Assembly (NCBI RefSeq): GCF_038594945.1
Contig: NZ_JBCFYD010000002.1
Location: 1,426,001-1,490,000 of the forward strand
Direction: 5' to 3'
Length of the DNA: 64,000 nucleotides
DNA from: Fodinibius sp. Rm-B-1B1-1
Lineage (GTDB): Bacteria > Bacteroidota > Rhodothermia > Balneolales > Balneolaceae
The position numbers were made by a program, and so were the translations under genes. Positions within the stretch are counted from its first letter, which is position 1, and each line of letters opens with the position of its first letter. This document shows, in pieces, positions 1 to 64,000 of the stretch. Under the pieces are notes generated by a model. That model saw only the letters and a program-made list of their open reading frames with translations. It was not told the origin of the DNA and searched no databases.

Positions 1-885
1 CGCTTGTTCTGCAGGCATACCATTGACATCAAAGATGAGAATATTGGTTTCAACGGATTCCAAATCAATGGAAAGCTGCGAGCACTGACTTACTGTTTCG
101 GCCAGCTCGCGTGCCCGGCGGTGGTCTTCTTTAAGTTTTGAAAGATGATGCTCAATAGCATAATCGGCTGCGGCGGCCAGCAACCCAATCTGACGCATAC
201 CCCCGCCCCACATCTTACGCATTCGTCGTGCTCCGGTAATATTTTCCTGGGATGACAACAGCATCGACCCCACAGGCGCACCAAGTCCTTTGCTAAAGCA
301 TACAGACATCGTATCGGCAATTCGGCTATAAAAACTGGGAGCTGTATTCGTAGCAGTCATCGCATTCCAGATTCGCGCACCATCGAGATGGATACCCAAC
401 TCGTTTTGGGTGGCAAATGAGCTGATTGCTGCCAGCTCCTGTTCGGTATAACAGCATCCCCCGCCCTTATTCGTCGAGTTTTCAAGGGCAATAACTCTCG
501 TTTGGGGCTCCCATTCCTTTTGGCCGCGAACCGTATCCTTTAGCAGATCGGCTGACAATTTGCCTTTTTGGCCCTTCAACGGTCGCAGAAGAACGGACGA
601 CAAATGCGATGCTGCCGTGGACTCGTAATTAAAAATATGCCCCGTTTCCTCGATGAGGACTTCATCTCCCTGATCCGTTAACATGTTTACCGCCAACTGA
701 TTAGCCATGGTGCCGCTGGGCGTAAAAAGTCCGGCCTCAAAACCAAACATTTTGGCTATCTTCTTTTCAAGTGCATTCACGGTGGGATCTTCCCCAAAGA
801 CGTCATCCCCAACCTTCGCATCCGCCATCACTTTTCGCATCTCAGCAGTTGGAGTCGTTACCGTATCACTTCGCAAGTCAATCAT
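1..885 (-). CDS. Low-specificity L-threonine aldolase, C-terminus cut by window edge
   Basis: PLP-dependent fold-type I enzyme that splits L-threonine or L-allo-threonine into glycine and acetaldehyde in the cytosol. The frame opens at an ATG at 883-885 and stays open to base 1, giving 295 residues; family members run to about 340, so roughly 45 C-terminal residues lie outside the window. The N-terminus carries the family opening [10 protein letters not shown] and then [11 protein letters not shown]. The PLP-binding lysine sits in [12 protein letters not shown], followed by [13 protein letters not shown], a typical aldolase stretch. The next gene upstream on the same strand (a threonine-dehydratase-like enzyme) also handles hydroxy-amino acids and its stop is 94 bases away, so the two may be co-transcribed. 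The family is clear; exact stereospecificity cannot be told from sequence. Confidence 0.93.
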
Positions 886-979
886 TGATAACTTATGTTT
901 TTAGTTTATTAAAGATCTTGTAATGAGTTTAGGATGACATATTATTGATTCATATTTCAGCCCCAAAGGAGGTTATAAG

Positions 980-1966
980 TCATTTTGTTTTTTCCAAAAT
1001 GCTGAAGAAACTTTGAGGATCAATATTGGTGCCGCAGACAATGATCCCCACATTCTTACCAATAACCTGGTCGGCCAGCGGACCCGTAGCAGCAGCGAGC
1101 GCCGAAGCTCCCGCAGGCTCAACGGCCAGCTTTAACTCCTCAAACATCACACGCATTATCTGCGCCATTTTCAGATCCGTAACCGTCACCACCTCGTCCA
1201 CAAAACGCTGGCACAACCCAAAGCTATAGGGAGCGGCATGGGGAGCGCCCAGACTATCAGCGATGGTATCAACCTCATCAATTTCCACGGGTTCACCGGC
1301 TACACGACTCTTACTCATGCTGTCGGCCCCCACCGGCTCTACGCCATAAACCTTACAATCAGAAACCATCTGTTTAATCGCTGCAGCAATACCGGCACAT
1401 AATCCACCGCCGCCAATGGGAACAATTACAGCATCCAGTTCGGGGACATCCTGTGCAAATTCAAGCCCAACGGTTGCCGTTCCCAACGCTGTTTGTTCGC
1501 CTTCAAACGGGTGAATAAAGGCACGGTTTTCTTCTTTTTCGATTTCTTTCACGCGATGGAAGGCCTCATGCACGTCATCCACCAGCTCTACTGTAGCACC
1601 ATGTGATTTACACTTTTCCACCCGGAAATTATTAGCCGTTTTCGGCATCACCACTTTGGCGGTCGTACCAAGCGACTTAGCTGCATACGCCACTGCTATA
1701 GCATGGTTACCCGCACTAACAGCAGTAACACCATTTTTAAGCTGCTCCTCAGAAAGATCCAGCATATTCATCAGCGCACCGCGCGGTTTGAAGCTGCCGG
1801 CATATTGAAAGAGCTCCAACTTTAAAAACAGATTCGTTTCTTTACTTAGCAGCTTATCCTTAACATCACTTTTCCACTCCCAAACAGGCGTTCGTCGGAC
1901 GCTCTCTCCCAACTTCTCTCTGGCCTGTTCAATTTGTCGGGGCGTAGGAATTTTTATTGTATTCAT
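980..1966 (-). CDS. Threonine dehydratase-like PLP enzyme (fold type II)
   Basis: Probable threonine/serine ammonia-lyase that deaminates threonine to 2-oxobutyrate; a serine racemase-like activity is possible because the two share this fold and length. The PLP lysine is in SFKPRGA near residue 60, the asparagine in SAGNHAIAVAYAAK follows, and the phosphate-binding loop is GGGGLCAG. At about 328 residues it lacks the C-terminal ACT-like regulatory domain of biosynthetic IlvA, so it is of the short, catabolic type. A GTG six bases further upstream is in frame, but the Shine-Dalgarno-like AGAGGTGG overlaps that GTG and is well placed for the ATG at 1964-1966, so I use the ATG. It lies upstream of the threonine aldolase on the same strand. 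Confidence 0.88.
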   Translation of the reverse strand: MNTIKIPTPRQIEQAREKLGESVRRTPVWEWKSDVKDKLLSKETNLFLKLELFQYAGSFKPRGALMNMLDLSEEQLKNGVTAVSAGNHAIAVAYAAKSLGTTAKVVMPKTANNFRVEKCKSHGATVELVDDVHEAFHRVKEIEKEENRAFIHPFEGEQTALGTATVGLEFAQDVPELDAVIVPIGGGGLCAGIAAAIKQMVSDCKVYGVEPVGADSMSKSRVAGEPVEIDEVDTIADSLGAPHAAPYSFGLCQRFVDEVVTVTDLKMAQIMRVMFEELKLAVEPAGASALAAATGPLADQVIGKNVGIIVCGTNIDPQSFFSILEKTK

Positions 1967-2120
1967 AACCACCTCTTTATTTCTACCAATAACATGAAGT
2001 CAACAAATAACAAGAATTTACCAGAAATGGAAGATGTGAAATATTCTTTTACAGCCGGGGCTTTTTATTTCTCCCCCAACTTTTAGACCTTACTGAAGAT
2101 CAAGAACGAGCAAAACATCA

Positions 2121-2441
2121 TTGAGTGAAGACGAATTACATATCGATGAGCATACCCACGAGCAGATCCCTTCTCTCGGCGAACGCATTACCCATGCCCT
2201 GCTCAGTGCCTTGCTGGGATTTCTGCTGCTTAATATTATTATCTTTTGGATGTTTCCCGGGGCCGGCATCGGTGCCCTCTACCTGTTCGCCGGATACCAC
2301 AAGGTGGGAACCATTGCCAGCGAAATGACCACCGTACTCATCTATACTGTTCTGTCCTTATGCTTTGTATTCGGATGGTTCCGTGGCAAGGTTTTTATCC
2401 ATCGCCTGAAGAATTATATCGAGTACTGGAGGTTTTGGTGA
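2121..2441 (+). CDS. Small two-helix membrane protein, function unknown
   Basis: I do not recognise this 106-residue protein. It has an acidic, His-rich N-terminus (about residues 1-18), then two hydrophobic segments around residues 26-48 and 68-84, and a short basic, Trp/Tyr-rich C-terminus, so it is most likely an inner-membrane protein with both ends in the cytoplasm. The start is a TTG at 2121: an in-frame stop lies at 2094 and there is no ATG between. No strong Shine-Dalgarno sequence is visible. The gene is alone on the plus strand between minus-strand genes. Codon use matches its neighbours and the frame is uninterrupted, which supports a real gene, but nothing in the sequence assigns a role. 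Confidence 0.6.
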   Translation: MSEDELHIDEHTHEQIPSLGERITHALLSALLGFLLLNIIIFWMFPGAGIGALYLFAGYHKVGTIASEMTTVLIYTVLSLCFVFGWFRGKVFIHRLKNYIEYWRFW

Positions 2442-2562
2442 TTTCAGCCTAAACCTATTCTGTATTTTAAAACCTTTAGCGAAAAAACGAAAAGCTTTAC
2501 GGTTTTCCCTTGTGACCGGAATTCTGGATCAGAAAAAAAAGAATACTAACTAAAGCCTTCAA

Positions 2563-2598
2563 TAAAAAAGCCCTCGGAATAATCGAAATCCCGAGGGC
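2563..2598 (-). terminator. Rho-independent terminator after 3-hydroxybutyryl-CoA dehydrogenase
   Basis: Read on the minus strand, arms GCCCTCGG and CCGAGGGC (2591-2598 and 2570-2577) form an 8-bp GC-rich stem, followed directly by TTTTTTATT. It lies 55 bases past the stop of the dehydrogenase. Confidence 0.8.
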
Positions 2599-2615
2599 CT
2601 AATTGCAACTTAGAG

Positions 2616-2636
2616 ATGCTGAAACAGGTTCAGCAT
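2616..2636. repeat. Short palindromic (REP-like) intergenic hairpin
   Basis: ATGCTGAA (2616-2623) and TTCAGCAT (2629-2636) are perfect inverted arms around a 5-base loop. There is no T-run, so it is not a terminator by itself. Such ATGCTGAA/TTCAGCAT hairpins resemble dispersed intergenic palindromes known from Bacteroidota genomes (from memory, not checked). I found no second copy in this window. Confidence 0.45.
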
Positions 2637-2652
2637 GACACAGATTAAACTT

Positions 2653-3507
2653 TTAGTCATGCTTATAAAATCCTTCACCGGACTTATCGCCCAGCTTTCC
2701 GGCATCCACCATCTTAACTAATAGCGGACACGGTCGATATTTGGGGTCTTTAAATCCATCATGAAGGACGTTCAGGATATCCAGGCACACATCCAAGCCA
2801 ATAAAATCGGCCAGTCGCAGTGGGCCCATCGGGTGTGCCATGCCAAGTTTCATCACTTGATCCACATCTTCGGGCTCGGCCACGCCTTCGTAGACACAGT
2901 AGATGGCCTCGTTGATCATAGGCATCAGCACGCGATTCGACACAAAGCCCGGATAATCAGCCACTTCAACAGGATTTTTTCCTAATAGCTCAGCAGTATC
3001 TTCGATGATTTCAACAACCTCTGCATCAGTATCAAGTCCGCGCACTACCTCTACCAGCTTCATTACCGGCACAGGATTAAAAAAGTGCATCCCGATAAAA
3101 CGTCCGGGGCGCGCCGTGGTAGCAGCAAGTTTGGTAATCGATATCGACGACGTATTGGAAGCCAAAATAGCGGTATCGGGAGCAGCCTCGTCAACGACTG
3201 AAAATACCTTCTTCTTCAGTTCAAAATTTTCGGGCACCGCCTCTACCACCAAATCCACATCACCAACAGCCACAGCGGTATCGGTATGCGTTTCAATATT
3301 ATCGAGCGCTTGCACCTTTTGTTCAGTATCAATCTTCTCTTTCTTGACCATTCGCTCAAGGTTTTTCTCGATGGTAGACAACGCTTTGTCGGCCAACTCT
3401 TGATCCATCTCCACAAGATTCACGGGAATACCATTCATGGCAAAAACATGACAAATGCCGTTCCCCATAGTACCACCGCCAATAACTGCTACTTTTTTAA
3501 TATCCAT
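2653..3507 (-). CDS. 3-hydroxybutyryl-CoA dehydrogenase
   Basis: NAD(P)-dependent oxidation/reduction between 3-hydroxybutyryl-CoA and acetoacetyl-CoA, in fatty-acid or butyrate metabolism. The Rossmann motif GGGTMGNGI begins near residue 10. The catalytic region HFFNPVPVMKLVEVV is followed by PGFVSNRVLMPMINEA, the helix that carries the substrate-contacting Asn in this family, and then LGMAHPMGPLRLADFIGLD. The 284-residue length is the usual size of the stand-alone enzyme (no hydratase domain). An ATG at 3505-3507 is the obvious start. It is a single-gene unit with its own terminator downstream. The thiolase at 58.6 kb could act in the same pathway but is not linked. The names hbd, mmgB and paaH all apply to this family, so I give no symbol. 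Confidence 0.93.
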   Translation of the reverse strand: MDIKKVAVIGGGTMGNGICHVFAMNGIPVNLVEMDQELADKALSTIEKNLERMVKKEKIDTEQKVQALDNIETHTDTAVAVGDVDLVVEAVPENFELKKKVFSVVDEAAPDTAILASNTSSISITKLAATTARPGRFIGMHFFNPVPVMKLVEVVRGLDTDAEVVEIIEDTAELLGKNPVEVADYPGFVSNRVLMPMINEAIYCVYEGVAEPEDVDQVMKLGMAHPMGPLRLADFIGLDVCLDILNVLHDGFKDPKYRPCPLLVKMVDAGKLGDKSGEGFYKHD

Positions 3508-3595
3508 AACTCAAAAACTTTATTGCAATTTGGTGTTGTTTATTGATGAATGAGAGTATCGATTTTCTCGGGCATTTTCAACGCTTCAAACAGCT

Positions 3596-3626
3596 TTTTA
3601 CGGTTACCTATTTATTGCTATGTTTG
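3596..3626 (+). promoter_or_regulatory. Possible Bacteroidetes-type promoter for the acylase gene
   Basis: TATGTTTG at 3619-3626 matches the -7 consensus TAnnTTTG. The -33 position 19 bases upstream is TTTT (3596-3599), one mismatch from TTTG. The predicted start of transcription is about 35 bases before the ATG at 3666. Confidence 0.4.
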
Positions 3627-3665
3627 CTACATTCTTGACTGTCCATCAACCACTTATTGTTTGCC

Positions 3666-6101
3666 ATGAATAAATTTGTACGTATTGCCCTTTTTCTGCT
3701 GATTTTAATTGTTGGCATCACTGGATTAGCCATTTACTGGACATTCTACCGGCCCCTTCCCGATTACCAAACTACTCAAACGCATGATACGATTCAGCAA
3801 CAAGTTGATATCCACTGGGATACCCATGGCGTTCCACATATTTACGCTGATAACAAGAACGACCTTTACTACAGTCTGGGATATGCCCACGCCCAGGATC
3901 GCCTCTGGCAGATGACGCTGAGTCAGATGGCAGCAGAAGGACGCTTTGCAGAATTTTTGGGGAAAGACCTTATTTCTTATGACAAATTACAACGTACCTT
4001 AGGATTTTGGCGTATCGCCCAGGATATTAAACCCACCCTTTCCGATTCAACGCTAAAATTACTGAAGGCCTATTCAGCGGGCGTAAACTCTTACATCCAA
4101 AATAACCCCAAGAGCTTACCCATTCAGTTTTCGCTTGCCGATATGGATCCCATTACATGGACCCCCACTCATTCTATTGCCCTGGCTCGCATGATGGCCT
4201 GGGAGTTGAACCTTGCCTGGAAATCGGAACTCAACTACGCCTATTTCTCCCAGACGCTTTCTGATAAAAAATTTGCCCAACTACTACCTGACAACCGCTT
4301 TATTGCGTCTGCCTCAAGTGCCGATTCCAACTGGGCGCAGACGTTGATGCCCCTGCTCGAAACGAACGAACAGCTGAATAAAATACTGGGTCGGGAGGGG
4401 TCGCATGTGGGAAGTAACGCTTGGGCAGTAAGTGGAGAAAAATCCACCACAGAGGCACCTTTACTGGCAGGAGATCCACACCTTGGATTAAGCATGCCCG
4501 GCAAGTGGTATGAGGCGCACCTGAATGTGAACGGGAAAAATCTATCGGGTGCAACACTGGCCGGCGCTCCCATCGTTATATTGGGTCAAAATGATCACCT
4601 TGCCTGGTCGCTCACCAATATTATGCTCGATGATACCGATTTCTTTGAAGAAGCGATAAACCCCGATAATCCCAACCAATACGTTATTGATTCGCTGGCC
4701 AACGAAGCTATTTATGAAGAGTTTGAAACCCAAAAAGAGGTTATCAAAGTTAAGGGTGCCAACGATACACTGTTCACACGAAAAGTCACTAACCATGGCC
4801 CTATTATTTCGGATGTATATCCCGACCAGCAGTATATCGATAATCGCGCTATTTCAATGCAATGGACCGGGTATGAGGTGACAAACGAGATTGAAGCACT
4901 ATTGACGATGAACTGGGCCCAATCGTTTGAGGAATTTCAAGAAGGCGCCTATAACTTTAAAGTGCCCGGACAAAATTTCATCTATGCCGATAAAGCCGGA
5001 AATATTGCCCAGCTCTCGATGGCAAATATTCCCATTCGAGATGAAAACCCAATTTTACTTCGCGAGGGCTGGAACAGTGAACACGACTGGCAGGGCTTCG
5101 TCCCCGACGATCAACTTCCCACCATCATCAATCCTGACCGTGGCTGGGTTGCCAATGCCAATACATCTCCCACTGGCAGTAACTATCCCTACTATATTTC
5201 GGCCTATTGGGAACCGGACTCTCGTATCAATAGAATAGAGGGGTACCTGACCAGTGATGAACAACTTTCGCCCCAAACATTTCAGCAGATGCAAAACGAT
5301 ACCTACTCCCAGTTCTCCCGGGAACTCTCCCAAATTATTTTGCCCATCCTCAAAGAAAGTGAGGACTCAGAATTTGGGACCGCCATCTCATATTTAGAAA
5401 ATTGGGACTATACTTATGATCGCTCAGAAACGGCGGCCTCTATTATGGATGTCTTTTTAATTCATTTGGCTAAAAACACCTTTGTTGATGAAATGGGTGA
5501 AGAAGCCTACCAGCGGTATGTACGGTTTTCATCTATGCCCATACGAGCACTTACACGTTTCTTGCAAAACGGAAGTACATTTTTTGACAATATAGAAACA
5601 GAAGACAAGGTTGAAACACGGAATGATATCATCCTAAAAAGTATGGCGGAGGCTATTACCTACCTTCGGTCGAACTTTGGCGAAGAGCCTTTTGAATGGC
5701 GCTGGGAGCAACTCCACACCATCACTTTTAAACCCGAACTTTTTGGAGAAGCAGCTAACAATCCCAATGCACCTACTTCGTTAAAACTGATTGTAAATAA
5801 TTTATTGAGTAACGGTCCCCACCCAGTTAATGGACATGATATGAGCATCAATAATGGAGAATATAGCTGGAATAACCCTTACGAAATGATTTTGGGACCA
5901 TCCATCCGCCGCATCATTGACTTCTCTGATCTCAGTAAAAGCTGGTCCATTAATTCCACGGGACAGTCGGGCAACCCTATTTCGCAATACTACGGGGATC
6001 AAACTGAAAGCTGGCTCACCGGGCAATATAAATTTATCTATCAGGATAGTACGTTTTTTGATGAAAACCAGTTTAATACGATGACCTTTATTCCAGAATA
6101 G
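3666..6101 (+). CDS. Penicillin acylase family (S45) amidohydrolase
   Basis: N-terminal-nucleophile hydrolase made as a precursor that cuts itself into alpha and beta chains; members hydrolyse beta-lactam side chains, acyl-homoserine lactones or other N-acyl compounds. The conserved junction is HVGSNAWAVSG: cleavage before Ser250 (numbered from this ATG) would make that Ser the nucleophile of the beta chain. The block GDPHLGLSMPGKWYEAHL follows, as in the family. Residues 1-25 form a signal peptide or membrane anchor, so it acts in the periplasm. At 811 residues the length is normal. A TTG three codons upstream is in frame, but the ATG is preferred. The beta-lactamase-like fusion protein lies 115 bases downstream on the same strand. 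Substrate cannot be told from sequence; quorum-signal acylase is only one possibility. Confidence 0.9.
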   Translation: MNKFVRIALFLLILIVGITGLAIYWTFYRPLPDYQTTQTHDTIQQQVDIHWDTHGVPHIYADNKNDLYYSLGYAHAQDRLWQMTLSQMAAEGRFAEFLGKDLISYDKLQRTLGFWRIAQDIKPTLSDSTLKLLKAYSAGVNSYIQNNPKSLPIQFSLADMDPITWTPTHSIALARMMAWELNLAWKSELNYAYFSQTLSDKKFAQLLPDNRFIASASSADSNWAQTLMPLLETNEQLNKILGREGSHVGSNAWAVSGEKSTTEAPLLAGDPHLGLSMPGKWYEAHLNVNGKNLSGATLAGAPIVILGQNDHLAWSLTNIMLDDTDFFEEAINPDNPNQYVIDSLANEAIYEEFETQKEVIKVKGANDTLFTRKVTNHGPIISDVYPDQQYIDNRAISMQWTGYEVTNEIEALLTMNWAQSFEEFQEGAYNFKVPGQNFIYADKAGNIAQLSMANIPIRDENPILLREGWNSEHDWQGFVPDDQLPTIINPDRGWVANANTSPTGSNYPYYISAYWEPDSRINRIEGYLTSDEQLSPQTFQQMQNDTYSQFSRELSQIILPILKESEDSEFGTAISYLENWDYTYDRSETAASIMDVFLIHLAKNTFVDEMGEEAYQRYVRFSSMPIRALTRFLQNGSTFFDNIETEDKVETRNDIILKSMAEAITYLRSNFGEEPFEWRWEQLHTITFKPELFGEAANNPNAPTSLKLIVNNLLSNGPHPVNGHDMSINNGEYSWNNPYEMILGPSIRRIIDFSDLSKSWSINSTGQSGNPISQYYGDQTESWLTGQYKFIYQDSTFFDENQFNTMTFIPE

Positions 6102-6216
6102 ATTAGCAATAAAACCAATGAAACCGCTTCCTTTCTTTTGATTACCCAGTGACAATAAGCTATGTTACTTTCGATTTTCTTAACCTATAAATTATCTACC
6201 TGACCTTTTAGCAGCT

Positions 6217-9183
6217 ATGCAGCAAAAATCATTCCCCCACCATCCCCTGGTTGTTATAATCGCCATTACTTTTCTCTTTTTAGGATTTCAGTCATGTGCC
6301 ACATTCCAGCAAAGTACCGACAACGAAGAGATCAGTGGAGACATTGAACAACCCAGTTTACTTTCCAAAATTGATTCCGTAAAAAAGGCTGAAGAATCTC
6401 AAAGAAAGACCGACCCCCAACCTTCTTTTGAAGCTGACACTATTAATGTAGATACATTGCTGACCCAATTATCATTAAAAGAAAAAATTGGACAGCTCTT
6501 CTCTATTCGAGCCAACGGCCGTTATCTGAGTGAAGATCACTCCCAATATCAACGACTGCTGCGCAAGGTTCAGCAATATGGGGTAGGCGGCATCACCTTC
6601 TTTAGTGGAGATATTTATGCACAGGCGGTTATGACGAATAAGCTGCAACGTGCTGCAAAAATTCCACTCTGGATTTCTCAGGATATGGAATACGGAGCGG
6701 CTATGCGTATCGATGGTGCAACACGATTTACCCCGGCAATGGGAGTCGCGGCAACACAAAATCCCGATTATGCCTATTGGATGGGTAAAATCACTGCTCA
6801 GGAAGCTAAAGCATTAGGGGTACACCAAATTTATGCTCCGGTTTTGGACGTAAACAACAACCCACAGAATCCCGTCATTAACGTTCGATCTTTTTCAGCA
6901 GATCCCTCTGTTGTAAGTGTCTTCGGTAATAAATTTATTGAAGGTGTACGCTCCGAAAATGTTATTTCCACCGCCAAACATTTTCCCGGTCACGGCGATA
7001 CCAATATTGATTCTCACCTTTCGCTACCGGTTATAAACGCCGATTTTGCCCGACTCGATACGTTGGAACTATCTCCATTTCGATCGGCAATAAATAATGG
7101 GATTAATAGTATCATGAGTGCTCACATTTCTTTTCCAGCTATTAGTCCCGACACGGCCCTGCCCGCTACCATGGATCCATCGATCATCAATAGCATTCTG
7201 GCTGACAGCCTCAACTTCGACGGCGTAGTAGTAAGTGATGGACTCGAAATGCGTGGAATATCGGCTCATTTTTCACCGGGAGAAGCCGTAATAAAAGCCC
7301 TTAAAGCCGGTGTAGACCTAATGCTGTTGAGTCCTGATGAGTTAACCGCCCTCCATGAGATTGAGCAGGCAGTACAATCAGGAGATATTTCTGAGAAACG
7401 CATTGATAGATCAGTCCGTAAGTTGCTTCAATGGAAAAAACAGCAGGGACTTTTCGAAGATAGCCAAATCGATATTGACAGCCTTAACAAAAAAATCAAT
7501 CGACGCAGCCACCAACTTATTGCTGATGAAATCAGCCGAAAATCACTGACGCTGCTTAAAAATGATGATAACATCCTGCCTATTAGGGCTTCGGAATTCG
7601 AAAATATTATGGTGGTTTCTGTCTCGGATGGTAGTAGTGGAAATGCCGGCTCCTCTTTTGTATCTCGACTGCGTAACTATCATCCCAATATTAAATCCCA
7701 TGTGCTGGATCAACGGACGAGTAAGGAAGATCGCAGAGCAATGGAACAGGATGCCAAAGACGCTGACCTTATTATAATCGGATCATTTGTGTATGTACGC
7801 TCTGGCGAAAATACACAAATGCGCGAAGAAGACTTATCCTTTTTGCAAGATCTTACACAAGATAAGCCCTCGGCTCTTATCGCTTTTGGAAACCCTTATG
7901 TGGTACAAGACCTCCCTGATATCAATGTACAGCTAATGGCATGGTCAGCCCATAGCAGCCAGGTTAGAAATACGGTACCTGCCCTTTTTGGTGGATCTGA
8001 GATCAGTGGCCGACTCCCCATCAATATACCGGGTATGTATGCTATCGATCACGGTATACACTTGCCTCAAACGACACTGCGCGACGATGAACCCGAGGTC
8101 GCAGGACTTTCACCCGACTCCCTCAGTCGCATTGATGATATCATGAATGAGGCAGTTTTTGATTCAACCTTTCCCGGCGGAGTTGTAACGGTAGTTAAAA
8201 ATGGAACCGTCGCTTATCAACGCGGATTCGGTTACCAGTCATATGACAAACTCAACAAGATCGACGAAGATGCCATTTATGATTTGGCATCGCTCACAAA
8301 AGTAACAGCCACCACCCCGGCTATTATGAAACTTGTTGAAGAGGGAGAAATTAATGTGGATGATAAGGTTGGAAAATATATTCCGGAATTTAGTGAAGGA
8401 GATAAAAAGAATATCACCATCAAAAATTTCTTGCTCCATAACTCGGGGCTGCCTCCTTTTCGGGTATATATTGATTCTCTAAAATCAGAAGAAGAAATTA
8501 TCAAGGCGGTTAAAAATGAACCACTCACGTATCAAACAGGTACCGACTACCGGTACAGCGATCTCGGATTTATTTTACTTGGCGAAATTATCGAAAAGGT
8601 AACCGGCCAAACGCTGGATGAATATGTAGACGACAAATTCTACCATCCACTGGGGATGTATAATACCTTTTTTAATCCCCATAAACGGGGAACATATATT
8701 ACCCGACGTATTCCTCCTACCGAAATCGATACAACTTACCGGGATACTACCGTCCATGCTTACGCACATGACGAACGTGCTTATTATCTAAATGGAGTGG
8801 CCGGGCATGCCGGACTTTTTTCTACTGGTGGTGACTTGGCTAAATACTGTCAGATGCTGCTCAACGATGGATGGTATGCCGGTCATCGATTTTTGAAGGA
8901 ATCAACGATCGAAACATTTACAACACAACAGTCTAAACAAGTCAATCGCGGATATGGGTTTGATCGTAAAAGTGATGGATTTAGCACAGCCGGATCGCTC
9001 ATGAGTGAAAAAGCGTTTGGTCATACCGGCTTTACCGGAACCAGCTATTGGATGGACCCACAAAACGATTTGGCCGTCATCATTTTAACTAATAGAACCT
9101 ATCCCCATCGCTCTTATGGGAAAGATATCAGCAAAATAAGAGCTAAGATTGCGGATATAGTAATGTCATCAATTGTTAAGTAA
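6217..9183 (+). CDS. Lipoprotein: GH3 N-acetylhexosaminidase fused to a serine beta-lactamase-like domain
   Basis: A two-enzyme fusion of 988 residues. A lipobox with Cys27 (FLGFQSC) predicts an outer- or inner-membrane lipoprotein. Residues about 75-430 are a glycoside hydrolase family 3 domain of NagZ type: KHFPGHGDTNIDSH (from Lys254) contains the NagZ signature and catalytic His/Asp loop, and DGVVVSDGLEMRGI holds the nucleophile Asp341. Residues about 440-610 form the second GH3 alpha/beta domain. Residues about 625-985 are a class C beta-lactamase/DD-peptidase-like domain with the SxxK tetrad Ser692-Leu-Thr-Lys695, a YSD motif in place of YxN, and an HTGFTG block. The pair suggests peptidoglycan turnover: cutting GlcNAc-MurNAc links and acting on peptide or ester bonds. 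This fusion is known from Bacteroidota. Its stop overlaps the next start (TAATG). Confidence 0.92.
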   Translation: MQQKSFPHHPLVVIIAITFLFLGFQSCATFQQSTDNEEISGDIEQPSLLSKIDSVKKAEESQRKTDPQPSFEADTINVDTLLTQLSLKEKIGQLFSIRANGRYLSEDHSQYQRLLRKVQQYGVGGITFFSGDIYAQAVMTNKLQRAAKIPLWISQDMEYGAAMRIDGATRFTPAMGVAATQNPDYAYWMGKITAQEAKALGVHQIYAPVLDVNNNPQNPVINVRSFSADPSVVSVFGNKFIEGVRSENVISTAKHFPGHGDTNIDSHLSLPVINADFARLDTLELSPFRSAINNGINSIMSAHISFPAISPDTALPATMDPSIINSILADSLNFDGVVVSDGLEMRGISAHFSPGEAVIKALKAGVDLMLLSPDELTALHEIEQAVQSGDISEKRIDRSVRKLLQWKKQQGLFEDSQIDIDSLNKKINRRSHQLIADEISRKSLTLLKNDDNILPIRASEFENIMVVSVSDGSSGNAGSSFVSRLRNYHPNIKSHVLDQRTSKEDRRAMEQDAKDADLIIIGSFVYVRSGENTQMREEDLSFLQDLTQDKPSALIAFGNPYVVQDLPDINVQLMAWSAHSSQVRNTVPALFGGSEISGRLPINIPGMYAIDHGIHLPQTTLRDDEPEVAGLSPDSLSRIDDIMNEAVFDSTFPGGVVTVVKNGTVAYQRGFGYQSYDKLNKIDEDAIYDLASLTKVTATTPAIMKLVEEGEINVDDKVGKYIPEFSEGDKKNITIKNFLLHNSGLPPFRVYIDSLKSEEEIIKAVKNEPLTYQTGTDYRYSDLGFILLGEIIEKVTGQTLDEYVDDKFYHPLGMYNTFFNPHKRGTYITRRIPPTEIDTTYRDTTVHAYAHDERAYYLNGVAGHAGLFSTGGDLAKYCQMLLNDGWYAGHRFLKESTIETFTTQQSKQVNRGYGFDRKSDGFSTAGSLMSEKAFGHTGFTGTSYWMDPQNDLAVIILTNRTYPHRSYGKDISKIRAKIADIVMSSIVK

Positions 9184-9890
9184 TGGATATTAAAGAGCTT
9201 ACAAAGCACAATTATGTCCCCTATTCTAAGGAACCATCTATTGCTGTTGTCCGCAGCCAAACGGGTCAATGGTTCCCTGGAGTTCGCATTGAAAACATAT
9301 CATATCCACTGAGTATAAGCGCCACACAAAATGCCCTATTTTGCTGTCTCAGCGAGGGGCATCAACCAGATGAGCTTTTTACTGAAGAGATCGAATCCCC
9401 CATGATACCGAGCTGGGAAAAGGAGTTTAACCTTTCGGCTCAGCCATTAGATAAAGATCAGTTGCAAGGGATCACTTTTGACAACCCCATACTATCTGCT
9501 GACATTAACAAAAGAAAAAAACTAAAAGAGCTTTTAGATAAGGCTATTGTAAACGAATCAGACTTTCCCGTATCGGCGTTGATTGAAACCGACCAGGGAT
9601 ACTTTTCGGGGGTTAATATCGAGTGTCGCTCGTGGAATATGGGGCTTTGTGCCGAACGGATTGCTATCTCTAAGGCCTTAACATATGGTATACATAAACT
9701 CAACAGCTTAGCAATTCACACACGTAAAGGAGAATTTAGCAGTCCTTGTGGCGCTTGCCGACAAGTTATTATTGAACACTTGCCCAAAACACAGATTCAC
9801 TTGCACCATGCTGATCAAACCGAATCTATCCATTTTAGTGAAGATTTGCTTCCCCACAGTTTTCGATCAACATCGCTATCAAATAAATAA
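9183..9890 (+). CDS. cdd: Cytidine deaminase with a degenerate N-terminal repeat domain
   Basis: Zinc hydrolase converting cytidine or deoxycytidine to uridine forms for pyrimidine salvage. The active domain is C-terminal (about residues 108-225): CAERIA with Cys156 and catalytic Glu158, and PCGAC with Cys189 and Cys192 as the remaining zinc ligands. The N-terminal about 90 residues resemble a second copy of the fold (FPGVRIENISYPLSISATQN lines up with FSGVNIECRSWNMGLCAERI) but the zinc ligands are gone. The E. coli enzyme is also a two-domain dimer, but there the catalytic domain comes first, so the order here is reversed. The ATG overlaps the TAA of the GH3-lactamase gene in TAATG, so translation is probably coupled. 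Confidence 0.87.
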   Translation: MDIKELTKHNYVPYSKEPSIAVVRSQTGQWFPGVRIENISYPLSISATQNALFCCLSEGHQPDELFTEEIESPMIPSWEKEFNLSAQPLDKDQLQGITFDNPILSADINKRKKLKELLDKAIVNESDFPVSALIETDQGYFSGVNIECRSWNMGLCAERIAISKALTYGIHKLNSLAIHTRKGEFSSPCGACRQVIIEHLPKTQIHLHHADQTESIHFSEDLLPHSFRSTSLSNK

Positions 9891-9905
9891 TTTTCTACCA
9901 ATTTC

Positions 9906-10577
9906 ATGAAGTATATAGCTGCACTCGACTACGATCATTTAGATAACGGAGTATTTTTAACCACACTGGCACGTTCGCTTTCCCAACAGCAAGGCAATAC
10001 TGACCTCCGCCCCATCATCATCCATTCCGACAGTGAATATACCGAGCGAATCATTCAAACGGGGGTGATGCGTAACCCGGCTACGAAACGGAGCATTAAA
10101 GATCTCAACAACAGGTTGGTAGCACTGTTGGCCGACGAGGGGGTCTCAGCTGTTGGGATTAACCCCTATCAGCGCAAGGTAATTACGCGCAAAAATAACG
10201 AACTAACGCTCGATCATTCCTTTTTGGATACCCTTCCATCACAGTCGGTTCTGTTGCTCTCAACACTAATTTATAATGCCGATGAGGATGATACCGAAAT
10301 CCTCTCCCTTCCTGATTTTGCAACGTACTTGTTTCAAGAGCTCAATGCCGACCAGCTTTTTCTATTTTCAAAATCAGATGAATCAGAAATCTTTACAGAC
10401 AAGCAAGATAACGACAAACTGAACTGGGGAAGCTTGACACCGGCATTTAAGGATAAGCAAATCCCCGACGATTTTGAGGATTATCGTCACCCCATACGTC
10501 TGGCGACCGCTCGTGATTTCAACCAATTGCCAAATTTAGAGCACACAATATCGATTGACAACTCCCAAAACGACTGA
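9906..10577 (+). CDS. Conserved-looking hypothetical protein, possibly amino-acid-kinase-like
   Basis: I do not recognise this 223-residue soluble protein. There is no signal peptide or membrane segment. The first 110 residues have an alternating strand/helix look (IIIHSDSEYTERIIQTG, then SIKDLNNRLVALLADEG) that recalls the N-terminal half of amino-acid-kinase or isopentenyl-phosphate-kinase folds, but no glycine-rich phosphate loop is visible, so a kinase function is not supported. The C-terminal third is Asp-rich and probably loosely folded. It starts 16 bases after the cytidine deaminase stop on the same strand, so it is likely the third gene of the GH3-lactamase/cdd operon. The ATG at 9906 is the only reasonable start. 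Confidence 0.6.
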   Translation: MKYIAALDYDHLDNGVFLTTLARSLSQQQGNTDLRPIIIHSDSEYTERIIQTGVMRNPATKRSIKDLNNRLVALLADEGVSAVGINPYQRKVITRKNNELTLDHSFLDTLPSQSVLLLSTLIYNADEDDTEILSLPDFATYLFQELNADQLFLFSKSDESEIFTDKQDNDKLNWGSLTPAFKDKQIPDDFEDYRHPIRLATARDFNQLPNLEHTISIDNSQND

Positions 10578-10653
10578 TTTGCGAAATAAATCAGCCAAGA
10601 TCTTCACTTTTTTTGAAAAAACAGCATTTAATGAATTAAAATGGCCTTTTAAC

Positions 10654-10682
10654 TTGACACAACAGTTGCATATACATAGATT
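10654..10682 (+). promoter_or_regulatory. Sigma-70-like promoter for the histone-H1-like gene
   Basis: TTGACA (10654-10659), a 17-base spacer, and TAGATT (10677-10682) fit the general -35/-10 pattern. This would leave an untranslated leader of about 70 bases before the ATG at 10758. Confidence 0.45.
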
Positions 10683-10757
10683 CGACCATTCGATGTAATA
10701 AAGCACACATCGATCGAGATTTTAAATTATTAATACTAATCAAAACGGAGTTATATA

Positions 10758-10949
10758 ATGAGCCGATTCGATGAAATGAGCGAACTGTTAAGCGAACTGG
10801 AACCTGACATTAACAAGTTCTACAACAAAGGGAACAAAGCTGCAGGTACACGCGCTCGTAAAACTCTTCAGGCTATGAAGAAAAAGGCGCAAGAAATTCG
10901 AATGGAAATTCAAGAGTGGAAAAACACTGGCAAAGTTGACGAAATCTAA
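10758..10949 (+). CDS. Histone H1-like DNA-binding protein (Bacteroidota type)
   Basis: A 63-residue, basic, helical protein of the kind annotated as histone H1 or Hc1-like in Bacteroidota. The centre, NKGNKAAGTRARKTLQAMKK, is the family hallmark (a GNKAAGTRARK block flanked by amphipathic helices). It is expected to bind DNA without sequence preference and help compact the nucleoid; this role is inferred from the family. A GGAG Shine-Dalgarno element lies about 8 bases before the ATG. It is a single-gene unit with a sigma-70-like promoter upstream and a strong terminator downstream, which suits an abundant, independently expressed protein. Lys and Arg make up roughly a quarter of the chain. 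Confidence 0.88.
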   Translation: MSRFDEMSELLSELEPDINKFYNKGNKAAGTRARKTLQAMKKKAQEIRMEIQEWKNTGKVDEI

Positions 10950-10975
10950 TTTCGTACTTCTACTTTATTGATTTC

Positions 10976-11007
10976 AAAAGGCCGCTTTTAAAAGTGGCCT
11001 TTTTTTA
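10976..11007 (+). terminator. Terminator after the histone-H1-like gene
   Basis: The arms AAAAGGCCgCTTTT and AAAAGtGGCCTTTT fold into a long hairpin, and the stem runs straight into a T7 tract. Confidence 0.85.
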
Positions 11008-11040
11008 TTTTGATAAAGAATTGCTAATACATCCAACAAA

Positions 11041-11074
11041 TAAAAAAAAGTACCGCAAGTATTATCTCGCGGCA
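11041..11074 (-). terminator. Terminator after the STAS gene
   Basis: On the minus strand AAGTGCCGC and GCGGTACTT pair (one G-U wobble) around an 11-14 base loop, followed by a long T run (complement of the A8 at 11042-11049). It faces the histone terminator. Confidence 0.75.
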
Positions 11075-11107
11075 CTTTTAATCTAACTAATATTTCCCAA
11101 AAAATAG

Positions 11108-11479
11108 TTACTCCTCTTCACTTTCTTCGCCAATCGGATCTTCCTCATATGATTCGACCGCTTCCTCGACCGTTCGGTAACTATTGAATACCGTCACCAA
11201 CTTTGTGACCATCAACAAACTCTCAATACGTTTATCCGCACCAGCAATTCGCAAATCTCCTCCAGCATTACGCATAGTCGTGAGCCCGCCAATCAGAATT
11301 CCCAATCCCGAAGAATTCATAAATTTGACACCACTCAGATCGGCCACAACTTCTTTTTTATCCTCATCAATTAAATCATGCAGATCTTCATTGAATGTAC
11401 TCGCATCAGGACCACCCATTAAGTTGCCACTAAATTCTATTACAATACAATTATAACGCTCATTAATCGTATAATTCAT
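11108..11479 (-). CDS. STAS-domain anti-sigma factor antagonist
   Basis: A 123-residue protein of the SpoIIAA/RsbV class: in partner-switching pathways the unphosphorylated form binds an anti-sigma kinase and releases its target, and a PP2C (SpoIIE/RsbU-type) phosphatase removes the phosphate. The STAS fold covers residues 1-105; the phospho-acceptor is one of the serines in MNSSGLGILIGG (Ser56/Ser57). The last 15 residues are strongly acidic (EEDPIGEESEEE), an extension beyond the usual domain. The gene is divergent from the GAF-SpoIIE phosphatase at 11635, with 155 bases between, which fits a phosphatase/antagonist pair. No anti-sigma kinase gene is in the window. Confidence 0.9.
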   Translation of the reverse strand: MNYTINERYNCIVIEFSGNLMGGPDASTFNEDLHDLIDEDKKEVVADLSGVKFMNSSGLGILIGGLTTMRNAGGDLRIAGADKRIESLLMVTKLVTVFNSYRTVEEAVESYEEDPIGEESEEE

Positions 11480-11634
11480 AAAGTTTCATCCAGTTTAAAT
11501 TGTCTCTGTAATTAATTTAGAACTCATAATATACAACACTTAGATAATTATGCTAATTTGATAGACAAAACGAAAATTAGTACCCTTATTAAGTTCTATA
11601 AAAGAAAGGCTTAATTTTATCAAGAGATGTTATT

Positions 11635-12937
11635 ATGACCACCCAGGAACCCCCTATCCACAACAGTACCGACCAAATTTTAGATGATGAACATCTTGAC
11701 CTATTGATGAAGCTTACTGGTCAGATTAACTCTAATGTTGATCTTGATGATATGCTCTTGGATATCATTAAGGCTGTAAAACTTATCATGCAATCCGAGG
11801 CCAGCTCGCTAATGCTCTATGACGAAGATACTGACAAGTTAATACTAAGTATCCCCACGGGCCCGGCAACAGATGAAATTACAGGTAAACATATCCCAAA
11901 AGATGAAGGCGTAGGTGGCTGGGTTTTCATGAACGAAGAGCCCGCTATTGTAAACGATGTAGATAAAGATCCACGCTTTGGCGGTGATATTGAACCCGAT
12001 CTCTTTACCACCAAAAATATTCTTTGTGTACCGCTGCTCAATCATAAAAAAGAGATCATTGGAATCATCCAGGCATTAAACAAAAAAGGAGGCCAAAATT
12101 TTACTGCCGACGAGATTCCCATGTTTCAGGCCTTGGCTAACCAAGCTGCCATTGCTATTGAAAATGCACGTCTGCATGAACAGCAGAAACAAAAGATGTT
12201 GCTTGAACAAAAGCTTGATTTGGCACGATCTATTCAATCCGGTTTTATCCCAGAAGAAGCACCAGCTATTTCGGGTTACCAAATTGCGGGTATTACTCAA
12301 CCGGCCACCTATGTAGGTGGCGACTACTACGATTTTATTTCTACGAATGGAGACACCAGCTGTACGTTTGCCTTGGGTGATGTCACTGGAAAAGGAGTTC
12401 CCGCTTCCCTGCTTATGGCCTCATCACGCGCCGTATTACGCACACAGGTCGAAAATAATCACTCCCTCACCAAAAACACTCGAATTTGTAAATCGATCCC
12501 TGTTCAGAGATACCCCCATTGATAAGTTTGTCACGCTCTTTTGTGGACAATTGGATGCTGAAGATCATACGTTTTCGTATGTTAATGCTGGCCATACCGA
12601 TGCTTTCCATATTGATTACAAAAACAATGAAATCACACATCTCAATAAAGGGGGCTTGATGGTAGGTATCATGGATGACATTGAGTTTGAAGAAGGAAAA
12701 ATAGCACTCAAGCCCGGACAACAGATCATTATTTATTCGGATGGCATCAGCGAACCGCAAAATACCAATGGCGATCTATACGAAGAGGTCCGCTTTAAGG
12801 ACTGGCTGCTCGACCATCCCAACTGTACCCCCGAAGAAACAATTGAACTGCTTATTGATGACGTCAAGGCGTTCAGCGATTCTGACCAACAAAGCGATGA
12901 TATTACCCTTATTATTATAAAGCGTGAAGAAGGTTAA
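11635..12937 (+). pseudogene. GAF-SpoIIE (PP2C) phosphatase, frame broken at an A5 tract
   Basis: An RsbU-like regulator: residues about 20-190 form a GAF sensor domain (AGVGGWVF-type block near residue 90), then a coiled-coil linker, then a SpoIIE-type PP2C phosphatase domain starting at VGGDYYDF (Asp230) and GDVTGKGVPASLLMA. After this the frame ends early at 12522. The rest of the phosphatase (FVTLFCGQLD, VNAGHTDAF, IIYSDGISE, and the final SDDITLIII metal motif) continues in the +1 frame to 12937. Dropping one A from the A5 at 12472-12476 restores one continuous protein of about 433 residues that reads through smoothly (NNHSLTKTLEFVNRSL). Either the assembly has an extra base or the gene is newly inactivated. 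Likely partner: the divergent STAS protein. Confidence 0.85.
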
Positions 12938-12958
12938 AATCGTTTTAAAGCAGATTTT

Positions 12959-13540
12959 ATGTTTACGTCACGAACAACTACTATTGCTGATAATGAATCC
13001 CAAAGATATCAGCTCTTTAAGCAGCAAGGGGTACTTAGCTATTCAGATTTCTTGTACTATCTTGAAAACGATGAGGACTTTCAACAATTTTTTATAGACC
13101 TGCTATCAGATATTCCCTTTCGGGCCTATCACTGGGAAACACCGCCCGTGACAAAAGAAACACAACAACAACCATTTGAATTTGTTGTCACTAAAAGCCC
13201 GGGAATTGATCTGCCTTCCAACCCCGGACCCTTTCGACAATATCTCGATCCTCAAAAATCGGTGATTACTTTTGATAATTTGGGTGGTGATGCAAAGTTG
13301 ATTGCACCTACGCCAAGCGATCAGCAGCTAAACTATTCTCACATTGGGGTGTTTACGAAACAAGCCCCGCAAGAACAGCAGAAAAAACTATGGCAAATAG
13401 TAGGACGTGTAACTTTAAACTGTCTTTCCAGTGATCCTATTTGGCTCAATACCGCCGGTGGCGGAGTGGCATGGCTTCATGTACGGCTGGACTCTCGTCC
13501 CAAGTATTACCTGCACCATCCTTATACTTCAATATCTTGA
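12959..13540 (+). CDS. Conserved hypothetical protein (DUF6940-like)
   Basis: A 193-residue soluble protein with no signal peptide. The C-terminal block WLNTAGGGVAWLHVRLD followed by PKYYLHHPY is highly patterned, and FRAYHWETPP lies near residue 57. I associate these with an uncharacterised family annotated as DUF6940, from memory only; no enzymatic motif is evident. It starts 21 bases after the phosphatase stop on the same strand, so it may share that transcript, but nothing ties it to signalling. The gene ends 36 bases before the stop of the convergent FG-GAP lipoprotein. Confidence 0.6.
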   Translation: MFTSRTTTIADNESQRYQLFKQQGVLSYSDFLYYLENDEDFQQFFIDLLSDIPFRAYHWETPPVTKETQQQPFEFVVTKSPGIDLPSNPGPFRQYLDPQKSVITFDNLGGDAKLIAPTPSDQQLNYSHIGVFTKQAPQEQQKKLWQIVGRVTLNCLSSDPIWLNTAGGGVAWLHVRLDSRPKYYLHHPYTSIS

Positions 13541-13576
13541 TTTGATGCATATGATAGCATCATTAAGAATGATCTG

Positions 13577-15376
13577 TTATTTACTCCCCCGGTAGTAAAT
13601 AAGTCCCCCACCCCGACTACCAGAAATGAAGTCAAAACTCCCGTCGCCATTAAAATCGACAAATCGCGGTGATGATAGTTTAGGACCCTCAATTGGCAAC
13701 GGTAATGACTCTTTTGCAAAAACAGGCTGTTGTTTGGTACCGGTATTTCGATAAAAAGCCATCCCATCATCCTTATTCCCTATAAATAAATCCAGATCGC
13801 CATCACCATCCACATCAAACAATTCTGGCACACTGCGATGGCCTACCTCAACATCTAAAAAAGTATCTCTTTCAAGAACAAAATTAGGCTTTTCAGCGGT
13901 ACCTTCATTACGGTAAAAGTGGATCCCTCCCCCCGATTCTCCTGCCAACAAATCCAAGTCTCCGTCATCATCAAGATCTGCAAGTACGGGCGTACTATTA
14001 CTGCCCCGTTCAGGTTCAATAAAAGTGTTATCAACCTCCTCAAAACCTTCTCCCGTATTACGATAATACGCTATGCGGCCTCTCCACGTACCCACCAGCA
14101 AATCATCCAATCCATCTCCATTGAGGTCGCCCATCGCCGGGGCGTAATGATAAGCATCAGGTAAATCTACTACTCCATTTTGATGAAGTTCCGGCTCACC
14201 ATCAGAATTGTGATTTTCGAATCTATAAACTACAGACGTTTTTCGTCCACCGGGATCAATTTTATTCGCCAAAAGGAGATCTATATCTCCATCACCATCA
14301 ATATCGCCCGTAGCAGGCAGGCTTTCATTGCCAATATCAATAGTATTTAAAAACTGCTTAGATTGCTGCTTGAATCGACCATTATCGTTTTGCTTATAAA
14401 AATACAGGTTCTCCGATAGCGTTTTACTGGCATTATACGCTCCACCAAGCACGCCAATCAACAAATCCTGCCGACCATCTTGCTCCCAATCGGCGAAAGT
14501 TGGTGCATTATATCCACTGGATTCCACCGGGTTCGAATTTGGAAACGGCTGAGGCTCTCCCTGTAATTCAGGATTGCCACAACTACCACGGTTTTCTACC
14601 AATAGCAAACTGGGTTCAAAAAAGTCGCCCCAAAACAGGTCTTGGTCCCCATCATCATCAATATCTACAAAAGTGAGCGTATTAGCGCCGTGCATAGTGC
14701 CCACTTGTTTGACAATCTCGATACCCTCAAACTGCTCGTTTACCAGCTCAAACTGTGGAACACCAGCGTTATTACGACCCACCGACTCATAACGCGTTAT
14801 CGTACCGTCTAACCGTCCTATAAATAGATCCAACCTGCCATCACAATCAATATCCGTTACGTTTGGAATATTCTGTCGATCTGAAAAAATAGGTTCGCCG
14901 CCGGCACCTTTAAGAGTATCGCTAACCAACGAAAAATCAGGATTCTTTTCGTCACCATCGTTGCGATAATAACGAATGTAGCTGTAGGGTTGCTCGGTTA
15001 GCAGATCCATATCCCCATCCTGATCCAAATCGACAAAGCGGTACCATTCCCCGATATCGAGATCTCGATACTTATCGCTTTGCCACTTCAATTCAGAATC
15101 CTGATTCTCAAAAAAGATCAGTTCATTGGAGTTTTCCTGCACAAAAAGGTCGGGATCACCGCTATCGTTGATATCCACAAACTGGGGACGGGGCGCGTTA
15201 AATCCCCCTAAAAAAGGATGGGCAATCTCCGAACCTGTACTGTCAATAACGGTTATAGGAGTAATCACCTTCTGGAAATCAGCAGACTCGGCATTTTTCT
15301 GCACCAAACCAGTACTGCTACAACCAATCAGCAAAGTTGCTATTGCAGAGATTGACAGAAATGCACGAATAGTCAT
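13577..15376 (-). CDS. FG-GAP/VCBS repeat lipoprotein (beta-propeller)
   Basis: A 599-residue lipoprotein (lipobox ending at Cys19, LLIGC) made almost wholly of FG-GAP/VCBS repeats. Each repeat of about 50-60 residues holds a calcium-binding loop of the type DxDxDGxxD (for example DLDQDGDMDLL, DIDDDGDQDLF, DIDGDGDIDLL, DLNGDGLDDLL, DVDGDGDLDLF) followed by a strand ending in YYRN or FYRN. About nine such loops can be counted, which suggests a seven-bladed or longer calcium-stabilised propeller at the cell surface. Such proteins bind carbohydrate or protein partners; no catalytic site is seen. It is the last of three same-strand propeller genes, 57 bases after the YVTN gene. Confidence 0.87.
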   Translation of the reverse strand: MTIRAFLSISAIATLLIGCSSTGLVQKNAESADFQKVITPITVIDSTGSEIAHPFLGGFNAPRPQFVDINDSGDPDLFVQENSNELIFFENQDSELKWQSDKYRDLDIGEWYRFVDLDQDGDMDLLTEQPYSYIRYYRNDGDEKNPDFSLVSDTLKGAGGEPIFSDRQNIPNVTDIDCDGRLDLFIGRLDGTITRYESVGRNNAGVPQFELVNEQFEGIEIVKQVGTMHGANTLTFVDIDDDGDQDLFWGDFFEPSLLLVENRGSCGNPELQGEPQPFPNSNPVESSGYNAPTFADWEQDGRQDLLIGVLGGAYNASKTLSENLYFYKQNDNGRFKQQSKQFLNTIDIGNESLPATGDIDGDGDIDLLLANKIDPGGRKTSVVYRFENHNSDGEPELHQNGVVDLPDAYHYAPAMGDLNGDGLDDLLVGTWRGRIAYYRNTGEGFEEVDNTFIEPERGSNSTPVLADLDDDGDLDLLAGESGGGIHFYRNEGTAEKPNFVLERDTFLDVEVGHRSVPELFDVDGDGDLDLFIGNKDDGMAFYRNTGTKQQPVFAKESLPLPIEGPKLSSPRFVDFNGDGSFDFISGSRGGGLIYYRGSK

Positions 15377-15433
15377 GATAAAAGCAAAAAGTTAAGATGC
15401 TCAAAATTCTTCATTTAGCTGATGGAGAACCTC

Positions 15434-16543
15434 CTACAAGCTGGCGTTGGTTCCAATGCCTGTAGTATAGGCTCCCACCTCGATAACCTTCACAATCTCG
15501 TTGGTTTTGGTATCAATTACCGTTACCGTTCCATTGGGATCCCCACTTAGTGACGTCCCCTCAGCATTGTAGGTGCCCTTGCGATTATTATTAGAAATAT
15601 AGAGATATTTGCCGTCAGCAGATAAGGCACTGCCGTGAGGTTGAGCCAGCCCATTACCCTCAATAACCTTCTCTACCGACCGCGACTCCATATCAACGAC
15701 CGTAACGGTATGTGCCTCTTTATTGCCGAAATAAACGTATTGCCCATCAGCAGAAAACACTGGGTGCCACGGTTGCGCATTGACATCAATACTTTCAGTA
15801 AGTTTGGGAGTTGACGGATCGCTGATATCAAAAAAGAGCAGTTTGCTGGAAATCTGTCCGGTGACAACCAACGTATTACCATCGGGTGATATCGCAAAAT
15901 CAACAAATACGTGCGTATCTCCAGCAAGATTAATAAGGTCCGTTTCTTCCGTTTCGTTGTTCAACGACAAGATCTGATTTTCGGCCAAGCTTGCAATATA
16001 GGTCCATGCTCCATTGGGCGTGCTCGTAATTGCGTGGGGACGTGCGAAAAAAGTGGGCACCTCTTTTTGAAGCGTCATATCAGAGCGGTTGATAATCCCA
16101 ATACTTTGCGGCGGATTTACCGCGCTCATTGAACGACCAACCATCAGCAAATCGCGCGTAGGATGCAACTCCATGAGCCCGGGCACCTCCATCGATACCT
16201 GACCAACCAGTTCATTCTCACGATTGAATTTGAGTACCTTATTTTCGCCAATTAATGTCACATACCAGTACGACCCATCAGGCTCTGCAACAGCATGATG
16301 CGGCTTGGCATTGGCCGAGAATCCCAACTCCTGCAAATCGATATTATCGACAACTTCATTGGTAGCGACATCAATAACCGTTAACGTTGCTTCTCCCTGA
16401 TTGCATACATAAATATGCTGATTCTGTTCTGAACTGTCATTACTCTCGGCAGCTCCTTGTTGGGCTATTACAGAACCGGCAGAAAAAGTTAGCAGGACAA
16501 AACCACATACCAACATTCGCAACCATAAAGACATCCGCATCAT
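15434..16543 (-). CDS. Secreted YVTN-family beta-propeller protein
   Basis: A 369-residue protein with an N-terminal signal peptide (hydrophobic core about residues 7-25, likely cut after VIAQ). The mature part is a seven-bladed propeller of YVTN/NHL-like repeats: IYVCNQGEATLTVIDVATN, YVYFGNKEAHTVTVVDMES and YLYISNNNRKGTY each show the Y(V/I)xN...VxVID pattern. Pro-His pairs recur (KPHHAV, RPHAIT, QPWHPV, QPHGSA), one per blade, a spacing seen in surface-layer or copper/nitrite-linked propellers, but no metal role can be claimed. It lies between the choice-of-anchor-B gene (40 bases upstream) and the FG-GAP lipoprotein (57 bases downstream), so the three are probably co-transcribed. Confidence 0.85.
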   Translation of the reverse strand: MMRMSLWLRMLVCGFVLLTFSAGSVIAQQGAAESNDSSEQNQHIYVCNQGEATLTVIDVATNEVVDNIDLQELGFSANAKPHHAVAEPDGSYWYVTLIGENKVLKFNRENELVGQVSMEVPGLMELHPTRDLLMVGRSMSAVNPPQSIGIINRSDMTLQKEVPTFFARPHAITSTPNGAWTYIASLAENQILSLNNETEETDLINLAGDTHVFVDFAISPDGNTLVVTGQISSKLLFFDISDPSTPKLTESIDVNAQPWHPVFSADGQYVYFGNKEAHTVTVVDMESRSVEKVIEGNGLAQPHGSALSADGKYLYISNNNRKGTYNAEGTSLSGDPNGTVTVIDTKTNEIVKVIEVGAYTTGIGTNASL

Positions 16544-16583
16544 AATCGGAAAGGTAATCTATTATTTGCAGTCAGATTATAGC

Positions 16584-18995
16584 TTATTGTGCACTTGCAG
16601 GAGTAACGGGCTGATCCGCATTTTCGAGAATAAATAACCCTTCAGTAGAGCTGGTCATGATAATAATATCACTCTCAAAGTAAGGGTAATTACTCCACGT
16701 TCCTGCAAAGCCGGGCTCATCTTCACCAAAAGGTTCGGTATCAAAAAATCCAGTCTTCTGGGGATTTTCCGGATCACTAACATCAAGCACCTGTAAGCCG
16801 CTTTGGTAATTCGATAAGTACATTGTATTACCTTTGATATAAAGGTTATGATCAGATGATTCATTATCGAATAGATAATCATCCACATACTGGGGATCAT
16901 CCAAATCAGAAACATCCCAGATTAGCGTTCGCGTGTGATCAACGTTGCCCGTCAACTCATCAAGCTCATCATTCTGAAAGAAATAACGCTGATCTTCGGT
17001 CAACCATCCCTGGTGTACGTAAGCATAGTCGGGATAAGAAACCGTGGAAAGTGCCTGTGGATTCTCTTTGTCCGTAACGTTGGCAATACTGATGGCCGTT
17101 TCGTTAGCTCCAAGACAAATCTCTTCACCCTGATGCTCTTTATCGGGGCCGCTGTACGTAACACATTGGGCATCATGCGTATACCCCGTGCCGCTACGTC
17201 CAGTTGATGGATCGGCAAAACAACCAGCAAAAGTTGGATTCTTGGGATCCTGAATATTAACCATGTGCAATCCACCGCCACAAGTTTGTCCGCCGCCACT
17301 GCTTCCCACGGCATAGGCAAATCCGGTATCCTCATTAATCACAATGTTATGCACACTATGAACTTTGTCGTAAATAGTATCTTCTTCCAAGGTCAATGGT
17401 GTTCCGTCAAATTCACGTAACTTTGTTAAATCCACAACCTGAATACCGTGCTCTCCTGCATTGTCGGCCACTACATATGCGTGATTTTCATACACTTTGA
17501 TATCGCGCCATGCATTTGCTCTTGATCCTTCGGTCATCGGTAAATCAGCTACGTAAACAGGATTTGAAGGATTACTAACATCCACAAAAGAAGTACCGTC
17601 AATACGCCCTACCAGAGCATATTCTTTTCCTGTTTGGGGATCCGTCCAGCCCCAGATATCATTCATTCGAACGCCACGATCTCCGCCAATTTCTTCAATA
17701 GGAAGAAACGAAAGCAGATTTACATTACTGCAATCAAAATGTGAGGCTTTACCATTGCTGCACTCCACTTTATTACCGGCAATGGGTTCAAGCACAGAAC
17801 TTCCTTTGCTCATAACAGTTGAAGCTACCGTCCAATTCTGCGTGTCACCAAATTCCATAATAGCAGCTGTTCCCGCTCCATAATCAGCACCTGTAAGTCC
17901 GACTACTGCCGTATTATTACCAACAGCAAGCGTGCTGGCAAATTGATCGCCAGACTTACGATCGGGCCCCATAACTTTTGTAACGCCTACCCATTCATCA
18001 GTATCATCCTGCTTAAACTGGTAGAGTGCTCCTTTACGTCCATCAGCACCGGGCGCGCCGACCCAAAGTTTATCATCGGCAATAGCCAATGATGATCCAA
18101 AGCCATAACGCGGTCCACTATCGAATGCTACAAGTCGTCCTGCAGAATTCCATTCATCATCCTCATATTCATAAATAAATACACCACCCGATCCAGAAGC
18201 ATCGCGGGGCGCCCCTACAAAAACCTTGTCGCCATGCAGCTGCAAAGCAGATCCAAAGCGTGCATTATCAGCTACCTGATCGCTCTTTAGCATTCCTTCA
18301 TTGTTCCAACTTCCTTCTTCATCTTTATGATATACATACACAGCACCACCATCTTCGGGGGCCGCTACAAACAGCTTTTGACCATCTACCGCCAATGCTG
18401 ATCCAAAGCTAAAGCCTTGAGCAGTATCGGGATTAGCCAAATGAGCTTGCTGGCTCCAACTACCAGATCCATCCTTTTTAAATACATAAACTGCCCCACT
18501 CTCTTCATCTTCTGCGGGTGCGCCTACAAAAGCATGATCGTCAGTCACAGCAACACTGCTACCCAATCCACCTTTTTTACTGGTATCCGAAAGCGCCAGC
18601 TGGGCTACTTCATTCCACGCCCCGTCTCCGGATTTCTCGAACAAGTACGCTCCGCCACTTTCATCATTACGCGCTGGCGCTCCCACTAATACACGATTGC
18701 CGTTCACACTGATAGAAGCTCCAAAACTGTTACCAATTTTACCATCAGATGCAGAGAGTTCTAACTGCTGCGACCATTCATTCTGATTCTGCTTAAAAAC
18801 ATATACAAGGCCCGGCTGGTGGGGATTCGCCGGCTCACCGATAAGCACGGCGCCATCCGTAACTGCAACAGCGCGAGCAAATCCCATCAAGCTTTCAGCC
18901 TCACCATCACTGGTCGTTTGTGCCTGTATTGTGCTAAATGATGTTGAAAGAAAAAATGCTACAAAAAATATGAATATGCGTTTCATAGAACTCAT
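16584..18995 (-). CDS. Choice-of-anchor B family protein with N-terminal FG-GAP repeats
   Basis: An 803-residue secreted protein. After a signal peptide (residues 1-25) residues about 30-390 hold seven FG-GAP repeats of integrin-alpha-like type (GSALAVDGQKLFVAAPEDG, GASISVNGNRVLVGAPARN and relatives). The second half is the choice-of-anchor-B domain: NDIWGWTDPQTGKEYALVGR, then GTSFVDVSNPSNPVYVADL and LVIVD-like repeats (GLQVLDVSDPENPQKTGFF). Some members end in a sorting signal; this one ends in PVTPASAQ with none that I can see, so its attachment is unclear. Cysteines cluster near residues 410-425 and 565-600, suggesting disulfides. It is the first gene of the propeller operon. A second in-frame ATG is four codons downstream; either start leaves the signal peptide intact. 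Confidence 0.88.
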   Translation of the reverse strand: MSSMKRIFIFFVAFFLSTSFSTIQAQTTSDGEAESLMGFARAVAVTDGAVLIGEPANPHQPGLVYVFKQNQNEWSQQLELSASDGKIGNSFGASISVNGNRVLVGAPARNDESGGAYLFEKSGDGAWNEVAQLALSDTSKKGGLGSSVAVTDDHAFVGAPAEDEESGAVYVFKKDGSGSWSQQAHLANPDTAQGFSFGSALAVDGQKLFVAAPEDGGAVYVYHKDEEGSWNNEGMLKSDQVADNARFGSALQLHGDKVFVGAPRDASGSGGVFIYEYEDDEWNSAGRLVAFDSGPRYGFGSSLAIADDKLWVGAPGADGRKGALYQFKQDDTDEWVGVTKVMGPDRKSGDQFASTLAVGNNTAVVGLTGADYGAGTAAIMEFGDTQNWTVASTVMSKGSSVLEPIAGNKVECSNGKASHFDCSNVNLLSFLPIEEIGGDRGVRMNDIWGWTDPQTGKEYALVGRIDGTSFVDVSNPSNPVYVADLPMTEGSRANAWRDIKVYENHAYVVADNAGEHGIQVVDLTKLREFDGTPLTLEEDTIYDKVHSVHNIVINEDTGFAYAVGSSGGGQTCGGGLHMVNIQDPKNPTFAGCFADPSTGRSGTGYTHDAQCVTYSGPDKEHQGEEICLGANETAISIANVTDKENPQALSTVSYPDYAYVHQGWLTEDQRYFFQNDELDELTGNVDHTRTLIWDVSDLDDPQYVDDYLFDNESSDHNLYIKGNTMYLSNYQSGLQVLDVSDPENPQKTGFFDTEPFGEDEPGFAGTWSNYPYFESDIIIMTSSTEGLFILENADQPVTPASAQ

Positions 18996-19297
18996 AATTT
19001 AAGGGCTTCTATTAATTGCACAAGTAATTATTAAAATACGTGACGAGAAGCAAAAAGTGTACGTAAAAAAGCGTTAAATTGCTGACAGTATTTAACAGCC
19101 AATTATTACTTTATTAATCAATAATCTTTATCCTGAGAGAGTAATATTTTAACCATTTCTATCATTGGAAGGTCTGGGATTGTTCACATAGAACTCATGA
19201 AAAAAGAACTTTCCTCCAACTGTTATTTAACAGCTTTATAAAGCATCTATTATGCTCATACTTTTTTATTTGAGATAGACATACACATCATTTTACA
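18996..19297. other. 302-bp intergenic region between divergent genes
   Basis: AT-rich spacer between the propeller operon (minus) and the GNAT gene (plus). It must hold both promoters. I see no open frame, strong hairpin or consensus promoter that I would defend. Confidence 0.5.
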
Positions 19298-19810
19298 ATG
19301 ACTGATAAACTAACGATCCGCCCAGAAAAAGAACGTGATATAAAACAAATAAATATTGTTATAGAATCAGCTTTTAAAAATCATCCTTATAGCAATCAAA
19401 CAGAACACCTGTTGGTTTCAGACTTGCGAGATAACGATGCTCTTTCAATTTCTTTAGTAGCTGTAACTAATCAAATAATTGTAGGCCACATTGCCTTTTC
19501 AGAGATCTCAATTAATAGAGACCATCAAAACTGGTATGGTCTTGCTCCTGTGTCAGTAACTCCTGACTACCAAAACCAAGGCATTGGGTCAGCATTAATC
19601 ACAGAAGGACTCGACCAATTAAAATCCCTTGGTGCTAATGGATGTGTATTAGTAGGTGAACCGAACTTTTATAAGCAATTTGGATTTCACCATCATGATA
19701 AGCTATTCTGTGATGGAATCCCCAAGAAATATTTTCTCGTAAAATCTTTCAACCATCACCCTCCTTCGGGAGAAATTACCTACCACCGTACCTTTTCCAC
19801 ATACAACTAA
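19298..19810 (+). CDS. GNAT family N-acetyltransferase (YhbS-like)
   Basis: A 170-residue acetyl-CoA-dependent N-acetyltransferase. The acetyl-CoA loop is in VTPDYQNQGIGSALITEGL (Q-x-x-G-I-G pattern, about residues 87-105), preceded by a strand with LAPVSV, and followed by CVLVGEPNFYKQFGF, where the GEPxFYxxFGF block is the hallmark of the YhbS subgroup. The acceptor is unknown. The gene stands alone, with the dodecin gene convergent 51 bases downstream. The ATG at 19298 gives the full GNAT fold, and no better start is present. Confidence 0.88.
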   Translation: MTDKLTIRPEKERDIKQINIVIESAFKNHPYSNQTEHLLVSDLRDNDALSISLVAVTNQIIVGHIAFSEISINRDHQNWYGLAPVSVTPDYQNQGIGSALITEGLDQLKSLGANGCVLVGEPNFYKQFGFHHHDKLFCDGIPKKYFLVKSFNHHPPSGEITYHRTFSTYN

Positions 19811-19861
19811 CTCTTGGTCAGTGGAATTTTTATTAGTCAAATCCTATCTATAGTTCTTCGA

Positions 19862-20065
19862 TCAGGATTTACCAAGAACAAACGTTACTTTTGCATTCAC
19901 TCGATATTTTTCAATGCTATTATTTGTAACAATGGCCTGAATATTTTCGCAATTTATATTCTTGATGTTTTGCACTGTTTCAGAAGCTTGCTTAACTGCA
20001 TTCTCAACAGCCTGCTCAATGGTATCTCCCTCGGCAATAACTTCAATTACTTTGGCTAATGACAT
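19862..20065 (-). CDS. Dodecin family flavin-binding protein
   Basis: A 67-residue protein that forms a hollow dodecamer storing and buffering FMN or riboflavin. The sequence shows the family pattern: VIEVIAEGDTIEQAVENAV at residues 6-24 (dodecins usually have GxSxxSxxxA), then a helix with ASETVQNIKNI, and a last strand ending in VTFVLG. The central Trp that stacks on flavin in many dodecins (usually in a xVxWxEV region) is absent; the matching stretch reads NINCENIQAIV with Cys, so ligand affinity may differ or the ligand may be another molecule. A good Shine-Dalgarno sequence (GAGGGAG) precedes the ATG. The gene is monocistronic. Confidence 0.85.
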   Translation of the reverse strand: MSLAKVIEVIAEGDTIEQAVENAVKQASETVQNIKNINCENIQAIVTNNSIEKYRVNAKVTFVLGKS

Positions 20066-20376
20066 GATAACTCCCTCTTTGGATTAATAATAACAGTTTT
20101 TTTAGCACGAAAGCTTTTCAAATGATAACTCTCAATATCTACAACTTTTGAACGCATTTGCCTGTTTCTACTGTAGGTTATTTATTGCAAAACGTGTAAG
20201 CCGCAAAGGCGGTTATCCAAAAACAGCATACCCTATACATAAAAAATATCGTAACAAGCCATAGGTATTAAAACGGCAAAAATTCACAAAGCTACAACAC
20301 TTATTTTAGTTATATCAAAGTATTTAAATTAGCTACATTACCAGTTTCTAAACTGGTGTAACCAATTTTATCAATT
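20066..20376. other. 311-bp intergenic region upstream of the DUF2231 gene
   Basis: Holds the dodecin promoter on one side and the DUF2231 promoter on the other. A short GC hairpin (CCGC/GCGG, about 20200-20212) and the palindrome at 20340-20357 are the only structures seen. There is no open frame of note. Confidence 0.5.
20340..20357. promoter_or_regulatory. Perfect palindrome just upstream of the DUF2231 gene, possible operator
   Basis: ACCAGTTT (20340-20347) and AAACTGGT (20350-20357) are perfect inverted arms with a 2-base centre, ending 19 bases before the ATG. The length and symmetry suit a dimeric regulator. No regulator gene is adjacent. An mRNA hairpin is unlikely with a 2-base loop. 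Confidence 0.45.
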
Positions 20377-21444
20377 ATGGAACTGATTCCTCACTGGGCT
20401 CCAAACCTGCACCCCATTATCGTTCACTTTCCAATTGCTATTATCCTATTAGCCGTGTTGATGGATTTTCTCAACTTCTTTCTGCCAGACAACTGGTGGG
20501 ATGACATAAAATCAACAATCCTGTATAGCATTGGAGCCCTTTCAGGAATTGCCGCTTACTACACTGGAACATGGGCCGCTGATAGTATCTTTGTCCCCAC
20601 CGGAGCCCAATCCGTCCTAAACGAACATTCAGATTGGGCGGTATGGACCGTGTGGTTTTTTGGGATATACGTGATGTTGAGAATTGCCCTGCACTGGTAC
20701 CAAAAGATGGACCCTCGACCTATTCGCATTGCGTTATTTGTACTTGCCTTGCCGGGAGTGTTCTTGCTCTACGAAACCGGTGATCATGGTGCTGAGATGG
20801 TCTTCGGTTACGGCGCCGGAACCGGACAGCTTTTGCAACAACAAAACATTGACTCCATGACAACGGATAGCTTACAAGAAAATGAATCTACATTTACTGT
20901 CCATGATAATGGGGATTGGACCTGGGAGATTGGTCCTAATGGCGTTAGTACCCTGCTCACAGAATTTGAGTGGTTAGAAGGTGGGATTCAGGCTCTTCGT
21001 CCCACGATACGAAGCAATAATAAAAATCATGTGCTACAGCTAAATCCTAATTCTTCCCCTAACTTCTATATCAGCAAGGAAACGTATCAAAATGTACAAG
21101 TCGATTATTATGTAGATATGTCGAATTTCGAGGGCGATATATCGTTGGTTAACCACGTACAGGATGCCAAAAATTATGATTTTGTGATGCTGTCATCCGA
21201 CGGCATGATATCCCAGGGAAGAGTCCGTAATGGAGAGCGCGAGATATTCGAAGAGAGTAAATACTCCGCCTCGGGGATAATGTTCATTCGCACAGTTGCC
21301 AACGGAACTCATTTTAGGGGATATATCAACAAAGAAATGGTTGTGCATGGACATGGAGATGCACCCCAAGCCGGAAAGATAGGCGTACGCCTCAACGGCA
21401 GCGGATCCATTATTATTGATAAGATATCCCTAACGCAACTGTAG
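20377..21444 (+). CDS. DUF2231 membrane protein with C-terminal LamG/jelly-roll-like domain
   Basis: A 355-residue protein. Residues 1-155 are a DUF2231 domain: HPIIVHFPIAIILLAVLMD begins the first of four predicted membrane helices, with histidines that in relatives may bind heme or metal (HPIIVHFP; LHWY; DHGAEMVFGYG at the end of helix 4). Residues about 185-355 form a soluble beta-rich domain of the kind found in 3-keto-disaccharide hydrolase (DUF1080) or LamG folds: a WxW pattern (DWTWEIG), YYVDMSNFEGDISLV, and a final GKIGVRLNGSGSIIIDKI strand pair. The domain should lie in the periplasm. The role is not known; a heme- or sugar-sensing membrane protein is a guess. A palindrome precedes the start. 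Confidence 0.75.
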   Translation: MELIPHWAPNLHPIIVHFPIAIILLAVLMDFLNFFLPDNWWDDIKSTILYSIGALSGIAAYYTGTWAADSIFVPTGAQSVLNEHSDWAVWTVWFFGIYVMLRIALHWYQKMDPRPIRIALFVLALPGVFLLYETGDHGAEMVFGYGAGTGQLLQQQNIDSMTTDSLQENESTFTVHDNGDWTWEIGPNGVSTLLTEFEWLEGGIQALRPTIRSNNKNHVLQLNPNSSPNFYISKETYQNVQVDYYVDMSNFEGDISLVNHVQDAKNYDFVMLSSDGMISQGRVRNGEREIFEESKYSASGIMFIRTVANGTHFRGYINKEMVVHGHGDAPQAGKIGVRLNGSGSIIIDKISLTQL

Positions 21445-21502
21445 CAAAAACTGATCAGAAGCAGGAAGTGTTTGGAATACCTACCGTGTTCAACAAGATA
21501 TC

Positions 21503-22612
21503 TTAAGTATGGGCTTCGGAATAGGTAAATTCCGGGTCACCAAACTTTTTGAGTGTCCGATAATGGGAGGCCACTGCTTCAAAAAAGGTATCGTGCTGGT
21601 TATAGGGGATATCAAACTCTTTAGCCGTTTTTTCAACAATATGGCTAATGGCCGGATAGTGCACGCTACATATTCTGGGGAAAAGATGGTGCTCAATTTG
21701 GAAATTCAGTCCACCAACAAACCAGCATAATGCCTTGTTATCACGCGCAAAATTATTGGTCGTCACCATTTCGTGAATCATCCAGTGTTCATCAATCATA
21801 TTATCTTCGTCCGGGAGCGGATGATCCGTTCCCTCGACAACATGCGCGAGTTGAAAAACAATGCCAACAGTCAAGCCAGCCGTCAGGTGAAGCGTTGTAA
21901 ATCCAATCAACAAATGAACCCACGAGATATCAAGTAAAAGCAACGGCAGCACCAGCATATAGGTATAATAAAGAGCCTTGGTAACAAACAGGATAATCCA
22001 CTCGCTCATGGGATGCGTTTTGTTCTCGTACGGGCCAATGTTATCCTTTGCAAAATGCTTGTAATCTTTAATAAACACCCAGAAAAATGTGGAAAGGCTG
22101 TACGCAAAAAAGGCCAAAATATGTTGTATGCGGTGGATTGATTTATACTCTGAATGGGGTGAGAGGCGAATAAACTCGGCCACCTCCAAGTCCTCGTCGT
22201 GTTCGTGAATATTGGTATAGGTGTGATGGATTATGTTGTGTGTTATCTTCCAGATGTAGCCATTTGCTCCAACCAGGTCAAACGTATATCCCAATGCGCG
22301 ATTAATATGCTTATTGGAAGAGTAAGCTCCATGCAAGGCATCATGTGATACAGAAAAACCAATACCCGCCATGCCAATGCCCATTACAAAGGTCAAAAAC
22401 CACATAGCTCCGAGAGAAAATGAACCCGACATAATTAACGCATATGGTCCAAAATAAAGCGTTAACATTATAATGGTTTTAATAACCATCTGGGTGTTAG
22501 CATGTTTTGAGAGATTACGCTCCTCAAAATATTGATTAACCCGCTGCTTTACCGTTTGACTGAATTCCCTGCTGGTACTGTTATTAAACGTTACTCGTTC
22601 TACCTCTGCCAT
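21503..22612 (-). CDS. Membrane fatty acid desaturase (acyl-CoA/acyl-lipid type)
   Basis: A di-iron membrane enzyme that introduces a cis double bond in fatty acyl chains, probably lipid-linked or CoA-linked. Three histidine boxes are visible: HDALH (His90-His94), HNIIHH (His125-His130) and QIEHH (His308-His309). The Q in the third box is typical of the linoleoyl-CoA (front-end) desaturase group. Four to six membrane helices surround the boxes. No cytochrome b5 domain is fused; electrons must come from a separate ferredoxin or reductase not found here. At 369 residues the length is standard. Single-gene unit. Regiospecificity cannot be read from sequence. Confidence 0.9.
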   Translation of the reverse strand: MAEVERVTFNNSTSREFSQTVKQRVNQYFEERNLSKHANTQMVIKTIIMLTLYFGPYALIMSGSFSLGAMWFLTFVMGIGMAGIGFSVSHDALHGAYSSNKHINRALGYTFDLVGANGYIWKITHNIIHHTYTNIHEHDEDLEVAEFIRLSPHSEYKSIHRIQHILAFFAYSLSTFFWVFIKDYKHFAKDNIGPYENKTHPMSEWIILFVTKALYYTYMLVLPLLLLDISWVHLLIGFTTLHLTAGLTVGIVFQLAHVVEGTDHPLPDEDNMIDEHWMIHEMVTTNNFARDNKALCWFVGGLNFQIEHHLFPRICSVHYPAISHIVEKTAKEFDIPYNQHDTFFEAVASHYRTLKKFGDPEFTYSEAHT

Positions 22613-22718
22613 CTACAATAACTCCTTTATGTAAAACTCCACATTAAACCTTCTGTGAAAGTATTACCTTATTTTTGATTGCCCTACCTATTTATTGCCA
22701 TTATGATGTATAGCTTAG

Positions 22719-23056
22719 CTCACAAAACCAAAAAATGATTTTACTCGATTGGAAAATGAACATCCCAGTTCCATAAACTATGTGATCAGACGGTGGCATC
22801 AGCATAGGCAAGGTAAAGGTGCCAAATACTTGCAAGCTTGTGATCCGCAAGCCGTTGTGTTTATCGAAGAGCATCCAGACCGCTCCGAGGCTTGCCAGCG
22901 TGAATATAAAATCAAGAGTTAGGAAAGTTAAGGTTAAGTAACGCTCAAAAACTTTTAAGCAATCCTGACCATGCAATTGAGGGTTTAACTGGACTTTTAG
23001 ATGCAAGAAAATTTGGACTAAACCGCGCATTAAACGGACACCCCTCCTATCTATAG
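22719..23056 (+). pseudogene. Decayed GIY-YIG endonuclease
   Basis: The plus strand between the desaturase and the coiled-coil gene encodes a remnant of a small GIY-YIG nuclease. In one frame (to a stop at 22920-22922) it reads RRWHQHRQGKGAKYL and later DRSEACQREYKIKS, which match the GKGAKYT...DRSEALKREYEIKK pattern of the family after its catalytic helix. The frame then shifts by one base near 22919-22920; adding one T gives KSLGKLRLSNAQKLL and continues to a stop at 23056. Upstream, the GIY and YIG strands cannot be found and a stop lies at 22716, so the N-terminus is lost. I take this as a pseudogene rather than one sequencing error. A minus-strand open frame over the same bases is then chance. 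Confidence 0.6.
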
Positions 23057-23113
23057 TTTAACTGTGTCTAAAATAGTGTGAGTACTTAAAAAATACTTTC
23101 TATTATTAAAAGC

Positions 23114-23143
23114 AAAAGGCTCAATCTGATAATTGAGCCTTTT
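23114..23143 (-). terminator. Terminator after the coiled-coil gene
   Basis: AAAAGGCTCAAT (23114-23125) and ATTGAGCCTTTT (23132-23143) are perfect 12-bp arms around a 6-base loop. On the minus strand the stem ends in TTTT followed by GCTTTT. It may also stop plus-strand readthrough. Confidence 0.85.
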
Positions 23144-23171
23144 GTCTCATATAATTAATTATAGATGATTC

Positions 23172-23837
23172 TTAGCCACCCTCCTCAGAATTACCTTCAT
23201 CGGTATTCTGTTTATCCTCCTTAGGTTCTTGGTCTGTACTATCAGGAGCAGGCTTGTTGGTAGTGAGCTCTTCAAGTTTAGAACGAGCATTTTTAAGATT
23301 CATCTTTTCCTTTTTTAACATCTGCTCCAGTTCAGAAAGCCGTTGTTTGGCTTTTTCTATCTGTTGCTTTTTCTGGCGTTTTTCCTCTTCGGTTAATTGC
23401 TCTGCCTCCAGGCGTTCTTCAGCTTGTTCTATTTGTTCTTCGGCTTGCTTTGTTGCTACTTCTGCGGAATCAACGTTCTGATCTAATCGTTCAATATCAT
23501 TCTTAAGCTGCTTGGCAGCTGCTGCCCGTGCTTGTCCGAACTCACGCCCCGACATATCACCCTTGTCTTTTCCGAAGGCCTTCCCTTGGCCTTTATTTGT
23601 CTTTTGGCCTTCGGTTTTTCGGTTGTTGCCTTGGTTTTTCTTTTTTCCCTTGGCTCCCTGAGCTAACGAATCCGCTTTCCCTTGTTGAGCTTTTAGGCTG
23701 TCAGGACGTTCTTGTTTCTGCTCTGCTTTTTCTGATTTACCCTTGTTTCCTTTGTTATTGTTTTGGGCCATGCTAACACTTGCCGCCAAAAACAGTAGCA
23801 TAACTGTAACGATGGATAGTTGGAATAGTCGTTTCAT
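23172..23837 (-). CDS. Secreted coiled-coil protein, Lys/Gln/Glu-rich, unknown function
   Basis: A 221-residue protein with a clear signal peptide (residues 1-24, cut after SMAQ). Residues 25-100 are a low-complexity, Lys/Gly/Gln/Asn-rich stretch and very basic. Residues 100-195 form a long charged coiled coil (LKNDIERLDQNVDSAEVATK, then EEQIEQAEERLEAEQL). The last 25 residues are acidic and disordered (Asp/Glu/Asn-rich). Such a layout suits a periplasmic protein that self-assembles or contacts peptidoglycan or DNA, but no domain is recognised. It follows a small coiled-coil lipoprotein gene with 27 bases between and is probably co-transcribed. A perfect terminator follows. Confidence 0.7.
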   Translation of the reverse strand: MKRLFQLSIVTVMLLFLAASVSMAQNNNKGNKGKSEKAEQKQERPDSLKAQQGKADSLAQGAKGKKKNQGNNRKTEGQKTNKGQGKAFGKDKGDMSGREFGQARAAAAKQLKNDIERLDQNVDSAEVATKQAEEQIEQAEERLEAEQLTEEEKRQKKQQIEKAKQRLSELEQMLKKEKMNLKNARSKLEELTTNKPAPDSTDQEPKEDKQNTDEGNSEEGG

Positions 23838-23864
23838 AATAAATGTTGTAATGTCATTTTCCGA

Positions 23865-24077
23865 TTAATTATCAAGACTCTCTAAAGTCTCCTGCAAATC
23901 ATTCATTTTTTTCTCAACCGAATCACTCGCGGTTGAAAGTTCATTCGACAGTGAATCCGTTTCCCTAACCAACTGGGTTTCAACATTGTTGTTTGCCCCT
24001 TGTTGTTGATCAGGATTTCCGCATGCCGTAATAAGAAGAACAGATAGGAGGATCCCCCCCAATTTAATATTGATCAT
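23865..24077 (-). CDS. Small coiled-coil lipoprotein
   Basis: A 70-residue lipoprotein: a signal sequence with lipobox LITAC (Cys19), a Gln/Asn-rich linker, then a heptad-like helix from about residue 35 (VRETDSLSNELSTASDSVEK). Once processed it is only about 52 residues, similar in plan to Lpp-type small lipoproteins, although nothing shows a peptidoglycan link. First gene of a two-gene unit with the secreted coiled-coil protein, with which it might pair. A CAAATTTA at 24085-24092 is the complement of a TAnnTTTG promoter box, which would place transcription start only a few bases from the ATG. Confidence 0.7.
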   Translation of the reverse strand: MINIKLGGILLSVLLITACGNPDQQQGANNNVETQLVRETDSLSNELSTASDSVEKKMNDLQETLESLDN

Positions 24078-24301
24078 AATACCCCAAATTTAATTATTGA
24101 TTGTATTGGTTAAATGTAAAAATCTATTCATTGTTCCAATATTTTTAGCAGTCAAGTATATCCAATTGGAATTCGGAAAAGGCAATAACACGAAAAGGTA
24201 ACATGAAGTCAGATCTCAGAATCCTCTATTTCTTGGTATAAGAATAATGATAACGGGCTGTGTAAGCAGCCTTTCATTATTTCTAACCAAGGAGGTTTAT
24301 T

Positions 24302-24542
24302 ATGAACTTACGTGATTTTAGTTTCCCGGTATCACATCAAAAATGTAGCGGTAGACGATTACAACTCTAATCTCGTGGTTGATGGTACCTACAAAGTTTT
24401 TCTAAACGAGCTCATCACTATGTGGGATGAATCTGATTCTGTACTAAGAGAAAACTTAATAAAAACAATAACCCAGTCAGTTAGTTTTCATGTAGATGAT
24501 GATACTGAAGATATTGAGATCAACTATTTAGCAGATAAATAG
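24302..24542 (+). pseudogene. Small conserved-looking gene with a one-base frameshift near its start
   Basis: A textbook Shine-Dalgarno AAGGAGG (24289-24295) sits six bases before the ATG at 24302. That frame reads MNLRDFSFPVSH and ends after 23 codons. The long frame covering the rest (IKNVAVDDYNSNLVVDGTYK and on to a stop at 24542) is one base out and has only a GTG (24312), badly spaced from the Shine-Dalgarno. Removing one C from CCC at 24323-24325 joins them into about 79 residues reading FSFRYHIKNVAVDDY. The product would be a small acidic soluble protein of unknown role. Either assembly error or fresh mutation; the GTG start is the less likely alternative. Confidence 0.55.
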
Positions 24543-24560
24543 CTAAAACAGAATGGCAGA

Positions 24561-24600
24561 AAATAAAAAAGGACTGACCAGCTATTGCTAATCAGTCCTT
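24561..24600 (-). terminator. Terminator of the truA/tRNA-Asn transcript
   Basis: AAGGACTGA (24569-24577) and TCAGTCCTT (24592-24600) are perfect arms with an inner AGC/GCT pair. On the minus strand the stem runs into TTTTTTATTTT. It may also end the small plus-strand gene. Confidence 0.75.
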
Positions 24601-24610
24601 CATTCTTGAG

Positions 24611-24682
24611 CTCCCCGGGTAGGATTCGAACCTACGACCCATCGGTTAACAGCCGATTGCTCTGCCGCTGAGCTACCGAGGA
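24611..24682 (-). tRNA. tRNA-Asn (anticodon GTT)
   Basis: A 72-nt cloverleaf on the minus strand. The acceptor stem TCCTCGG pairs with CCGGGGA (one T-G wobble), with a G discriminator. The D arm carries AGCTCAGCGGCAGAGC; the anticodon stem ATCGG/CCGAT closes the loop CTGTTAA with anticodon GTT; the T arm is GTAGG-TTCGAAT-CCTAC. CCA is not encoded. It lies 83 bases past the truA stop on the same strand, ahead of a strong terminator. Confidence 0.96.
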
Positions 24683-24765
24683 ATGTTACTCTTTTGAAAA
24701 TCTTTCAACCGTCTCAAAGAGAGGACAAATATAATAGATTTAGGTTACTCGAGTCAAGAATTTTT

Positions 24766-25503
24766 TTAGCTTTTTTTGTAGCTAACTTTCTCAAGTATCA
24801 GTCCGTGTGCCGCGGCCCCATGACCATTCTTATTTTTACTGGGTTTATCAATCATATCTTCAAATTCCTGAACTGGTCGTTTGCCCTTTCCTACTTCTAA
24901 CATTGTCCCAACCAACCTGCGTACCATGTGACGTACAAACCGATTGGCTTCGATATGGTAACTAAGTTGGCAATCTTCCTCAGTAAAATACGACTCCATT
25001 ACCTCACATACCGAATCAGGATTGTCATTATCCGGCTTGGTAAAGCTATCAAAATTGTGCGTACCCTGAACTTTTTGTGCGCAATTGTGCATAGCATCCA
25101 AATCCAGATCATCAAGTACCATTTCAGCAAAAGACCGCTTCAAGGGAGCCGGGCGGCGGATAATCTGATAGCGATAACGTCGCGCAGTAGCATCAAAACG
25201 GGCATGAAAATCATCCGCAACCTGCTGAATATCCCAAACAGCAATATCATGCGGTAACACTCCTAACAGAGCATACAATATTTTATGGGGATCCAGTTCA
25301 GTTGGGAAATCAAAATGGGCAACTTGCCCTTCAGCATGAACCCCACTGTCGGTACGGCCCTGACCGATGACGTCTACCGGATGCGGCAAAATTCTGGACA
25401 GTCCTGATTCAATCTCCTCCTCTACCGTATTGCTGTTGGGCTGTTTTTGCCAACCGCTATAACGAGTACCTTCAAACTCTATCAAGATCTTATAGCGTGG
25501 CAT
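24766..25503 (-). CDS. truA: tRNA pseudouridine(38-40) synthase TruA
   Basis: Converts uridines 38-40 of the tRNA anticodon arm to pseudouridine. The catalytic Asp52 is in GQGRTDSGVHAEGQV, the most conserved block of the family. The N-terminus YKILIEFEGTRYSGWQKQPN is typical, as are FDATARRYRYQI and NRFVRHMVRRLVGTMLEVG near the C-terminus. At 245 residues it is close to the usual 245-270. It follows ccmF by 63 bases on the same strand and is followed by tRNA-Asn, so it may be the last protein gene of a ccm-truA transcript. Confidence 0.96.
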   Translation of the reverse strand: MPRYKILIEFEGTRYSGWQKQPNSNTVEEEIESGLSRILPHPVDVIGQGRTDSGVHAEGQVAHFDFPTELDPHKILYALLGVLPHDIAVWDIQQVADDFHARFDATARRYRYQIIRRPAPLKRSFAEMVLDDLDLDAMHNCAQKVQGTHNFDSFTKPDNDNPDSVCEVMESYFTEEDCQLSYHIEANRFVRHMVRRLVGTMLEVGKGKRPVQEFEDMIDKPSKNKNGHGAAAHGLILEKVSYKKS

Positions 25504-25566
25504 GGATTAAAACGCTTCCTTAAATATGAGTTAAACTCAACTTTGATTGAAAGTGATAGACTTGTT

Positions 25567-28056
25567 TTAGGACTTTTTTCGTTCCCTATCCCAATGTCGA
25601 AAAATGGAAACGCTAAATCCAGCCATCAGCAAAAAGGTACCCAGCCATACTACTGATATAAATGGCTTCTCTTCGGCTACCAGCAACACCCACTGCTCTT
25701 GAATCTTGGACTCAATACCGCGGATTTTAAGATCGATCCCTCCATTTGATGGGTCCACACTTGTAAACTGAATACTTGCATCTTCATAACCGGGAATTGC
25801 TACCGGTGGAGCATAGGTCCAGTTTTCATCATCCTGCAAGTAAATTGAAAATAGTGGGCGGATTGGCACTGACGAATCACTACCCCGCTCCGAAAGCTCA
25901 AGATTCGCCCGAATCGCAACTAAGGTACTGTCTCTCAGCTGCTGATCATCGACCTCAGAATAGTCATTAAAGGTCAGATCAAAAATATCAAACTTAACCG
26001 TTTCGCCACGAGATAAGCTCACCTCCTGCACTGCTATAGAATCATCTTCTGTTGATGCAAGGCCCGGTCGCTTTTCGGCCGATTCTTTAGCCTGCTCATT
26101 TTTACGCTCAACGTACGAACTACCGGCCACATATAAATAGATATCACTCATCCAACCTGTACGCACATCGGGATCAACCGACCACTGAATTTCGGACTGC
26201 GAAGATGATGATAACATGGGATACACCTGTGGACTTAACACAAACTGTTCCCCCTCACCATCGGCCGGCTCAAATTTAATACGGTATTGTTGCTGTCCCG
26301 GACGCTCTTGATTCTTGAGCGTATATCCTTCATAGGTCACCTTATAACGGTCATCAAGAATTTTAGGTTGATCCAGGTTGAGCTCTAAAAATTCAACTTT
26401 CTGCGTCTTTTGAAATCCCTGCTCATCCGTAACTTCACCGCGTTCAATAGCAGCATTATAATTTTTAACGGACTCATCCAGCAGCATCTCGTTATAAGCC
26501 GACGAAGCCAAAATACCGAGCAGCAATATCCCAAACCCAATATGAGTAAGCGTACCACCTATAAGCATGGGATTCCGATGAATTAGCCGATACATAACCA
26601 CAGAATTCCCCACCACGGCAAACCATGCTGCTAATAGGTATACCATGTAATAGAGGTTTCGAACATCCCCGATAATAATCGTAGCCAACGTAAGCGCACA
26701 TGAAATTGCTACCGGCCACAACAAGTCAGCAGCCAACGATTCCGCATCCTGACGCTTCCAAAACAGGAACTGCCCCAATACTGTCATGATTGCCGCTATA
26801 ATTGCCAACGGCATCGTCCATTCATTATAAAAGCTAACCTCGGGCGGCGTGGGATTTTCTACAAACAATCGACCAATGATAGGTGAACTCGTTCCCAGAA
26901 TAATGACTAATCCGAGCAAAAACAGCACCATCGCGCCAGCAAAAGTCATAAACTCGCGACTTAAAAGCTTGGACTCTTTTTCCTGTGAAGGAAGTTCTTT
27001 GTATCGATAAACAAACAGACCGAGCCCAATAATAGTAACGGCTGCCATAAAAGCGACCAGCTGGTTATATAGTCCCAAATCCACAAAACTATGCACCGAT
27101 GAATCTGATAAAATACCCGACCTTGTAAGAAAGGTTTCGTATACAATCGCCACATAAGCAAGAATCGCAAAAATAATAGATGCTTTCTGTGACGTTGAAC
27201 TTTTGCGCTGGATAATCATGGCATGAATACCCGCTGTGCCCAACAGCCATGGTACAAATGAGGCATTTTCTACCGGATCCCAAGCCCAATATCCACCAAA
27301 TGATAGGGTCACATACGCCCAGTAACCTCCAAGAAAAATAGCGGTTAGCAGCGCCACGTTAGCGCCAAGTGTCCATGGAAGTGCTGGCGTCACCCACTCA
27401 TTGTATTTGCGCTTCCACAATGCGGCCATCGCAAAACAATATGGCACCGTCATCATTGCAAACCCAGTAAAAAGAATGGGCGGATGAATCATCATCCAGG
27501 GGCTTTTGAGCAAGTCATTAAGTCCTTTGCCATCCTGGGGGACAAAATCGGGATTAGATTGCAAAAACGGTGCGTTGGGCATTGCCTCAGCCAGCGACCG
27601 GAATGGCGAAGCTCCAAGCTGGAAATCTCCTATTGAAATACCGGAAATCATCGAAAGCAAGAAGATCTGAGTCAGTGTCAAGAAAAACAGCACCGGTCCG
27701 CGATACGGGTCACGCGTCCATTTCATAAGACCGAATCCAATCAGGATGGAAAACAATATCCAAACCATAAAGCTCCCTTCCTGACCGCCCCAAAAAGCTG
27801 ATATCAGGTACTTGATCTGGAGGTTGCTGCTGGTATAATTGTAAACGTAATAGAAATTAAACTGATGCGTAAGGATGATATACAACAGTAGTCCCGAAGC
27901 AGCCAGCAAGAAAAGTCCCTGCAGCCCAAATAGCCAGTTTGATATCTTAAAGTGCTTATACGTATCGTTCTGGGCGAAAAAATAGTAACCAATAGCCGCC
28001 AGAATAGCGCTTACCAAGGCGGCATTGACAAACAGGTCTCCTAAAAATCCAATCAT
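25567..28056 (-). CDS. ccmF: Cytochrome c heme lyase subunit CcmF (CcsA/NrfE family)
   Basis: Integral membrane protein (829 residues, about 14 helices) of System I cytochrome c maturation that takes heme from holo-CcmE and joins it to apocytochrome c in the periplasm. The tryptophan-rich heme-handling motif is GGYWAWDPVENASFVPWL (residues 254-271). Other conserved parts are FWGGQEGSFMVW near residue 90 and SPWMMIHPPILFTGFA with His191. A large periplasmic loop of about 240 residues lies before the last helix (about residues 560-800), longer than in E. coli CcmF (647 residues in total). The final helix WLGTFLLMAGFSVSIFRHW ends the chain. It starts 6 bases after ccmE in the ccmCDEF operon. CcmG and CcmH are not in the window. 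Confidence 0.95.
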   Translation of the reverse strand: MIGFLGDLFVNAALVSAILAAIGYYFFAQNDTYKHFKISNWLFGLQGLFLLAASGLLLYIILTHQFNFYYVYNYTSSNLQIKYLISAFWGGQEGSFMVWILFSILIGFGLMKWTRDPYRGPVLFFLTLTQIFLLSMISGISIGDFQLGASPFRSLAEAMPNAPFLQSNPDFVPQDGKGLNDLLKSPWMMIHPPILFTGFAMMTVPYCFAMAALWKRKYNEWVTPALPWTLGANVALLTAIFLGGYWAYVTLSFGGYWAWDPVENASFVPWLLGTAGIHAMIIQRKSSTSQKASIIFAILAYVAIVYETFLTRSGILSDSSVHSFVDLGLYNQLVAFMAAVTIIGLGLFVYRYKELPSQEKESKLLSREFMTFAGAMVLFLLGLVIILGTSSPIIGRLFVENPTPPEVSFYNEWTMPLAIIAAIMTVLGQFLFWKRQDAESLAADLLWPVAISCALTLATIIIGDVRNLYYMVYLLAAWFAVVGNSVVMYRLIHRNPMLIGGTLTHIGFGILLLGILASSAYNEMLLDESVKNYNAAIERGEVTDEQGFQKTQKVEFLELNLDQPKILDDRYKVTYEGYTLKNQERPGQQQYRIKFEPADGEGEQFVLSPQVYPMLSSSSQSEIQWSVDPDVRTGWMSDIYLYVAGSSYVERKNEQAKESAEKRPGLASTEDDSIAVQEVSLSRGETVKFDIFDLTFNDYSEVDDQQLRDSTLVAIRANLELSERGSDSSVPIRPLFSIYLQDDENWTYAPPVAIPGYEDASIQFTSVDPSNGGIDLKIRGIESKIQEQWVLLVAEEKPFISVVWLGTFLLMAGFSVSIFRHWDRERKKS

Positions 28057-28062
28057 GAAATA

Positions 28063-28464
28063 TTAGCTCTTTGCAGCAGTTGCTTGTTCAAATTCGGCTT
28101 CGTCGGCGTTATTATACTTCGAAGGACATTTCATCAACATATCGTTGGCATAAAAAACACCATTTTGCATCTCCCCGATTACAACCAGCTGGTCTGCTTC
28201 TTCAAAATTATTGGGTTTGGGTTTGGGATATATTACCCGTCGAACATTGCCATCTTCATCTTCCATATAAAAGGAAAACTGTTTGGTCTCCATCGAAAAG
28301 CCATACTTTTGCGAATCGTCCCACTTCCCTACCACATGGGCGCCTTCCATTCCTGAAGCCTGTTCAAAATTTACGTATGTGCTAATACTGTTTCCAAAGT
28401 TATACATTAGCAGCGATGTAAAACCAACGATTGCGATTATTCCAATAATCAGCTTCGGTTTCAT
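28063..28464 (-). CDS. ccmE: Heme chaperone CcmE, Cys-type (CxxxY)
   Basis: Membrane-anchored periplasmic heme carrier: receives heme through CcmC and passes it to CcmF. One N-terminal membrane helix (residues 4-22) precedes an OB-fold domain (residues 30-110; DQLVVIGEMQNGVFYANDML matches the family strand pair before the heme site). In most bacteria heme is linked covalently to a His in HxxxY. Here the matching site is Cys113-Pro-Ser-Lys-Tyr117, i.e. CxxxY. Cys-type CcmE has been described from some sulfate reducers and archaea. The ATG overlaps the ccmD stop (ATGA), so translation is coupled. The acidic C-tail after residue 117 is short. Confidence 0.93.
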   Translation of the reverse strand: MKPKLIIGIIAIVGFTSLLMYNFGNSISTYVNFEQASGMEGAHVVGKWDDSQKYGFSMETKQFSFYMEDEDGNVRRVIYPKPKPNNFEEADQLVVIGEMQNGVFYANDMLMKCPSKYNNADEAEFEQATAAKS

Positions 28465-28733
28465 GATATTTCCTTTCGATTAGATTTTTCTATTTCTTCT
28501 TCGAGCTTTCCGACTTTCTTATCTACCCTGATGATAAAAAATAACAATACAAACCAGATAACCAGGCTCACGCCCAAGACTATAAAAATAAGATCATATG
28601 ATGCAACAGCCTGTATTAAAGGACTTGCCTGATCCAGCCCCGTGGTGCCATCCCACTGCTGGGAATAGTTCTCAGTTAATGTATCAACGGCCGCAACGGT
28701 ATCTTCTTGTGCCTGAATTAGTGAAAATTTCAT
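28461..28733 (-). CDS. CcmD-like small membrane protein
   Basis: A 90-residue protein in the ccmD position between ccmC and ccmE. It has one membrane helix (about residues 47-71, LIFIVLGVSLVIWFVLLFFI) followed by a cytoplasmic coiled-coil tail (VDKKVGKLEEEIEKS), the general plan of CcmD, which helps release holo-CcmE from the CcmABC complex. The 45-residue periplasmic N-terminal part is longer than in E. coli CcmD (69 residues in total). Both ends overlap neighbours by ATGA, which shows tight coupling. The assignment rests on position and topology; sequence likeness to known CcmD is weak, as is normal for this family. Confidence 0.75.
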   Translation of the reverse strand: MKFSLIQAQEDTVAAVDTLTENYSQQWDGTTGLDQASPLIQAVASYDLIFIVLGVSLVIWFVLLFFIIRVDKKVGKLEEEIEKSNRKEIS

Positions 28734-29434
28734 GCTCGTTGTTGATCAGTTAAATGCTTAACAGTTTTATAGCGATTGAGAATATCATTCAGCCAAACCG
28801 CCAATGCGATAAATCCAATTACTGCCGGATAGAAAATATAACGCAGTTCCGGAGCGGTAATCTCACTAAAAGCCGGATTTCCATCAGCTCCCGGATGTAA
28901 ACTTGGCAACTGGCGCGGAATGATATACAATAAAAAAGGGATAGTCGTAGCCGCAAATACATTAAATACAGCAGCTATCTTGGCTCTCTTTTCAGGGTTA
29001 TCAAAAGCCGTTCGCAATACAAAATACCCTACATAAATCAGCATTCCCAATGCCGAAAGATTCATACGTGGCTCAGCAAAAGTCCACCACGTGCCCCATG
29101 TAAAGCGTGCCCAGATAGCACCAGTCAGAAGTCCACAGATCCCGAAAATAAGCCCCACTTGGGTTGCCGTTTCGGCTTTGCGGTCAAATTTCATAATCGG
29201 GTTATTCAAATAGCGGATGCTGTAATATAATCCCGTTGCAAAACAAACTGACATCGTAAACCACATAGGCACATGCAGAAACAGGTTTCGCGCCGATTCT
29301 TTGAGAATAGCGATTTCGGGAATGGGGATCAGAAATCCGGCGATAATGACAACCGTCATCCAAACAGCAACGACGTATTTCCAGGGTTTTAGAGCCATCA
29401 AAAAATCAAATTCTTTAGCACCCACAGTGGGCAT
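28730..29434 (-). CDS. ccmC: Heme export/handover protein CcmC
   Basis: Six-helix membrane protein that presents heme to CcmE. It has the tryptophan-rich signature WGTWWTFAEPRMNLSAL in the fourth-fifth helix region and the conserved histidine in LFLHVPMWFTMSVCFATGLY near residue 60. E. coli CcmC reads WGTWWVWDARL at the same place, so the WWD element is changed to WTFAEPR here. Of two starts, TTG (29435-29437) directly before ATG (29432-29434), the ATG is chosen. First gene of ccmCDEF; its stop overlaps the ccmD start. ccmA and ccmB, usually just upstream, are absent: the next gene is divergent. Confidence 0.93.
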   Translation of the reverse strand: MPTVGAKEFDFLMALKPWKYVVAVWMTVVIIAGFLIPIPEIAILKESARNLFLHVPMWFTMSVCFATGLYYSIRYLNNPIMKFDRKAETATQVGLIFGICGLLTGAIWARFTWGTWWTFAEPRMNLSALGMLIYVGYFVLRTAFDNPEKRAKIAAVFNVFAATTIPFLLYIIPRQLPSLHPGADGNPAFSEITAPELRYIFYPAVIGFIALAVWLNDILNRYKTVKHLTDQQRA

Positions 29435-29557
29435 CAATTAGAAAGCGTGATAATATACGAAATCTGTTTTGGAAAAATTAGTTTTTTCGGCTTAGTCTTT
29501 CCCGAATTTTACCTACCTTTACAATAGATTAATTAACTGTCAAAAAGTTTGAATCTT

Positions 29558-30085
29558 ATGGTCGATCAATCTACCCAAAAGACGATCACCCTGCAGCCTA
29601 ACTGGAAGAATTATCTTCTCGGATATACCCTTTCTATTTTGCTGATTCCACTCTTTGGAATTGGGTTAGTTGGGCTATATTGGATCTACAAAAAACAAAA
29701 CAAATACACTTATACATTTAGCGATACCCAAATTTCTTCGCGTGATGACAAATATCAACGCAATATTGATTTGGTGAATATTGAGAATGTCAGCGTTGTG
29801 CAAAGTTGGCTGCAAAAGAAAGCTTCTGTCGGAGATATCGTCCTAAAAACTACAGCGACCTCAATGACTCTTCGAGGCATGGACGATCCCTTTGCCTTGA
29901 AGGACATGCTTGAGAAAGCGATTTCTATCCAAAAAGAGCGCCTCAAGAAAAAAGAACAAACTAAGCCAGAGCAACCCGAAGGCAAACCCGGATCGATGGA
30001 GCGTATGGATTATCTGACAGGACTATGGCAGCAGGGACTTGTTTCGGATGATGATTTTGAGAAAGAGAAAAAACACTTTGAGTAA
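29558..30085 (+). CDS. Membrane protein with PH-like (bPH2) domain and C-terminal SHOCT motif
   Basis: A 175-residue protein: a membrane helix at about residues 17-40, then a bacterial PH-like domain (residues about 45-115; YTFSDTQISSRDDKYQRNID and VGDIVLKTTATSMTLRGM are typical strand patterns of bPH2), a charged linker with Lys/Glu/Pro, and a short SHOCT motif at the end (MDYLTGLWQQGLVSDDDFEK). SHOCT motifs occur in oligomerising, often membrane-linked proteins. Function is unknown. A TTG nine bases upstream is in frame, but the ATG at 29558 is preferred. Divergent from ccmC with about 120 bases between. Confidence 0.78.
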   Translation: MVDQSTQKTITLQPNWKNYLLGYTLSILLIPLFGIGLVGLYWIYKKQNKYTYTFSDTQISSRDDKYQRNIDLVNIENVSVVQSWLQKKASVGDIVLKTTATSMTLRGMDDPFALKDMLEKAISIQKERLKKKEQTKPEQPEGKPGSMERMDYLTGLWQQGLVSDDDFEKEKKHFE

Positions 30086-30326
30086 AAATAAATTACTTTC
30101 AATCGAACTCCTGATACGAAAATCTTAAAAAAGATCATCTCTTTGTACGCTCCCCTGCCTACCTTCTCCAACAGTGATTTAATGCTCGACATTGCGACCT
30201 TTCTCAAACCCCTACCGTAAACCATTACCCCTCCTATTTTTACTTTCTTTTACGGTCTCGCGTTTAGCATTGATAGTTTGTTTTATAAATATTGATCGAA
30301 AATTAAACACAGGCACAAATCAAGCT

Positions 30327-32678
30327 ATGTTCTCATATCTTTCGCGAACGTTATTTTTATTACTACTCACCCTCTCCTTTTCAACTAATATTTTTGCCCA
30401 ACAAGCCAACTTTGAGGCAGCCGAACGGTTTACTGAAGATCGTATGGAAAAGATGACGGGTGATACCGAAATATATCCCCGGTGGATTGAAGACCAAGAT
30501 CGCTTTTGGTACAGCTATGAAAATCCATCCGGAACACACTGGTATTTTGTAGATGCCGAAGATGGTGAAAAACGTCCCCTTTTTGATCGCAAGGTAATGG
30601 CCGCCCAGCTTTCGGAAATATTTAGCCGGACGTTTAATCACAAAGAACTTGAGCTCAACGATTTCAAATATAATGTTGCCGATGAGATATTCACCTTTCA
30701 TGTTGATAGTATCAACTTTAAGTATCGGCTCGACAACAGTTCACTCATCAAAGGAGATTCACTGAAAGATGAGCCTAACGAACGCTGGGCCACCTATTCC
30801 CCGGATAGCACTTGGATTGCTTATGCGAAAAATCATGACTTATACTTAATGAAGGCTGATGATGCCGACAGCACTGAATATCAGCTGACAGACAGTGGTG
30901 AACGCTGGTATAGCTTTCAGGCTGATGCCGGAGACACTACCAGTAATGAAAAGCTACGATCCGTTGCCGAGTGGTTCGAGGATTCTAATAAGCTTTATAC
31001 CAAACGTACCGATGAGCGTAATGTCAAAGAACTCTGGGTAATTAACTCCCTAAAAGAACGTCCTGAGCTCGAAACCTATAAATACCCTATGCCCGGCGAA
31101 GAACATGTTCCTCAACATGAAATGTGGGTTTTCGAAGCCGATACCCTTGCTGACACCGGCGGTGTAAAATTAGATACTAACAAAGAAGAATGGACCGACG
31201 AGGTGATTGGAGGAGCTTATTTTAACAATGGTGGTATTTATACCGGGAACGGCTCAGATTATCTGTATATGCTGCGCCGAAATCGAGAATGGAATAAAAT
31301 TGACGTCCTCAAATCAAATACTGATACCGGCGAAACCGAAGTACTCTTTAGTGAAGAAAGTAATCCTTATTTTAATGTAATGCTTTCGAATTTAGCTATC
31401 ATCAACGATGGAGAAGAATATATTTGGTGGTCTGAGCGCACGGGCTGGGGACAATATTATTTGTATGATGAGAATGGTAATCTGAAGAATAAAATTACCG
31501 ACAGCCATTTTGTAGCTGGTGATATCGCCAAAGTCGATACTACCGATCGCACGCTTTATTTTGAGGGATACGGTCGCGAAGCAAACATAAATCCCTATTA
31601 CTCTCAACTCTATAAAGTCAATTTTGACGGCTCTGACATCGAGCGGTTAACGCCCGAAAATGCGACACATAGTATCAGCACATCTGAGAAAGGTAATTAT
31701 TTCGTGGATAACTATTCCCGCGTCGACCAGCCTACCCAATCGGTACTCCGAAACGAAGACGGAGATGTAATTACCACACTTGAAGAAACTAACGTGAGTC
31801 GTTTAAAAGAAGCCGGTTGGCAAGCTCCCGAAACATTCAGCGTCAAAGCAGCCGACGATGCAACGAATTTGCATGGAGTAATGTGGAAGCCGTTTGATTT
31901 CGATTCAACCAAAACCTACCCCATCATTACGTACGTCTATCCCGGTCCACAGGTTGAGCCTTTCCCTATCGGGTTCAGTCATGAGGATGAGACGGCCCTG
32001 GCACAACTCGGCTTTATCGTTGTTGCTATGGGACAACGTGGTGGCAGCCCTATCCGTAGTAAATATTACCATAATTATGGGTATGGAAATTTACGCGATT
32101 ATCCACTGAAAGATAACAAGTATGCCTTGGAGCAGTTGGCTGCTCGCCACTCCTATATTAATTTAGATAAAGTTGGTATTTACGGGCACTCCGGCGGTGG
32201 ATTTATGAGTACTGCAGCCCTGCTGACCTATCCCAACTTTTATGATGTTGCCGTATCTTCGGCGGGAAACCACGACAACAATATCTACAACCTGTGGTGG
32301 AGCGAAATCCATCACGGTGTTGAAGGTGTAGAAAAGAATGTGCAACCTGATAGCACTTCGTCGGATTCGGTGGAAACCAAAACGGAGTTTGAATCAGAAA
32401 TTGAGACCAATATCGACTTAGCCCAAAACCTGGAAGGACACTTATTGCTGGTTCACGGAGCCATCGATAACAACGTTCATCCGGCAAATACCATCAAACT
32501 GGCCAATGCGCTAATTGAAAATGGTAAAATGTTTGACTTTATGATGCTTCCGGGGCAACGACACGGGTTTGGATCGTTTTCTCCCTACTTCGAACGTCTC
32601 CGCTGGCGTTATTTCGCCGAGCACTTGTTAGGCGATTACCGTCCCGATAAGATTGATTATAACATCCCGGAAGATTAA
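30327..32678 (+). CDS. S9 family prolyl oligopeptidase/dipeptidyl peptidase IV-like, secreted
   Basis: Serine peptidase of 783 residues that removes dipeptides after proline or alanine, or cuts short peptides, in the periplasm. A signal peptide (residues 1-25, cut after IFAQ) follows the ATG at 30327. The frame extends 45 codons further up to 30192, but that stretch contains no signal-like start and is rejected. Residues about 60-540 form the DPP-IV-type beta-propeller (WATYSPDSTWIAYAKN is the classic blade). The alpha/beta hydrolase domain follows: nucleophile Ser622 in YGHSGGGFMS, Asp714 in HGAIDNNVHP and His746 in GQRHGF complete the triad. A hairpin terminator follows 22 bases after the stop. 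Confidence 0.93.
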   Translation: MFSYLSRTLFLLLLTLSFSTNIFAQQANFEAAERFTEDRMEKMTGDTEIYPRWIEDQDRFWYSYENPSGTHWYFVDAEDGEKRPLFDRKVMAAQLSEIFSRTFNHKELELNDFKYNVADEIFTFHVDSINFKYRLDNSSLIKGDSLKDEPNERWATYSPDSTWIAYAKNHDLYLMKADDADSTEYQLTDSGERWYSFQADAGDTTSNEKLRSVAEWFEDSNKLYTKRTDERNVKELWVINSLKERPELETYKYPMPGEEHVPQHEMWVFEADTLADTGGVKLDTNKEEWTDEVIGGAYFNNGGIYTGNGSDYLYMLRRNREWNKIDVLKSNTDTGETEVLFSEESNPYFNVMLSNLAIINDGEEYIWWSERTGWGQYYLYDENGNLKNKITDSHFVAGDIAKVDTTDRTLYFEGYGREANINPYYSQLYKVNFDGSDIERLTPENATHSISTSEKGNYFVDNYSRVDQPTQSVLRNEDGDVITTLEETNVSRLKEAGWQAPETFSVKAADDATNLHGVMWKPFDFDSTKTYPIITYVYPGPQVEPFPIGFSHEDETALAQLGFIVVAMGQRGGSPIRSKYYHNYGYGNLRDYPLKDNKYALEQLAARHSYINLDKVGIYGHSGGGFMSTAALLTYPNFYDVAVSSAGNHDNNIYNLWWSEIHHGVEGVEKNVQPDSTSSDSVETKTEFESEIETNIDLAQNLEGHLLLVHGAIDNNVHPANTIKLANALIENGKMFDFMMLPGQRHGFGSFSPYFERLRWRYFAEHLLGDYRPDKIDYNIPED

Positions 32679-32699
32679 AACCACAAAACTAATTCGTTT

Positions 32700-32729
32700 A
32701 AGCCCGGCTGCTATTGGTCGGGCTTTTCT
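32700..32729 (+). terminator. Terminator after the S9 peptidase
   Basis: AAGCCCG (32700-32706) and CGGGCTT (32719-32725) form a 7-bp stem, followed by TTCTATT. It reaches the stop codon of the convergent MFS gene and may serve both. Confidence 0.75.
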
Positions 32730-34029
32730 ATTGCAACTCTTTCGCACTGGGTGATACAGCAGAGGTATCTGATGCATTTATTTTATAGTTTTGATATTCT
32801 TCCTCCTGCATTGAAATCGTCCAGTGCCAAATAATACCCGCTACGGATAGCAGCAAAGCATAAACGATCATTGTCTGTTGAATGGTCAGCCAGTCATTTT
32901 CTAAAACCCAAGAAGCCGTCATCACCGATGCCGATTGTGTGAGCGTAAATAGCAGCCACTCCGTACTAAAAATACGTCCACGATAAGTATCGGGTGTTCG
33001 CCGCTGTAACAACACCGTACTCATCACCCAGTTAGCACCCGAGGCAGCGTGAGCAATAAAAACGAAGATCAACATCACAGCTAAACTTGTCGTCATCCCC
33101 ACCACCGCATACATCGCCCCGGCAAACATCATGCAATACCCCATGGCACGCACCCAATCACGTTCGTGGTTAAAAATACGTCGGCCAATAACCGGACCAA
33201 TTCCAGTGCCCACTCCACGTGCCGAATACAGTAAACCAAGCCCAATACTCCCCATTAACAATACGTCCTCCGAAACAAGAATCAACATGTAGGTAAGTCC
33301 GCCCAACAGCATCGTAAAACACCCCTTTGCCAACGTCGGTCGTAACACCTGGTGGTTATCAAACAAATAACGGAAGCCCTCTTTGATGCCCGTTAATGGA
33401 TTTCGCGTTCGCTTACGTTCCGCTTCACCCATCTTCTTTTGAGGGATTTCCGCTCGATAGATAAACCATGCTGACAGCACGTAGCTGAAGGTATTAATGA
33501 TGAATACAAGATCTGTCCCAAGCCAAGCCGTTGCCAAACCTCCTACTCCCATCCCAATAGTGAAAATAATGCTCCAGCTTGCTGCTGAAAGTACATTTGC
33601 GTCAACAAGCTCTTTCTCGGTGGTTACATTGGGAATAGATGATGTTTTCGCTGGCTCAAAGATAGCGGAAAACATCATTTGCAACGCCGTGAGTACATAG
33701 GCCAGCCACAGCGTTTCGTAAGATACAACCAACAGTAAGCCCAACACGATAGCTCCACGCACCAAGTCGCAGAGCATCATCAGGCGTCGGCGGTTAAAAC
33801 GGTCGGTAATATACCCGGCGAAGGGAGAAAAACTGGCCAGGCTCATCATTTTTACAACGATGATCAATCCCAGCAGAAATTCCGAATCAGAATATTTGGT
33901 AATCAGTGCATAGACCGCCAGGATCCCAAACCAATCCCCAAAATTAGACACCACCTGACTTAGCCACAGACGGCGGTAGTTCTGATTGTTGGAAACCAGA
34001 TCAATGTATGGACGTATCTTATCGAGCAA
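32728..34029 (-). CDS. MFS transporter (MFS_3/EntS-like)
   Basis: A 433-residue inner-membrane transporter with about 12 predicted helices. The cytoplasmic loop between helices 2 and 3 holds GYITDRFNRRRLMMLCDLVRG, the MFS motif A with its Asp and basic cluster. FIAHAASGANWVMSTVLLQRRTPD is typical of the MFS_3 group, which includes enterobactin exporter EntS and macrolide-efflux-like proteins. The substrate is unknown. The tail after the last helix is cytoplasmic. It starts 63 bases after the dut stop on the same strand, so it may be the third gene after DUF3108 and dut. Confidence 0.87.
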   Translation of the reverse strand: MLDKIRPYIDLVSNNQNYRRLWLSQVVSNFGDWFGILAVYALITKYSDSEFLLGLIIVVKMMSLASFSPFAGYITDRFNRRRLMMLCDLVRGAIVLGLLLVVSYETLWLAYVLTALQMMFSAIFEPAKTSSIPNVTTEKELVDANVLSAASWSIIFTIGMGVGGLATAWLGTDLVFIINTFSYVLSAWFIYRAEIPQKKMGEAERKRTRNPLTGIKEGFRYLFDNHQVLRPTLAKGCFTMLLGGLTYMLILVSEDVLLMGSIGLGLLYSARGVGTGIGPVIGRRIFNHERDWVRAMGYCMMFAGAMYAVVGMTTSLAVMLIFVFIAHAASGANWVMSTVLLQRRTPDTYRGRIFSTEWLLFTLTQSASVMTASWVLENDWLTIQQTMIVYALLLSVAGIIWHWTISMQEEEYQNYKINASDTSAVSPSAKELQ

Positions 34030-34092
34030 AATATTGGTTATTTGTTATTAGTTACTGGAAAATCCAAACAACTAATAACCATTAACTAAATG

Positions 34093-34536
34093 CTACTTTA
34101 CCCCTGTGCTGCCAAAACCACCATCTCCGCGTTCGGTTTCAGACAGAACCTCAACTTTATTTATGTTGGCCTGAATAACAGGAGCTATCACCATTTGGGC
34201 GATACGATCACCGTGATTTATAGTAAATTCTTCATCCCCCAAATTCACTGCCAACATTTTTAGCTCCCCCCGGTAATCCGCATCAATAGTACCAGGTGTA
34301 TTTAACATAGTTATTCCATTTCGGTATGCCAGTCCGCTGCGGGGACGCATTTGTGCCTCATAACCTTGCGGCATCGCCATCTTCAGCCCCGATGGAATCA
34401 GCTTCCGTTCTCCCGGCTTTAATGTGATAGGTTCATCCAAAGCAGCCCGTATATCCATACCCGCTGCAAATTCCGATTCATAAGAAGGTAAAGGTAAATC
34501 CTCTGCGTGAGGTAATTTCTTGAACTGTATCTTCAT
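34093..34536 (-). CDS. dut: dUTP diphosphatase
   Basis: Homotrimeric enzyme that hydrolyses dUTP to dUMP and pyrophosphate, keeping uracil out of DNA and feeding dTMP synthesis. All five motifs are present: AGMDIRAAL (1), [11 protein letters not shown] (2), [10 protein letters not shown] (3, with catalytic Asp), [10 protein letters not shown] (4) and [10 protein letters not shown] (5, C-terminal arm that closes on the substrate). At 147 residues the length is standard. Only three bases separate it from the upstream DUF3108 gene. The dCTP deaminase-like gene at 45.5 kb would supply dUTP. Confidence 0.97.
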
Positions 34537-34539
34537 CCG

Positions 34540-35403
34540 TTATCTGCGTTCTTTTTTATAATCGATTAGTTGCACTTTAACATTTCCCAGCCATACCTTG
34601 GCATGTGCTTCGGCAGGCACGCGTAAATCATCAGCAATATACCATGCTTTATATTTTCCTTTAAATCCAAAGGGACCATCTATATTGGCATCCCCCTCAC
34701 TATAAAATGTTTTTACAGGCTCCTCGAAAGCATCATATTCTCGTTCTTCCATTTTCGTGCTATTTGCGCCGTTGATATATCCTTTTTTCCCTTCGAGATA
34801 AACGGGCAGCTGATAATCCTTGTCCGTACCTGCAAACAATCGGGAAAAGTAAAAGATTAACTGCCCTGAACTCGAAGGTTCCCCCAAGGCCAGTGTATCA
34901 ACCGGCGTACCCGACTTCGAGAAATAGACCAGCTGGTTGTCGTAATCAAACTCATATACTTCTGATTCATATTCATCCTCATCCACATTATCGCGCCAAT
35001 ATAACTTGGTGTAAGGCGTACTGTCGGTTTCCACCATAAACGTGTTGTAGTGATTTTCCTCTTCGCCCACAAAAGGAATCCCCGAATTGGACGTAATAAT
35101 CGTCCGCAACCACCAAACCTTATCTCCATTATAGGTAGTGTCTTTGATAATCGTCGTCTTCACCTCTCCCAACTTAAAAAAGCCGAACTTTACTTTATAA
35201 GTGAATACCTCTTTCCATTCGACCAGTTCTTGCATGGTGGGTGGGCGATCGGGGTGTTCAAAGGTAAGCAAAGAATCTTGAGCCCGGAGATTTCCAGCAC
35301 TGGCTATCCACCACAGCACACCCAGCAGAACAAGAACTTTTACAGAAAATGATTTAAGAATCTTCAAATCAACATCAAAAATTAGTTTTAAATAAGCCTC
35401 CAA
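34540..35403 (-). CDS. DUF3108 family exported protein
   Basis: A protein of up to 287 residues with a signal peptide (hydrophobic core VLVLLGVLWWIASAG, cut after LRAQ). The mature part is a DUF3108 domain: FTYKVKFGFFKLGEVKTTI near residue 68, YWRDNVDEDEYESEVYEFDY, and a final KGKYKAWYIADDLRVPAEA strand pair. DUF3108 proteins are periplasmic beta-rich proteins of unknown function. The start is unsure: TTG at 35401-35403 is the longest, and an in-frame TTG about 13 codons downstream (before KILKSFSV) would also leave a full signal peptide. It is upstream of dut in the same direction. Confidence 0.78.
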   Translation of the reverse strand: MEAYLKLIFDVDLKILKSFSVKVLVLLGVLWWIASAGNLRAQDSLLTFEHPDRPPTMQELVEWKEVFTYKVKFGFFKLGEVKTTIIKDTTYNGDKVWWLRTIITSNSGIPFVGEEENHYNTFMVETDSTPYTKLYWRDNVDEDEYESEVYEFDYDNQLVYFSKSGTPVDTLALGEPSSSGQLIFYFSRLFAGTDKDYQLPVYLEGKKGYINGANSTKMEEREYDAFEEPVKTFYSEGDANIDGPFGFKGKYKAWYIADDLRVPAEAHAKVWLGNVKVQLIDYKKERR

Positions 35404-35465
35404 AGTTCCCTATTATATAGGTGAAATTGAAATATTTTTAAAAACTTCTCACAGGAATTTCGTTC

Positions 35466-35999
35466 ATGAACATACGGTCTGTTTTAACATATTCTTTTTT
35501 GATTTTTGCAGGATTCCTGTTGCTTACTGGCTGTTCCAAAAGCGACGATCAACGTGAATTTGAGAATGGAGCTTTTGCAACTCCCAGTGGTATTACTGAG
35601 ACGAACTCAAGTGGTGATATGATCGGCAATGTAGACCAGTCTGATTGGAAAATCAGTCCAATGTATAGCGGACTTATTGAGATAGATTCAGAATTAACAT
35701 CACCACCGCATCCCAATCCACTCCCTTACAACAGCACGTTAACTATTCAGATCTATTTTAGGAGTCAGGACCCGGTAGATGAACTAATCGTACGCAAGTT
35801 TCGCTTGCCTTCTGATGACAGGTATCCACAAATAGGGTATCGTGACCAAAGTGATCTTAACAGCTCGATGAATACGATCCCCATTGATGGCAACCAAATT
35901 GCTGAAAACTCAAGTGATGACGCACGGACTCTCTATCGCATTCTTATTTATGATGGTAAACAAAACCTCATCAGCTACGGAGATATAGAAATACAGTAG
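35466..35999 (+). CDS. Lipoprotein of unknown function
   Basis: A 177-residue lipoprotein: signal sequence with lipobox LLTGC (Cys23), then a Ser/Asp/Asn-rich linker to about residue 60 and a beta-rich domain (YNSTLTIQIYFRSQDPVDEL, RTLYRILIYDGKQNLISYGD). The domain pattern looks Ig-like, but I recognise no family. It is divergent from the DUF3108 gene. The next gene, a small unknown protein, starts 56 bases downstream, so the two could share a transcript. Confidence 0.7.
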   Translation: MNIRSVLTYSFLIFAGFLLLTGCSKSDDQREFENGAFATPSGITETNSSGDMIGNVDQSDWKISPMYSGLIEIDSELTSPPHPNPLPYNSTLTIQIYFRSQDPVDELIVRKFRLPSDDRYPQIGYRDQSDLNSSMNTIPIDGNQIAENSSDDARTLYRILIYDGKQNLISYGDIEIQ

Positions 36000-36055
36000 T
36001 TGTTAAAAAGAACTCTCTCTCCTATTTTCATAGCTCTTTCTAACAAGATTTATTT

Positions 36056-36325
36056 ATGGGAAATCACAAAATTACCAAAACCGAAAAGCGTGTGTTAGAA
36101 CGACTTATTTTTCCCGAAAAGTTCCAGGTTATCATGAAAGAAACCGGGTTAATGCAGGGAGAGCTTCGCGATGATCTCATCAACCTGCTAAGTTTTGGTT
36201 TTGTGGAAGCCTACGAGCGAACGGGAAATAAGATTTCCCTGACCAGTTTTTATGATACCGATAACCTGCAGGATTTTACCTTTCAAGCTACGAGTAAAGG
36301 GTTATCTGAAATTAAATCGAATTAA
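36056..36325 (+). CDS. Small protein, winged-helix-like, unknown function
   Basis: An 89-residue soluble protein. ITKTEKRVLERLIFPEKFQV followed by LMQGELRDDLINLLSFGFVE has the helix-turn-helix spacing of a winged-helix domain, with a strand hairpin after it. This is only a pattern reading; I recognise no family. The stop is two bases before the biotin carrier start, and murA overlaps that gene, so all three form one operon. If it is a DNA-binding protein it could regulate this operon, but nothing in the sequence shows that. Confidence 0.6.
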   Translation: MGNHKITKTEKRVLERLIFPEKFQVIMKETGLMQGELRDDLINLLSFGFVEAYERTGNKISLTSFYDTDNLQDFTFQATSKGLSEIKSN

Positions 36326-36327
36326 CT

Positions 36328-36837
36328 ATGAAATTTGAAGCTGTTTTTGACGATTCTACTACCGAACTGGAACTTGTCGATGATGCCAATGAGGTTATTT
36401 TCGACGATGAGTCTCAGTCCTATGAGTTCCACCGCCAAGAAAATGGCCGCTATCTGTTGCGGGTGGGAACAAAACTCTACAAAATCGATAATGTATCATA
36501 CGACAAGCATACGGTAACATTTACCCTAAACGGCAACTGGCATTCGGTAGATGTTCGCAACGAACAAGATCTACTCTTAGATCGACTCGGCTTTAAAACA
36601 GCCGGCGAAATCGGCGAAGGCGAACTCAATGCCCCTATGCCTGGCAAAATCCTCGAAATTTTAGTAGACGAAGGCGATGAAGTGGAACTCGGCGATCCGG
36701 TTGCCATTCTTGAAGCCATGAAAATGGAAAACGAACTCAAAGCTCCCGTCAAAGGCACCGTATCATCTATTGCCGTTGCACAGGGAGATTCATTAGAAAA
36801 AGACGCATTAATTTTAGAAATAGAAGCAAGTGGATAA
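36328..36837 (+). CDS. Biotin carboxyl carrier protein (biotinyl-domain subunit)
   Basis: A 169-residue carrier. The C-terminal biotinyl domain (about residues 98-168) has the biotin site EAMKMENE with Lys132, preceded by NAPMPGKILEILVDEGDEVE. The N-terminal 95 residues match the part found in carrier subunits of acyl-CoA, pyruvate or decarboxylase-type enzymes rather than AccB of acetyl-CoA carboxylase, which would have a Pro/Ala-rich linker. No carboxylase or transferase subunit is near; it probably serves a propionyl/acyl-CoA carboxylase encoded elsewhere. Its final codons overlap the murA start by 8 bases, in an operon with the upstream small protein. Confidence 0.88.
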   Translation: MKFEAVFDDSTTELELVDDANEVIFDDESQSYEFHRQENGRYLLRVGTKLYKIDNVSYDKHTVTFTLNGNWHSVDVRNEQDLLLDRLGFKTAGEIGEGELNAPMPGKILEILVDEGDEVELGDPVAILEAMKMENELKAPVKGTVSSIAVAQGDSLEKDALILEIEASG

Positions 36838-38101
36838 ATTTGTAATAGAAGGACCTACCCCTCTCCAAGGCACCATTCCAATAAGCGGATCAAAAAATGC
36901 AGCCCTGCCTCTAATGGCAGCAGCCATTTTAGGCGATTCGCCAACAACCATCACTAATGTTCCCAAGTTGCGCGACATTTATACGTTTAACAACGTTATT
37001 CGCGTAACAGGCTGCCGTGTAGACTTTGATGAGGATGAGGGCGTGCTCATGATCAACTCAAAAAATCTAACCCATTACGAGGCCCCTTACGAGCTTGTTC
37101 GAAAAATGCGGGCATCATTTTACATGCTGGGAGCACTGCTTGGCAAATATGGTGAAGCCAAAGTATCACTGCCGGGCGGTTGCGCGTGGGGACCTCGTCC
37201 CGTTGACCTGCACCTTGATGGCATGCGTGCCATGGGGGCCGACATCCAGCTTGATGAAGGATACGTCATTGCTAATGCTCCCGAAGAGATGGAAGGCGGA
37301 ACCTTTACACTGGAACCCAGCAGCGTAGGTGCAACCGTTAATTTAGTACTGGCAGCTGTACTTCGCGCCAAAGAATTTACGATCAAAAATGCGGCCAAAG
37401 AACCCGATGTGGTTCTGCTATGCGAAAAACTGGCCGAGATGGGCGCCGATATCGAAGGCATTGGCACTCGTACATTGACCATCCGCAAAGTCAATAAACT
37501 CGAAGGTATTACTATACGCAATGCTTCGGATCGGATCGAGACCGGAACTTTTATGATTGCAGCGGCCATGCATCCAAAATCAAACATTACGCTTACCAAT
37601 GTAGATGTAGATGACCTCGGGCATTTCCCAGAGACATTTCGTAAAATCGGGGCTGAAATGAATATTAATGAGAATTCTATTCATATTAATGCACCAAAGG
37701 AAATCGATCCCACTTCAATAAAAACGAAAGTCTACCCGGGCTTCCCTACCGATCTGCAAGCACAATGGGCTACGATGATGACTCAGGCTGCCGGTGAATC
37801 AAAAGTGACAGATACGATTTATGATGATCGCTTTAGCTATGTACCCGAACTGGTGCGTTTAGGGGCAGAGATTGACGTCAAGAAAAATTCAGCTCATATC
37901 AGCGGAAAAACAAAGCTTAAAGGTGCCTCAGTGATGAGTACCGATCTACGGGCCAGTGTAAGTTTGGTCTTGGCCGGCATGGTGGCCGAAGGAAAAACAG
38001 ATGTGCTACGCATTTATCATCTCGATCGTGGCTATGAAGACCTGGAGGAAAAGCTCACCAATGTCGGCGCTAAGATTACCCGTACCCAGCAGGAGGAGTA
38101 G
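36830..38101 (+). CDS. murA: UDP-N-acetylglucosamine 1-carboxyvinyltransferase
   Basis: First committed step of peptidoglycan synthesis: transfers enolpyruvate from PEP to UDP-GlcNAc in the cytoplasm. Lys22 in SGSKNAALP binds the substrate phosphates, Cys118 in PGGCAWGPRPVDLHL is the catalytic cysteine and fosfomycin target, and Asp/Arg blocks such as DDRFSYVPELVRLGA and TDLRASVSLVLAGM are intact. At 423 residues it is a normal MurA. The start is GTG at 36830-36832, inside the end of the biotin carrier gene (an 8-base overlap), so translation is coupled. No terminator with a T-run follows; a long imperfect hairpin begins right after the stop. Confidence 0.97.
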   Translation: MDKFVIEGPTPLQGTIPISGSKNAALPLMAAAILGDSPTTITNVPKLRDIYTFNNVIRVTGCRVDFDEDEGVLMINSKNLTHYEAPYELVRKMRASFYMLGALLGKYGEAKVSLPGGCAWGPRPVDLHLDGMRAMGADIQLDEGYVIANAPEEMEGGTFTLEPSSVGATVNLVLAAVLRAKEFTIKNAAKEPDVVLLCEKLAEMGADIEGIGTRTLTIRKVNKLEGITIRNASDRIETGTFMIAAAMHPKSNITLTNVDVDDLGHFPETFRKIGAEMNINENSIHINAPKEIDPTSIKTKVYPGFPTDLQAQWATMMTQAAGESKVTDTIYDDRFSYVPELVRLGAEIDVKKNSAHISGKTKLKGASVMSTDLRASVSLVLAGMVAEGKTDVLRIYHLDRGYEDLEEKLTNVGAKITRTQQEE

Positions 38102-38660
38102 CATTTCGTCTAAACACTGCGCTACTGCGCTTGTAGTCGGACGAATGACTAACCAATAGACAATCCTCCTGATGGCAAACCCAGCCACCAAGTGAATAGT
38201 AGCATGACCCTCCGTATATAGAATTCCCCCAAACGAAGTTAGCTAATTTACCGTTTACAAAATAGGTAAACTACTTGTATATTCATGTGATACTATGTAG
38301 CGCGTATTCGGAGATTATTAAATTTTTAGGTTTATCTTTTGCAGCAACTTATTGACTCACAAGTTTTTATTAAGGTTTTATTCGCTTTTCAGAAGCAATT
38401 GAATGTCTTTTTGAAGAATGCAGCGATATTATTGAATTCGCTGATTGCTTGTGAACGATCTCTGCAGGAAGCGCCCTCCTCTGAATACGATTTTTTTACA
38501 CAAACAAATTTTTCTCCTAACAGGAATTTTAATTTAGCGGTTGCTGAAATCCCGCTAAGACGAACGAACTGTAAGACTGTTGTTATTATGTACCCTTTTG
38601 ATTTACTGATCAGGATTATACGTCCGGTGGACAGCAACTGCGTGAAAGAAGAATATTTCA
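38102..38660. other. 559-bp gene-free region and possible 5' leader of the RNase E/G gene
   Basis: Right after murA, CATTTCGTC (about 38103-38110) and GACGAATG (38140-38147) bracket an imperfect hairpin with inner GCGC pairs and no T-run. The remaining about 500 bases are AT-rich and contain no protein with recognisable features; an open frame from 38339 runs into the ribonuclease gene in another frame and I regard it as chance. A candidate near-promoter TATCTTTTG lies at 38332-38340, about 320 bases before the start. RNase E in Enterobacteria has a long autoregulatory 5' leader, so a regulatory leader is worth testing here. Confidence 0.5.
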
Positions 38661-40424
38661 ATGAAAAATCAAATCATTATTCACGCTTCGGGAAAGCAGA
38701 CCCGGATAGCTCTGCTGGAAAATGGCGAACTGGCCCAACTTTTTATAGAATCTGATGAAAATCAGCGCACGGTAGGCAACATATACTTGGCTAAGGTTCA
38801 TAAGGTGATGAGTGGCATTCGTGCTGCCTTCATCGATATGGGCACACCCAAAGATGCTTTTTTGCACTTTTCTGATGCCGGTGACCATCTGAAAGAATAT
38901 GTTCAGATGCTTAACGGTCGTGATGCTATTCACAAAAATGTGCGCAATGAGTTAAAGAAAACCGACTTTAACCAGATCTCAAATTATGAGAAACAGAACT
39001 GGGCGGGAAAGATTCTTAATCCCGGTCAAAAGTTGTTGGTTCAGATTGTTAAGGAACCGATTGGCTCAAAAGGCCCGCGCATTTCTACGGATATTACGGT
39101 AGCCGGACGTTTTCTGGTGCTCATTCCCATGGGCGATTACGTAGCCGTATCACGTAAAATAAACAACTACAAAGAGCGTCGACGCTTGAAAAACGTGGTT
39201 AGTTCGATGGTCCCCGATGGCTTTGGAGTGATCATTCGCACGGTCGCTAAAGGGAAAGATGAGCAGGCTATTGAAGACGATATGCGGGATGTGCTCAAAA
39301 AATGGGAGCGCATCCTGGAACGACTCGAAACGGCTAATCCCCCCGAGTTGCTCTACAAAGATCTGGATATGACTGAAAGTTTGGTACGTGATCTTTTTGC
39401 CAAACAGTATGATCGCGTGCTGGTGGACGATCCTGAGATGCATAAGAAAATAAAATCGTATGTCAGCCAGGTGGCCCCTCAAATGCTTCCCAACGTGGAG
39501 CTTTACAAAGGACGTGAACACATCTTTGATTTTATGAAGGTTGCTAAAGATGTGGACTCTATTTTTAGTCCTCGCGTGCGTATGCCTTCCGGTGGATATC
39601 TTATTTTCGAGCAAACAGAAGCCATGTACGTGGTGGATGTGAACTCTGGTCCTTATGCAGCTAAAGAGAAGCAGGAAGACAACTCCCTGAAAACAAATCT
39701 TGAAGCAGCTCGTGAAGTAGCCAAGCAACTTCGGCTACGCGATATTGGTGGAATTATCGTTGTAGACTTTATTGATCTGCGCAATGATAAAAACCGCAAG
39801 AAGATTTACGACGAGCTTAAGAAGGAGTTCAAAAAAGATCCCGCCAAGACCAATGTTATTGGCATGAGCGACTTTGGACTTGTTCAAATCACACGGCAGC
39901 GTATCCGGCCAAGTGTTGTTAACTCGGTATCTAAAGTGTGCCCCACTTGTGGTGGATCGGGCAGCGTTGTTACCAAGAATACTATTATTGCCGATCTGGA
40001 TGCGTGGCTTAGTAAGTTCCGCACTACAACCGACTACCGCGCCGTTGATATCTATATCAATCCATACTTAAAGGCTTATCTGGAAAAAGGCTTTTTAAGC
40101 ATCCGACGAAAATGGATGTGGCAATATTGGCTAAAGATCACCTTTGTAGCGGATGATACAATCTCACTAAATGAGTACAAAGCTACGATTGCGGGCTCCG
40201 ATATTGATATCACAGATGTGGTAATGCAAGAAAAAGACGTTGATGAGCTTATTAAAAATGAAAACTCTGATTTGGAAGACCTGGATGAACGCCCAAACAG
40301 AGGTGACTTGGATTATTATCAGAAAAATAATGGTTCTTCGAGCGGGCGACAAAAGCGCGATAGCCGAAAACCACGTCCCTCCCAATCGGGTTCCAAATCA
40401 AAGTATTACAAATCTGACTCCTGA
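38661..40424 (+). CDS. Ribonuclease E/G family endoribonuclease
   Basis: Cuts single-stranded AU-rich RNA for mRNA decay and for rRNA/tRNA processing. The S1-like domain begins near residue 30 (QRTVGNIYLAKVHKVMSGIR). The DNase I-like catalytic site has FIDLRNDKNRKK and VDVNSGPY, with Asp residues that hold Mg2+. The Zn-link is CPTCGGSG around residue 428, used for dimer pairing. After the small domain the C-terminal about 60 residues are charged and disordered (RPNRGDLDYYQKNNGSSSG) and could be a short scaffold or RNA-binding tail. At 587 residues it is longer than RNase G (489) and far shorter than RNase E (1061). GAAGAA lies 10-15 bases before the ATG. hslV follows 45 bases later. Confidence 0.95.
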   Translation: MKNQIIIHASGKQTRIALLENGELAQLFIESDENQRTVGNIYLAKVHKVMSGIRAAFIDMGTPKDAFLHFSDAGDHLKEYVQMLNGRDAIHKNVRNELKKTDFNQISNYEKQNWAGKILNPGQKLLVQIVKEPIGSKGPRISTDITVAGRFLVLIPMGDYVAVSRKINNYKERRRLKNVVSSMVPDGFGVIIRTVAKGKDEQAIEDDMRDVLKKWERILERLETANPPELLYKDLDMTESLVRDLFAKQYDRVLVDDPEMHKKIKSYVSQVAPQMLPNVELYKGREHIFDFMKVAKDVDSIFSPRVRMPSGGYLIFEQTEAMYVVDVNSGPYAAKEKQEDNSLKTNLEAAREVAKQLRLRDIGGIIVVDFIDLRNDKNRKKIYDELKKEFKKDPAKTNVIGMSDFGLVQITRQRIRPSVVNSVSKVCPTCGGSGSVVTKNTIIADLDAWLSKFRTTTDYRAVDIYINPYLKAYLEKGFLSIRRKWMWQYWLKITFVADDTISLNEYKATIAGSDIDITDVVMQEKDVDELIKNENSDLEDLDERPNRGDLDYYQKNNGSSSGRQKRDSRKPRPSQSGSKSKYYKSDS

Positions 40425-40469
40425 TATTTTGCACGACAATCCAAAAGAATTGAAACACAATTACATTTA

Positions 40470-41018
40470 ATGAGTTTACCTGAAATCAAAGCAACAACTG
40501 TATTAGGTATTATCCATAATGGTGAGGCTGCTCTTGGCGGCGACGGGCAGGCCACCATGGAGAATACTGTCATGAAAGCAACCGTTAATAAAGTGCGCCG
40601 ATTGTATGAGGGCAAGATTGCCGCAGGTTTTGCGGGATCTACAGCCGATGCTTTTACCCTATTCGAGAAGTATGAAGAGAAACTAAAACAATACAATGGC
40701 AATTTGAAGCGTGCTGCTGTTGAGATGGCCAAAGAATGGCGCCAAGATAAATTTTTGCGAAAACTTGAGGCGCTGCTGGTCGTAATGAATAAAGACCAAG
40801 CCTTGATGATATCTGGTCAGGGCGATGTTATTGAACCTGATGATCAAATTTTAGCAATCGGCAGTGGCGGACATTTTGCACTGGCTGCAGCACGAGCACT
40901 TAAAGACAATGCTCCAGACTTATCAGCCAAAGAAATGGTCCAAAAGTCTCTCGATATCGCTGCTGATATTTGTATCTATACGAATCATAACTTGAGTATT
41001 TTAGAAATTGAAGATTGA
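40470..41018 (+). CDS. hslV: ATP-dependent protease peptidase subunit HslV
   Basis: Threonine protease that forms a double hexamer and degrades proteins fed by HslU. The mature enzyme should begin at the Thr-Thr pair in KATTVLGI: Thr9 is the likely nucleophile, so an 8-residue propeptide (MSLPEIKA) must be removed, longer than the single Met of E. coli HslV. The Gly-rich [10 protein letters not shown] and Lys ([10 protein letters not shown], the Lys33 equivalent) are in place, as is [15 protein letters not shown]. The stop overlaps the hslU start (TGATG). Members of this family in many FCB bacteria also carry a short propeptide. Confidence 0.96.
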
Positions 41019-42460
41019 TGAGTACCCTACAAAAAACTGTTACACAAAAAAATCTTACACCGCAACAAGTCGTAGCGGAACTGAATAAATATATTGTTGG
41101 CCAGGATGATGCCAAGCGATCAGTGGCTATTGCCTTGCGCAACCGCTGGCGACGTATGAATGCTGACGAAGAAATCAGAGATGAAATCTTACCTAATAAC
41201 ATCCTACTGATTGGCCCTACGGGGGTTGGTAAAACGGAAATTGCCCGGCGTCTGGCCAAGCTTGCTGATGCTCCCTTTATCAAAGTAGAAGCCAGTAAAT
41301 TTACCGAAGTAGGTTATGTGGGCCGCGATGTGGAATCAATGATTCGCGACCTGACTGATATCGCCATCAACATGGTGAAAACAGAGATGCGCGACCGGGT
41401 ACAAGAAGAGGCCAAAGAGATCGTAGAAGAACGTATTTTAGATATCTTGATCCCTCCTGTTAAAAAGAACCAGGGAACCGACAATAGTGCTCCAGGCTTT
41501 AATTCTGATGACGACGATTTTAGCCCTCAAAGTGCTACCGACCAAGAACTGAATGAGCGTACTCGTAAAAAGTTTCGCGAAAAGCTCCGCAACGGAGAAC
41601 TTGATGAGCGCGAAATTGAGATCGAAGTTCAAAAGTCAAACCGTTCGCCTATGATGCAGGTTTTTGGCCCCCAGGGCGGTATGGAAGAGATGGGTATTAA
41701 CCTGCAGGATATGCTGGGTAACTTGGGCGGACAAAAGAAGACCAAGCGCAAGGTAACCATCGAAGAAGCCCGGGAAATTCTTTTAGAAGAAGAGTCTGAA
41801 AAACTTATTGATCACGAATCGGCCGTACAAGAAGGGCTTGAACGTGTTCAAAAACAAGGTATTATCTTTATTGACGAAATTGATAAAGTGGCCGAATCAT
41901 CCGGTAATAGTAAAAGCGGTGGTGGCGGAGGTCCTGATGTAAGTCGTCAGGGCGTGCAGCGCGACATGCTCCCTATTGTGGAAGGTAGCAATGTATCCAC
42001 CAAACACGGTATGGTCAAAACCGATCATATGTTGTTTATCGGTTCCGGGGCATTTCACGTTTCTAAGCCATCAGATCTTATTCCGGAACTGCAGGGACGT
42101 TTCCCCATTCGCGTAGAACTCAACTCACTAACCGAACAAGACTTCTACGATATACTTACACAACCTAAAAATGCGTTGACCAAGCAGTACCAAGCTATGC
42201 TGGAAGCGGAAGGCGTAGAAGTGGAATTTACGGAAGATGCTCTCAAAGAGATATCCGCTATCGCTACGCAAGTAAACGAAAGAGTGGAAAATATTGGCGC
42301 TCGACGCCTGCATACCATTCTTTCTTCCCTGTTAGATGAACTGTTATTTGCTATCCCTGATGATATTAACTCAGGTGATATCACCATCGATCAGGATTAT
42401 GTGAACAAACAACTTGACGATCTTGTTAAGGACAAAGATTTAAGTCAATATATTCTGTAA
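41018..42460 (+). CDS. hslU: ATP-dependent protease ATPase subunit HslU
   Basis: Clp/AAA+ unfoldase that feeds HslV. Walker A is GPTGVGKT (residues 66-73), the pore loop is GYVG (99-102), Walker B is [10 protein letters not shown], and the sensor/arginine-finger region is GRFPIRVEL. The I-domain between (about residues 110-240) is acidic and holds an [15 protein letters not shown] insertion. The last residues, SQYIL, match the family C-terminus that docks into HslV. The frame is open from a TTG three bases earlier, but the ATG at 41018 overlaps the hslV TGA, so it is used. 480 residues, standard. Transcription continues from hslV. Confidence 0.97.
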
Positions 42461-42589
42461 TTATACGTTGACAAACAGAAAATAAATCAGCTACTTATCA
42501 ATCAGGCACTACTCATTTGCCTTAACCAGTACGTTACCTAATAGTTGGTACGTTAATATAAATACCTTGATCTTCAATACTACTGCACT

Positions 42590-44470
42590 ATGAGCATGAA
42601 AAAGTTTATCATCCCCAATATTGCAACTCTGATTGTACTATCGTCATTCTGGTTTGCCGGAGTCGAATCTGTTATTCCCGGTGACGATACCCTACAAAAA
42701 AACATCAAAAAATACGTCCAAACGCAGCGGCGTATCATCGACAATTATGTTGATGAAGTAGATGTGACAGATTTATACCAGAATAGCGTTAAGGGATTAG
42801 TGAAAAATCTATCTGACAGTACGGCTAACCTTGAGGATACTCCGGCCGACACTACGTTTGGAGATTTGAAAATCGATAATCTTGGTGAGTCGGTCGATAA
42901 ATTTGAGCAGGCCTACCTGTTTATTACGAATAACTATCCAGATGAGGATATGACCGCGCGTACCGAAGATGCGCTTGAATCGATGTTTCGTGGGTTAGAC
43001 CCTCATTCGGTTTATATTGAGCCATCACTCAGTGATAATATTGACGATGAGTTTTCGGGCAAATTTCAAGGTATTGGTGTACAATTTAATGTAATTCAAG
43101 ATACCATTACGGTTATTACAGCTATCGCCGGGGGACCCAGTGATGCACTCGGTATCCGATCGGGCGACCGTATCATTAAAATTGATGGCGAAAGCGCTAT
43201 TGGGTTTACTAATGAAGACGTCCGTAATAACTTGCGTGGTCCCAAAGGATCTGAGGTTGATGTAACGATCAAACGACCCAATGTTCAAGATCCCATTAAC
43301 TTTACTATTATACGGGACGATATCCCCCTCTACTCTCTCGGAGCTTCGTACATGATGGATGATAGCACAACGGGCTACATTAAGCTCGACAAGTTTATAC
43401 AGACGACTCACGAAGAGTTTATGGATGCGATGAAAGAGCTCCAGGATAAAGGCATGGAGCGACTTATCTTGGATCTTCGTGGCAATCCTGGTGGATACTT
43501 AAGTCAAGCCGTGGCCATTGCCGAGGAGTTCTTCCCACGAGGCACAAAAATTGTCTCCACCAAAAGTCGGCACACCCGATTCACCTCTGCATACTTTTCA
43601 CGACGTGACGGCATCTTCAAAGAAAAACCGCTTATGATTCTTGTTGATGAAGGATCAGCATCAGCCAGTGAGATTGTCAGCGGTGCCGTTCAAGATCATG
43701 ATCGAGGATGGATTGTTGGTCGACGAACATTCGGCAAAGGTCTTGTACAACAACAGTACGAACTGGTCGATTCCAGTAAAATTCGGGTCACAATTTCAAA
43801 ATACTATACCCCATCAGGTCGGTTAATTCAAAAACCGTATAATAAAGATGGTGGTGAAAGCTACGCTTACGAAATTTATCAGCGTGGTGTTGACGCCAAA
43901 GGCGATGTTATGGAATTTGTTTCTAATATTCCGGATTCTCTTAAATACACCACCGACGCCGGACGTTCTGTTTATGGTGGAGGCGGAATTGTGCCCGATC
44001 ATATTGTTCAACCTGACACTGCCCAATCTAAGATTGTAGCTAATTTTATGATCCGCAATCGGGTAGGGTTCGAATTTGTTCGAGATTACCTTGATGAGAA
44101 CGGCAACCAGTTTAGAGAAAAATGGGAAAATAACTTTGACCAGTTTAATGAAGAGTTTGAATGGACTAAAGAACAGATGGGCGAAGTTTTTGCTCGACTG
44201 AAAGAAAAGAATATGGTCGTCACTGACACTCTTTCAGAACCTGATTTTAAATCTGATACGCTTTTTGTTCCCGAAGGTCATTTCGAAGAAATTGAATGGA
44301 TGCCGAGAGGGCTTATGAAAGCAGAACTTGCACGTCAAGTTTGGGGACTCAAGAAATATTATCCCGTTCGAAATAAACTTGATGAAACCATTGATGCTGC
44401 TATGAATATGTGGGATGAAGTTGCCAAATTAGAAGAATATGCAGCAACACATAAACCTTCTCAAGGGTAA
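42590..44470 (+). CDS. C-terminal processing protease (S41, CtpA/Prc-like)
   Basis: Periplasmic serine protease that trims or degrades proteins from their C-terminus. An N-terminal signal anchor (about residues 5-22) is followed by a PDZ domain (GVQFNVIQDTITVITAIAGG, then GIRSGDRIIKIDG) and the S41 core. The catalytic Ser358 is in DEGSASASEIVSGAV and Lys383 is in RTFGKGLVQ; their 25-residue spacing is typical. The C-terminal about 110 residues after DHIVQPD are helical and charged. At 626 residues it is longer than bacterial CtpA/B but near other Bacteroidota members. The first ATG is used; a second is two codons down. A clear terminator follows. Confidence 0.94.
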   Translation: MSMKKFIIPNIATLIVLSSFWFAGVESVIPGDDTLQKNIKKYVQTQRRIIDNYVDEVDVTDLYQNSVKGLVKNLSDSTANLEDTPADTTFGDLKIDNLGESVDKFEQAYLFITNNYPDEDMTARTEDALESMFRGLDPHSVYIEPSLSDNIDDEFSGKFQGIGVQFNVIQDTITVITAIAGGPSDALGIRSGDRIIKIDGESAIGFTNEDVRNNLRGPKGSEVDVTIKRPNVQDPINFTIIRDDIPLYSLGASYMMDDSTTGYIKLDKFIQTTHEEFMDAMKELQDKGMERLILDLRGNPGGYLSQAVAIAEEFFPRGTKIVSTKSRHTRFTSAYFSRRDGIFKEKPLMILVDEGSASASEIVSGAVQDHDRGWIVGRRTFGKGLVQQQYELVDSSKIRVTISKYYTPSGRLIQKPYNKDGGESYAYEIYQRGVDAKGDVMEFVSNIPDSLKYTTDAGRSVYGGGGIVPDHIVQPDTAQSKIVANFMIRNRVGFEFVRDYLDENGNQFREKWENNFDQFNEEFEWTKEQMGEVFARLKEKNMVVTDTLSEPDFKSDTLFVPEGHFEEIEWMPRGLMKAELARQVWGLKKYYPVRNKLDETIDAAMNMWDEVAKLEEYAATHKPSQG

Positions 44471-44498
44471 CAACTGAACATTATTTGTTAGATGTTTA

Positions 44499-44534
44499 AA
44501 GCCTGACTGTTTATACAGTCGGGCTTTTTTATTT
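44499..44534 (+). terminator. Terminator after the S41 protease
   Basis: AAGCCTGACTG (44499-44509) and CAGTCGGGCTT (44516-44526) pair with one wobble around TTTATA, then a T6 run. It lies just before the stop of the convergent rsmE. Confidence 0.85.
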
Positions 44535-44537
44535 AAA

Positions 44538-45245
44538 TCAGAATTGCGTCAAAAACTGGCTCAAAAATGCGACTGCAGCAGTTTCTGCTCGCAGCCTGTT
44601 GCTACCCAAAGACACCAAGCTTGCTCCCCTATTAACTACATCGTCAATCTCTTCTGATGAAAAGCCACCTTCAGGTCCCACCAAAAGTAAATTTTGGTGG
44701 GAAGATCTTACACTTTCAAAATCTATTTTACCCCCTGAAGCCTCTACTTTTTCATGGGCAACTAACAAGTTATCAGCTTGGATGGTATCCAGCATTTCAT
44801 CAAGAGAGTAAAACAGATCAATCTCACATAGATATGACTGCAAACTCTGTTTCATCGCCGAAATTGCAATAGATTCCAACCGGTCCATTCGAACATTTTC
44901 TTTAATCGTTCGTTCACTTCGAAACAAGCAAATCCGGGCAGCCCCAAGTTCTATCGCTTTCTCAATGGCAAACTCCAGACGATCCCTTTTTTTGATAATT
45001 CCCATTCCTAACATTAACTGCGGCGACTTCCGGCGAATATGTTCCCGTTCCGTAATTTCAACCTGCACAGATTGCTTGGTTATGCGACCGATGGTACCCT
45101 CATAACGTCCACCCTGTCCATCAACAATGGTCAAAGAATCGCCCTCACGAGCCCTCATCACTTTCGAGGCATGGATAGCTTCCTGATCCAAAAGCTCGGC
45201 AAAACCGTTATTAATCTGTGATGGTGGAGCGTAGTAAATATTCAT
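44538..45245 (-). CDS. rsmE: 16S rRNA m3U1498 methyltransferase
   Basis: SPOUT-class enzyme that methylates N3 of U1498 in 16S rRNA. The N-terminal PUA-like part (residues 1-70) has AIHASKVMRAREGDSLTIVDG; the SAM knot includes LLLVGPEGGFSSEEID and LGSNRLRAETAAVAFLSQ, the diagnostic RsmE blocks. At 235 residues the length is normal. Its ATG overlaps the TAA of the Bfd-like gene (TAATG-type junction), and it is the last gene of the dCTP deaminase-bfd-rsmE unit. Confidence 0.95.
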   Translation of the reverse strand: MNIYYAPPSQINNGFAELLDQEAIHASKVMRAREGDSLTIVDGQGGRYEGTIGRITKQSVQVEITEREHIRRKSPQLMLGMGIIKKRDRLEFAIEKAIELGAARICLFRSERTIKENVRMDRLESIAISAMKQSLQSYLCEIDLFYSLDEMLDTIQADNLLVAHEKVEASGGKIDFESVRSSHQNLLLVGPEGGFSSEEIDDVVNRGASLVSLGSNRLRAETAAVAFLSQFLTQF

Positions 45246-45466
45246 TACTTATTACTTTTGCGAAAAGGTTCGCCTGGTAAAAACTCCGTCTGTCCAGTCT
45301 GTAACACAACCTCAACATACGGTTCACATAATCCACAACTGTTGCTGCAAAAATTATCGTCTTGAAGTTCGGTTACTGACGAAAGCTCGTGCTGCTCGGC
45401 ATACTTTCTAACCTCAACAAACGACTTATTGTGGCAAATACACTTCGTTACCTTATTTTGAGCCAT
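45245..45466 (-). CDS. Bfd-like [2Fe-2S] protein
   Basis: A 73-residue protein with the BFD-like cluster pattern C-x-C-x32-C-x2-C: Cys9, Cys11, Cys44 and Cys47, and an extra Cys40. The first pair is in KCICHNKSF, the second in NSCGLCEPYVE. Bfd ferredoxins release iron from bacterioferritin, and the same module serves as an electron-transfer domain in other proteins. No bacterioferritin is near. It sits 17 bases after the dCTP deaminase-like gene and overlaps rsmE, so its setting is nucleotide and RNA metabolism, which does not explain it. The metal-binding reading is good; the role is unknown. Confidence 0.75.
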   Translation of the reverse strand: MAQNKVTKCICHNKSFVEVRKYAEQHELSSVTELQDDNFCSNSCGLCEPYVEVVLQTGQTEFLPGEPFRKSNK

Positions 45467-45482
45467 AACATTGGCTACCTCT

Positions 45483-46691
45483 CTACTGCTTAAAATGCTT
45501 ACCTAAACGGAGTTCCTGTCCCTGATAGTTACTTTTAATATCTTCTCCATATACAAACTCTGGCACTTCAGTATTAGGCTCAAACTTCATACTACAGAAT
45601 GTTTGCCCATCTTCAATCAAGAACGGCACATCATGCGAGCGAACTTCGAGCACAGCACGGGCTCCTTTATCCTGGACCCGTCCACCAAAGCCGCTGTCAA
45701 AAAATCCGGCATAATGAGTACGCAGTTCTCCTGATCCTGTGTCATAGGCAATCATTTCCGCTGCCAAATACTCTGGAATACGACACCGCTCCTTGGAAGC
45801 AAAAATATAGAAGGCCTCCGGCTCTAAAATCAGGTGATCATCGGGCTGATGATAAATCGGTTCCCAAAATTCAGAAACTTCGTAATGATTAATATTATCC
45901 AGATCAATATAATCGCGATGTTTCTTCGCCTTGTATCCTACAATCTTTCCCTCTGAGGCATGCAGATTCACACTCAAAAACAGTCCATTATTTACTTTTA
46001 TATCATCCACATCAACCGGATCACCACCTTCGGTAAAAAGCATAGGATCAGAACTGTGAGTACGCAAAATTTCCTGATCGCTGAGTACCGTATATCCATG
46101 CCGAAGCCGTAACTGGTTTAGCCGATGGCCTGTTTTCACTTTAATAGGAAATGATTTGGGTACAACCTCTAAATACAATCCCCCCTTGTAGCCCGATCGT
46201 ATTTCTTCGAATCGATGCGAATGATCCGTGATCACACGTGTAAATACATCCAGCCGCCCCGTAGTACTTTTGGGATTCGCCTTGGCTGACAGATGTTCCC
46301 CAGACACAATTTGATAATCAATACCGTTCTCACTGCCATTGAATAGCGTTTTTTGTGGCGAAATGTGCGACGGCAGATGCAATTCTTCGAGCAATGGAAT
46401 AATGTACACACAGTTGGGTTCCAGTATAGCCCCGTCAGTTATTGAAAACTCATATTGACTTAGCTTATCCAACTTTTGGCTCACCGATTCATCCTCGGGC
46501 AGAAAACTGCATCGCACCCGGTAAGCTTTTTCTCCCAATCGTAAATCAATAGAATTCGGTTGAAACTGATCATCCTCCAACGGATAGCCCTCCGCATGAG
46601 AGATAATACCTGCATCAGCCAACACACGTAATTTTTGGACAGGTAAAATACCTTTCGTGCGCAGGTGTACTTTTTGAATTTCGCTGCTCAT
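45483..46691 (-). CDS. 2'-deoxycytidine 5'-triphosphate deaminase, double-domain type
   Basis: A 402-residue protein of the DCD_N-type family seen in alphaproteobacteria and some FCB bacteria, about twice the size of E. coli Dcd (193). It seems to be two tandem dUTPase/Dcd-like folds: the first has DDQFQPNSIDLRLGEKAYRV near residue 40 and RLDVFTRVITDH; the second contains HLILEPEAFYIFASKERCRI, IAYDTGSGELRTHYAGFFD and GGRVQDKGARAVLEVRSHD. The expected reaction is dCTP to dUTP plus ammonia, feeding dut. Which half is catalytic I cannot tell. The ATG at 46689-46691 is the natural start. First gene in a unit with the Bfd-like protein and rsmE. Confidence 0.87.
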   Translation of the reverse strand: MSSEIQKVHLRTKGILPVQKLRVLADAGIISHAEGYPLEDDQFQPNSIDLRLGEKAYRVRCSFLPEDESVSQKLDKLSQYEFSITDGAILEPNCVYIIPLLEELHLPSHISPQKTLFNGSENGIDYQIVSGEHLSAKANPKSTTGRLDVFTRVITDHSHRFEEIRSGYKGGLYLEVVPKSFPIKVKTGHRLNQLRLRHGYTVLSDQEILRTHSSDPMLFTEGGDPVDVDDIKVNNGLFLSVNLHASEGKIVGYKAKKHRDYIDLDNINHYEVSEFWEPIYHQPDDHLILEPEAFYIFASKERCRIPEYLAAEMIAYDTGSGELRTHYAGFFDSGFGGRVQDKGARAVLEVRSHDVPFLIEDGQTFCSMKFEPNTEVPEFVYGEDIKSNYQGQELRLGKHFKQ

Positions 46692-46835
46692 CAGAAATTA
46701 TTTTAAATTAAACGTTAATACATATAAAGTGAGGTTGTACAAAGGCCTCGTAATATAGGAATTCAGTTATCGGAATTCAGAGTCATTCGCGCTAAAATTC
46801 AGATCTACGAATCACATATCCAAATTATTTAACTA

Positions 46836-47456
46836 ATGAATATTCTCTTTTGGAGCGGCGGTAAAGATGCCTACCTGGCCCTGCATTATTTTCGAGAATC
46901 TCATCCTAAAGCAGACCTCATGCTGCTTACTACTTTTAACGAAACCGATGATACGGTTCCACATCAAAATATTCCAATCGCTGACATAAAAGAACAAGCT
47001 AACCATTTACATCTGGAACTACTTACTGTTGGATTACCTGCAGAGTGCCCAAACGATATTTACCTGCACAGAATAAAAAAAGCACTTAACACCGTAGATA
47101 CCTCTATTGAAAACCTTATTTTTGGAGATTGGTGTTTGCAAGATATTCGAGACTGGCGCGAAGAAGTTTTTGGAAATATGGGATTTTCGTGCCTCTTCCC
47201 TATTTGGGAGAAAAATCTTCAAAACCTCCTTCCTATTCTTTTCTTACAACCGATTACTATTGAAATAAGTGCCGTCAATCAAGAGTATACCTCATTGCTT
47301 AAAGTTGGTGAAACTTTCAATCAACAATTAGTTTCCCAATTGCAACGCCTAAATGAGATCGATCCCATGGGTGAACAAGGAGAATTCCATACAAAAGTCC
47401 TATTTCATGAGCCGGAAAAGCCCCAAGATCAGCCAATTATATCTCCAAGCAAATAA
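46836..47456 (+). CDS. Dph6/MJ0570-like PP-loop ATPase
   Basis: A 206-residue adenine-nucleotide alpha-hydrolase. The PP-loop SGGKDAYLAL (residues 7-16) binds ATP. DPMGEQGEFHTKV near residue 176 matches the DPCGENGEFHT block of diphthine-ammonia ligase (Dph6). Bacteria lack diphthamide, so this is a family label and not a function; the bacterial members probably amidate or adenylate another substrate. FGDWCLQDIRDWREEVFGNMGF in the middle matches the family block with Trp and Asp. No neighbour helps: rpm-like and cyclophilin genes follow, and the deaminase operon is divergent. The ATG at 46836 puts the PP-loop at the very start, as usual. Confidence 0.85.
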   Translation: MNILFWSGGKDAYLALHYFRESHPKADLMLLTTFNETDDTVPHQNIPIADIKEQANHLHLELLTVGLPAECPNDIYLHRIKKALNTVDTSIENLIFGDWCLQDIRDWREEVFGNMGFSCLFPIWEKNLQNLLPILFLQPITIEISAVNQEYTSLLKVGETFNQQLVSQLQRLNEIDPMGEQGEFHTKVLFHEPEKPQDQPIISPSK

Positions 47457-47460
47457 TTAA

Positions 47461-49533
47461 TCAACGCCAGGATACTGAAAGCACCTTATCCCCGACTGTG
47501 ATTCTATCCACGATCTTCATCCCATCAATGACCTGACCAAAACGAGTGTAATTGCCATTCAAATGCGGCATCCACTGGTGCATCACAAAATACTGACTAC
47601 CCTCAGTATCGGATCCGGCACTGGCAATACCCACCGCCCCCCGCACAAATTCTTTGTCTGAGGCTTCTGTCGGTATCACAAAATCTGGACCTCCAAAGCC
47701 ATCCTGTCGCTCAATGTCCCCACCCTGAATAACAAAATTGGGCACGACTCGATGAAATGGGACATCTTCGTACGCACCGGATCTGCTTAAACTATCCAAC
47801 ATCGCTACCGTTGCCGGTGCCGAAAGGGTATTTAACTCGATGTCGATACGTCCCTTCTCGGTAACCAATCGCATCGTTGGTTCCATCCCAAGTTCCCAAA
47901 GCCGTTCCCAGTCAATCGAACGAAATTCAGCCTGTGACTCTTCAGGTACCGTAACATCATCCCAGCCGGCACTTGCTAACGATTGACTAAGCGGCACATA
48001 GTTTAATGACGCTAATGAATCAATTACAGGTTTGGCCTGCTTTTCAAACTGCTGCTTGTAAAGCGAACCGAATGCCTGGTAAACCTCAATATCTTCGGGA
48101 AGTGAAAATGCAGATAACGAGCTATTAATCTGATTGAAATCATCCGAACTAAACAAATTCTCATCTTCCAATAAAGGGGCAGCCATATAATGTACGCCTC
48201 GATCTCCAAGTGCTAAGGCCTCAAAAACGATATTTCGAATTGAATCAACCTGATTTTGGGTCCATTCCAAGCCCGACGAAGCATCCGATAAACCTTGCAA
48301 TGCATACATTGCCGAACGTGTATCATCTCCAGCAACTAATTGATCTATGCGATCCAAATAGTTATCTGGCGATTCCACTTTTTCATAGACCGCTAACACC
48401 TGAGGCCACAGATATGGATTCTCTTCTCCAATAGCCTGCAACCTTTCCTTATATTCATTAACAATGTCGACATCCACCGACTGTACATCCTGCACTGCCT
48501 GAAGCCAAACTTCATGAGCTACATTGTCATCGGTAAGTATTTCATCCCTAACGTAACTATACAAATCACCATCCTCTTTCAGGCGCCCTTGCAAACTCTG
48601 TAGCGTCCGACTTTGCACATGTGGGTTTTCATTGGTCAACAGTATTTTGGCGGCTAACAAATTGTTATCGTTGAAGGATATCTTTCCAATTGAAGTAGCA
48701 AGCTCATACGCCAACTGAACTTCGCTATCCAGCATTTGCTCCCCGTTATAAAAAATGGTCATTTCATACGTTGTGCGGGCTGGTAATATCTTATTAACAA
48801 ACTGATCCACATCGCGACTCATACCCGTCCCCATCAATTGCCATCGCTTATATAATGTGTCTTGAGCCGTATTAGAAAGCCTCGCTTCATCTCCCCGATA
48901 CCATCCATACAAAAAAGCCTTTGTAGCATCATAATTTTCGGTATCAAAAGCATGTTGTATAACACGAATTTGTCGGTTTTCTCCCCCCGCTGCATAAGCC
49001 TCAATTAATCGCCCTACCGCCAGCGCATAATGATATTCAGTTTTGGCATCGACATCGTCATACCGATCGAGTAAAAAGGTGAGCGTTTGTTGATTGCCTT
49101 GCTGACCAAATACACGGGCGATCCCTGCTCTTTGTTTTGGATGTTCCTCCCAATCCTGTTCGAGTATTTGAAAATGTTCATCTTTTAATGCGTGCTGACT
49201 TATCCCAAACCATGCCACACCAGTGTTTTGCTCTTTGGCTAAAGCGATATACTCAGATAAAGAATCATCTTCTACCGGTGTATTTGCTAATGCTCGCCAC
49301 GCCTGGGCCCGAACCCCATCATGTTTATGAGATAAAAATGGCTTGAGCTGTTCAGCATCCCTTTTTTGAATAACTGTATATAAATCCGGATATGAAGCTT
49401 TAAGCAGTGAATCAGTTACAGGCGTATCGCTTTGAAAGGAACCTGAACTACTCGATGAAAAATACAGTAAAAGGAAAACACCGACTATTATTATCAGAAT
49501 AGTAAACCATGCTCGAAGTCGGATATATTTCAT
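47461..49533 (-). CDS. HEAT-repeat protein with C-terminal cyclophilin-type peptidyl-prolyl isomerase
   Basis: A 690-residue exported protein. The N-terminal helix (residues 10-28, FTILIIIVGVFLLLYF) anchors it, with the rest in the periplasm. Residues about 45-540 are helical repeats of HEAT type (KPFLSHKHDGVRAQAWRALA shows one unit). Residues about 555-688 are a cyclophilin domain: VPFHRVVPNFVIQGGD, GAVGIASAGSDTEGSQYFV and NGNYTRFGQVIDGMKIVDRI carry the active-site Arg/Phe/Gln residues. It should catalyse prolyl cis-trans isomerisation while the HEAT array binds partners or clients. It is convergent with the PP-loop gene (4 bases between the stops). The fusion is seen in Bacteroidota and Rhodothermota. 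Confidence 0.9.
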   Translation of the reverse strand: MKYIRLRAWFTILIIIVGVFLLLYFSSSSSGSFQSDTPVTDSLLKASYPDLYTVIQKRDAEQLKPFLSHKHDGVRAQAWRALANTPVEDDSLSEYIALAKEQNTGVAWFGISQHALKDEHFQILEQDWEEHPKQRAGIARVFGQQGNQQTLTFLLDRYDDVDAKTEYHYALAVGRLIEAYAAGGENRQIRVIQHAFDTENYDATKAFLYGWYRGDEARLSNTAQDTLYKRWQLMGTGMSRDVDQFVNKILPARTTYEMTIFYNGEQMLDSEVQLAYELATSIGKISFNDNNLLAAKILLTNENPHVQSRTLQSLQGRLKEDGDLYSYVRDEILTDDNVAHEVWLQAVQDVQSVDVDIVNEYKERLQAIGEENPYLWPQVLAVYEKVESPDNYLDRIDQLVAGDDTRSAMYALQGLSDASSGLEWTQNQVDSIRNIVFEALALGDRGVHYMAAPLLEDENLFSSDDFNQINSSLSAFSLPEDIEVYQAFGSLYKQQFEKQAKPVIDSLASLNYVPLSQSLASAGWDDVTVPEESQAEFRSIDWERLWELGMEPTMRLVTEKGRIDIELNTLSAPATVAMLDSLSRSGAYEDVPFHRVVPNFVIQGGDIERQDGFGGPDFVIPTEASDKEFVRGAVGIASAGSDTEGSQYFVMHQWMPHLNGNYTRFGQVIDGMKIVDRITVGDKVLSVSWR

Positions 49534-49557
49534 CGGAGGAAATGGGGTTATAAAAGA

Positions 49558-49764
49558 TTATACAGAAGGGTTATGATCTTTTGCTTCTTCCACGCGAGAG
49601 GGATCTTTTTTATCACGAACCGTTTTCAGCCGCCCATTACCATCTTTCCGAGCTTCGTGCAGCTGAGAGTCTTTAATCCATGCTCGTCCGCCGTCATGCT
49701 GAAAGCGCTTACTGTTTTTAAACATGAATGCTTGCTCGTGCAAATCAGGTAATTTCTTATCCAT
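49558..49764 (-). CDS. Small charged protein, unknown function
   Basis: A 68-residue soluble protein rich in Lys, Asp and His, without cysteines or a signal peptide. FMFKNSKRFQHDGGRAWIKD, then NGRLKTVRDKKDPSRVEEAK, suggests a conserved small protein with many exposed charges, but I know no function. Its ATG lies at 49762-49764. It is 24 bases before the cyclophilin gene on the same strand and may lead that transcript. The next gene upstream is the divergent rplU. Confidence 0.6.
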   Translation of the reverse strand: MDKKLPDLHEQAFMFKNSKRFQHDGGRAWIKDSQLHEARKDGNGRLKTVRDKKDPSRVEEAKDHNPSV

Positions 49765-49841
49765 AACAATAGGTTTCTTTTGGGATGTAATTCATTGCCC
49801 ATTATACAATTTTAACAACTATAATTCATAAGATTTTTAGC

Positions 49842-49872
49842 TTTGCTTTCAGCAATGAAAAGCTTATATTTG
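49842..49872 (+). promoter_or_regulatory. Bacteroidetes-consensus promoter of rplU-rpmA
   Basis: TTTG (49842-49845), 19 bases, then TATATTTG (49865-49872): an exact match to the -33 TTTG / -7 TAnnTTTG pattern for the primary sigma factor of Bacteroidetes. Transcription would start about 40 bases before the rplU ATG. Confidence 0.6.
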
Positions 49873-49918
49873 GCATTCTGTAGCCAAAAGAATTTACAAC
49901 AATAAATTAAAGAATTAG

Positions 49919-50434
49919 ATGTACGCAGTAGTAAAAATTGGTGGACATCAATATCGCGTATCAGAAGGCGATGTCCTTTTTGTTGACAAGCAAAGTGACG
50001 AAGTAGATCAAACGCTCACTTTCGACGAAGTATTACTTACAAATGATGACGGCAATGTAACGGTAGGTCAACCTGTTGTAGAGGGTGCTGCTGTTGAAGC
50101 TACATTGTTGGACAATGTAAAATCCGACAAAGTCATGGTATTCAAGAAAAAGCGTCGCAAGGGATATCGCGTTAAACGCGGCCACCGTCAACCGATGTCA
50201 CAGATCGAAATTAACAGCATTTCTACTTCCGGAGGCGGGAGCAAGAAAAAAGCTAAAAAATCAGACGATACTGAGGCTTCTGAAAGCCAAGGAACAGTAT
50301 CTACTGATATGACGGCCAAAGAGGCTATCAGTCATATCCGTAATACGGATCTCGATGACCTCAAAGGTTTTGTTCCCGAAGATGAAGAGCGGGTTACCGT
50401 TTTGGATGCTTGGAACAGTAAGCAAGAAGGATAA
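49919..50434 (+). CDS. rplU: Ribosomal protein bL21 with C-terminal extension
   Basis: Large-subunit protein that binds 23S rRNA. Residues 1-102 are a standard L21 (KIGGHQYRVSEGDVLFVDK; FKKKRRKGYRVKRGHRQ; the final I-x-I-N strand). A further 69 residues follow that most bacteria lack: a Ser/Gly/Lys linker, then a helical acidic segment (MTAKEAISHIRNTDLDDLKG and on) that resembles a small helix-hairpin module. Such tails are known in Bacteroidota L21. Promoter, rplU and rpmA are in the usual order, with 20 bases between the two genes and a terminator after rpmA. Confidence 0.97.
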   Translation: MYAVVKIGGHQYRVSEGDVLFVDKQSDEVDQTLTFDEVLLTNDDGNVTVGQPVVEGAAVEATLLDNVKSDKVMVFKKKRRKGYRVKRGHRQPMSQIEINSISTSGGGSKKKAKKSDDTEASESQGTVSTDMTAKEAISHIRNTDLDDLKGFVPEDEERVTVLDAWNSKQEG

Positions 50435-50454
50435 TTCAGAAATTTTAGACAGTT

Positions 50455-50712
50455 ATGGCGCATAAGAAAGGACAAGGATCTACAAAGAACGGTCGCGATT
50501 CGATATCGAAGCGACTTGGAGTTAAGAAATATGGCGGAGAAGTTGTCAAAGCTGGTCACATTATTGTACGTCAGCGTGGCACTAAGTTCCACCCCGGCGA
50601 AAATGTAGGCCGCGGCGGCGACGATACGCTCTTTGCCAAAGCAGCAGGACAGGTTACATTCCGCGTTCGCTCCGGTGGACGTAAATACGTGAGTGTTGAG
50701 CCTGTTTCCTAA
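50455..50712 (+). CDS. rpmA: Ribosomal protein bL27
   Basis: Large-subunit protein whose N-terminus reaches the peptidyl-transferase centre. [20 protein letters not shown] is the full-length, non-cleaved form (no Firmicutes-type pre-peptide), followed by [20 protein letters not shown] and [17 protein letters not shown]. 85 residues, standard. It follows rplU by 20 bases and a terminator begins 24 bases after the stop. Confidence 0.98.
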
Positions 50713-50735
50713 TTATAAGTTTTAGGATTTTTTTG

Positions 50736-50769
50736 AGCCTTGGTTTCTCACGAGACCAAGGCTTTTTTT
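50736..50769 (+). terminator. Terminator after rpmA
   Basis: AGCCTTGGT (50736-50744) and ACCAAGGCT (50755-50763) are perfect 9-bp arms, followed by a T7 run. Confidence 0.88.
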
Positions 50770-50782
50770 ATATTCTACCGCT

Positions 50783-51439
50783 ATGAAAAAAACACATATC
50801 CCCGGTCTTCCCCATTTGCAATTTCGTAACATCTTTTGCATTGGTCGAAACTACGTTGAACATGCCCATGAACTTAACAATAAAGTTCCCGGTCAACCCC
50901 TTGTTTTTCTAAAACCGACCAGCAGCATCATCTTTGATGGTGATGAAATTCATATCCCGAAAGCAAGTAATAACGTTCACCACGAGGTGGAACTAACGGT
51001 AGCTATTGGGAAGGCAGGAAAAAACATCCTCAAAGATAACGCATTGGATTATGTGGATGGGTATGGCATAGGCATTGACGTAACGGCACGAGACATCCAA
51101 CAGCAAGCAAAAGAAAATGGACACCCTTGGTCGGTGGCTAAAGGATTTGATACGTTTGCACCGCTTAGCAGTTTTGTTTCTTCTGATAAGATCGCAAATC
51201 CACAGGACTTGGATTTGCGACTTACAGTGAATGATGAAGTTCGACAGTCAGATAACACCAAATTGATGATCTTTCCTGTAGCAGAACTCATTCATTATTT
51301 ATCTACTATCTTTACGTTGCAACCCGGTGATATGATTATGACAGGTACTCCAAAGGGCGTTTCTCCAATTCATAAAGAGGATAATATTAAGGCTTCTCTA
51401 AACAACGGACTTGCAACACTTTCGGTAACAGTAAGCTGA
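50783..51439 (+). CDS. Fumarylacetoacetate hydrolase family protein
   Basis: A 218-residue FAH-domain enzyme: metal-dependent cleavage or decarboxylation of beta-keto acids (acylpyruvase, oxaloacetate decarboxylase or a catechol-pathway hydrolase are all possible). The start CIGRNYVEHAHELNN is the family opening; HHEVELTVAIGKAGKN and then GYGIGIDVTARDIQQQAKENG hold the metal-binding Glu and Asp. PGDMIMTGTPKGVSPI near the end is diagnostic. The substrate cannot be resolved. It starts just after the rpmA terminator, and the M23 peptidase starts 3 bases after its stop, so the two are co-transcribed. Confidence 0.9.
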   Translation: MKKTHIPGLPHLQFRNIFCIGRNYVEHAHELNNKVPGQPLVFLKPTSSIIFDGDEIHIPKASNNVHHEVELTVAIGKAGKNILKDNALDYVDGYGIGIDVTARDIQQQAKENGHPWSVAKGFDTFAPLSSFVSSDKIANPQDLDLRLTVNDEVRQSDNTKLMIFPVAELIHYLSTIFTLQPGDMIMTGTPKGVSPIHKEDNIKASLNNGLATLSVTVS

Positions 51440-51442
51440 TCC

Positions 51443-53386
51443 ATGAATACGCGTATCCTATTTACAGCAATCATTTTTCTGGGTATTGGTATAGCTACAA
51501 CTACGGCACAAGAATCAACGAATTTCGATCCTACTGCCGCTACCTATTTGTGGCCTACCAAAGCCAGCTCGCACCTGTCTTCAACATTTGGTGAAACCCG
51601 TTCAGCTCACTTCCATGCCGCTTTGGATATTAAAACCTGGGGACGTCGCGGCTATGAAGTCTATGCCACCCGCAATGGTACTGTAGATCGTATTGCTATT
51701 GGACCAAGAGGCTATGGCAAGGTAGTCTATCTTAAACATGATGACGGTTCATATTCAGTATATGCACATCTGTTATCATTTAATAATCAACTACAGCAAC
51801 TGGCCGATTCAACCCGTTTTGCCAATGGGTATCAGTTTGAAATGAAGAAATTTTTAAACTGGAAAAAAATAGAAGTTAATCAAGGTGATCTGATCGGATA
51901 TAGCGGAGCTTCGGGTATTGGTCCCCCTCATTTGCATTTTGAACTACGAACGCCCAATCACCGGCCTTTTAATCCTCTGCTGACTAATTTATCAGTAACC
52001 GATAATATTCCTCCTCAAATCCGTGATATTTCAATAGAGCCACTAAGTCCCCAATCCTCTATTGAAGGAGAAAATAATATTTACACTAAACGCGCTCAAT
52101 TAAATGGCGATACCTATGATTTTGGAACCGTAACCGTTGATGGTCCTATTGGATTGGGAATTAACACCTTCGACCAAGCCAATCGTGTCCATAACAGCTA
52201 TGCCGTTTATAAACTAAAACTTATCGTTGATGAAAATAAGTTATTTTCCTCAAAAGTGGATAGCTTTTCGTATCACGAAACTGACCAAATGTTTATTGAT
52301 CGGGTATATCCCCTTTTACAGAAAAAAAACAAAGGATATCAACGACTCTATATTGCTGATGGAAATACGCTCCCCTTTTATGAAACAGACTCCCAAAAGG
52401 GCATTTTAAATTTACCTCCCGGGGAACATAAAATTACCATAGAAACTGAGGACTTTTATGGTAACAGTTCGACTGCACAGTTAACACTGCAAGTTCAAAA
52501 GAAACAGAATAAGGCTACCCAACCTTCTTATGATCAGAAAAGAGTAACCCCTACTAAGATTGTTCATTCCCCAAATGATTGGAACTGGTTTTCAAACTGG
52601 GTCACCCTTTCACAAGATCAATTTCAGCATATCACGGTGGGAATAACTGAACAAAAGTCATTAATAGCTCATAATAGTGGCATGGCCCTTGACCTTCGCC
52701 ACAGCAAGCAAACATTTATGAATATTCCGGGAGTGGGGCCTATTTCATTCTATCGTTTAGTACCCGAAAAGCAGACGTTCATTTCGTCTTCACATCAGGA
52801 TGGATTTGCTCGTTTCCCTCAACATACGTTCTATGATACCGTATCTGTTGGTATGAGCATAGAAAATCACACTGCCGACTCTGTTTCCGTTCGCATACTT
52901 CCCAATGCGTATCCGATTAAAGATGAATACTCGTTTTATATCAACCGAGATTCTGCGCTTAGTGATACTACTAAACTTTCTTTTTACCATTGGGATGAGG
53001 AAGACAATGAATGGGAATGGGTTCCCACTTCCTTTTCTGAAAAGTTCATTATCAGTAAAACCGAGTCATTAGGTACCTTTGTTCTACAAAGAGATTCTAC
53101 ACCACCCAAAGTTGAAAATCCAAGAGTTCGGCAACGACCCGATGGCAAGTGGGTTATCTTAATTAATGCTATTGACGATCTATCAGGTATCGATCATAAT
53201 AATGCTACCATAACAGTAAATAATGTACGTGGTATTGCAGAGTTTGAACCCGAGTCAGATCGTTTTGTGTATTACCATCCAACTTTTAGTCCTACTGATT
53301 CCATGAAGATCGATATTTCTGTTTGGGATAAGGCGGGAAATAAATCAGTACAACGTTTCCAGTTAAAGCACAGCAGTAGAAAATAA
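51443..53386 (+). CDS. M23 family peptidase, secreted
   Basis: Metallopeptidase of LytM/lysostaphin type acting on peptidoglycan cross-bridges, or a non-catalytic relative acting as an activator. A signal peptide (residues 1-22) leads to the domain at residues 45-175: His58 and Asp62 in HFHAALD, and His163/His165 in HLHFEL, are the metal ligands, with YAHL and SGASGIGPPHLH as expected, so it looks catalytic. The remaining about 470 residues are beta-rich, with Ig-like and fibronectin-like strands (IDDLSGIDHNNATITVNNV at the end) that may bind cell wall or partners. It starts 3 bases after the FAH gene. Confidence 0.9.
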   Translation: MNTRILFTAIIFLGIGIATTTAQESTNFDPTAATYLWPTKASSHLSSTFGETRSAHFHAALDIKTWGRRGYEVYATRNGTVDRIAIGPRGYGKVVYLKHDDGSYSVYAHLLSFNNQLQQLADSTRFANGYQFEMKKFLNWKKIEVNQGDLIGYSGASGIGPPHLHFELRTPNHRPFNPLLTNLSVTDNIPPQIRDISIEPLSPQSSIEGENNIYTKRAQLNGDTYDFGTVTVDGPIGLGINTFDQANRVHNSYAVYKLKLIVDENKLFSSKVDSFSYHETDQMFIDRVYPLLQKKNKGYQRLYIADGNTLPFYETDSQKGILNLPPGEHKITIETEDFYGNSSTAQLTLQVQKKQNKATQPSYDQKRVTPTKIVHSPNDWNWFSNWVTLSQDQFQHITVGITEQKSLIAHNSGMALDLRHSKQTFMNIPGVGPISFYRLVPEKQTFISSSHQDGFARFPQHTFYDTVSVGMSIENHTADSVSVRILPNAYPIKDEYSFYINRDSALSDTTKLSFYHWDEEDNEWEWVPTSFSEKFIISKTESLGTFVLQRDSTPPKVENPRVRQRPDGKWVILINAIDDLSGIDHNNATITVNNVRGIAEFEPESDRFVYYHPTFSPTDSMKIDISVWDKAGNKSVQRFQLKHSSRK

Positions 53387-53414
53387 AAAAGGGAGAAGCT
53401 ATGAAGCTCCTCCC
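53385..53414 (-). terminator. Terminator after ridA-like gene
   Basis: On the minus strand GGGAGgAGCT and AGCTtCTCCC (53405-53414 and 53391-53400) pair with one G-U around a 4-base loop, then TTTTTTATTTT. Confidence 0.75.
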
Positions 53415-53439
53415 CACTAAAAACTGTTATTCTAATCCT

Positions 53440-53817
53440 TTATAGGTGTGCCGTACAACCAATCTCAACCTTACAATTTTTAGGTAATGTCTTAACGGCA
53501 ACCGTTTCTCGTGCGGGTGGATCATTTTCAAAGTAATCGCCGTAAATTTCATTTACGGTTCCAAAGTTATCCATATCATCAAGAAAAATGCTACACTTTA
53601 TCACCTTGTCAAACCCCGAGCCGGCCTCTTCCAAAACCGCTTTTAGGTTTTTCATTACCTGTTTTGCCTGCGAACTCACATCATCGCCTATAAATTCCAT
53701 GCTTTCGGGATCCAAACCGATTTGCCCTGAACAATACACGATTCCATCGTGTACAACAGCCTGACTGTAAGGACCTATCGCTTCGGGTGCATTTGAAGTA
53801 TGAATAATTTTCTTCAT
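53440..53817 (-). CDS. RidA family enamine/imine deaminase
   Basis: A 125-residue trimeric protein that hydrolyses reactive 2-aminoacrylate and related enamines formed by PLP enzymes such as threonine or serine dehydratases. The key Arg103 is in PPARETVAVKTLPKNCKVEI, and AIGPYSQAVVHDGIVYCSGQ is the N-terminal signature; C-terminal Cys/Glu are intact. It could protect against the product of the dehydratase-like enzyme at 1-2 kb, an inference only. The alpha/beta hydrolase gene lies 6 bases upstream on the same strand and would be co-transcribed. Confidence 0.94.
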   Translation of the reverse strand: MKKIIHTSNAPEAIGPYSQAVVHDGIVYCSGQIGLDPESMEFIGDDVSSQAKQVMKNLKAVLEEAGSGFDKVIKCSIFLDDMDNFGTVNEIYGDYFENDPPARETVAVKTLPKNCKVEIGCTAHL

Positions 53818-53823
53818 AATCTA

Positions 53824-54627
53824 TTATTGTATTGAAGTTGCGTTTTTATTTTTAAGCTCGACTAAAAATTCATTTAAATATAAAGCAAATTTTTTAGGGT
53901 GTTCCATCATTGGGGCATGTCCACATTCATCAATCCATTTTAAGCGCGAATTTGGCAAGTCTTTATGAAACTGTTCGGCCACCTCAGGCGGGGTAATTTC
54001 GTCTTGCTTTCCCCAAATAAGTAGAACATCCTGCTTAATTTCCGGCAAATACTTTTCCATACTATACTCATGAGTCTCTCGAGCAATAGCCAATACATTT
54101 AACAGATTTCCCCGGTCATTAATAACCTCCATAATCTCGTCCATTAATTCTTCGGTCACAAAATCATCATCATAAAATGTAATAGCGGCTTGTTGACGCA
54201 CATAATCACGATCATTACGCCGTGGAAACGTGGACCCAAAATCCCGTTCCTGTAACCCCGAGCTTCCTGTTAAAATTAAAGCAGCAACATTATCAGGATT
54301 TTGGACCGTGTATTCGAGAGCAAGATGCCCCCCCATGGAGTTCCCCAGCAGAATCGGATTTTTAATATCCATTTCCTCCATGAAAGAATGCAGCCACTTC
54401 GCCATTTTAGTAAACTTTAACTGTCGAACACTAAAATCATACAGTGGAATAGAGGGAACATAAATGTTATAGTCATCTATATAGTCAACTAAGGCATCGT
54501 AATTACTAAGTCCGCCAAACATTCCGTGTAGAAAAACAAGATCAGGTGAATCCTCTGTACCCTTTGAAATTTTTAGAAACTCAAAATCGTTATGCTGATG
54601 ACTTTGGAAGAGGCTTTTGCCGAACAT
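53824..54627 (-). CDS. Alpha/beta hydrolase
   Basis: A 267-residue soluble hydrolase. The oxyanion stretch LHGMFGGLSNYDALVDY is at residues 33-49, the nucleophile elbow is GNSMGG (Ser97), the acid is Asp209 in WGKQDEITP, and the base is His237 in ECGHAP, so the triad is complete. Relatives include haloperoxidase-like, MhpC-like and esterase enzymes; the substrate is unknown. A member with GNSMGGHLALEY resembles lipid or acyl hydrolases, but this does not decide it. It precedes the ridA-like gene by 6 bases. Confidence 0.86.
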   Translation of the reverse strand: MFGKSLFQSHQHNDFEFLKISKGTEDSPDLVFLHGMFGGLSNYDALVDYIDDYNIYVPSIPLYDFSVRQLKFTKMAKWLHSFMEEMDIKNPILLGNSMGGHLALEYTVQNPDNVAALILTGSSGLQERDFGSTFPRRNDRDYVRQQAAITFYDDDFVTEELMDEIMEVINDRGNLLNVLAIARETHEYSMEKYLPEIKQDVLLIWGKQDEITPPEVAEQFHKDLPNSRLKWIDECGHAPMMEHPKKFALYLNEFLVELKNKNATSIQ

Positions 54628-54783
54628 AAATTTGGGTAATAAGTAAGTTATCTGTGAGTTATTTTTAAGTGCGCAATATAATAAAATTAACCATTAATAT
54701 TGCAGAAAGGGCTATATATAGTTACTTTCTGCAATCACGAATGGATATTCTAATAACATTGAATTTATAGCAATAAAAAAACC

Positions 54784-56112
54784 ATGTTTATTAAAAAATT
54801 ACCACATTTACTTGTAACATTGCTCGCGGCGATTTTGATCGGCTGTGGATCTTCAAATCCGATGGTCGAAGAAGCCCAAAATAACCTCAAAGGTCAAGAT
54901 TTTGAGGCTGCTGTGGCTTCTGCGGAAAAATCAATCGAACAATTTCCGGGCGATCCTCTGGGATATTATTACAAGGCCGTTGCGCTGGGCGAACTTGCCG
55001 GGTCAAAAGAAGATCCTGCCGAGCGTGCCGACTATTATAAAGAAATGAACGAATCTTTTGAAACAGCTAAAGCTGTTGCCGACACTTCTGAAAACAAACC
55101 AGGAGAAATTGAAAATATTTCTGGTGTTAAAGTGGCTATATGGCAAAATGAGTTTCAGCGTGGAGTAGATCTTGCTACTGATGACAGTGTGATGAGCACC
55201 GTAGAAAATCCAATGGAACAATCGTTGGCTCACCTTCGCAATGCAACTAATGTACAACCTGACAGTGCAAGCACATGGAACGTACTTGCGCAAATAGCTG
55301 CTCGTAATCAGCAATTTGAAGAGGCTGTTTCTGCGAAAGAAAAATATATGGGCATGATCTCTGAGTCAGAAATTGACACTGTTGATTATATGCACCTGGG
55401 GAACTACTATTTCAATTTGGATAACGACAAAAAAGTAGTAGAGGTTTTCGAAAGAGGCCAAGAACGATTCCCGGAAAGTGAACCTATCGTTACCAATCTT
55501 GCTGATGCCTATGGCAGAGCAGGGCAAGCAGAAAAATCTATTGCAACGCTCCAAAAACTCGTTGACCAAGACCCTGACAATGCGCAGTACCGCTTAGTTA
55601 TGGGTACCCAAATTTATCAACAGGCGCTACGCCTGCAAGATTCTGTGGGAACGAATTCACAGGAAATCATGGAATTGCAGAAAAAGCTCCAGAAAGCCAA
55701 TTCTTCTAAACAAGAAGAAATCAAAAGCCAAATTGATGAGCTCAGTGCTCAAAACGAAGAGCTGTTAGCTGAAAAAGAAGAGCTTACCAACCGTGCTGAG
55801 AAAGAAATCAAAAAAGCTCTGGAAATACGTCCTGATGATCCTGCTGCCTACGAAACATTAGGAGTCATTTATCAAAATCGTGCTAAAGCCCTTTTCGATA
55901 AGCGAAATAGAACTTCAGATAACGAAGAGGCTGCCAAATATGACGAACAGGGTAAAAAAGACATCCGTCAGGCAATGGATTATTATGAACAAGCTGTAGA
56001 ACTTGATCCAGAAAATAAAAATTACTGGAGAAGCTTATTCCAGATTTACACATTCCTTGGTATGGATGAAAAAGCTCAAAATGCTATGGAAAAAGCCGGC
56101 ATGAACGAATAA
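54784..56112 (+). CDS. TPR lipoprotein with internal coiled coil
   Basis: A 442-residue lipoprotein (lipobox LIGC, Cys21) with TPR-type helical pairs from residue 28 to the end: GDPLGYYYKAVALGELAG, PDSASTWNVLAQIAARNQ, EPIVTNLADAYGRAGQAEKS and PDDPAAYETLGVIYQNRAKA are clear units. Between residues 295 and 350 a highly charged coiled coil (QKKLQKANSSKQEEIKSQID) is inserted between repeats. The end, YTFLGMDEKAQNAMEKAG, matches the end of the next gene, so they are paralogues from a tandem duplication. Likely a periplasmic scaffold; no enzymatic motif. 37 bases separate the two genes. Confidence 0.86.
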   Translation: MFIKKLPHLLVTLLAAILIGCGSSNPMVEEAQNNLKGQDFEAAVASAEKSIEQFPGDPLGYYYKAVALGELAGSKEDPAERADYYKEMNESFETAKAVADTSENKPGEIENISGVKVAIWQNEFQRGVDLATDDSVMSTVENPMEQSLAHLRNATNVQPDSASTWNVLAQIAARNQQFEEAVSAKEKYMGMISESEIDTVDYMHLGNYYFNLDNDKKVVEVFERGQERFPESEPIVTNLADAYGRAGQAEKSIATLQKLVDQDPDNAQYRLVMGTQIYQQALRLQDSVGTNSQEIMELQKKLQKANSSKQEEIKSQIDELSAQNEELLAEKEELTNRAEKEIKKALEIRPDDPAAYETLGVIYQNRAKALFDKRNRTSDNEEAAKYDEQGKKDIRQAMDYYEQAVELDPENKNYWRSLFQIYTFLGMDEKAQNAMEKAGMNE

Positions 56113-56149
56113 GCTCAATCACTTAACTCAACAATTTACGTACACTTTT

Positions 56150-57370
56150 ATGATTCACTCTTTCACCCGAATTGCAAGCGTTATGCTTGCATTCGGGTTC
56201 TTTATTAGTTGCTCTACATTACAATCTTCAAACCCACAATCTGCTTCGAATAAAACGCTCACCGAAAAGGAGCTTAAGCAAGAAGTTTCCTCATTGGAAA
56301 GCAGGATTTCTGAGGCTCCTGATCAACCTGATCTTCATTTCGAAAAGGGTAAACTCCTTACGGAACTTGCTAAAAAACAGAAATTGCCTACAAATCGCGT
56401 TACCCCTTACACCAATGCACGACAGGCTTTAGAAAAAGCGCTTCAATTATATAATGATTCAACGGAAGCAGCTGATCAAGTGAAGGATCTGCTCAATGTA
56501 ACATGGAGCCTGGAACATAACGAAGGAGTCAAATTTTTTCAGGGTGAGTCAGACCAAAAACCTGATTATGAAAGAGCTTCTGCCCACTTTAACAACGCAA
56601 CAATTATCATCCCTGATAGTGCTAATTCATATACCATGAGAGCACGCGCTTTATATAAAAATCAACAGTCTCAAAAAGCTATTGGGGTTTTAGAAAAAGC
56701 ACAGAAACAGATTGACTCTCCTCCTGCTGAACTATTGGAACAACTGGCCTTTTTGTATTTGGAAAATGATGATCCTCATAAAGCTGTTGCTGTTTATGAA
56801 GAGGCGGAATCTTTTTCTGACCAAAATTTAAACTTACTACATGGGCTATCGAATGCATATATAAATGCGGGTAAACACCAACAAGCTATTGTATTGCTCA
56901 ATCAGCTTATTGAAAATGAACCTCAAAACATTATTTATGCTCAAACATTAGGAACGGAATTGTTCTTTGTGGGGAAATCTCAGCTGGATTCTATTTTTAC
57001 CGCTCTTGAAAATGGAACCCCGCTCGAAGAAACACAATTTGACAGTGCTGTTACAACGGTAGAAAAAGCTCGGGAGCAATTTGAACTACTTGCTGAAGAG
57101 AATCCTGAAAATACTGATGTACAAAAACGAACAGCTAATTTTTACTATAATATTGCCTCGAGATACCAAAACCTTATACCTTTGGTAGCTGATGAACACC
57201 AAGAGCAGTTAGAAGAAAAAATGACTAATTATCTATCTGCTTCTATTCCATTTTTTGAACGACTTGCGACGCAAAACCAGCAGGATCAAAAACTTTGGGA
57301 CCAGTTATATAAGATATATTCTATTTTAGGAATGGACGAGGAAGCACAAAATGCTAAGGCTAATCTTTAA
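56150..57370 (+). CDS. TPR lipoprotein, paralogue of the preceding gene
   Basis: A 406-residue lipoprotein (lipobox FISC, Cys21) built from TPR units: PDSANSYTMRARALYKNQQS, PAELLEQLAFLYLENDDPHK, NLLHGLSNAYINAGKHQQAI and others. It keeps the plan of the upstream protein, with an N-terminal region of the type FxKGKLLTELAK...YTNARQALEKAL and the C-terminal SILGMDEEAQNAKA, but lacks the long coiled coil, having a shorter insertion near residue 285-320. The conserved tail suggests a shared partner or dimer interface. The next gene, a PLP enzyme, starts 12 bases after the stop, possibly in the same transcript though functionally unrelated. Confidence 0.84.
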   Translation: MIHSFTRIASVMLAFGFFISCSTLQSSNPQSASNKTLTEKELKQEVSSLESRISEAPDQPDLHFEKGKLLTELAKKQKLPTNRVTPYTNARQALEKALQLYNDSTEAADQVKDLLNVTWSLEHNEGVKFFQGESDQKPDYERASAHFNNATIIIPDSANSYTMRARALYKNQQSQKAIGVLEKAQKQIDSPPAELLEQLAFLYLENDDPHKAVAVYEEAESFSDQNLNLLHGLSNAYINAGKHQQAIVLLNQLIENEPQNIIYAQTLGTELFFVGKSQLDSIFTALENGTPLEETQFDSAVTTVEKAREQFELLAEENPENTDVQKRTANFYYNIASRYQNLIPLVADEHQEQLEEKMTNYLSASIPFFERLATQNQQDQKLWDQLYKIYSILGMDEEAQNAKANL

Positions 57371-57382
57371 TCGTATTTAGCA

Positions 57383-58522
57383 ATGAAATTCAATACTAAA
57401 ACCATTCATGCGGGACAAAAACCGGAAGAAACATCGGGTGCCGTTATGCCTCCGATTTTTCAAACGTCCACATATGCTCAAGAAGCACCTAATGTTAATA
57501 AGGGATACGACTATGCTCGGGTAGGAAACCCTACACGAACAGCTCTTGAAAAGCTTATTGCCGGGCTTGAAAATGCAGATGAATGTGCATGCTTTGCCAG
57601 TGGATGTGCTGCGATGGATGCCGTACTCAAAATGTTTCGTCCCGGTGATCAAATTATTGCTTCAAACGATCTCTATGGTGGTACCTATCGACTTTTTACA
57701 AAGGTATTTGCTCCATACGGCATTGACTTTACCTTTGTGGATATGACCGACATTGAAAATGTAAAAGAGGCAGCCACAGACGATGCAAAATTACTTTGGA
57801 TAGAAACGCCTACTAATCCCCTCCTTCGGGTAGTTGATATAGAGGAGCTCACTACTTTTGCCCAAGAGCAAAATATTTTATCGTTGGTAGATAATACATT
57901 TGCCTCTCCCTATCTACAGCAGCCGCTTGATTTGGGAGCTGATATGGTGCTCCACTCAACCACAAAATATCTGGGGGGACATTCTGATGTTATCGGTGGA
58001 GCTGTAGCGACTTCTAACGAAGCGGTTATGGAACAGCTGCAATTCCAGGTGAAAACGACAGGAGCAGTGCCCGGCCCTATGGATTGTTACTTGACTTTGC
58101 GTGGAATTAAAACTCTTTCGGTACGAGTACAACAATCTGTTGATAATGCTAAAAAGGTAGCTGAGTTCTTAGATAATCATCCCGACGTTGATGAAGTTAT
58201 CTATCCAGGACTTGAAAGTCACAATCAGCATGAAATAGCAAAAAAACAGATGAGCGATTTCGGTGGAATGGTTTCCTTTTCGTTGAAGGATGATTCCATG
58301 GAAAAAGCACAAGAATTTATGAGCCGGACCACAGTATTTACACTGGCAGAAAGCCTTGGAGGTGTTGAATCATTGATTAGCCACCCAGCCTCCATGACAC
58401 ACGGTTCGATCCCCAAGAAAGTACGAGAGAAAGCGGGGCTCAAAGATTCCTTAATTCGACTTTCAGTGGGTATCGAAGATTCCGATGATCTTATTGAAGA
58501 TTTGGATCTGGCTTTTGAATAA
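57383..58522 (+). CDS. Cystathionine gamma-synthase / beta-lyase family PLP enzyme
   Basis: Trans-sulfuration family enzyme (fold type I) that makes or splits cystathionine in methionine/cysteine metabolism. The PLP lysine is Lys195 in LHSTTKYLGGHSDVIGG; the N-terminus KFNTKTIHAGQKPEETSGAV and YDYARVGNPTRTALEKLIAG are family blocks. The C-terminal ESLGGVESLISHPASMTHGS, with the ESLGG sequence and the MTH pattern, is common to CGS and CGL. At 379 residues the length fits. The gamma-synthase, gamma-lyase and beta-lyase branches cannot be separated from sequence, so no symbol is given. Confidence 0.93.
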   Translation: MKFNTKTIHAGQKPEETSGAVMPPIFQTSTYAQEAPNVNKGYDYARVGNPTRTALEKLIAGLENADECACFASGCAAMDAVLKMFRPGDQIIASNDLYGGTYRLFTKVFAPYGIDFTFVDMTDIENVKEAATDDAKLLWIETPTNPLLRVVDIEELTTFAQEQNILSLVDNTFASPYLQQPLDLGADMVLHSTTKYLGGHSDVIGGAVATSNEAVMEQLQFQVKTTGAVPGPMDCYLTLRGIKTLSVRVQQSVDNAKKVAEFLDNHPDVDEVIYPGLESHNQHEIAKKQMSDFGGMVSFSLKDDSMEKAQEFMSRTTVFTLAESLGGVESLISHPASMTHGSIPKKVREKAGLKDSLIRLSVGIEDSDDLIEDLDLAFE

Positions 58523-58569
58523 TACACCAGATCCAACACAAATTTTAACTTCTAAAACAGATTATTGTT

Positions 58570-59751
58570 ATGCGTAATGTTGTAATTGTTGATGCAAAGC
58601 GGACCCCCGTGGGTTCTTTTGGAGGAAGCTTATCATCTTTTTCAGCTCCTGAATTAGGTGCCGCAACAATCACCGAACTGATGAAATCATCGGGCATTAA
58701 ACCAGAGCAAATTCAAGAAGTAGTATTCGGCAATGTGCTCACAGCTGGTGTTGGCCAGGCCCCAGCACGTCAAGCCGCTCTTAAAGCAGGACTTTCGGAG
58801 CTTACACCAGCCACCGCCATCAATAAAGTTTGTGCCTCGGGTATGAAAGCAATTATGGTCGCAGCAAACCAAATTCAGCTCGAAGAAGCTGATGTTATGG
58901 TTGCTGGTGGAATGGAAAGCATGAGCAATGTCCCCTATTATCTAAGTAAACATCGCTTTGGGTCTAAACTGGGACATGCCGAGGCGCAGGATGGAATCAT
59001 ACGCGATGGTCTTTGGGATGTCTACAACGATTTCCACATGGGAAATGCGGCTGAAATCTGTGCGCGTGAATGCAATATCAGCCGTGAACAACAAGATAAA
59101 TTTGCTATCACTTCGTACAAACGGGCAATTAAAGCTCATGAAGAAGGGTACTTTGATGATGAAATCATCGAAATGAAAGTCAAAGACCGTAAAGGCAATG
59201 TATCCAAAGTGAAAATGGATGAGGAGCTGAAGCGAATCAACTATGATAAAGTTCCCAAGCTGAACCCCGTTTTTGAAAAAGATGGAACCGTTACTCCCGC
59301 AAATGCCAGCAGCATTAATGACGGGGCCGCTGCAGTACTTTTGATGAGTGAAGAAAAAGCTAAGGAATTGGGATTAACGCCACTTGCCCGCATTGTAAGT
59401 CAAGCAAGTGCAGCCAAAAAACCAGAATGGTTTACGACGGCACCTGCCGATGCAATGCCAAAGGCGATGAAACGAGCAAAGCTTGATAAAGATGAAATTG
59501 ATCTTTTTGAAATAAATGAGGCATTTTCGGTAGTATCCCTTGCCAACGAGCAAATTTTAGAACTTGATCCTGAAAAGGTAAATATTCATGGTGGGGCCGT
59601 TAGTATCGGGCACCCTATCGGATGTTCCGGTGCTCGTATTATGGTAACCTTACTACATGCCTTACGCCGAACTAACGGACAATTCGGTTGTGCCGGAATC
59701 TGTAACGGTGGCGGCGGAGCTTCGGCAATGGTCATAGAACGTTTAAATTAA
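58570..59751 (+). CDS. Acetyl-CoA C-acetyltransferase (thiolase)
   Basis: Condenses two acetyl-CoA into acetoacetyl-CoA or runs the reverse, thiolytic reaction. Nucleophile Cys88 is in INKVCASGMKA, His348 in SIGHPIGCSGARI, and the acid-base Cys378 in GICNGGGGASA; NEAFSVVSLANEQ is the conserved loop. Length 393, as usual for biosynthetic or degradative AtoB-like enzymes. The order of a transsulfuration gene before it has no clear meaning. It could work with the 3-hydroxybutyryl-CoA dehydrogenase at 2.6 kb. A hairpin with a T-run follows 18 bases after the stop. Confidence 0.95.
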   Translation: MRNVVIVDAKRTPVGSFGGSLSSFSAPELGAATITELMKSSGIKPEQIQEVVFGNVLTAGVGQAPARQAALKAGLSELTPATAINKVCASGMKAIMVAANQIQLEEADVMVAGGMESMSNVPYYLSKHRFGSKLGHAEAQDGIIRDGLWDVYNDFHMGNAAEICARECNISREQQDKFAITSYKRAIKAHEEGYFDDEIIEMKVKDRKGNVSKVKMDEELKRINYDKVPKLNPVFEKDGTVTPANASSINDGAAAVLLMSEEKAKELGLTPLARIVSQASAAKKPEWFTTAPADAMPKAMKRAKLDKDEIDLFEINEAFSVVSLANEQILELDPEKVNIHGGAVSIGHPIGCSGARIMVTLLHALRRTNGQFGCAGICNGGGGASAMVIERLN

Positions 59752-59769
59752 AATATTTTGAAAAACCGA

Positions 59770-59802
59770 AAGCAGGGTGAACAATTTCATCCTGCTTTTT
59801 TA
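59770..59802 (+). terminator. Terminator after the thiolase
   Basis: AAGCAGGGTGA (59770-59780) and TCATCCTGCTT (59787-59797) pair with one wobble, followed by a T-rich run. Confidence 0.82.
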
Positions 59803-59919
59803 TTTTTCATATATTCTGATAACTTTATATCAAGATAGTAAAAGAGCGTTTTTCTAATCGACAACTCGTTAAATAACTTGATAAGGCGCTAAATGTAGTT
59901 CTATTTTAATTTTTTTATT

Positions 59920-61023
59920 ATGATTAAGAAAGCATTATCTCTTTTTGCCCTTCTAATCGTTTCAGCAGGGCTATCACATGCTCAGGTTGGTATTACTTCC
60001 GTTCCTTTTTTACAAATTGAACCTGATTCCCGGGCGGCAGGTATGGGTAATACTGGTGTTGCCATTGCCGATAATGCATCAGCAGTATTCTGGAACCCAG
60101 CGGGACTGGCTTTTCAAAAAGGTAACCAAGTAAGTATCACCCACAGTGAATGGCTTCCGCAGTTTAATGCCGACCTATTTTATGACTATTTAGTTGGAAA
60201 ATATCACGTGAAAGATATCGGTACATTTGGTGGACATATTACCTATCTCAATCTGGGCGAACAGTTACGCACCGATGAAACCGGCCTGGAACAAGATCGT
60301 TTTAAAAGTTATGAATTTGCAATTGGCTTATCGTATGGGTTAAAACTCAACCAAAACTGGTCGCTGGGTACCGGTTTTCGTTTTATTTATAGTAGTCTGG
60401 CTGATGGTAGTGTAAGTGGACAAAGTATCAATCCGGGATCAAGTGTCGGAGTTGATCTCTCAGGATTATACAAATCAAACCCATTCACCGTTATTGGTAA
60501 AGAAGCTAATTTTAACGCTGGGCTAAATATTTCTAACATTGGTCCCGGGGTCCATTACACCGACAACGCCCAAAAAGATCCTCTGCCTACTATTTTTCGA
60601 CTTGGATGGGCTTTAAATACAAAGCTTGATAACGACGGTATCCACAAGCTCACCATTGCAAATGATATTTCTAAAGTAATGGCCCGGCTTGACTCTGAAG
60701 GAAATCCCAACGGGGTAATGAACTCCCTGTTTTCATCCTGGGACAGCTTTACACGTAATACCGGAACTGGAGAAGTAACCCTTTCCCTTCCACAACAGCT
60801 GATGTATGCGGTAGGAACTGAATACTGGTACAATGATCTTTTCGCTATTCGTGGCGGATACTACTATGAAGACCCTAACAACGGAGACCGCCAATATATG
60901 ACCTTGGGCGCAGGTATTCGTTACAAATTTCTGGGTGTAGATTTCAGTTATATAAATACCCTTGGGGATGAAAATCACCCTCTTGCCAATACAACCCGTT
61001 TTGGTTTGCTCTTGAACTTCTAA
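59920..61023 (+). CDS. PorV/PorQ family outer-membrane protein
   Basis: A 367-residue outer-membrane beta-barrel of the PorV/PorQ group, which in Bacteroidota shuttles cargo in type IX secretion. A signal peptide (residues 1-21) precedes the family opening FLQIEPDSRAAGMGNTGVAI and ADNASAVFWNPAGLAFQ. The barrel strands alternate (FGGHITYLNLGEQLRTDETG; NQNWSLGTGFRFIYSSLADG), and the chain ends in a Phe (LLLNF), as in outer-membrane proteins assembled by BamA. PorV and PorQ cannot be told apart here, and related FadL-like transport is possible. The gene stands alone behind the thiolase terminator. No other type IX components are in the window. Confidence 0.85.
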   Translation: MIKKALSLFALLIVSAGLSHAQVGITSVPFLQIEPDSRAAGMGNTGVAIADNASAVFWNPAGLAFQKGNQVSITHSEWLPQFNADLFYDYLVGKYHVKDIGTFGGHITYLNLGEQLRTDETGLEQDRFKSYEFAIGLSYGLKLNQNWSLGTGFRFIYSSLADGSVSGQSINPGSSVGVDLSGLYKSNPFTVIGKEANFNAGLNISNIGPGVHYTDNAQKDPLPTIFRLGWALNTKLDNDGIHKLTIANDISKVMARLDSEGNPNGVMNSLFSSWDSFTRNTGTGEVTLSLPQQLMYAVGTEYWYNDLFAIRGGYYYEDPNNGDRQYMTLGAGIRYKFLGVDFSYINTLGDENHPLANTTRFGLLLNF

Positions 61024-61082
61024 TGCGGGCAAACCAGCGTTAATTTAATGGGCATTAAAAACATTATTCACTTGTATAAGTA

Positions 61083-61116
61083 AAAGGCATGCTGTTAATA
61101 AGCATGCTTTTGTTTT
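61083..61116 (+). terminator. Terminator after the PorV-like gene
   Basis: AAAGGCATGCT (61083-61093) and AGCATGCTTTT (61101-61111) pair with one wobble, then TGTTTTT. Confidence 0.75.
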
Positions 61117-61192
61117 TGGTATAGGGCAAAACGTTGTGTCCGGGAATTTTACTTTCATTTTGGGCTAACTTTTGACTTCGATATCCTAAATA

Positions 61193-62083
61193 ATGATTAA
61201 AAAGAGCATCACTTTGTTTGTTTTTCTGGGGATTCTTGGGGGTGCTTCTCATGTTCAATCCAAACAAAATAAACAGGATATCGATATTGATAAGCTAAAG
61301 CCTCAAATAAATTATGCCCAATCCGATCGCTTTTATGAACCATTGCAGCAAAAACCCGGCTGGGCCTTACTCAGTTCAGCAATAGTGCCGGGAAGTGGGC
61401 AAGCCGCCAACAAAAAGTGGATACGAGCCGGATTGTACTTCCTTGCCGAAGCAGCTATGATTGGTATCTACTTGAAAAGCTCCCATGATGCTCGCTTGGA
61501 GGAGCAGCGATATGAGCGTTTTGCCAACAACAACTGGAGCGTCATAAACTATGCCAAATGGTTGGTAGAATATCACGAACAAAATAATTTGTCCAACAGT
61601 TATATTGACGAACTGGAACAAGAAGTTGAAAATATTAATGCTAACTACCAACCAGACAGCGACTGGAATAAAATCGATATCGAGTTACTGCGCAATGTAG
61701 AACAAAATACACCGTTTGTATATCCAGAGCATATCGGAAACAATTTCTCTCACGTCATGCCAAAGTATGGGTCCCAACAATATTATGAATTGATTAGCAA
61801 ATACTATCAATATGGACCCGGCTGGAATGATTTTACTGCTCAATATCAACTTCAGTGGGATGGCAGCAACATGCCGAAAAACTTTCTTTTGGGCGCCCAA
61901 TTAGCCCAGGATTACAATGACACCTATCGGTTAGCTGGGAACATGGTCTCATTTATGATATTAAACCATATTGTATCAGCATTTGATGCTTATTTAACGG
62001 TAAAACTAAAAAACAGGAAGTTAGAGGCTGATACTAATCTCTTAAATATACACCGCGCATTTTTATTTAAATTTCACTTTTAA
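61193..62083 (+). CDS. DUF5683-like membrane protein
   Basis: A 296-residue exported protein: signal peptide (residues 1-23, hydrophobic ITLFVFLGILGG), then a soluble stretch, and a hydrophobic segment PGWALLSSAIVPGSGQAANK followed by IRAGLYFLAEAAMIGIYLKS (residues 55-105). The motif A(I/V)xPGxGQ...(K)xW is the DUF5683 hallmark and marks a membrane hairpin. Residues 105-250 are acidic-helical, and a second hydrophobic helix lies at about residues 245-268 (MVSFMILNHIVSAFDAYLTV). Function unknown. The PASTA protein starts 30 bases downstream, so they form one unit with rpe. Confidence 0.75.
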   Translation: MIKKSITLFVFLGILGGASHVQSKQNKQDIDIDKLKPQINYAQSDRFYEPLQQKPGWALLSSAIVPGSGQAANKKWIRAGLYFLAEAAMIGIYLKSSHDARLEEQRYERFANNNWSVINYAKWLVEYHEQNNLSNSYIDELEQEVENINANYQPDSDWNKIDIELLRNVEQNTPFVYPEHIGNNFSHVMPKYGSQQYYELISKYYQYGPGWNDFTAQYQLQWDGSNMPKNFLLGAQLAQDYNDTYRLAGNMVSFMILNHIVSAFDAYLTVKLKNRKLEADTNLLNIHRAFLFKFHF

Positions 62084-62113
62084 GAAATAGCCAAAGAATC
62101 ATATTTTTAGCAC

Positions 62114-62932
62114 ATGTGGTCAAAATTAAAAATACTACTTACCAACAAGATATTTTATATGAGTCTGGGCGGACTCATTATGACAGGAGCTCTATTTTTA
62201 GTGCTGCTCGATTTCATTATTATGCCAGCCTATACCAATTATAACGAAGGCGTTACCGTACCCGATATTACACAAGTTTCGCTGGAAGAAGCCCAAGAAC
62301 AACTTGCCTCGTATGGACTTCGATATGAAGTGGCGGAACGCCGATCTAATACGGCCTATCCCGCTGATTATGTAATTGATCAGATGCCTGCTGCCGCCGA
62401 ATTGGTTAAGCCCAATCGCAAGGTATACCTCACTGTTAATACCGAATCAAACCCCACCGTCGAAGTTCCGCGTGTGGTTGATCTATCACTTCGTAATGCA
62501 CGGGTACAACTCGAAAACTATGGCTTGCGCGTGGGAACCATTAGCCATATTTCTTCCCGATTTAAAAATGTAGTGCGGCAATCTGTGGATCCCAATAAAA
62601 CAGTACCTAAAGGAACGGTTATAGACTTAGCTGTTGGGGATGGCCTGGGCGAAAAGATGGTTAAGATCCCTGACATTCAAGGATTACGACTTTCTGAAGC
62701 CCAGCAGAAGCTACAGCAAGCGGGGCTTCGCATTGGAGAAATCCGGTTCCAACCAAGCAAAGAATATGATCCCAACGTGATTATTAATTATCAACCTCAG
62801 CGACAAGAAGTAAAAGAGGGGGAAACACTAAAACTGATTGTTTCTGAACGATACGAGGCAAAAGAAGAATTAGAATCAGGAGCTGTTATTGATACTTCCA
62901 ATGTTTCGGCTCCAGATACAACCAATAATTAA
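62114..62932 (+). CDS. Membrane-anchored protein with three PASTA domains
   Basis: A 272-residue protein with one N-terminal membrane helix (residues 13-38) and three PASTA domains in the periplasm: residues about 46-113 (VTVPDITQVSLEEAQEQLAS), 118-185 (VEVPRVVDLSLRNARVQLEN) and 188-257 (VKIPDIQGLRLSEAQQKLQQ). PASTA units in Gram-positive kinases and PBPs bind peptidoglycan fragments. Here no kinase or penicillin-binding domain is fused, so the protein may be a cell-wall sensor or scaffold with a partner; this is inference. The acidic, disordered last 20 residues follow. Its TAA overlaps the rpe ATG (TAATG), so translation is coupled. Confidence 0.86.
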   Translation: MWSKLKILLTNKIFYMSLGGLIMTGALFLVLLDFIIMPAYTNYNEGVTVPDITQVSLEEAQEQLASYGLRYEVAERRSNTAYPADYVIDQMPAAAELVKPNRKVYLTVNTESNPTVEVPRVVDLSLRNARVQLENYGLRVGTISHISSRFKNVVRQSVDPNKTVPKGTVIDLAVGDGLGEKMVKIPDIQGLRLSEAQQKLQQAGLRIGEIRFQPSKEYDPNVIINYQPQRQEVKEGETLKLIVSERYEAKEELESGAVIDTSNVSAPDTTNN

Positions 62933-63624
62933 TGAAAATGAATTTTACACTTCCCATTTTAGCACCATCCATTTTAGCATCCGATTACACCCAACTGGGT
63001 AATGAGATTGAAAAATGTAATAAGGTTGACATACAGTGGCTCCACTGTGATATCATGGATGGACACTTTGTGCCAAATGTCAGCTATGGACCAAAATTTG
63101 TAGAAGCGGCCGGAAGTTGTACTAATGCCTTTCTGGACGTACACCTGATGATTGAAAACCCGGATCAATACATTGAACATTTTGTGGATGCCGGAGCTGA
63201 TCAGATTACAGTTCACCAAGAAGCATGTCCACACCTGCATCGTACCATCCAAAATATCCACAGCCACGGCATAACAGCCGGGGTCGCCATCAATCCAGGA
63301 ACCTCTCTGCAAACCATCGAACCGGTGATTAATGACGTAGATCTTATTCTTTTAATGAGTGTGAACCCTGGTTTTGGTGGACAGTCATTCATCGAACATA
63401 CGTATCAACGTTTGCAACAGTTAAATGCTATGCGTGATGAACACGGGGCCGGATTTTTAATAGAAGTTGACGGTGGGGTTAACCTCGATAATATCCAAAA
63501 AGTTACGCAAAGTGGTGCCGATGTATTGGTTGCAGGCAGTGCTGTTTTTAAAGCCAAAAATGTCCCTAAACGAATAGAAAACCTCATCGAGAAAGCAAAA
63601 GTGGGCAAAGGAATGGTGGTTTAG
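62932..63624 (+). CDS. rpe: Ribulose-phosphate 3-epimerase
   Basis: Interconverts ribulose-5-phosphate and xylulose-5-phosphate in the pentose phosphate pathway; a metal-dependent TIM barrel. LAPSILASDYTQLGNEIEK is the conserved beginning, CDIMDGHFVPNVSYGP holds the catalytic Asp and His, MSVNPGFGGQSFIEHT the second metal site and phosphate loop, and EVDGGVNLDNIQKV the catalytic Asp. 230 residues, standard. The ATG is in TAATG with the PASTA gene; a second ATG lies two codons down. Confidence 0.96.
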   Translation: MKMNFTLPILAPSILASDYTQLGNEIEKCNKVDIQWLHCDIMDGHFVPNVSYGPKFVEAAGSCTNAFLDVHLMIENPDQYIEHFVDAGADQITVHQEACPHLHRTIQNIHSHGITAGVAINPGTSLQTIEPVINDVDLILLMSVNPGFGGQSFIEHTYQRLQQLNAMRDEHGAGFLIEVDGGVNLDNIQKVTQSGADVLVAGSAVFKAKNVPKRIENLIEKAKVGKGMVV

Positions 63625-63716
63625 TAAAACACAGCCGAAAGCGTTCCTTCATGATTTAATATTTACAATAAATTCATACAATTTCTTTATTTTTCGATTC
63701 ACATTTGTAATTAAAT

Positions 63717-64000
63717 TTGAGGCCATTTATCGCAGATCAATCCACTATCAGCGAAGAAACGTATGAAATAAAAGATGTTGAACCCGTACTTATTTTAGGG
63801 TTTCAGGATGAACATCTTAAAAAGATCGATCAAGCGTATCCTGAATCTAAAATAACTGCTCGCGGAAGTTCTATTAAGATTTCTGGGCCGGGTGAAGATT
63901 GTAAGGAACTGCTTGAAATCTTCACTGAGCTGGAACAGATGGCCCTCCGTAATGATGATCTTACCGATAGCGATGTTGAAACTGTTCTGGCCTTGAAGCA
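63717..64000 (+). CDS. PhoH family ATPase, N-terminal part only
   Basis: The window ends 94 codons into a frame that begins with TTG at 63717 (an in-frame stop lies at 63708; no ATG is available until late in the domain). The product starts RPFIADQSTISEETYEIKDV and continues with LILGFQDEHLKKIDQAYPES and ITARGSSIKISGPGED, the KH-like N-terminal domain of PhoH proteins. The P-loop ATPase domain (about 200 residues) would follow beyond the edge. PhoH proteins are linked to RNA metabolism and phosphate stress. The first 25 residues are less certain because of the TTG start. Confidence 0.85.
   Translation, partial: MRPFIADQSTISEETYEIKDVEPVLILGFQDEHLKKIDQAYPESKITARGSSIKISGPGEDCKELLEIFTELEQMALRNDDLTDSDVETVLALK

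Follow-up and report, generated by a model that had tools for sequence, protein, structure and literature searches.

Which cytochrome c maturation pathway would be served by a ccm cluster that encodes a cysteine-type CcmE and adjoins neither ccmA, ccmB, ccmG nor ccmH was the question raised by a locus of Fodinibius sp. Rm-B-1B1-1, a halophilic member of the Bacteroidota. The window, the whole stretch of 64,000 nucleotides that was analyzed (C2:1426001-1490000), belongs to a 3.41 Mb assembly of six contigs with an estimated completeness of 97.7%. The cluster (C2:1451567-1455437) lies on the minus strand in the order ccmC, ccmD-like, ccmE and ccmF, with the following features in window positions.

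28730-29437, minus strand: ccmC, haem-handling protein (PF01578, 67.5 bits, cut-off 29.9; alignment with E. coli CcmC)
28461-28733, minus strand: ccmD-like gene, 90 aa (position between ccmC and ccmE; sub-cut-off profile scores)
28063-28464, minus strand: ccmE, Cys-type, 133 aa (PF03100; CcmE-like predicted fold)
28114-28128, minus strand: codons of CPSKY, residues 113-117 (position derived from the ORF coordinates and confirmed in the sequence)
25567-28056, minus strand: ccmF, haem lyase, 829 aa (PF01578 and PF16327)

A ccmCDEF operon with a cysteine-carrying CcmE

The ccmC and ccmD-like genes overlapped by 4 bases, as did the ccmD-like gene and ccmE, and ccmF started 6 bases past ccmE, so the four genes likely form one operon. 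The preliminary description of the locus as a ccmCDEF operon with a CxxxY-type CcmE was borne out by the PF03100 match, the C113-P-S-K-Y117 residues, the gene order and the tight spacing. The ccmD-like protein scored 19.5 bits against TIGR04391 (cut-off 24) and 16.8 bits against PF20077 (cut-off 23.5); since both values were under the cut-off, its designation is based chiefly on its position between the genes ccmC and ccmE. None of ccmA, ccmB, ccmG and ccmH adjoined the operon among the flanking genes tested, which encoded TruA, a PH-domain protein, a DPP-IV-type peptidase and a desaturase. The gene for the bacterial PH-domain protein (PF03703, 23.2 bits; 29549-30085, plus strand) was divergent from ccmC and stood beside ccmC again in a number of Balneolaceae-type loci.

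The ORF at 28063-28464 encodes a genuine CcmE that carries a cysteine. It scored 43.1 bits against PF03100 (cut-off 24.6), and its AlphaFold model (mean pLDDT 83.9) consisted of an N-terminal helix (residues 3-24) and a beta-rich domain. Foldseek with this model returned four matches with E < 0.001, all of them CcmE structures (8ce8_E, 2kct, 1j6q and 1lm0; TM-scores 0.46-0.53, normalised by query length), placing 2kct, the Cys-type CcmE domain of D. vulgaris, among the nearest solved structures. A phmmer search of the PDB with the single CcmE sequence gave no match. The profile of a 29-row CcmE alignment (A1) reached 2kct, 8ce8_E and 1sr3 at about 1e-3 and 1j6q at 0.33, and an unrelated Nup160 chain scored slightly better by E-value than the CcmE structures; this profile search is weak alone, and the CcmE assignment therefore rests on the Pfam and fold matches.

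The CcmE motif read Cys113-Pro-Ser-Lys-Tyr117 at the place where E. coli CcmE has HDENY, and Cys113-PSK-Tyr117 was invariant across A1, which sustains the earlier claim that Cys113-x-x-x-Tyr117 takes the place of HxxxY. Comparison with a Cys-type example agreed, the A1 profile pairing the cysteine of the window family with that of D. vulgaris 2kct. No second CcmE was found in the genome (97.7% complete assembly), and the HxxxY motif of classical System I was absent, the sole CcmE carrying CPSKY. Complete ccmABGH genes together with a second, His-type CcmE, which had been named beforehand as speaking against the variant, were accordingly not encountered, the genome having one CcmE only. A His-type System I in which the protein encoded here is degenerate and the real CcmE lies elsewhere is thus an extremely improbable explanation: one CcmE was present in this assembly, the cysteine was found in every relative read, and a second, His-type CcmE was rejected.

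CcmB, a candidate CcmA and other maturation components

The cluster had been described as lacking the CcmAB ATPase, which was correct for the operon and incorrect for the genome, with CcmB encoded on C2 and a probable CcmA on C1. CcmB was located at C2:1379666-1380253, about 71 kb from the operon, with 68.1 bits against PF03379 (cut-off 24.9) and 43.4 bits against the NCBIfam model, far under its cut-off of 156.2. Its flanking genes are, we assume, a PTS EIIA-like gene on one side and a DNA polymerase III delta'-like gene on the other. With this PF03379 gene on the same contig, a true absence of CcmB was rejected.

The CcmA model TIGR01189 matched 39 genome stretches, none over its cut-off of 131.6. 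The best candidate, C1:247976-248602, scored 113 bits and had TIGR01189 as its own top NCBIfam family. In an ATPase comparison of 12 loci from the 39 stretches, with L014 left out by a Walker-motif filter, it was the best match to the ATPase near ccmB in locus L161 (124 bits vs 97 for the next), whereas E. coli CcmA slightly preferred another ATPase in blastp (83 vs 78 bits). A TIGR01189 match at 1e-22 or better was present in 79 of 80 Rhodothermia genomes; the CcmA-like match was 1.3e-31 or better in 76 of the 80, the best listed second match being 3.3e-25, and in G022 (partial), G096 and G239 the matches lay in the paralogue range. Judged from these sequence comparisons, the C1 ATPase is probably CcmA, and a true absence of CcmA was rejected with less certainty than that of CcmB. 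In L161 (genome G271), a ccmA-like gene and ccmB were near neighbours, separated by an ORF of about 140 codons.

These distributions also bear on whether the system might be a reduced one, truly without the CcmAB ATPase, with both the loading and the release of CcmE left to CcmC and CcmD. Such a reduction would fit the 60 Balneolaceae-type loci L025-L084, which contained neither ccmA nor ccmB within flanks of up to 6 kb, and three genomes with CcmE and no CcmB match at 1e-3 (G162, G212 and G237). However, CcmB was present in 192 of 296 Bacteroidota genomes, 189 of these being among the 192 with CcmE (lists compared by eye), ccmB immediately preceded ccmC in five Rhodothermales-type loci (L085-L089), and a CcmA-like ATPase was found in at least 76 of the 80 Rhodothermia genomes, leaving an ATPase-free system very unlikely. 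With CcmB and a probable CcmA encoded elsewhere, the missing ccmAB genes are a local property of the operon.

The cluster had further been said to lack ccmH, and the genome-wide search agreed, giving no PF03918 match at 1e-3 (best E 0.03). CcmH was also infrequent in the Bacteroidota sample, with matches at 1e-3 in 7 of 296 genomes, two of them over the cut-off. The reported lack of thioredoxin-like parts held for the neighbourhood of the operon; genome-wide, thioredoxin-fold proteins exist, none of them over the CcmG cut-off. The CcmG model TIGR00385 gave 13 genome matches at E ≤ 0.1, the best with 64.9 bits (cut-off 123.15), and a WCxxC protein was present at all five of the match loci read, so a thioredoxin-fold reductant could serve.

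System II (CcsB/ResB and CcsA) was rejected, as no ResB scored over the cut-off: PF05140 gave two sub-cut-off genome matches, one at E 0.09, which lay within ccmF, and one at E 0.10. A genome-wide PF01578 search found CcmC and CcmF and no further protein. A cytochrome c family had eight genome matches, and CXXCH proteins were found at all seven loci read, indicating that likely substrates are present.

Distribution of the cysteine motif in Bacteroidota

The cysteine occupied the haem position in all 80 CcmE loci examined, these being the best 80 of 538 confirmed relatives; the nearest, from Aliifodinibius salipaludis (L025), had a CcmE with 95% identity. The six search patterns for relatives included the peptide MKCPSKYN, and this sample therefore leans towards cysteine. 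A sample free of this pattern bias was obtained by locating CcmE with the Pfam model in 296 Bacteroidota genomes, of which 192 had a match and 104 had none. The loci of 90 of the 192 genomes were read (the 30 best-scoring and 60 hand-picked further rows), and every one carried cysteine, in CPSKY (88 loci) or CPSRY (two loci). None of the 90 came from the window's own family, and some species are possibly shared with the 80-locus sample. Two genomes, G062 and G294, had two CcmE matches each by Pfam.

The cysteine in 80 of 80 and 90 of 90 loci argues that its presence at the motif is not due to chance, and the same variant in every relative examined means that it is not peculiar to the window genome. 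Because 104 genomes had no CcmE match and the fused System II protein CcsBA is known from Bacteroides (PMC10663686), the term phylum-wide is used here to mean in every CcmE read.

Cys-type CcmE proteins define System I*, which the review of Stevens et al. (2011, PMC3601427) describes for archaea, Desulfovibrio and other bacteria. In that review, CPSKY was the majority motif (25 of 36 bacterial genomes), and CcmH was retained in about one third of the systems and hence is not a defining feature. System I* also occurs in other deltaproteobacteria, Chloroflexi and Firmicutes; CcmD belongs to its bacterial form and is absent in archaea. The window genome resembles System I* in the cysteine of CcmE in place of histidine, the CPSKY motif, CcmB, CcmC, CcmE and CcmF, a probable CcmA, a CcmD-like protein and the lack of any CcmH found; its CcmB, CcmC and CcmF all scored above the Pfam cut-offs. 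It differs from System I* in having ccmA and ccmB unlinked from ccmCDEF and WxFAE in place of WxWD in CcmC. With the classical System I of E. coli (ccmABCDEFGH) it shares the CcmB, CcmC, CcmE and CcmF homologues, the probable CcmA and the ligand histidines of CcmC and CcmF, whereas CxxxY replaces HxxxY, no CcmH was found and no CcmG scored over the cut-off.

For Methanosarcina acetivorans, it has been reported that ccmABCEF suffices and that the CXXXY motif is required (PMC9084895). The ccmABCEF1F2 system of that archaeon likewise combines a CXXXY CcmE with the absence of CcmH, but it has no CcmD and its CcmF is in two pieces, unlike the CcmD-like protein and single long CcmF of the window (PMC9084895). 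The Cys-type Ccm system found here is thus of a known kind, System I*, and is not new. Its distribution in Bacteroidota is possibly new: Bacteroidetes are not mentioned in the System I* section of PMC3601427, and the string "bacteroid" is absent from the main text of that paper. Among the matches listed, no literature dealt with a Cys-type CcmE in Bacteroidota, as judged by titles, the beginnings of abstracts or term counts; an earlier mention is possible in Goddard 2010 or Allen 2006.

The proposed pathway and the altered CcmC and CcmF

We consider it highly likely that the operon is the core of System I* cytochrome c maturation, with CcmB and a probable CcmA acting in trans, and the variant System I proposed earlier for this locus fits the Cys-type CcmE and the lack of a CcmH match at 1e-3. 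In this pathway, Cys113 of CcmE would receive haem through CcmB (C2) and the probable CcmA (C1), working with CcmC and CcmD; the bond would probably be a thioether, and Tyr117 is the likely iron ligand. CcmF would then take the haem from CcmE and attach it to CXXCH apocytochromes without CcmH. The placement of haem on the cysteine, its release by CcmAB and its transfer by CcmF are inferred by analogy with Desulfovibrio and Methanosarcina.

Haem might instead be held on CcmE non-covalently, by coordination through Cys113, and reach CcmF with no thioether formed on the way. Such a route would be another chemistry of System I*, with a gene content that overlaps that of the pathway outlined above. 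The isolated CcmE domain of D. vulgaris (PDB 2kct) reportedly binds haem non-covalently (PMC3884852), but Desulfovibrio CcmE has also been reported to carry covalent haem (PMC3601427), a haem stain revealed holo-CcmE in M. acetivorans (PMC9084895), and we regard the non-covalent route as improbable.

Two partner proteins of the System I* operon were altered. In CcmC, both ligand histidines were retained in the window protein and in every row aligned, whereas the WxWD position read WTFAE in the alignment with E. coli CcmC, in which Asp126 of the motif caps helix IV (PMC10457321). The 60 Balneolaceae-type loci yielded 57 CcmC rows (two lacked ccmC and one fragment was dropped), with F-E and one inserted Ala or Ser at the W-D position in 55 rows and L-E in two. 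Of the other Bacteroidota rows, 57 of 66 retained W-D; within the window's class but outside its family, F-D occurred in 29 of 36 rows, and it was also present in the three L090-L104 rows. The alignment suggests that the acidic residue may have been shifted instead of lost. The altered WxWD motif, which is possibly new for the family's CcmC, means that CcmE loading could differ.

CcmF retained its four ligand histidines (191, 278, 322 and 505), present in all 55 rows, and the WWD motif. Its model matched the Thermus CcmF structure 6zmq (Z 35.1, 564 residues, rmsd 3.2), the sole Foldseek match at E 0.001 or better; by VIA-align, 6zmq and CcsBA (7s9y) stood well above the remaining rows. The Thermus protein has 660 aa overall, compared with 829 in the window. 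A periplasmic loop longer than that of E. coli CcmF was located at about residues 522-799, ahead of the last helix, and the span from His505 to Trp804 measured 298 residues vs 122 in E. coli. The equivalent span was 226-382 residues in 53 of 54 Bacteroidota rows, which comprised the window, nine chosen loci of the best 80 relatives and 44 of 60 phylum loci; in the other 16 phylum loci, Rhodothermales loci among them, no CcmF was found. This long loop is possibly new.

According to PMC3601427, bioinformatics did not find a feature that compensates for the missing CcmH. CcmE-bearing Bacteroidota might use a System I* in which an enlarged C-terminal periplasmic domain of CcmF replaces CcmH in holding the apocytochrome, combined in Balneolaceae with a rebuilt WxWD loop of CcmC (WxFAE). 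A need for the long CcmF loop in all CcmH-less systems here was contradicted by genome G014 (L236), in which a Cys-type CcmE and the lack of any CcmH match went together with a full-length CcmF of 688 aa and an E. coli-sized loop of 127 residues. The link between loop and CcmH is therefore a weak hypothesis, and this genome moved our assessment of the replacement from doubtful to clearly unlikely. Genomes G066 and G076 had weak, sub-cut-off CcmH matches yet long CcmF loops of 237 and 290 residues. If the replacement is true, the enlarged CcmF domain and the rebuilt CcmC loop would be the compensating feature missing from PMC3601427.

Within this large phylum, the organisms that have a CcmE are placed by its cysteine motif in the Cys-type branch of cytochrome c assembly, which is less understood, and the CcmC motif and the CcmF loop provide two modified partners that can be tested. 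How the CcmE thioether would be broken again is a question raised in PMC3601427, and Bacteroidota with a Cys-type CcmE could help to address it.
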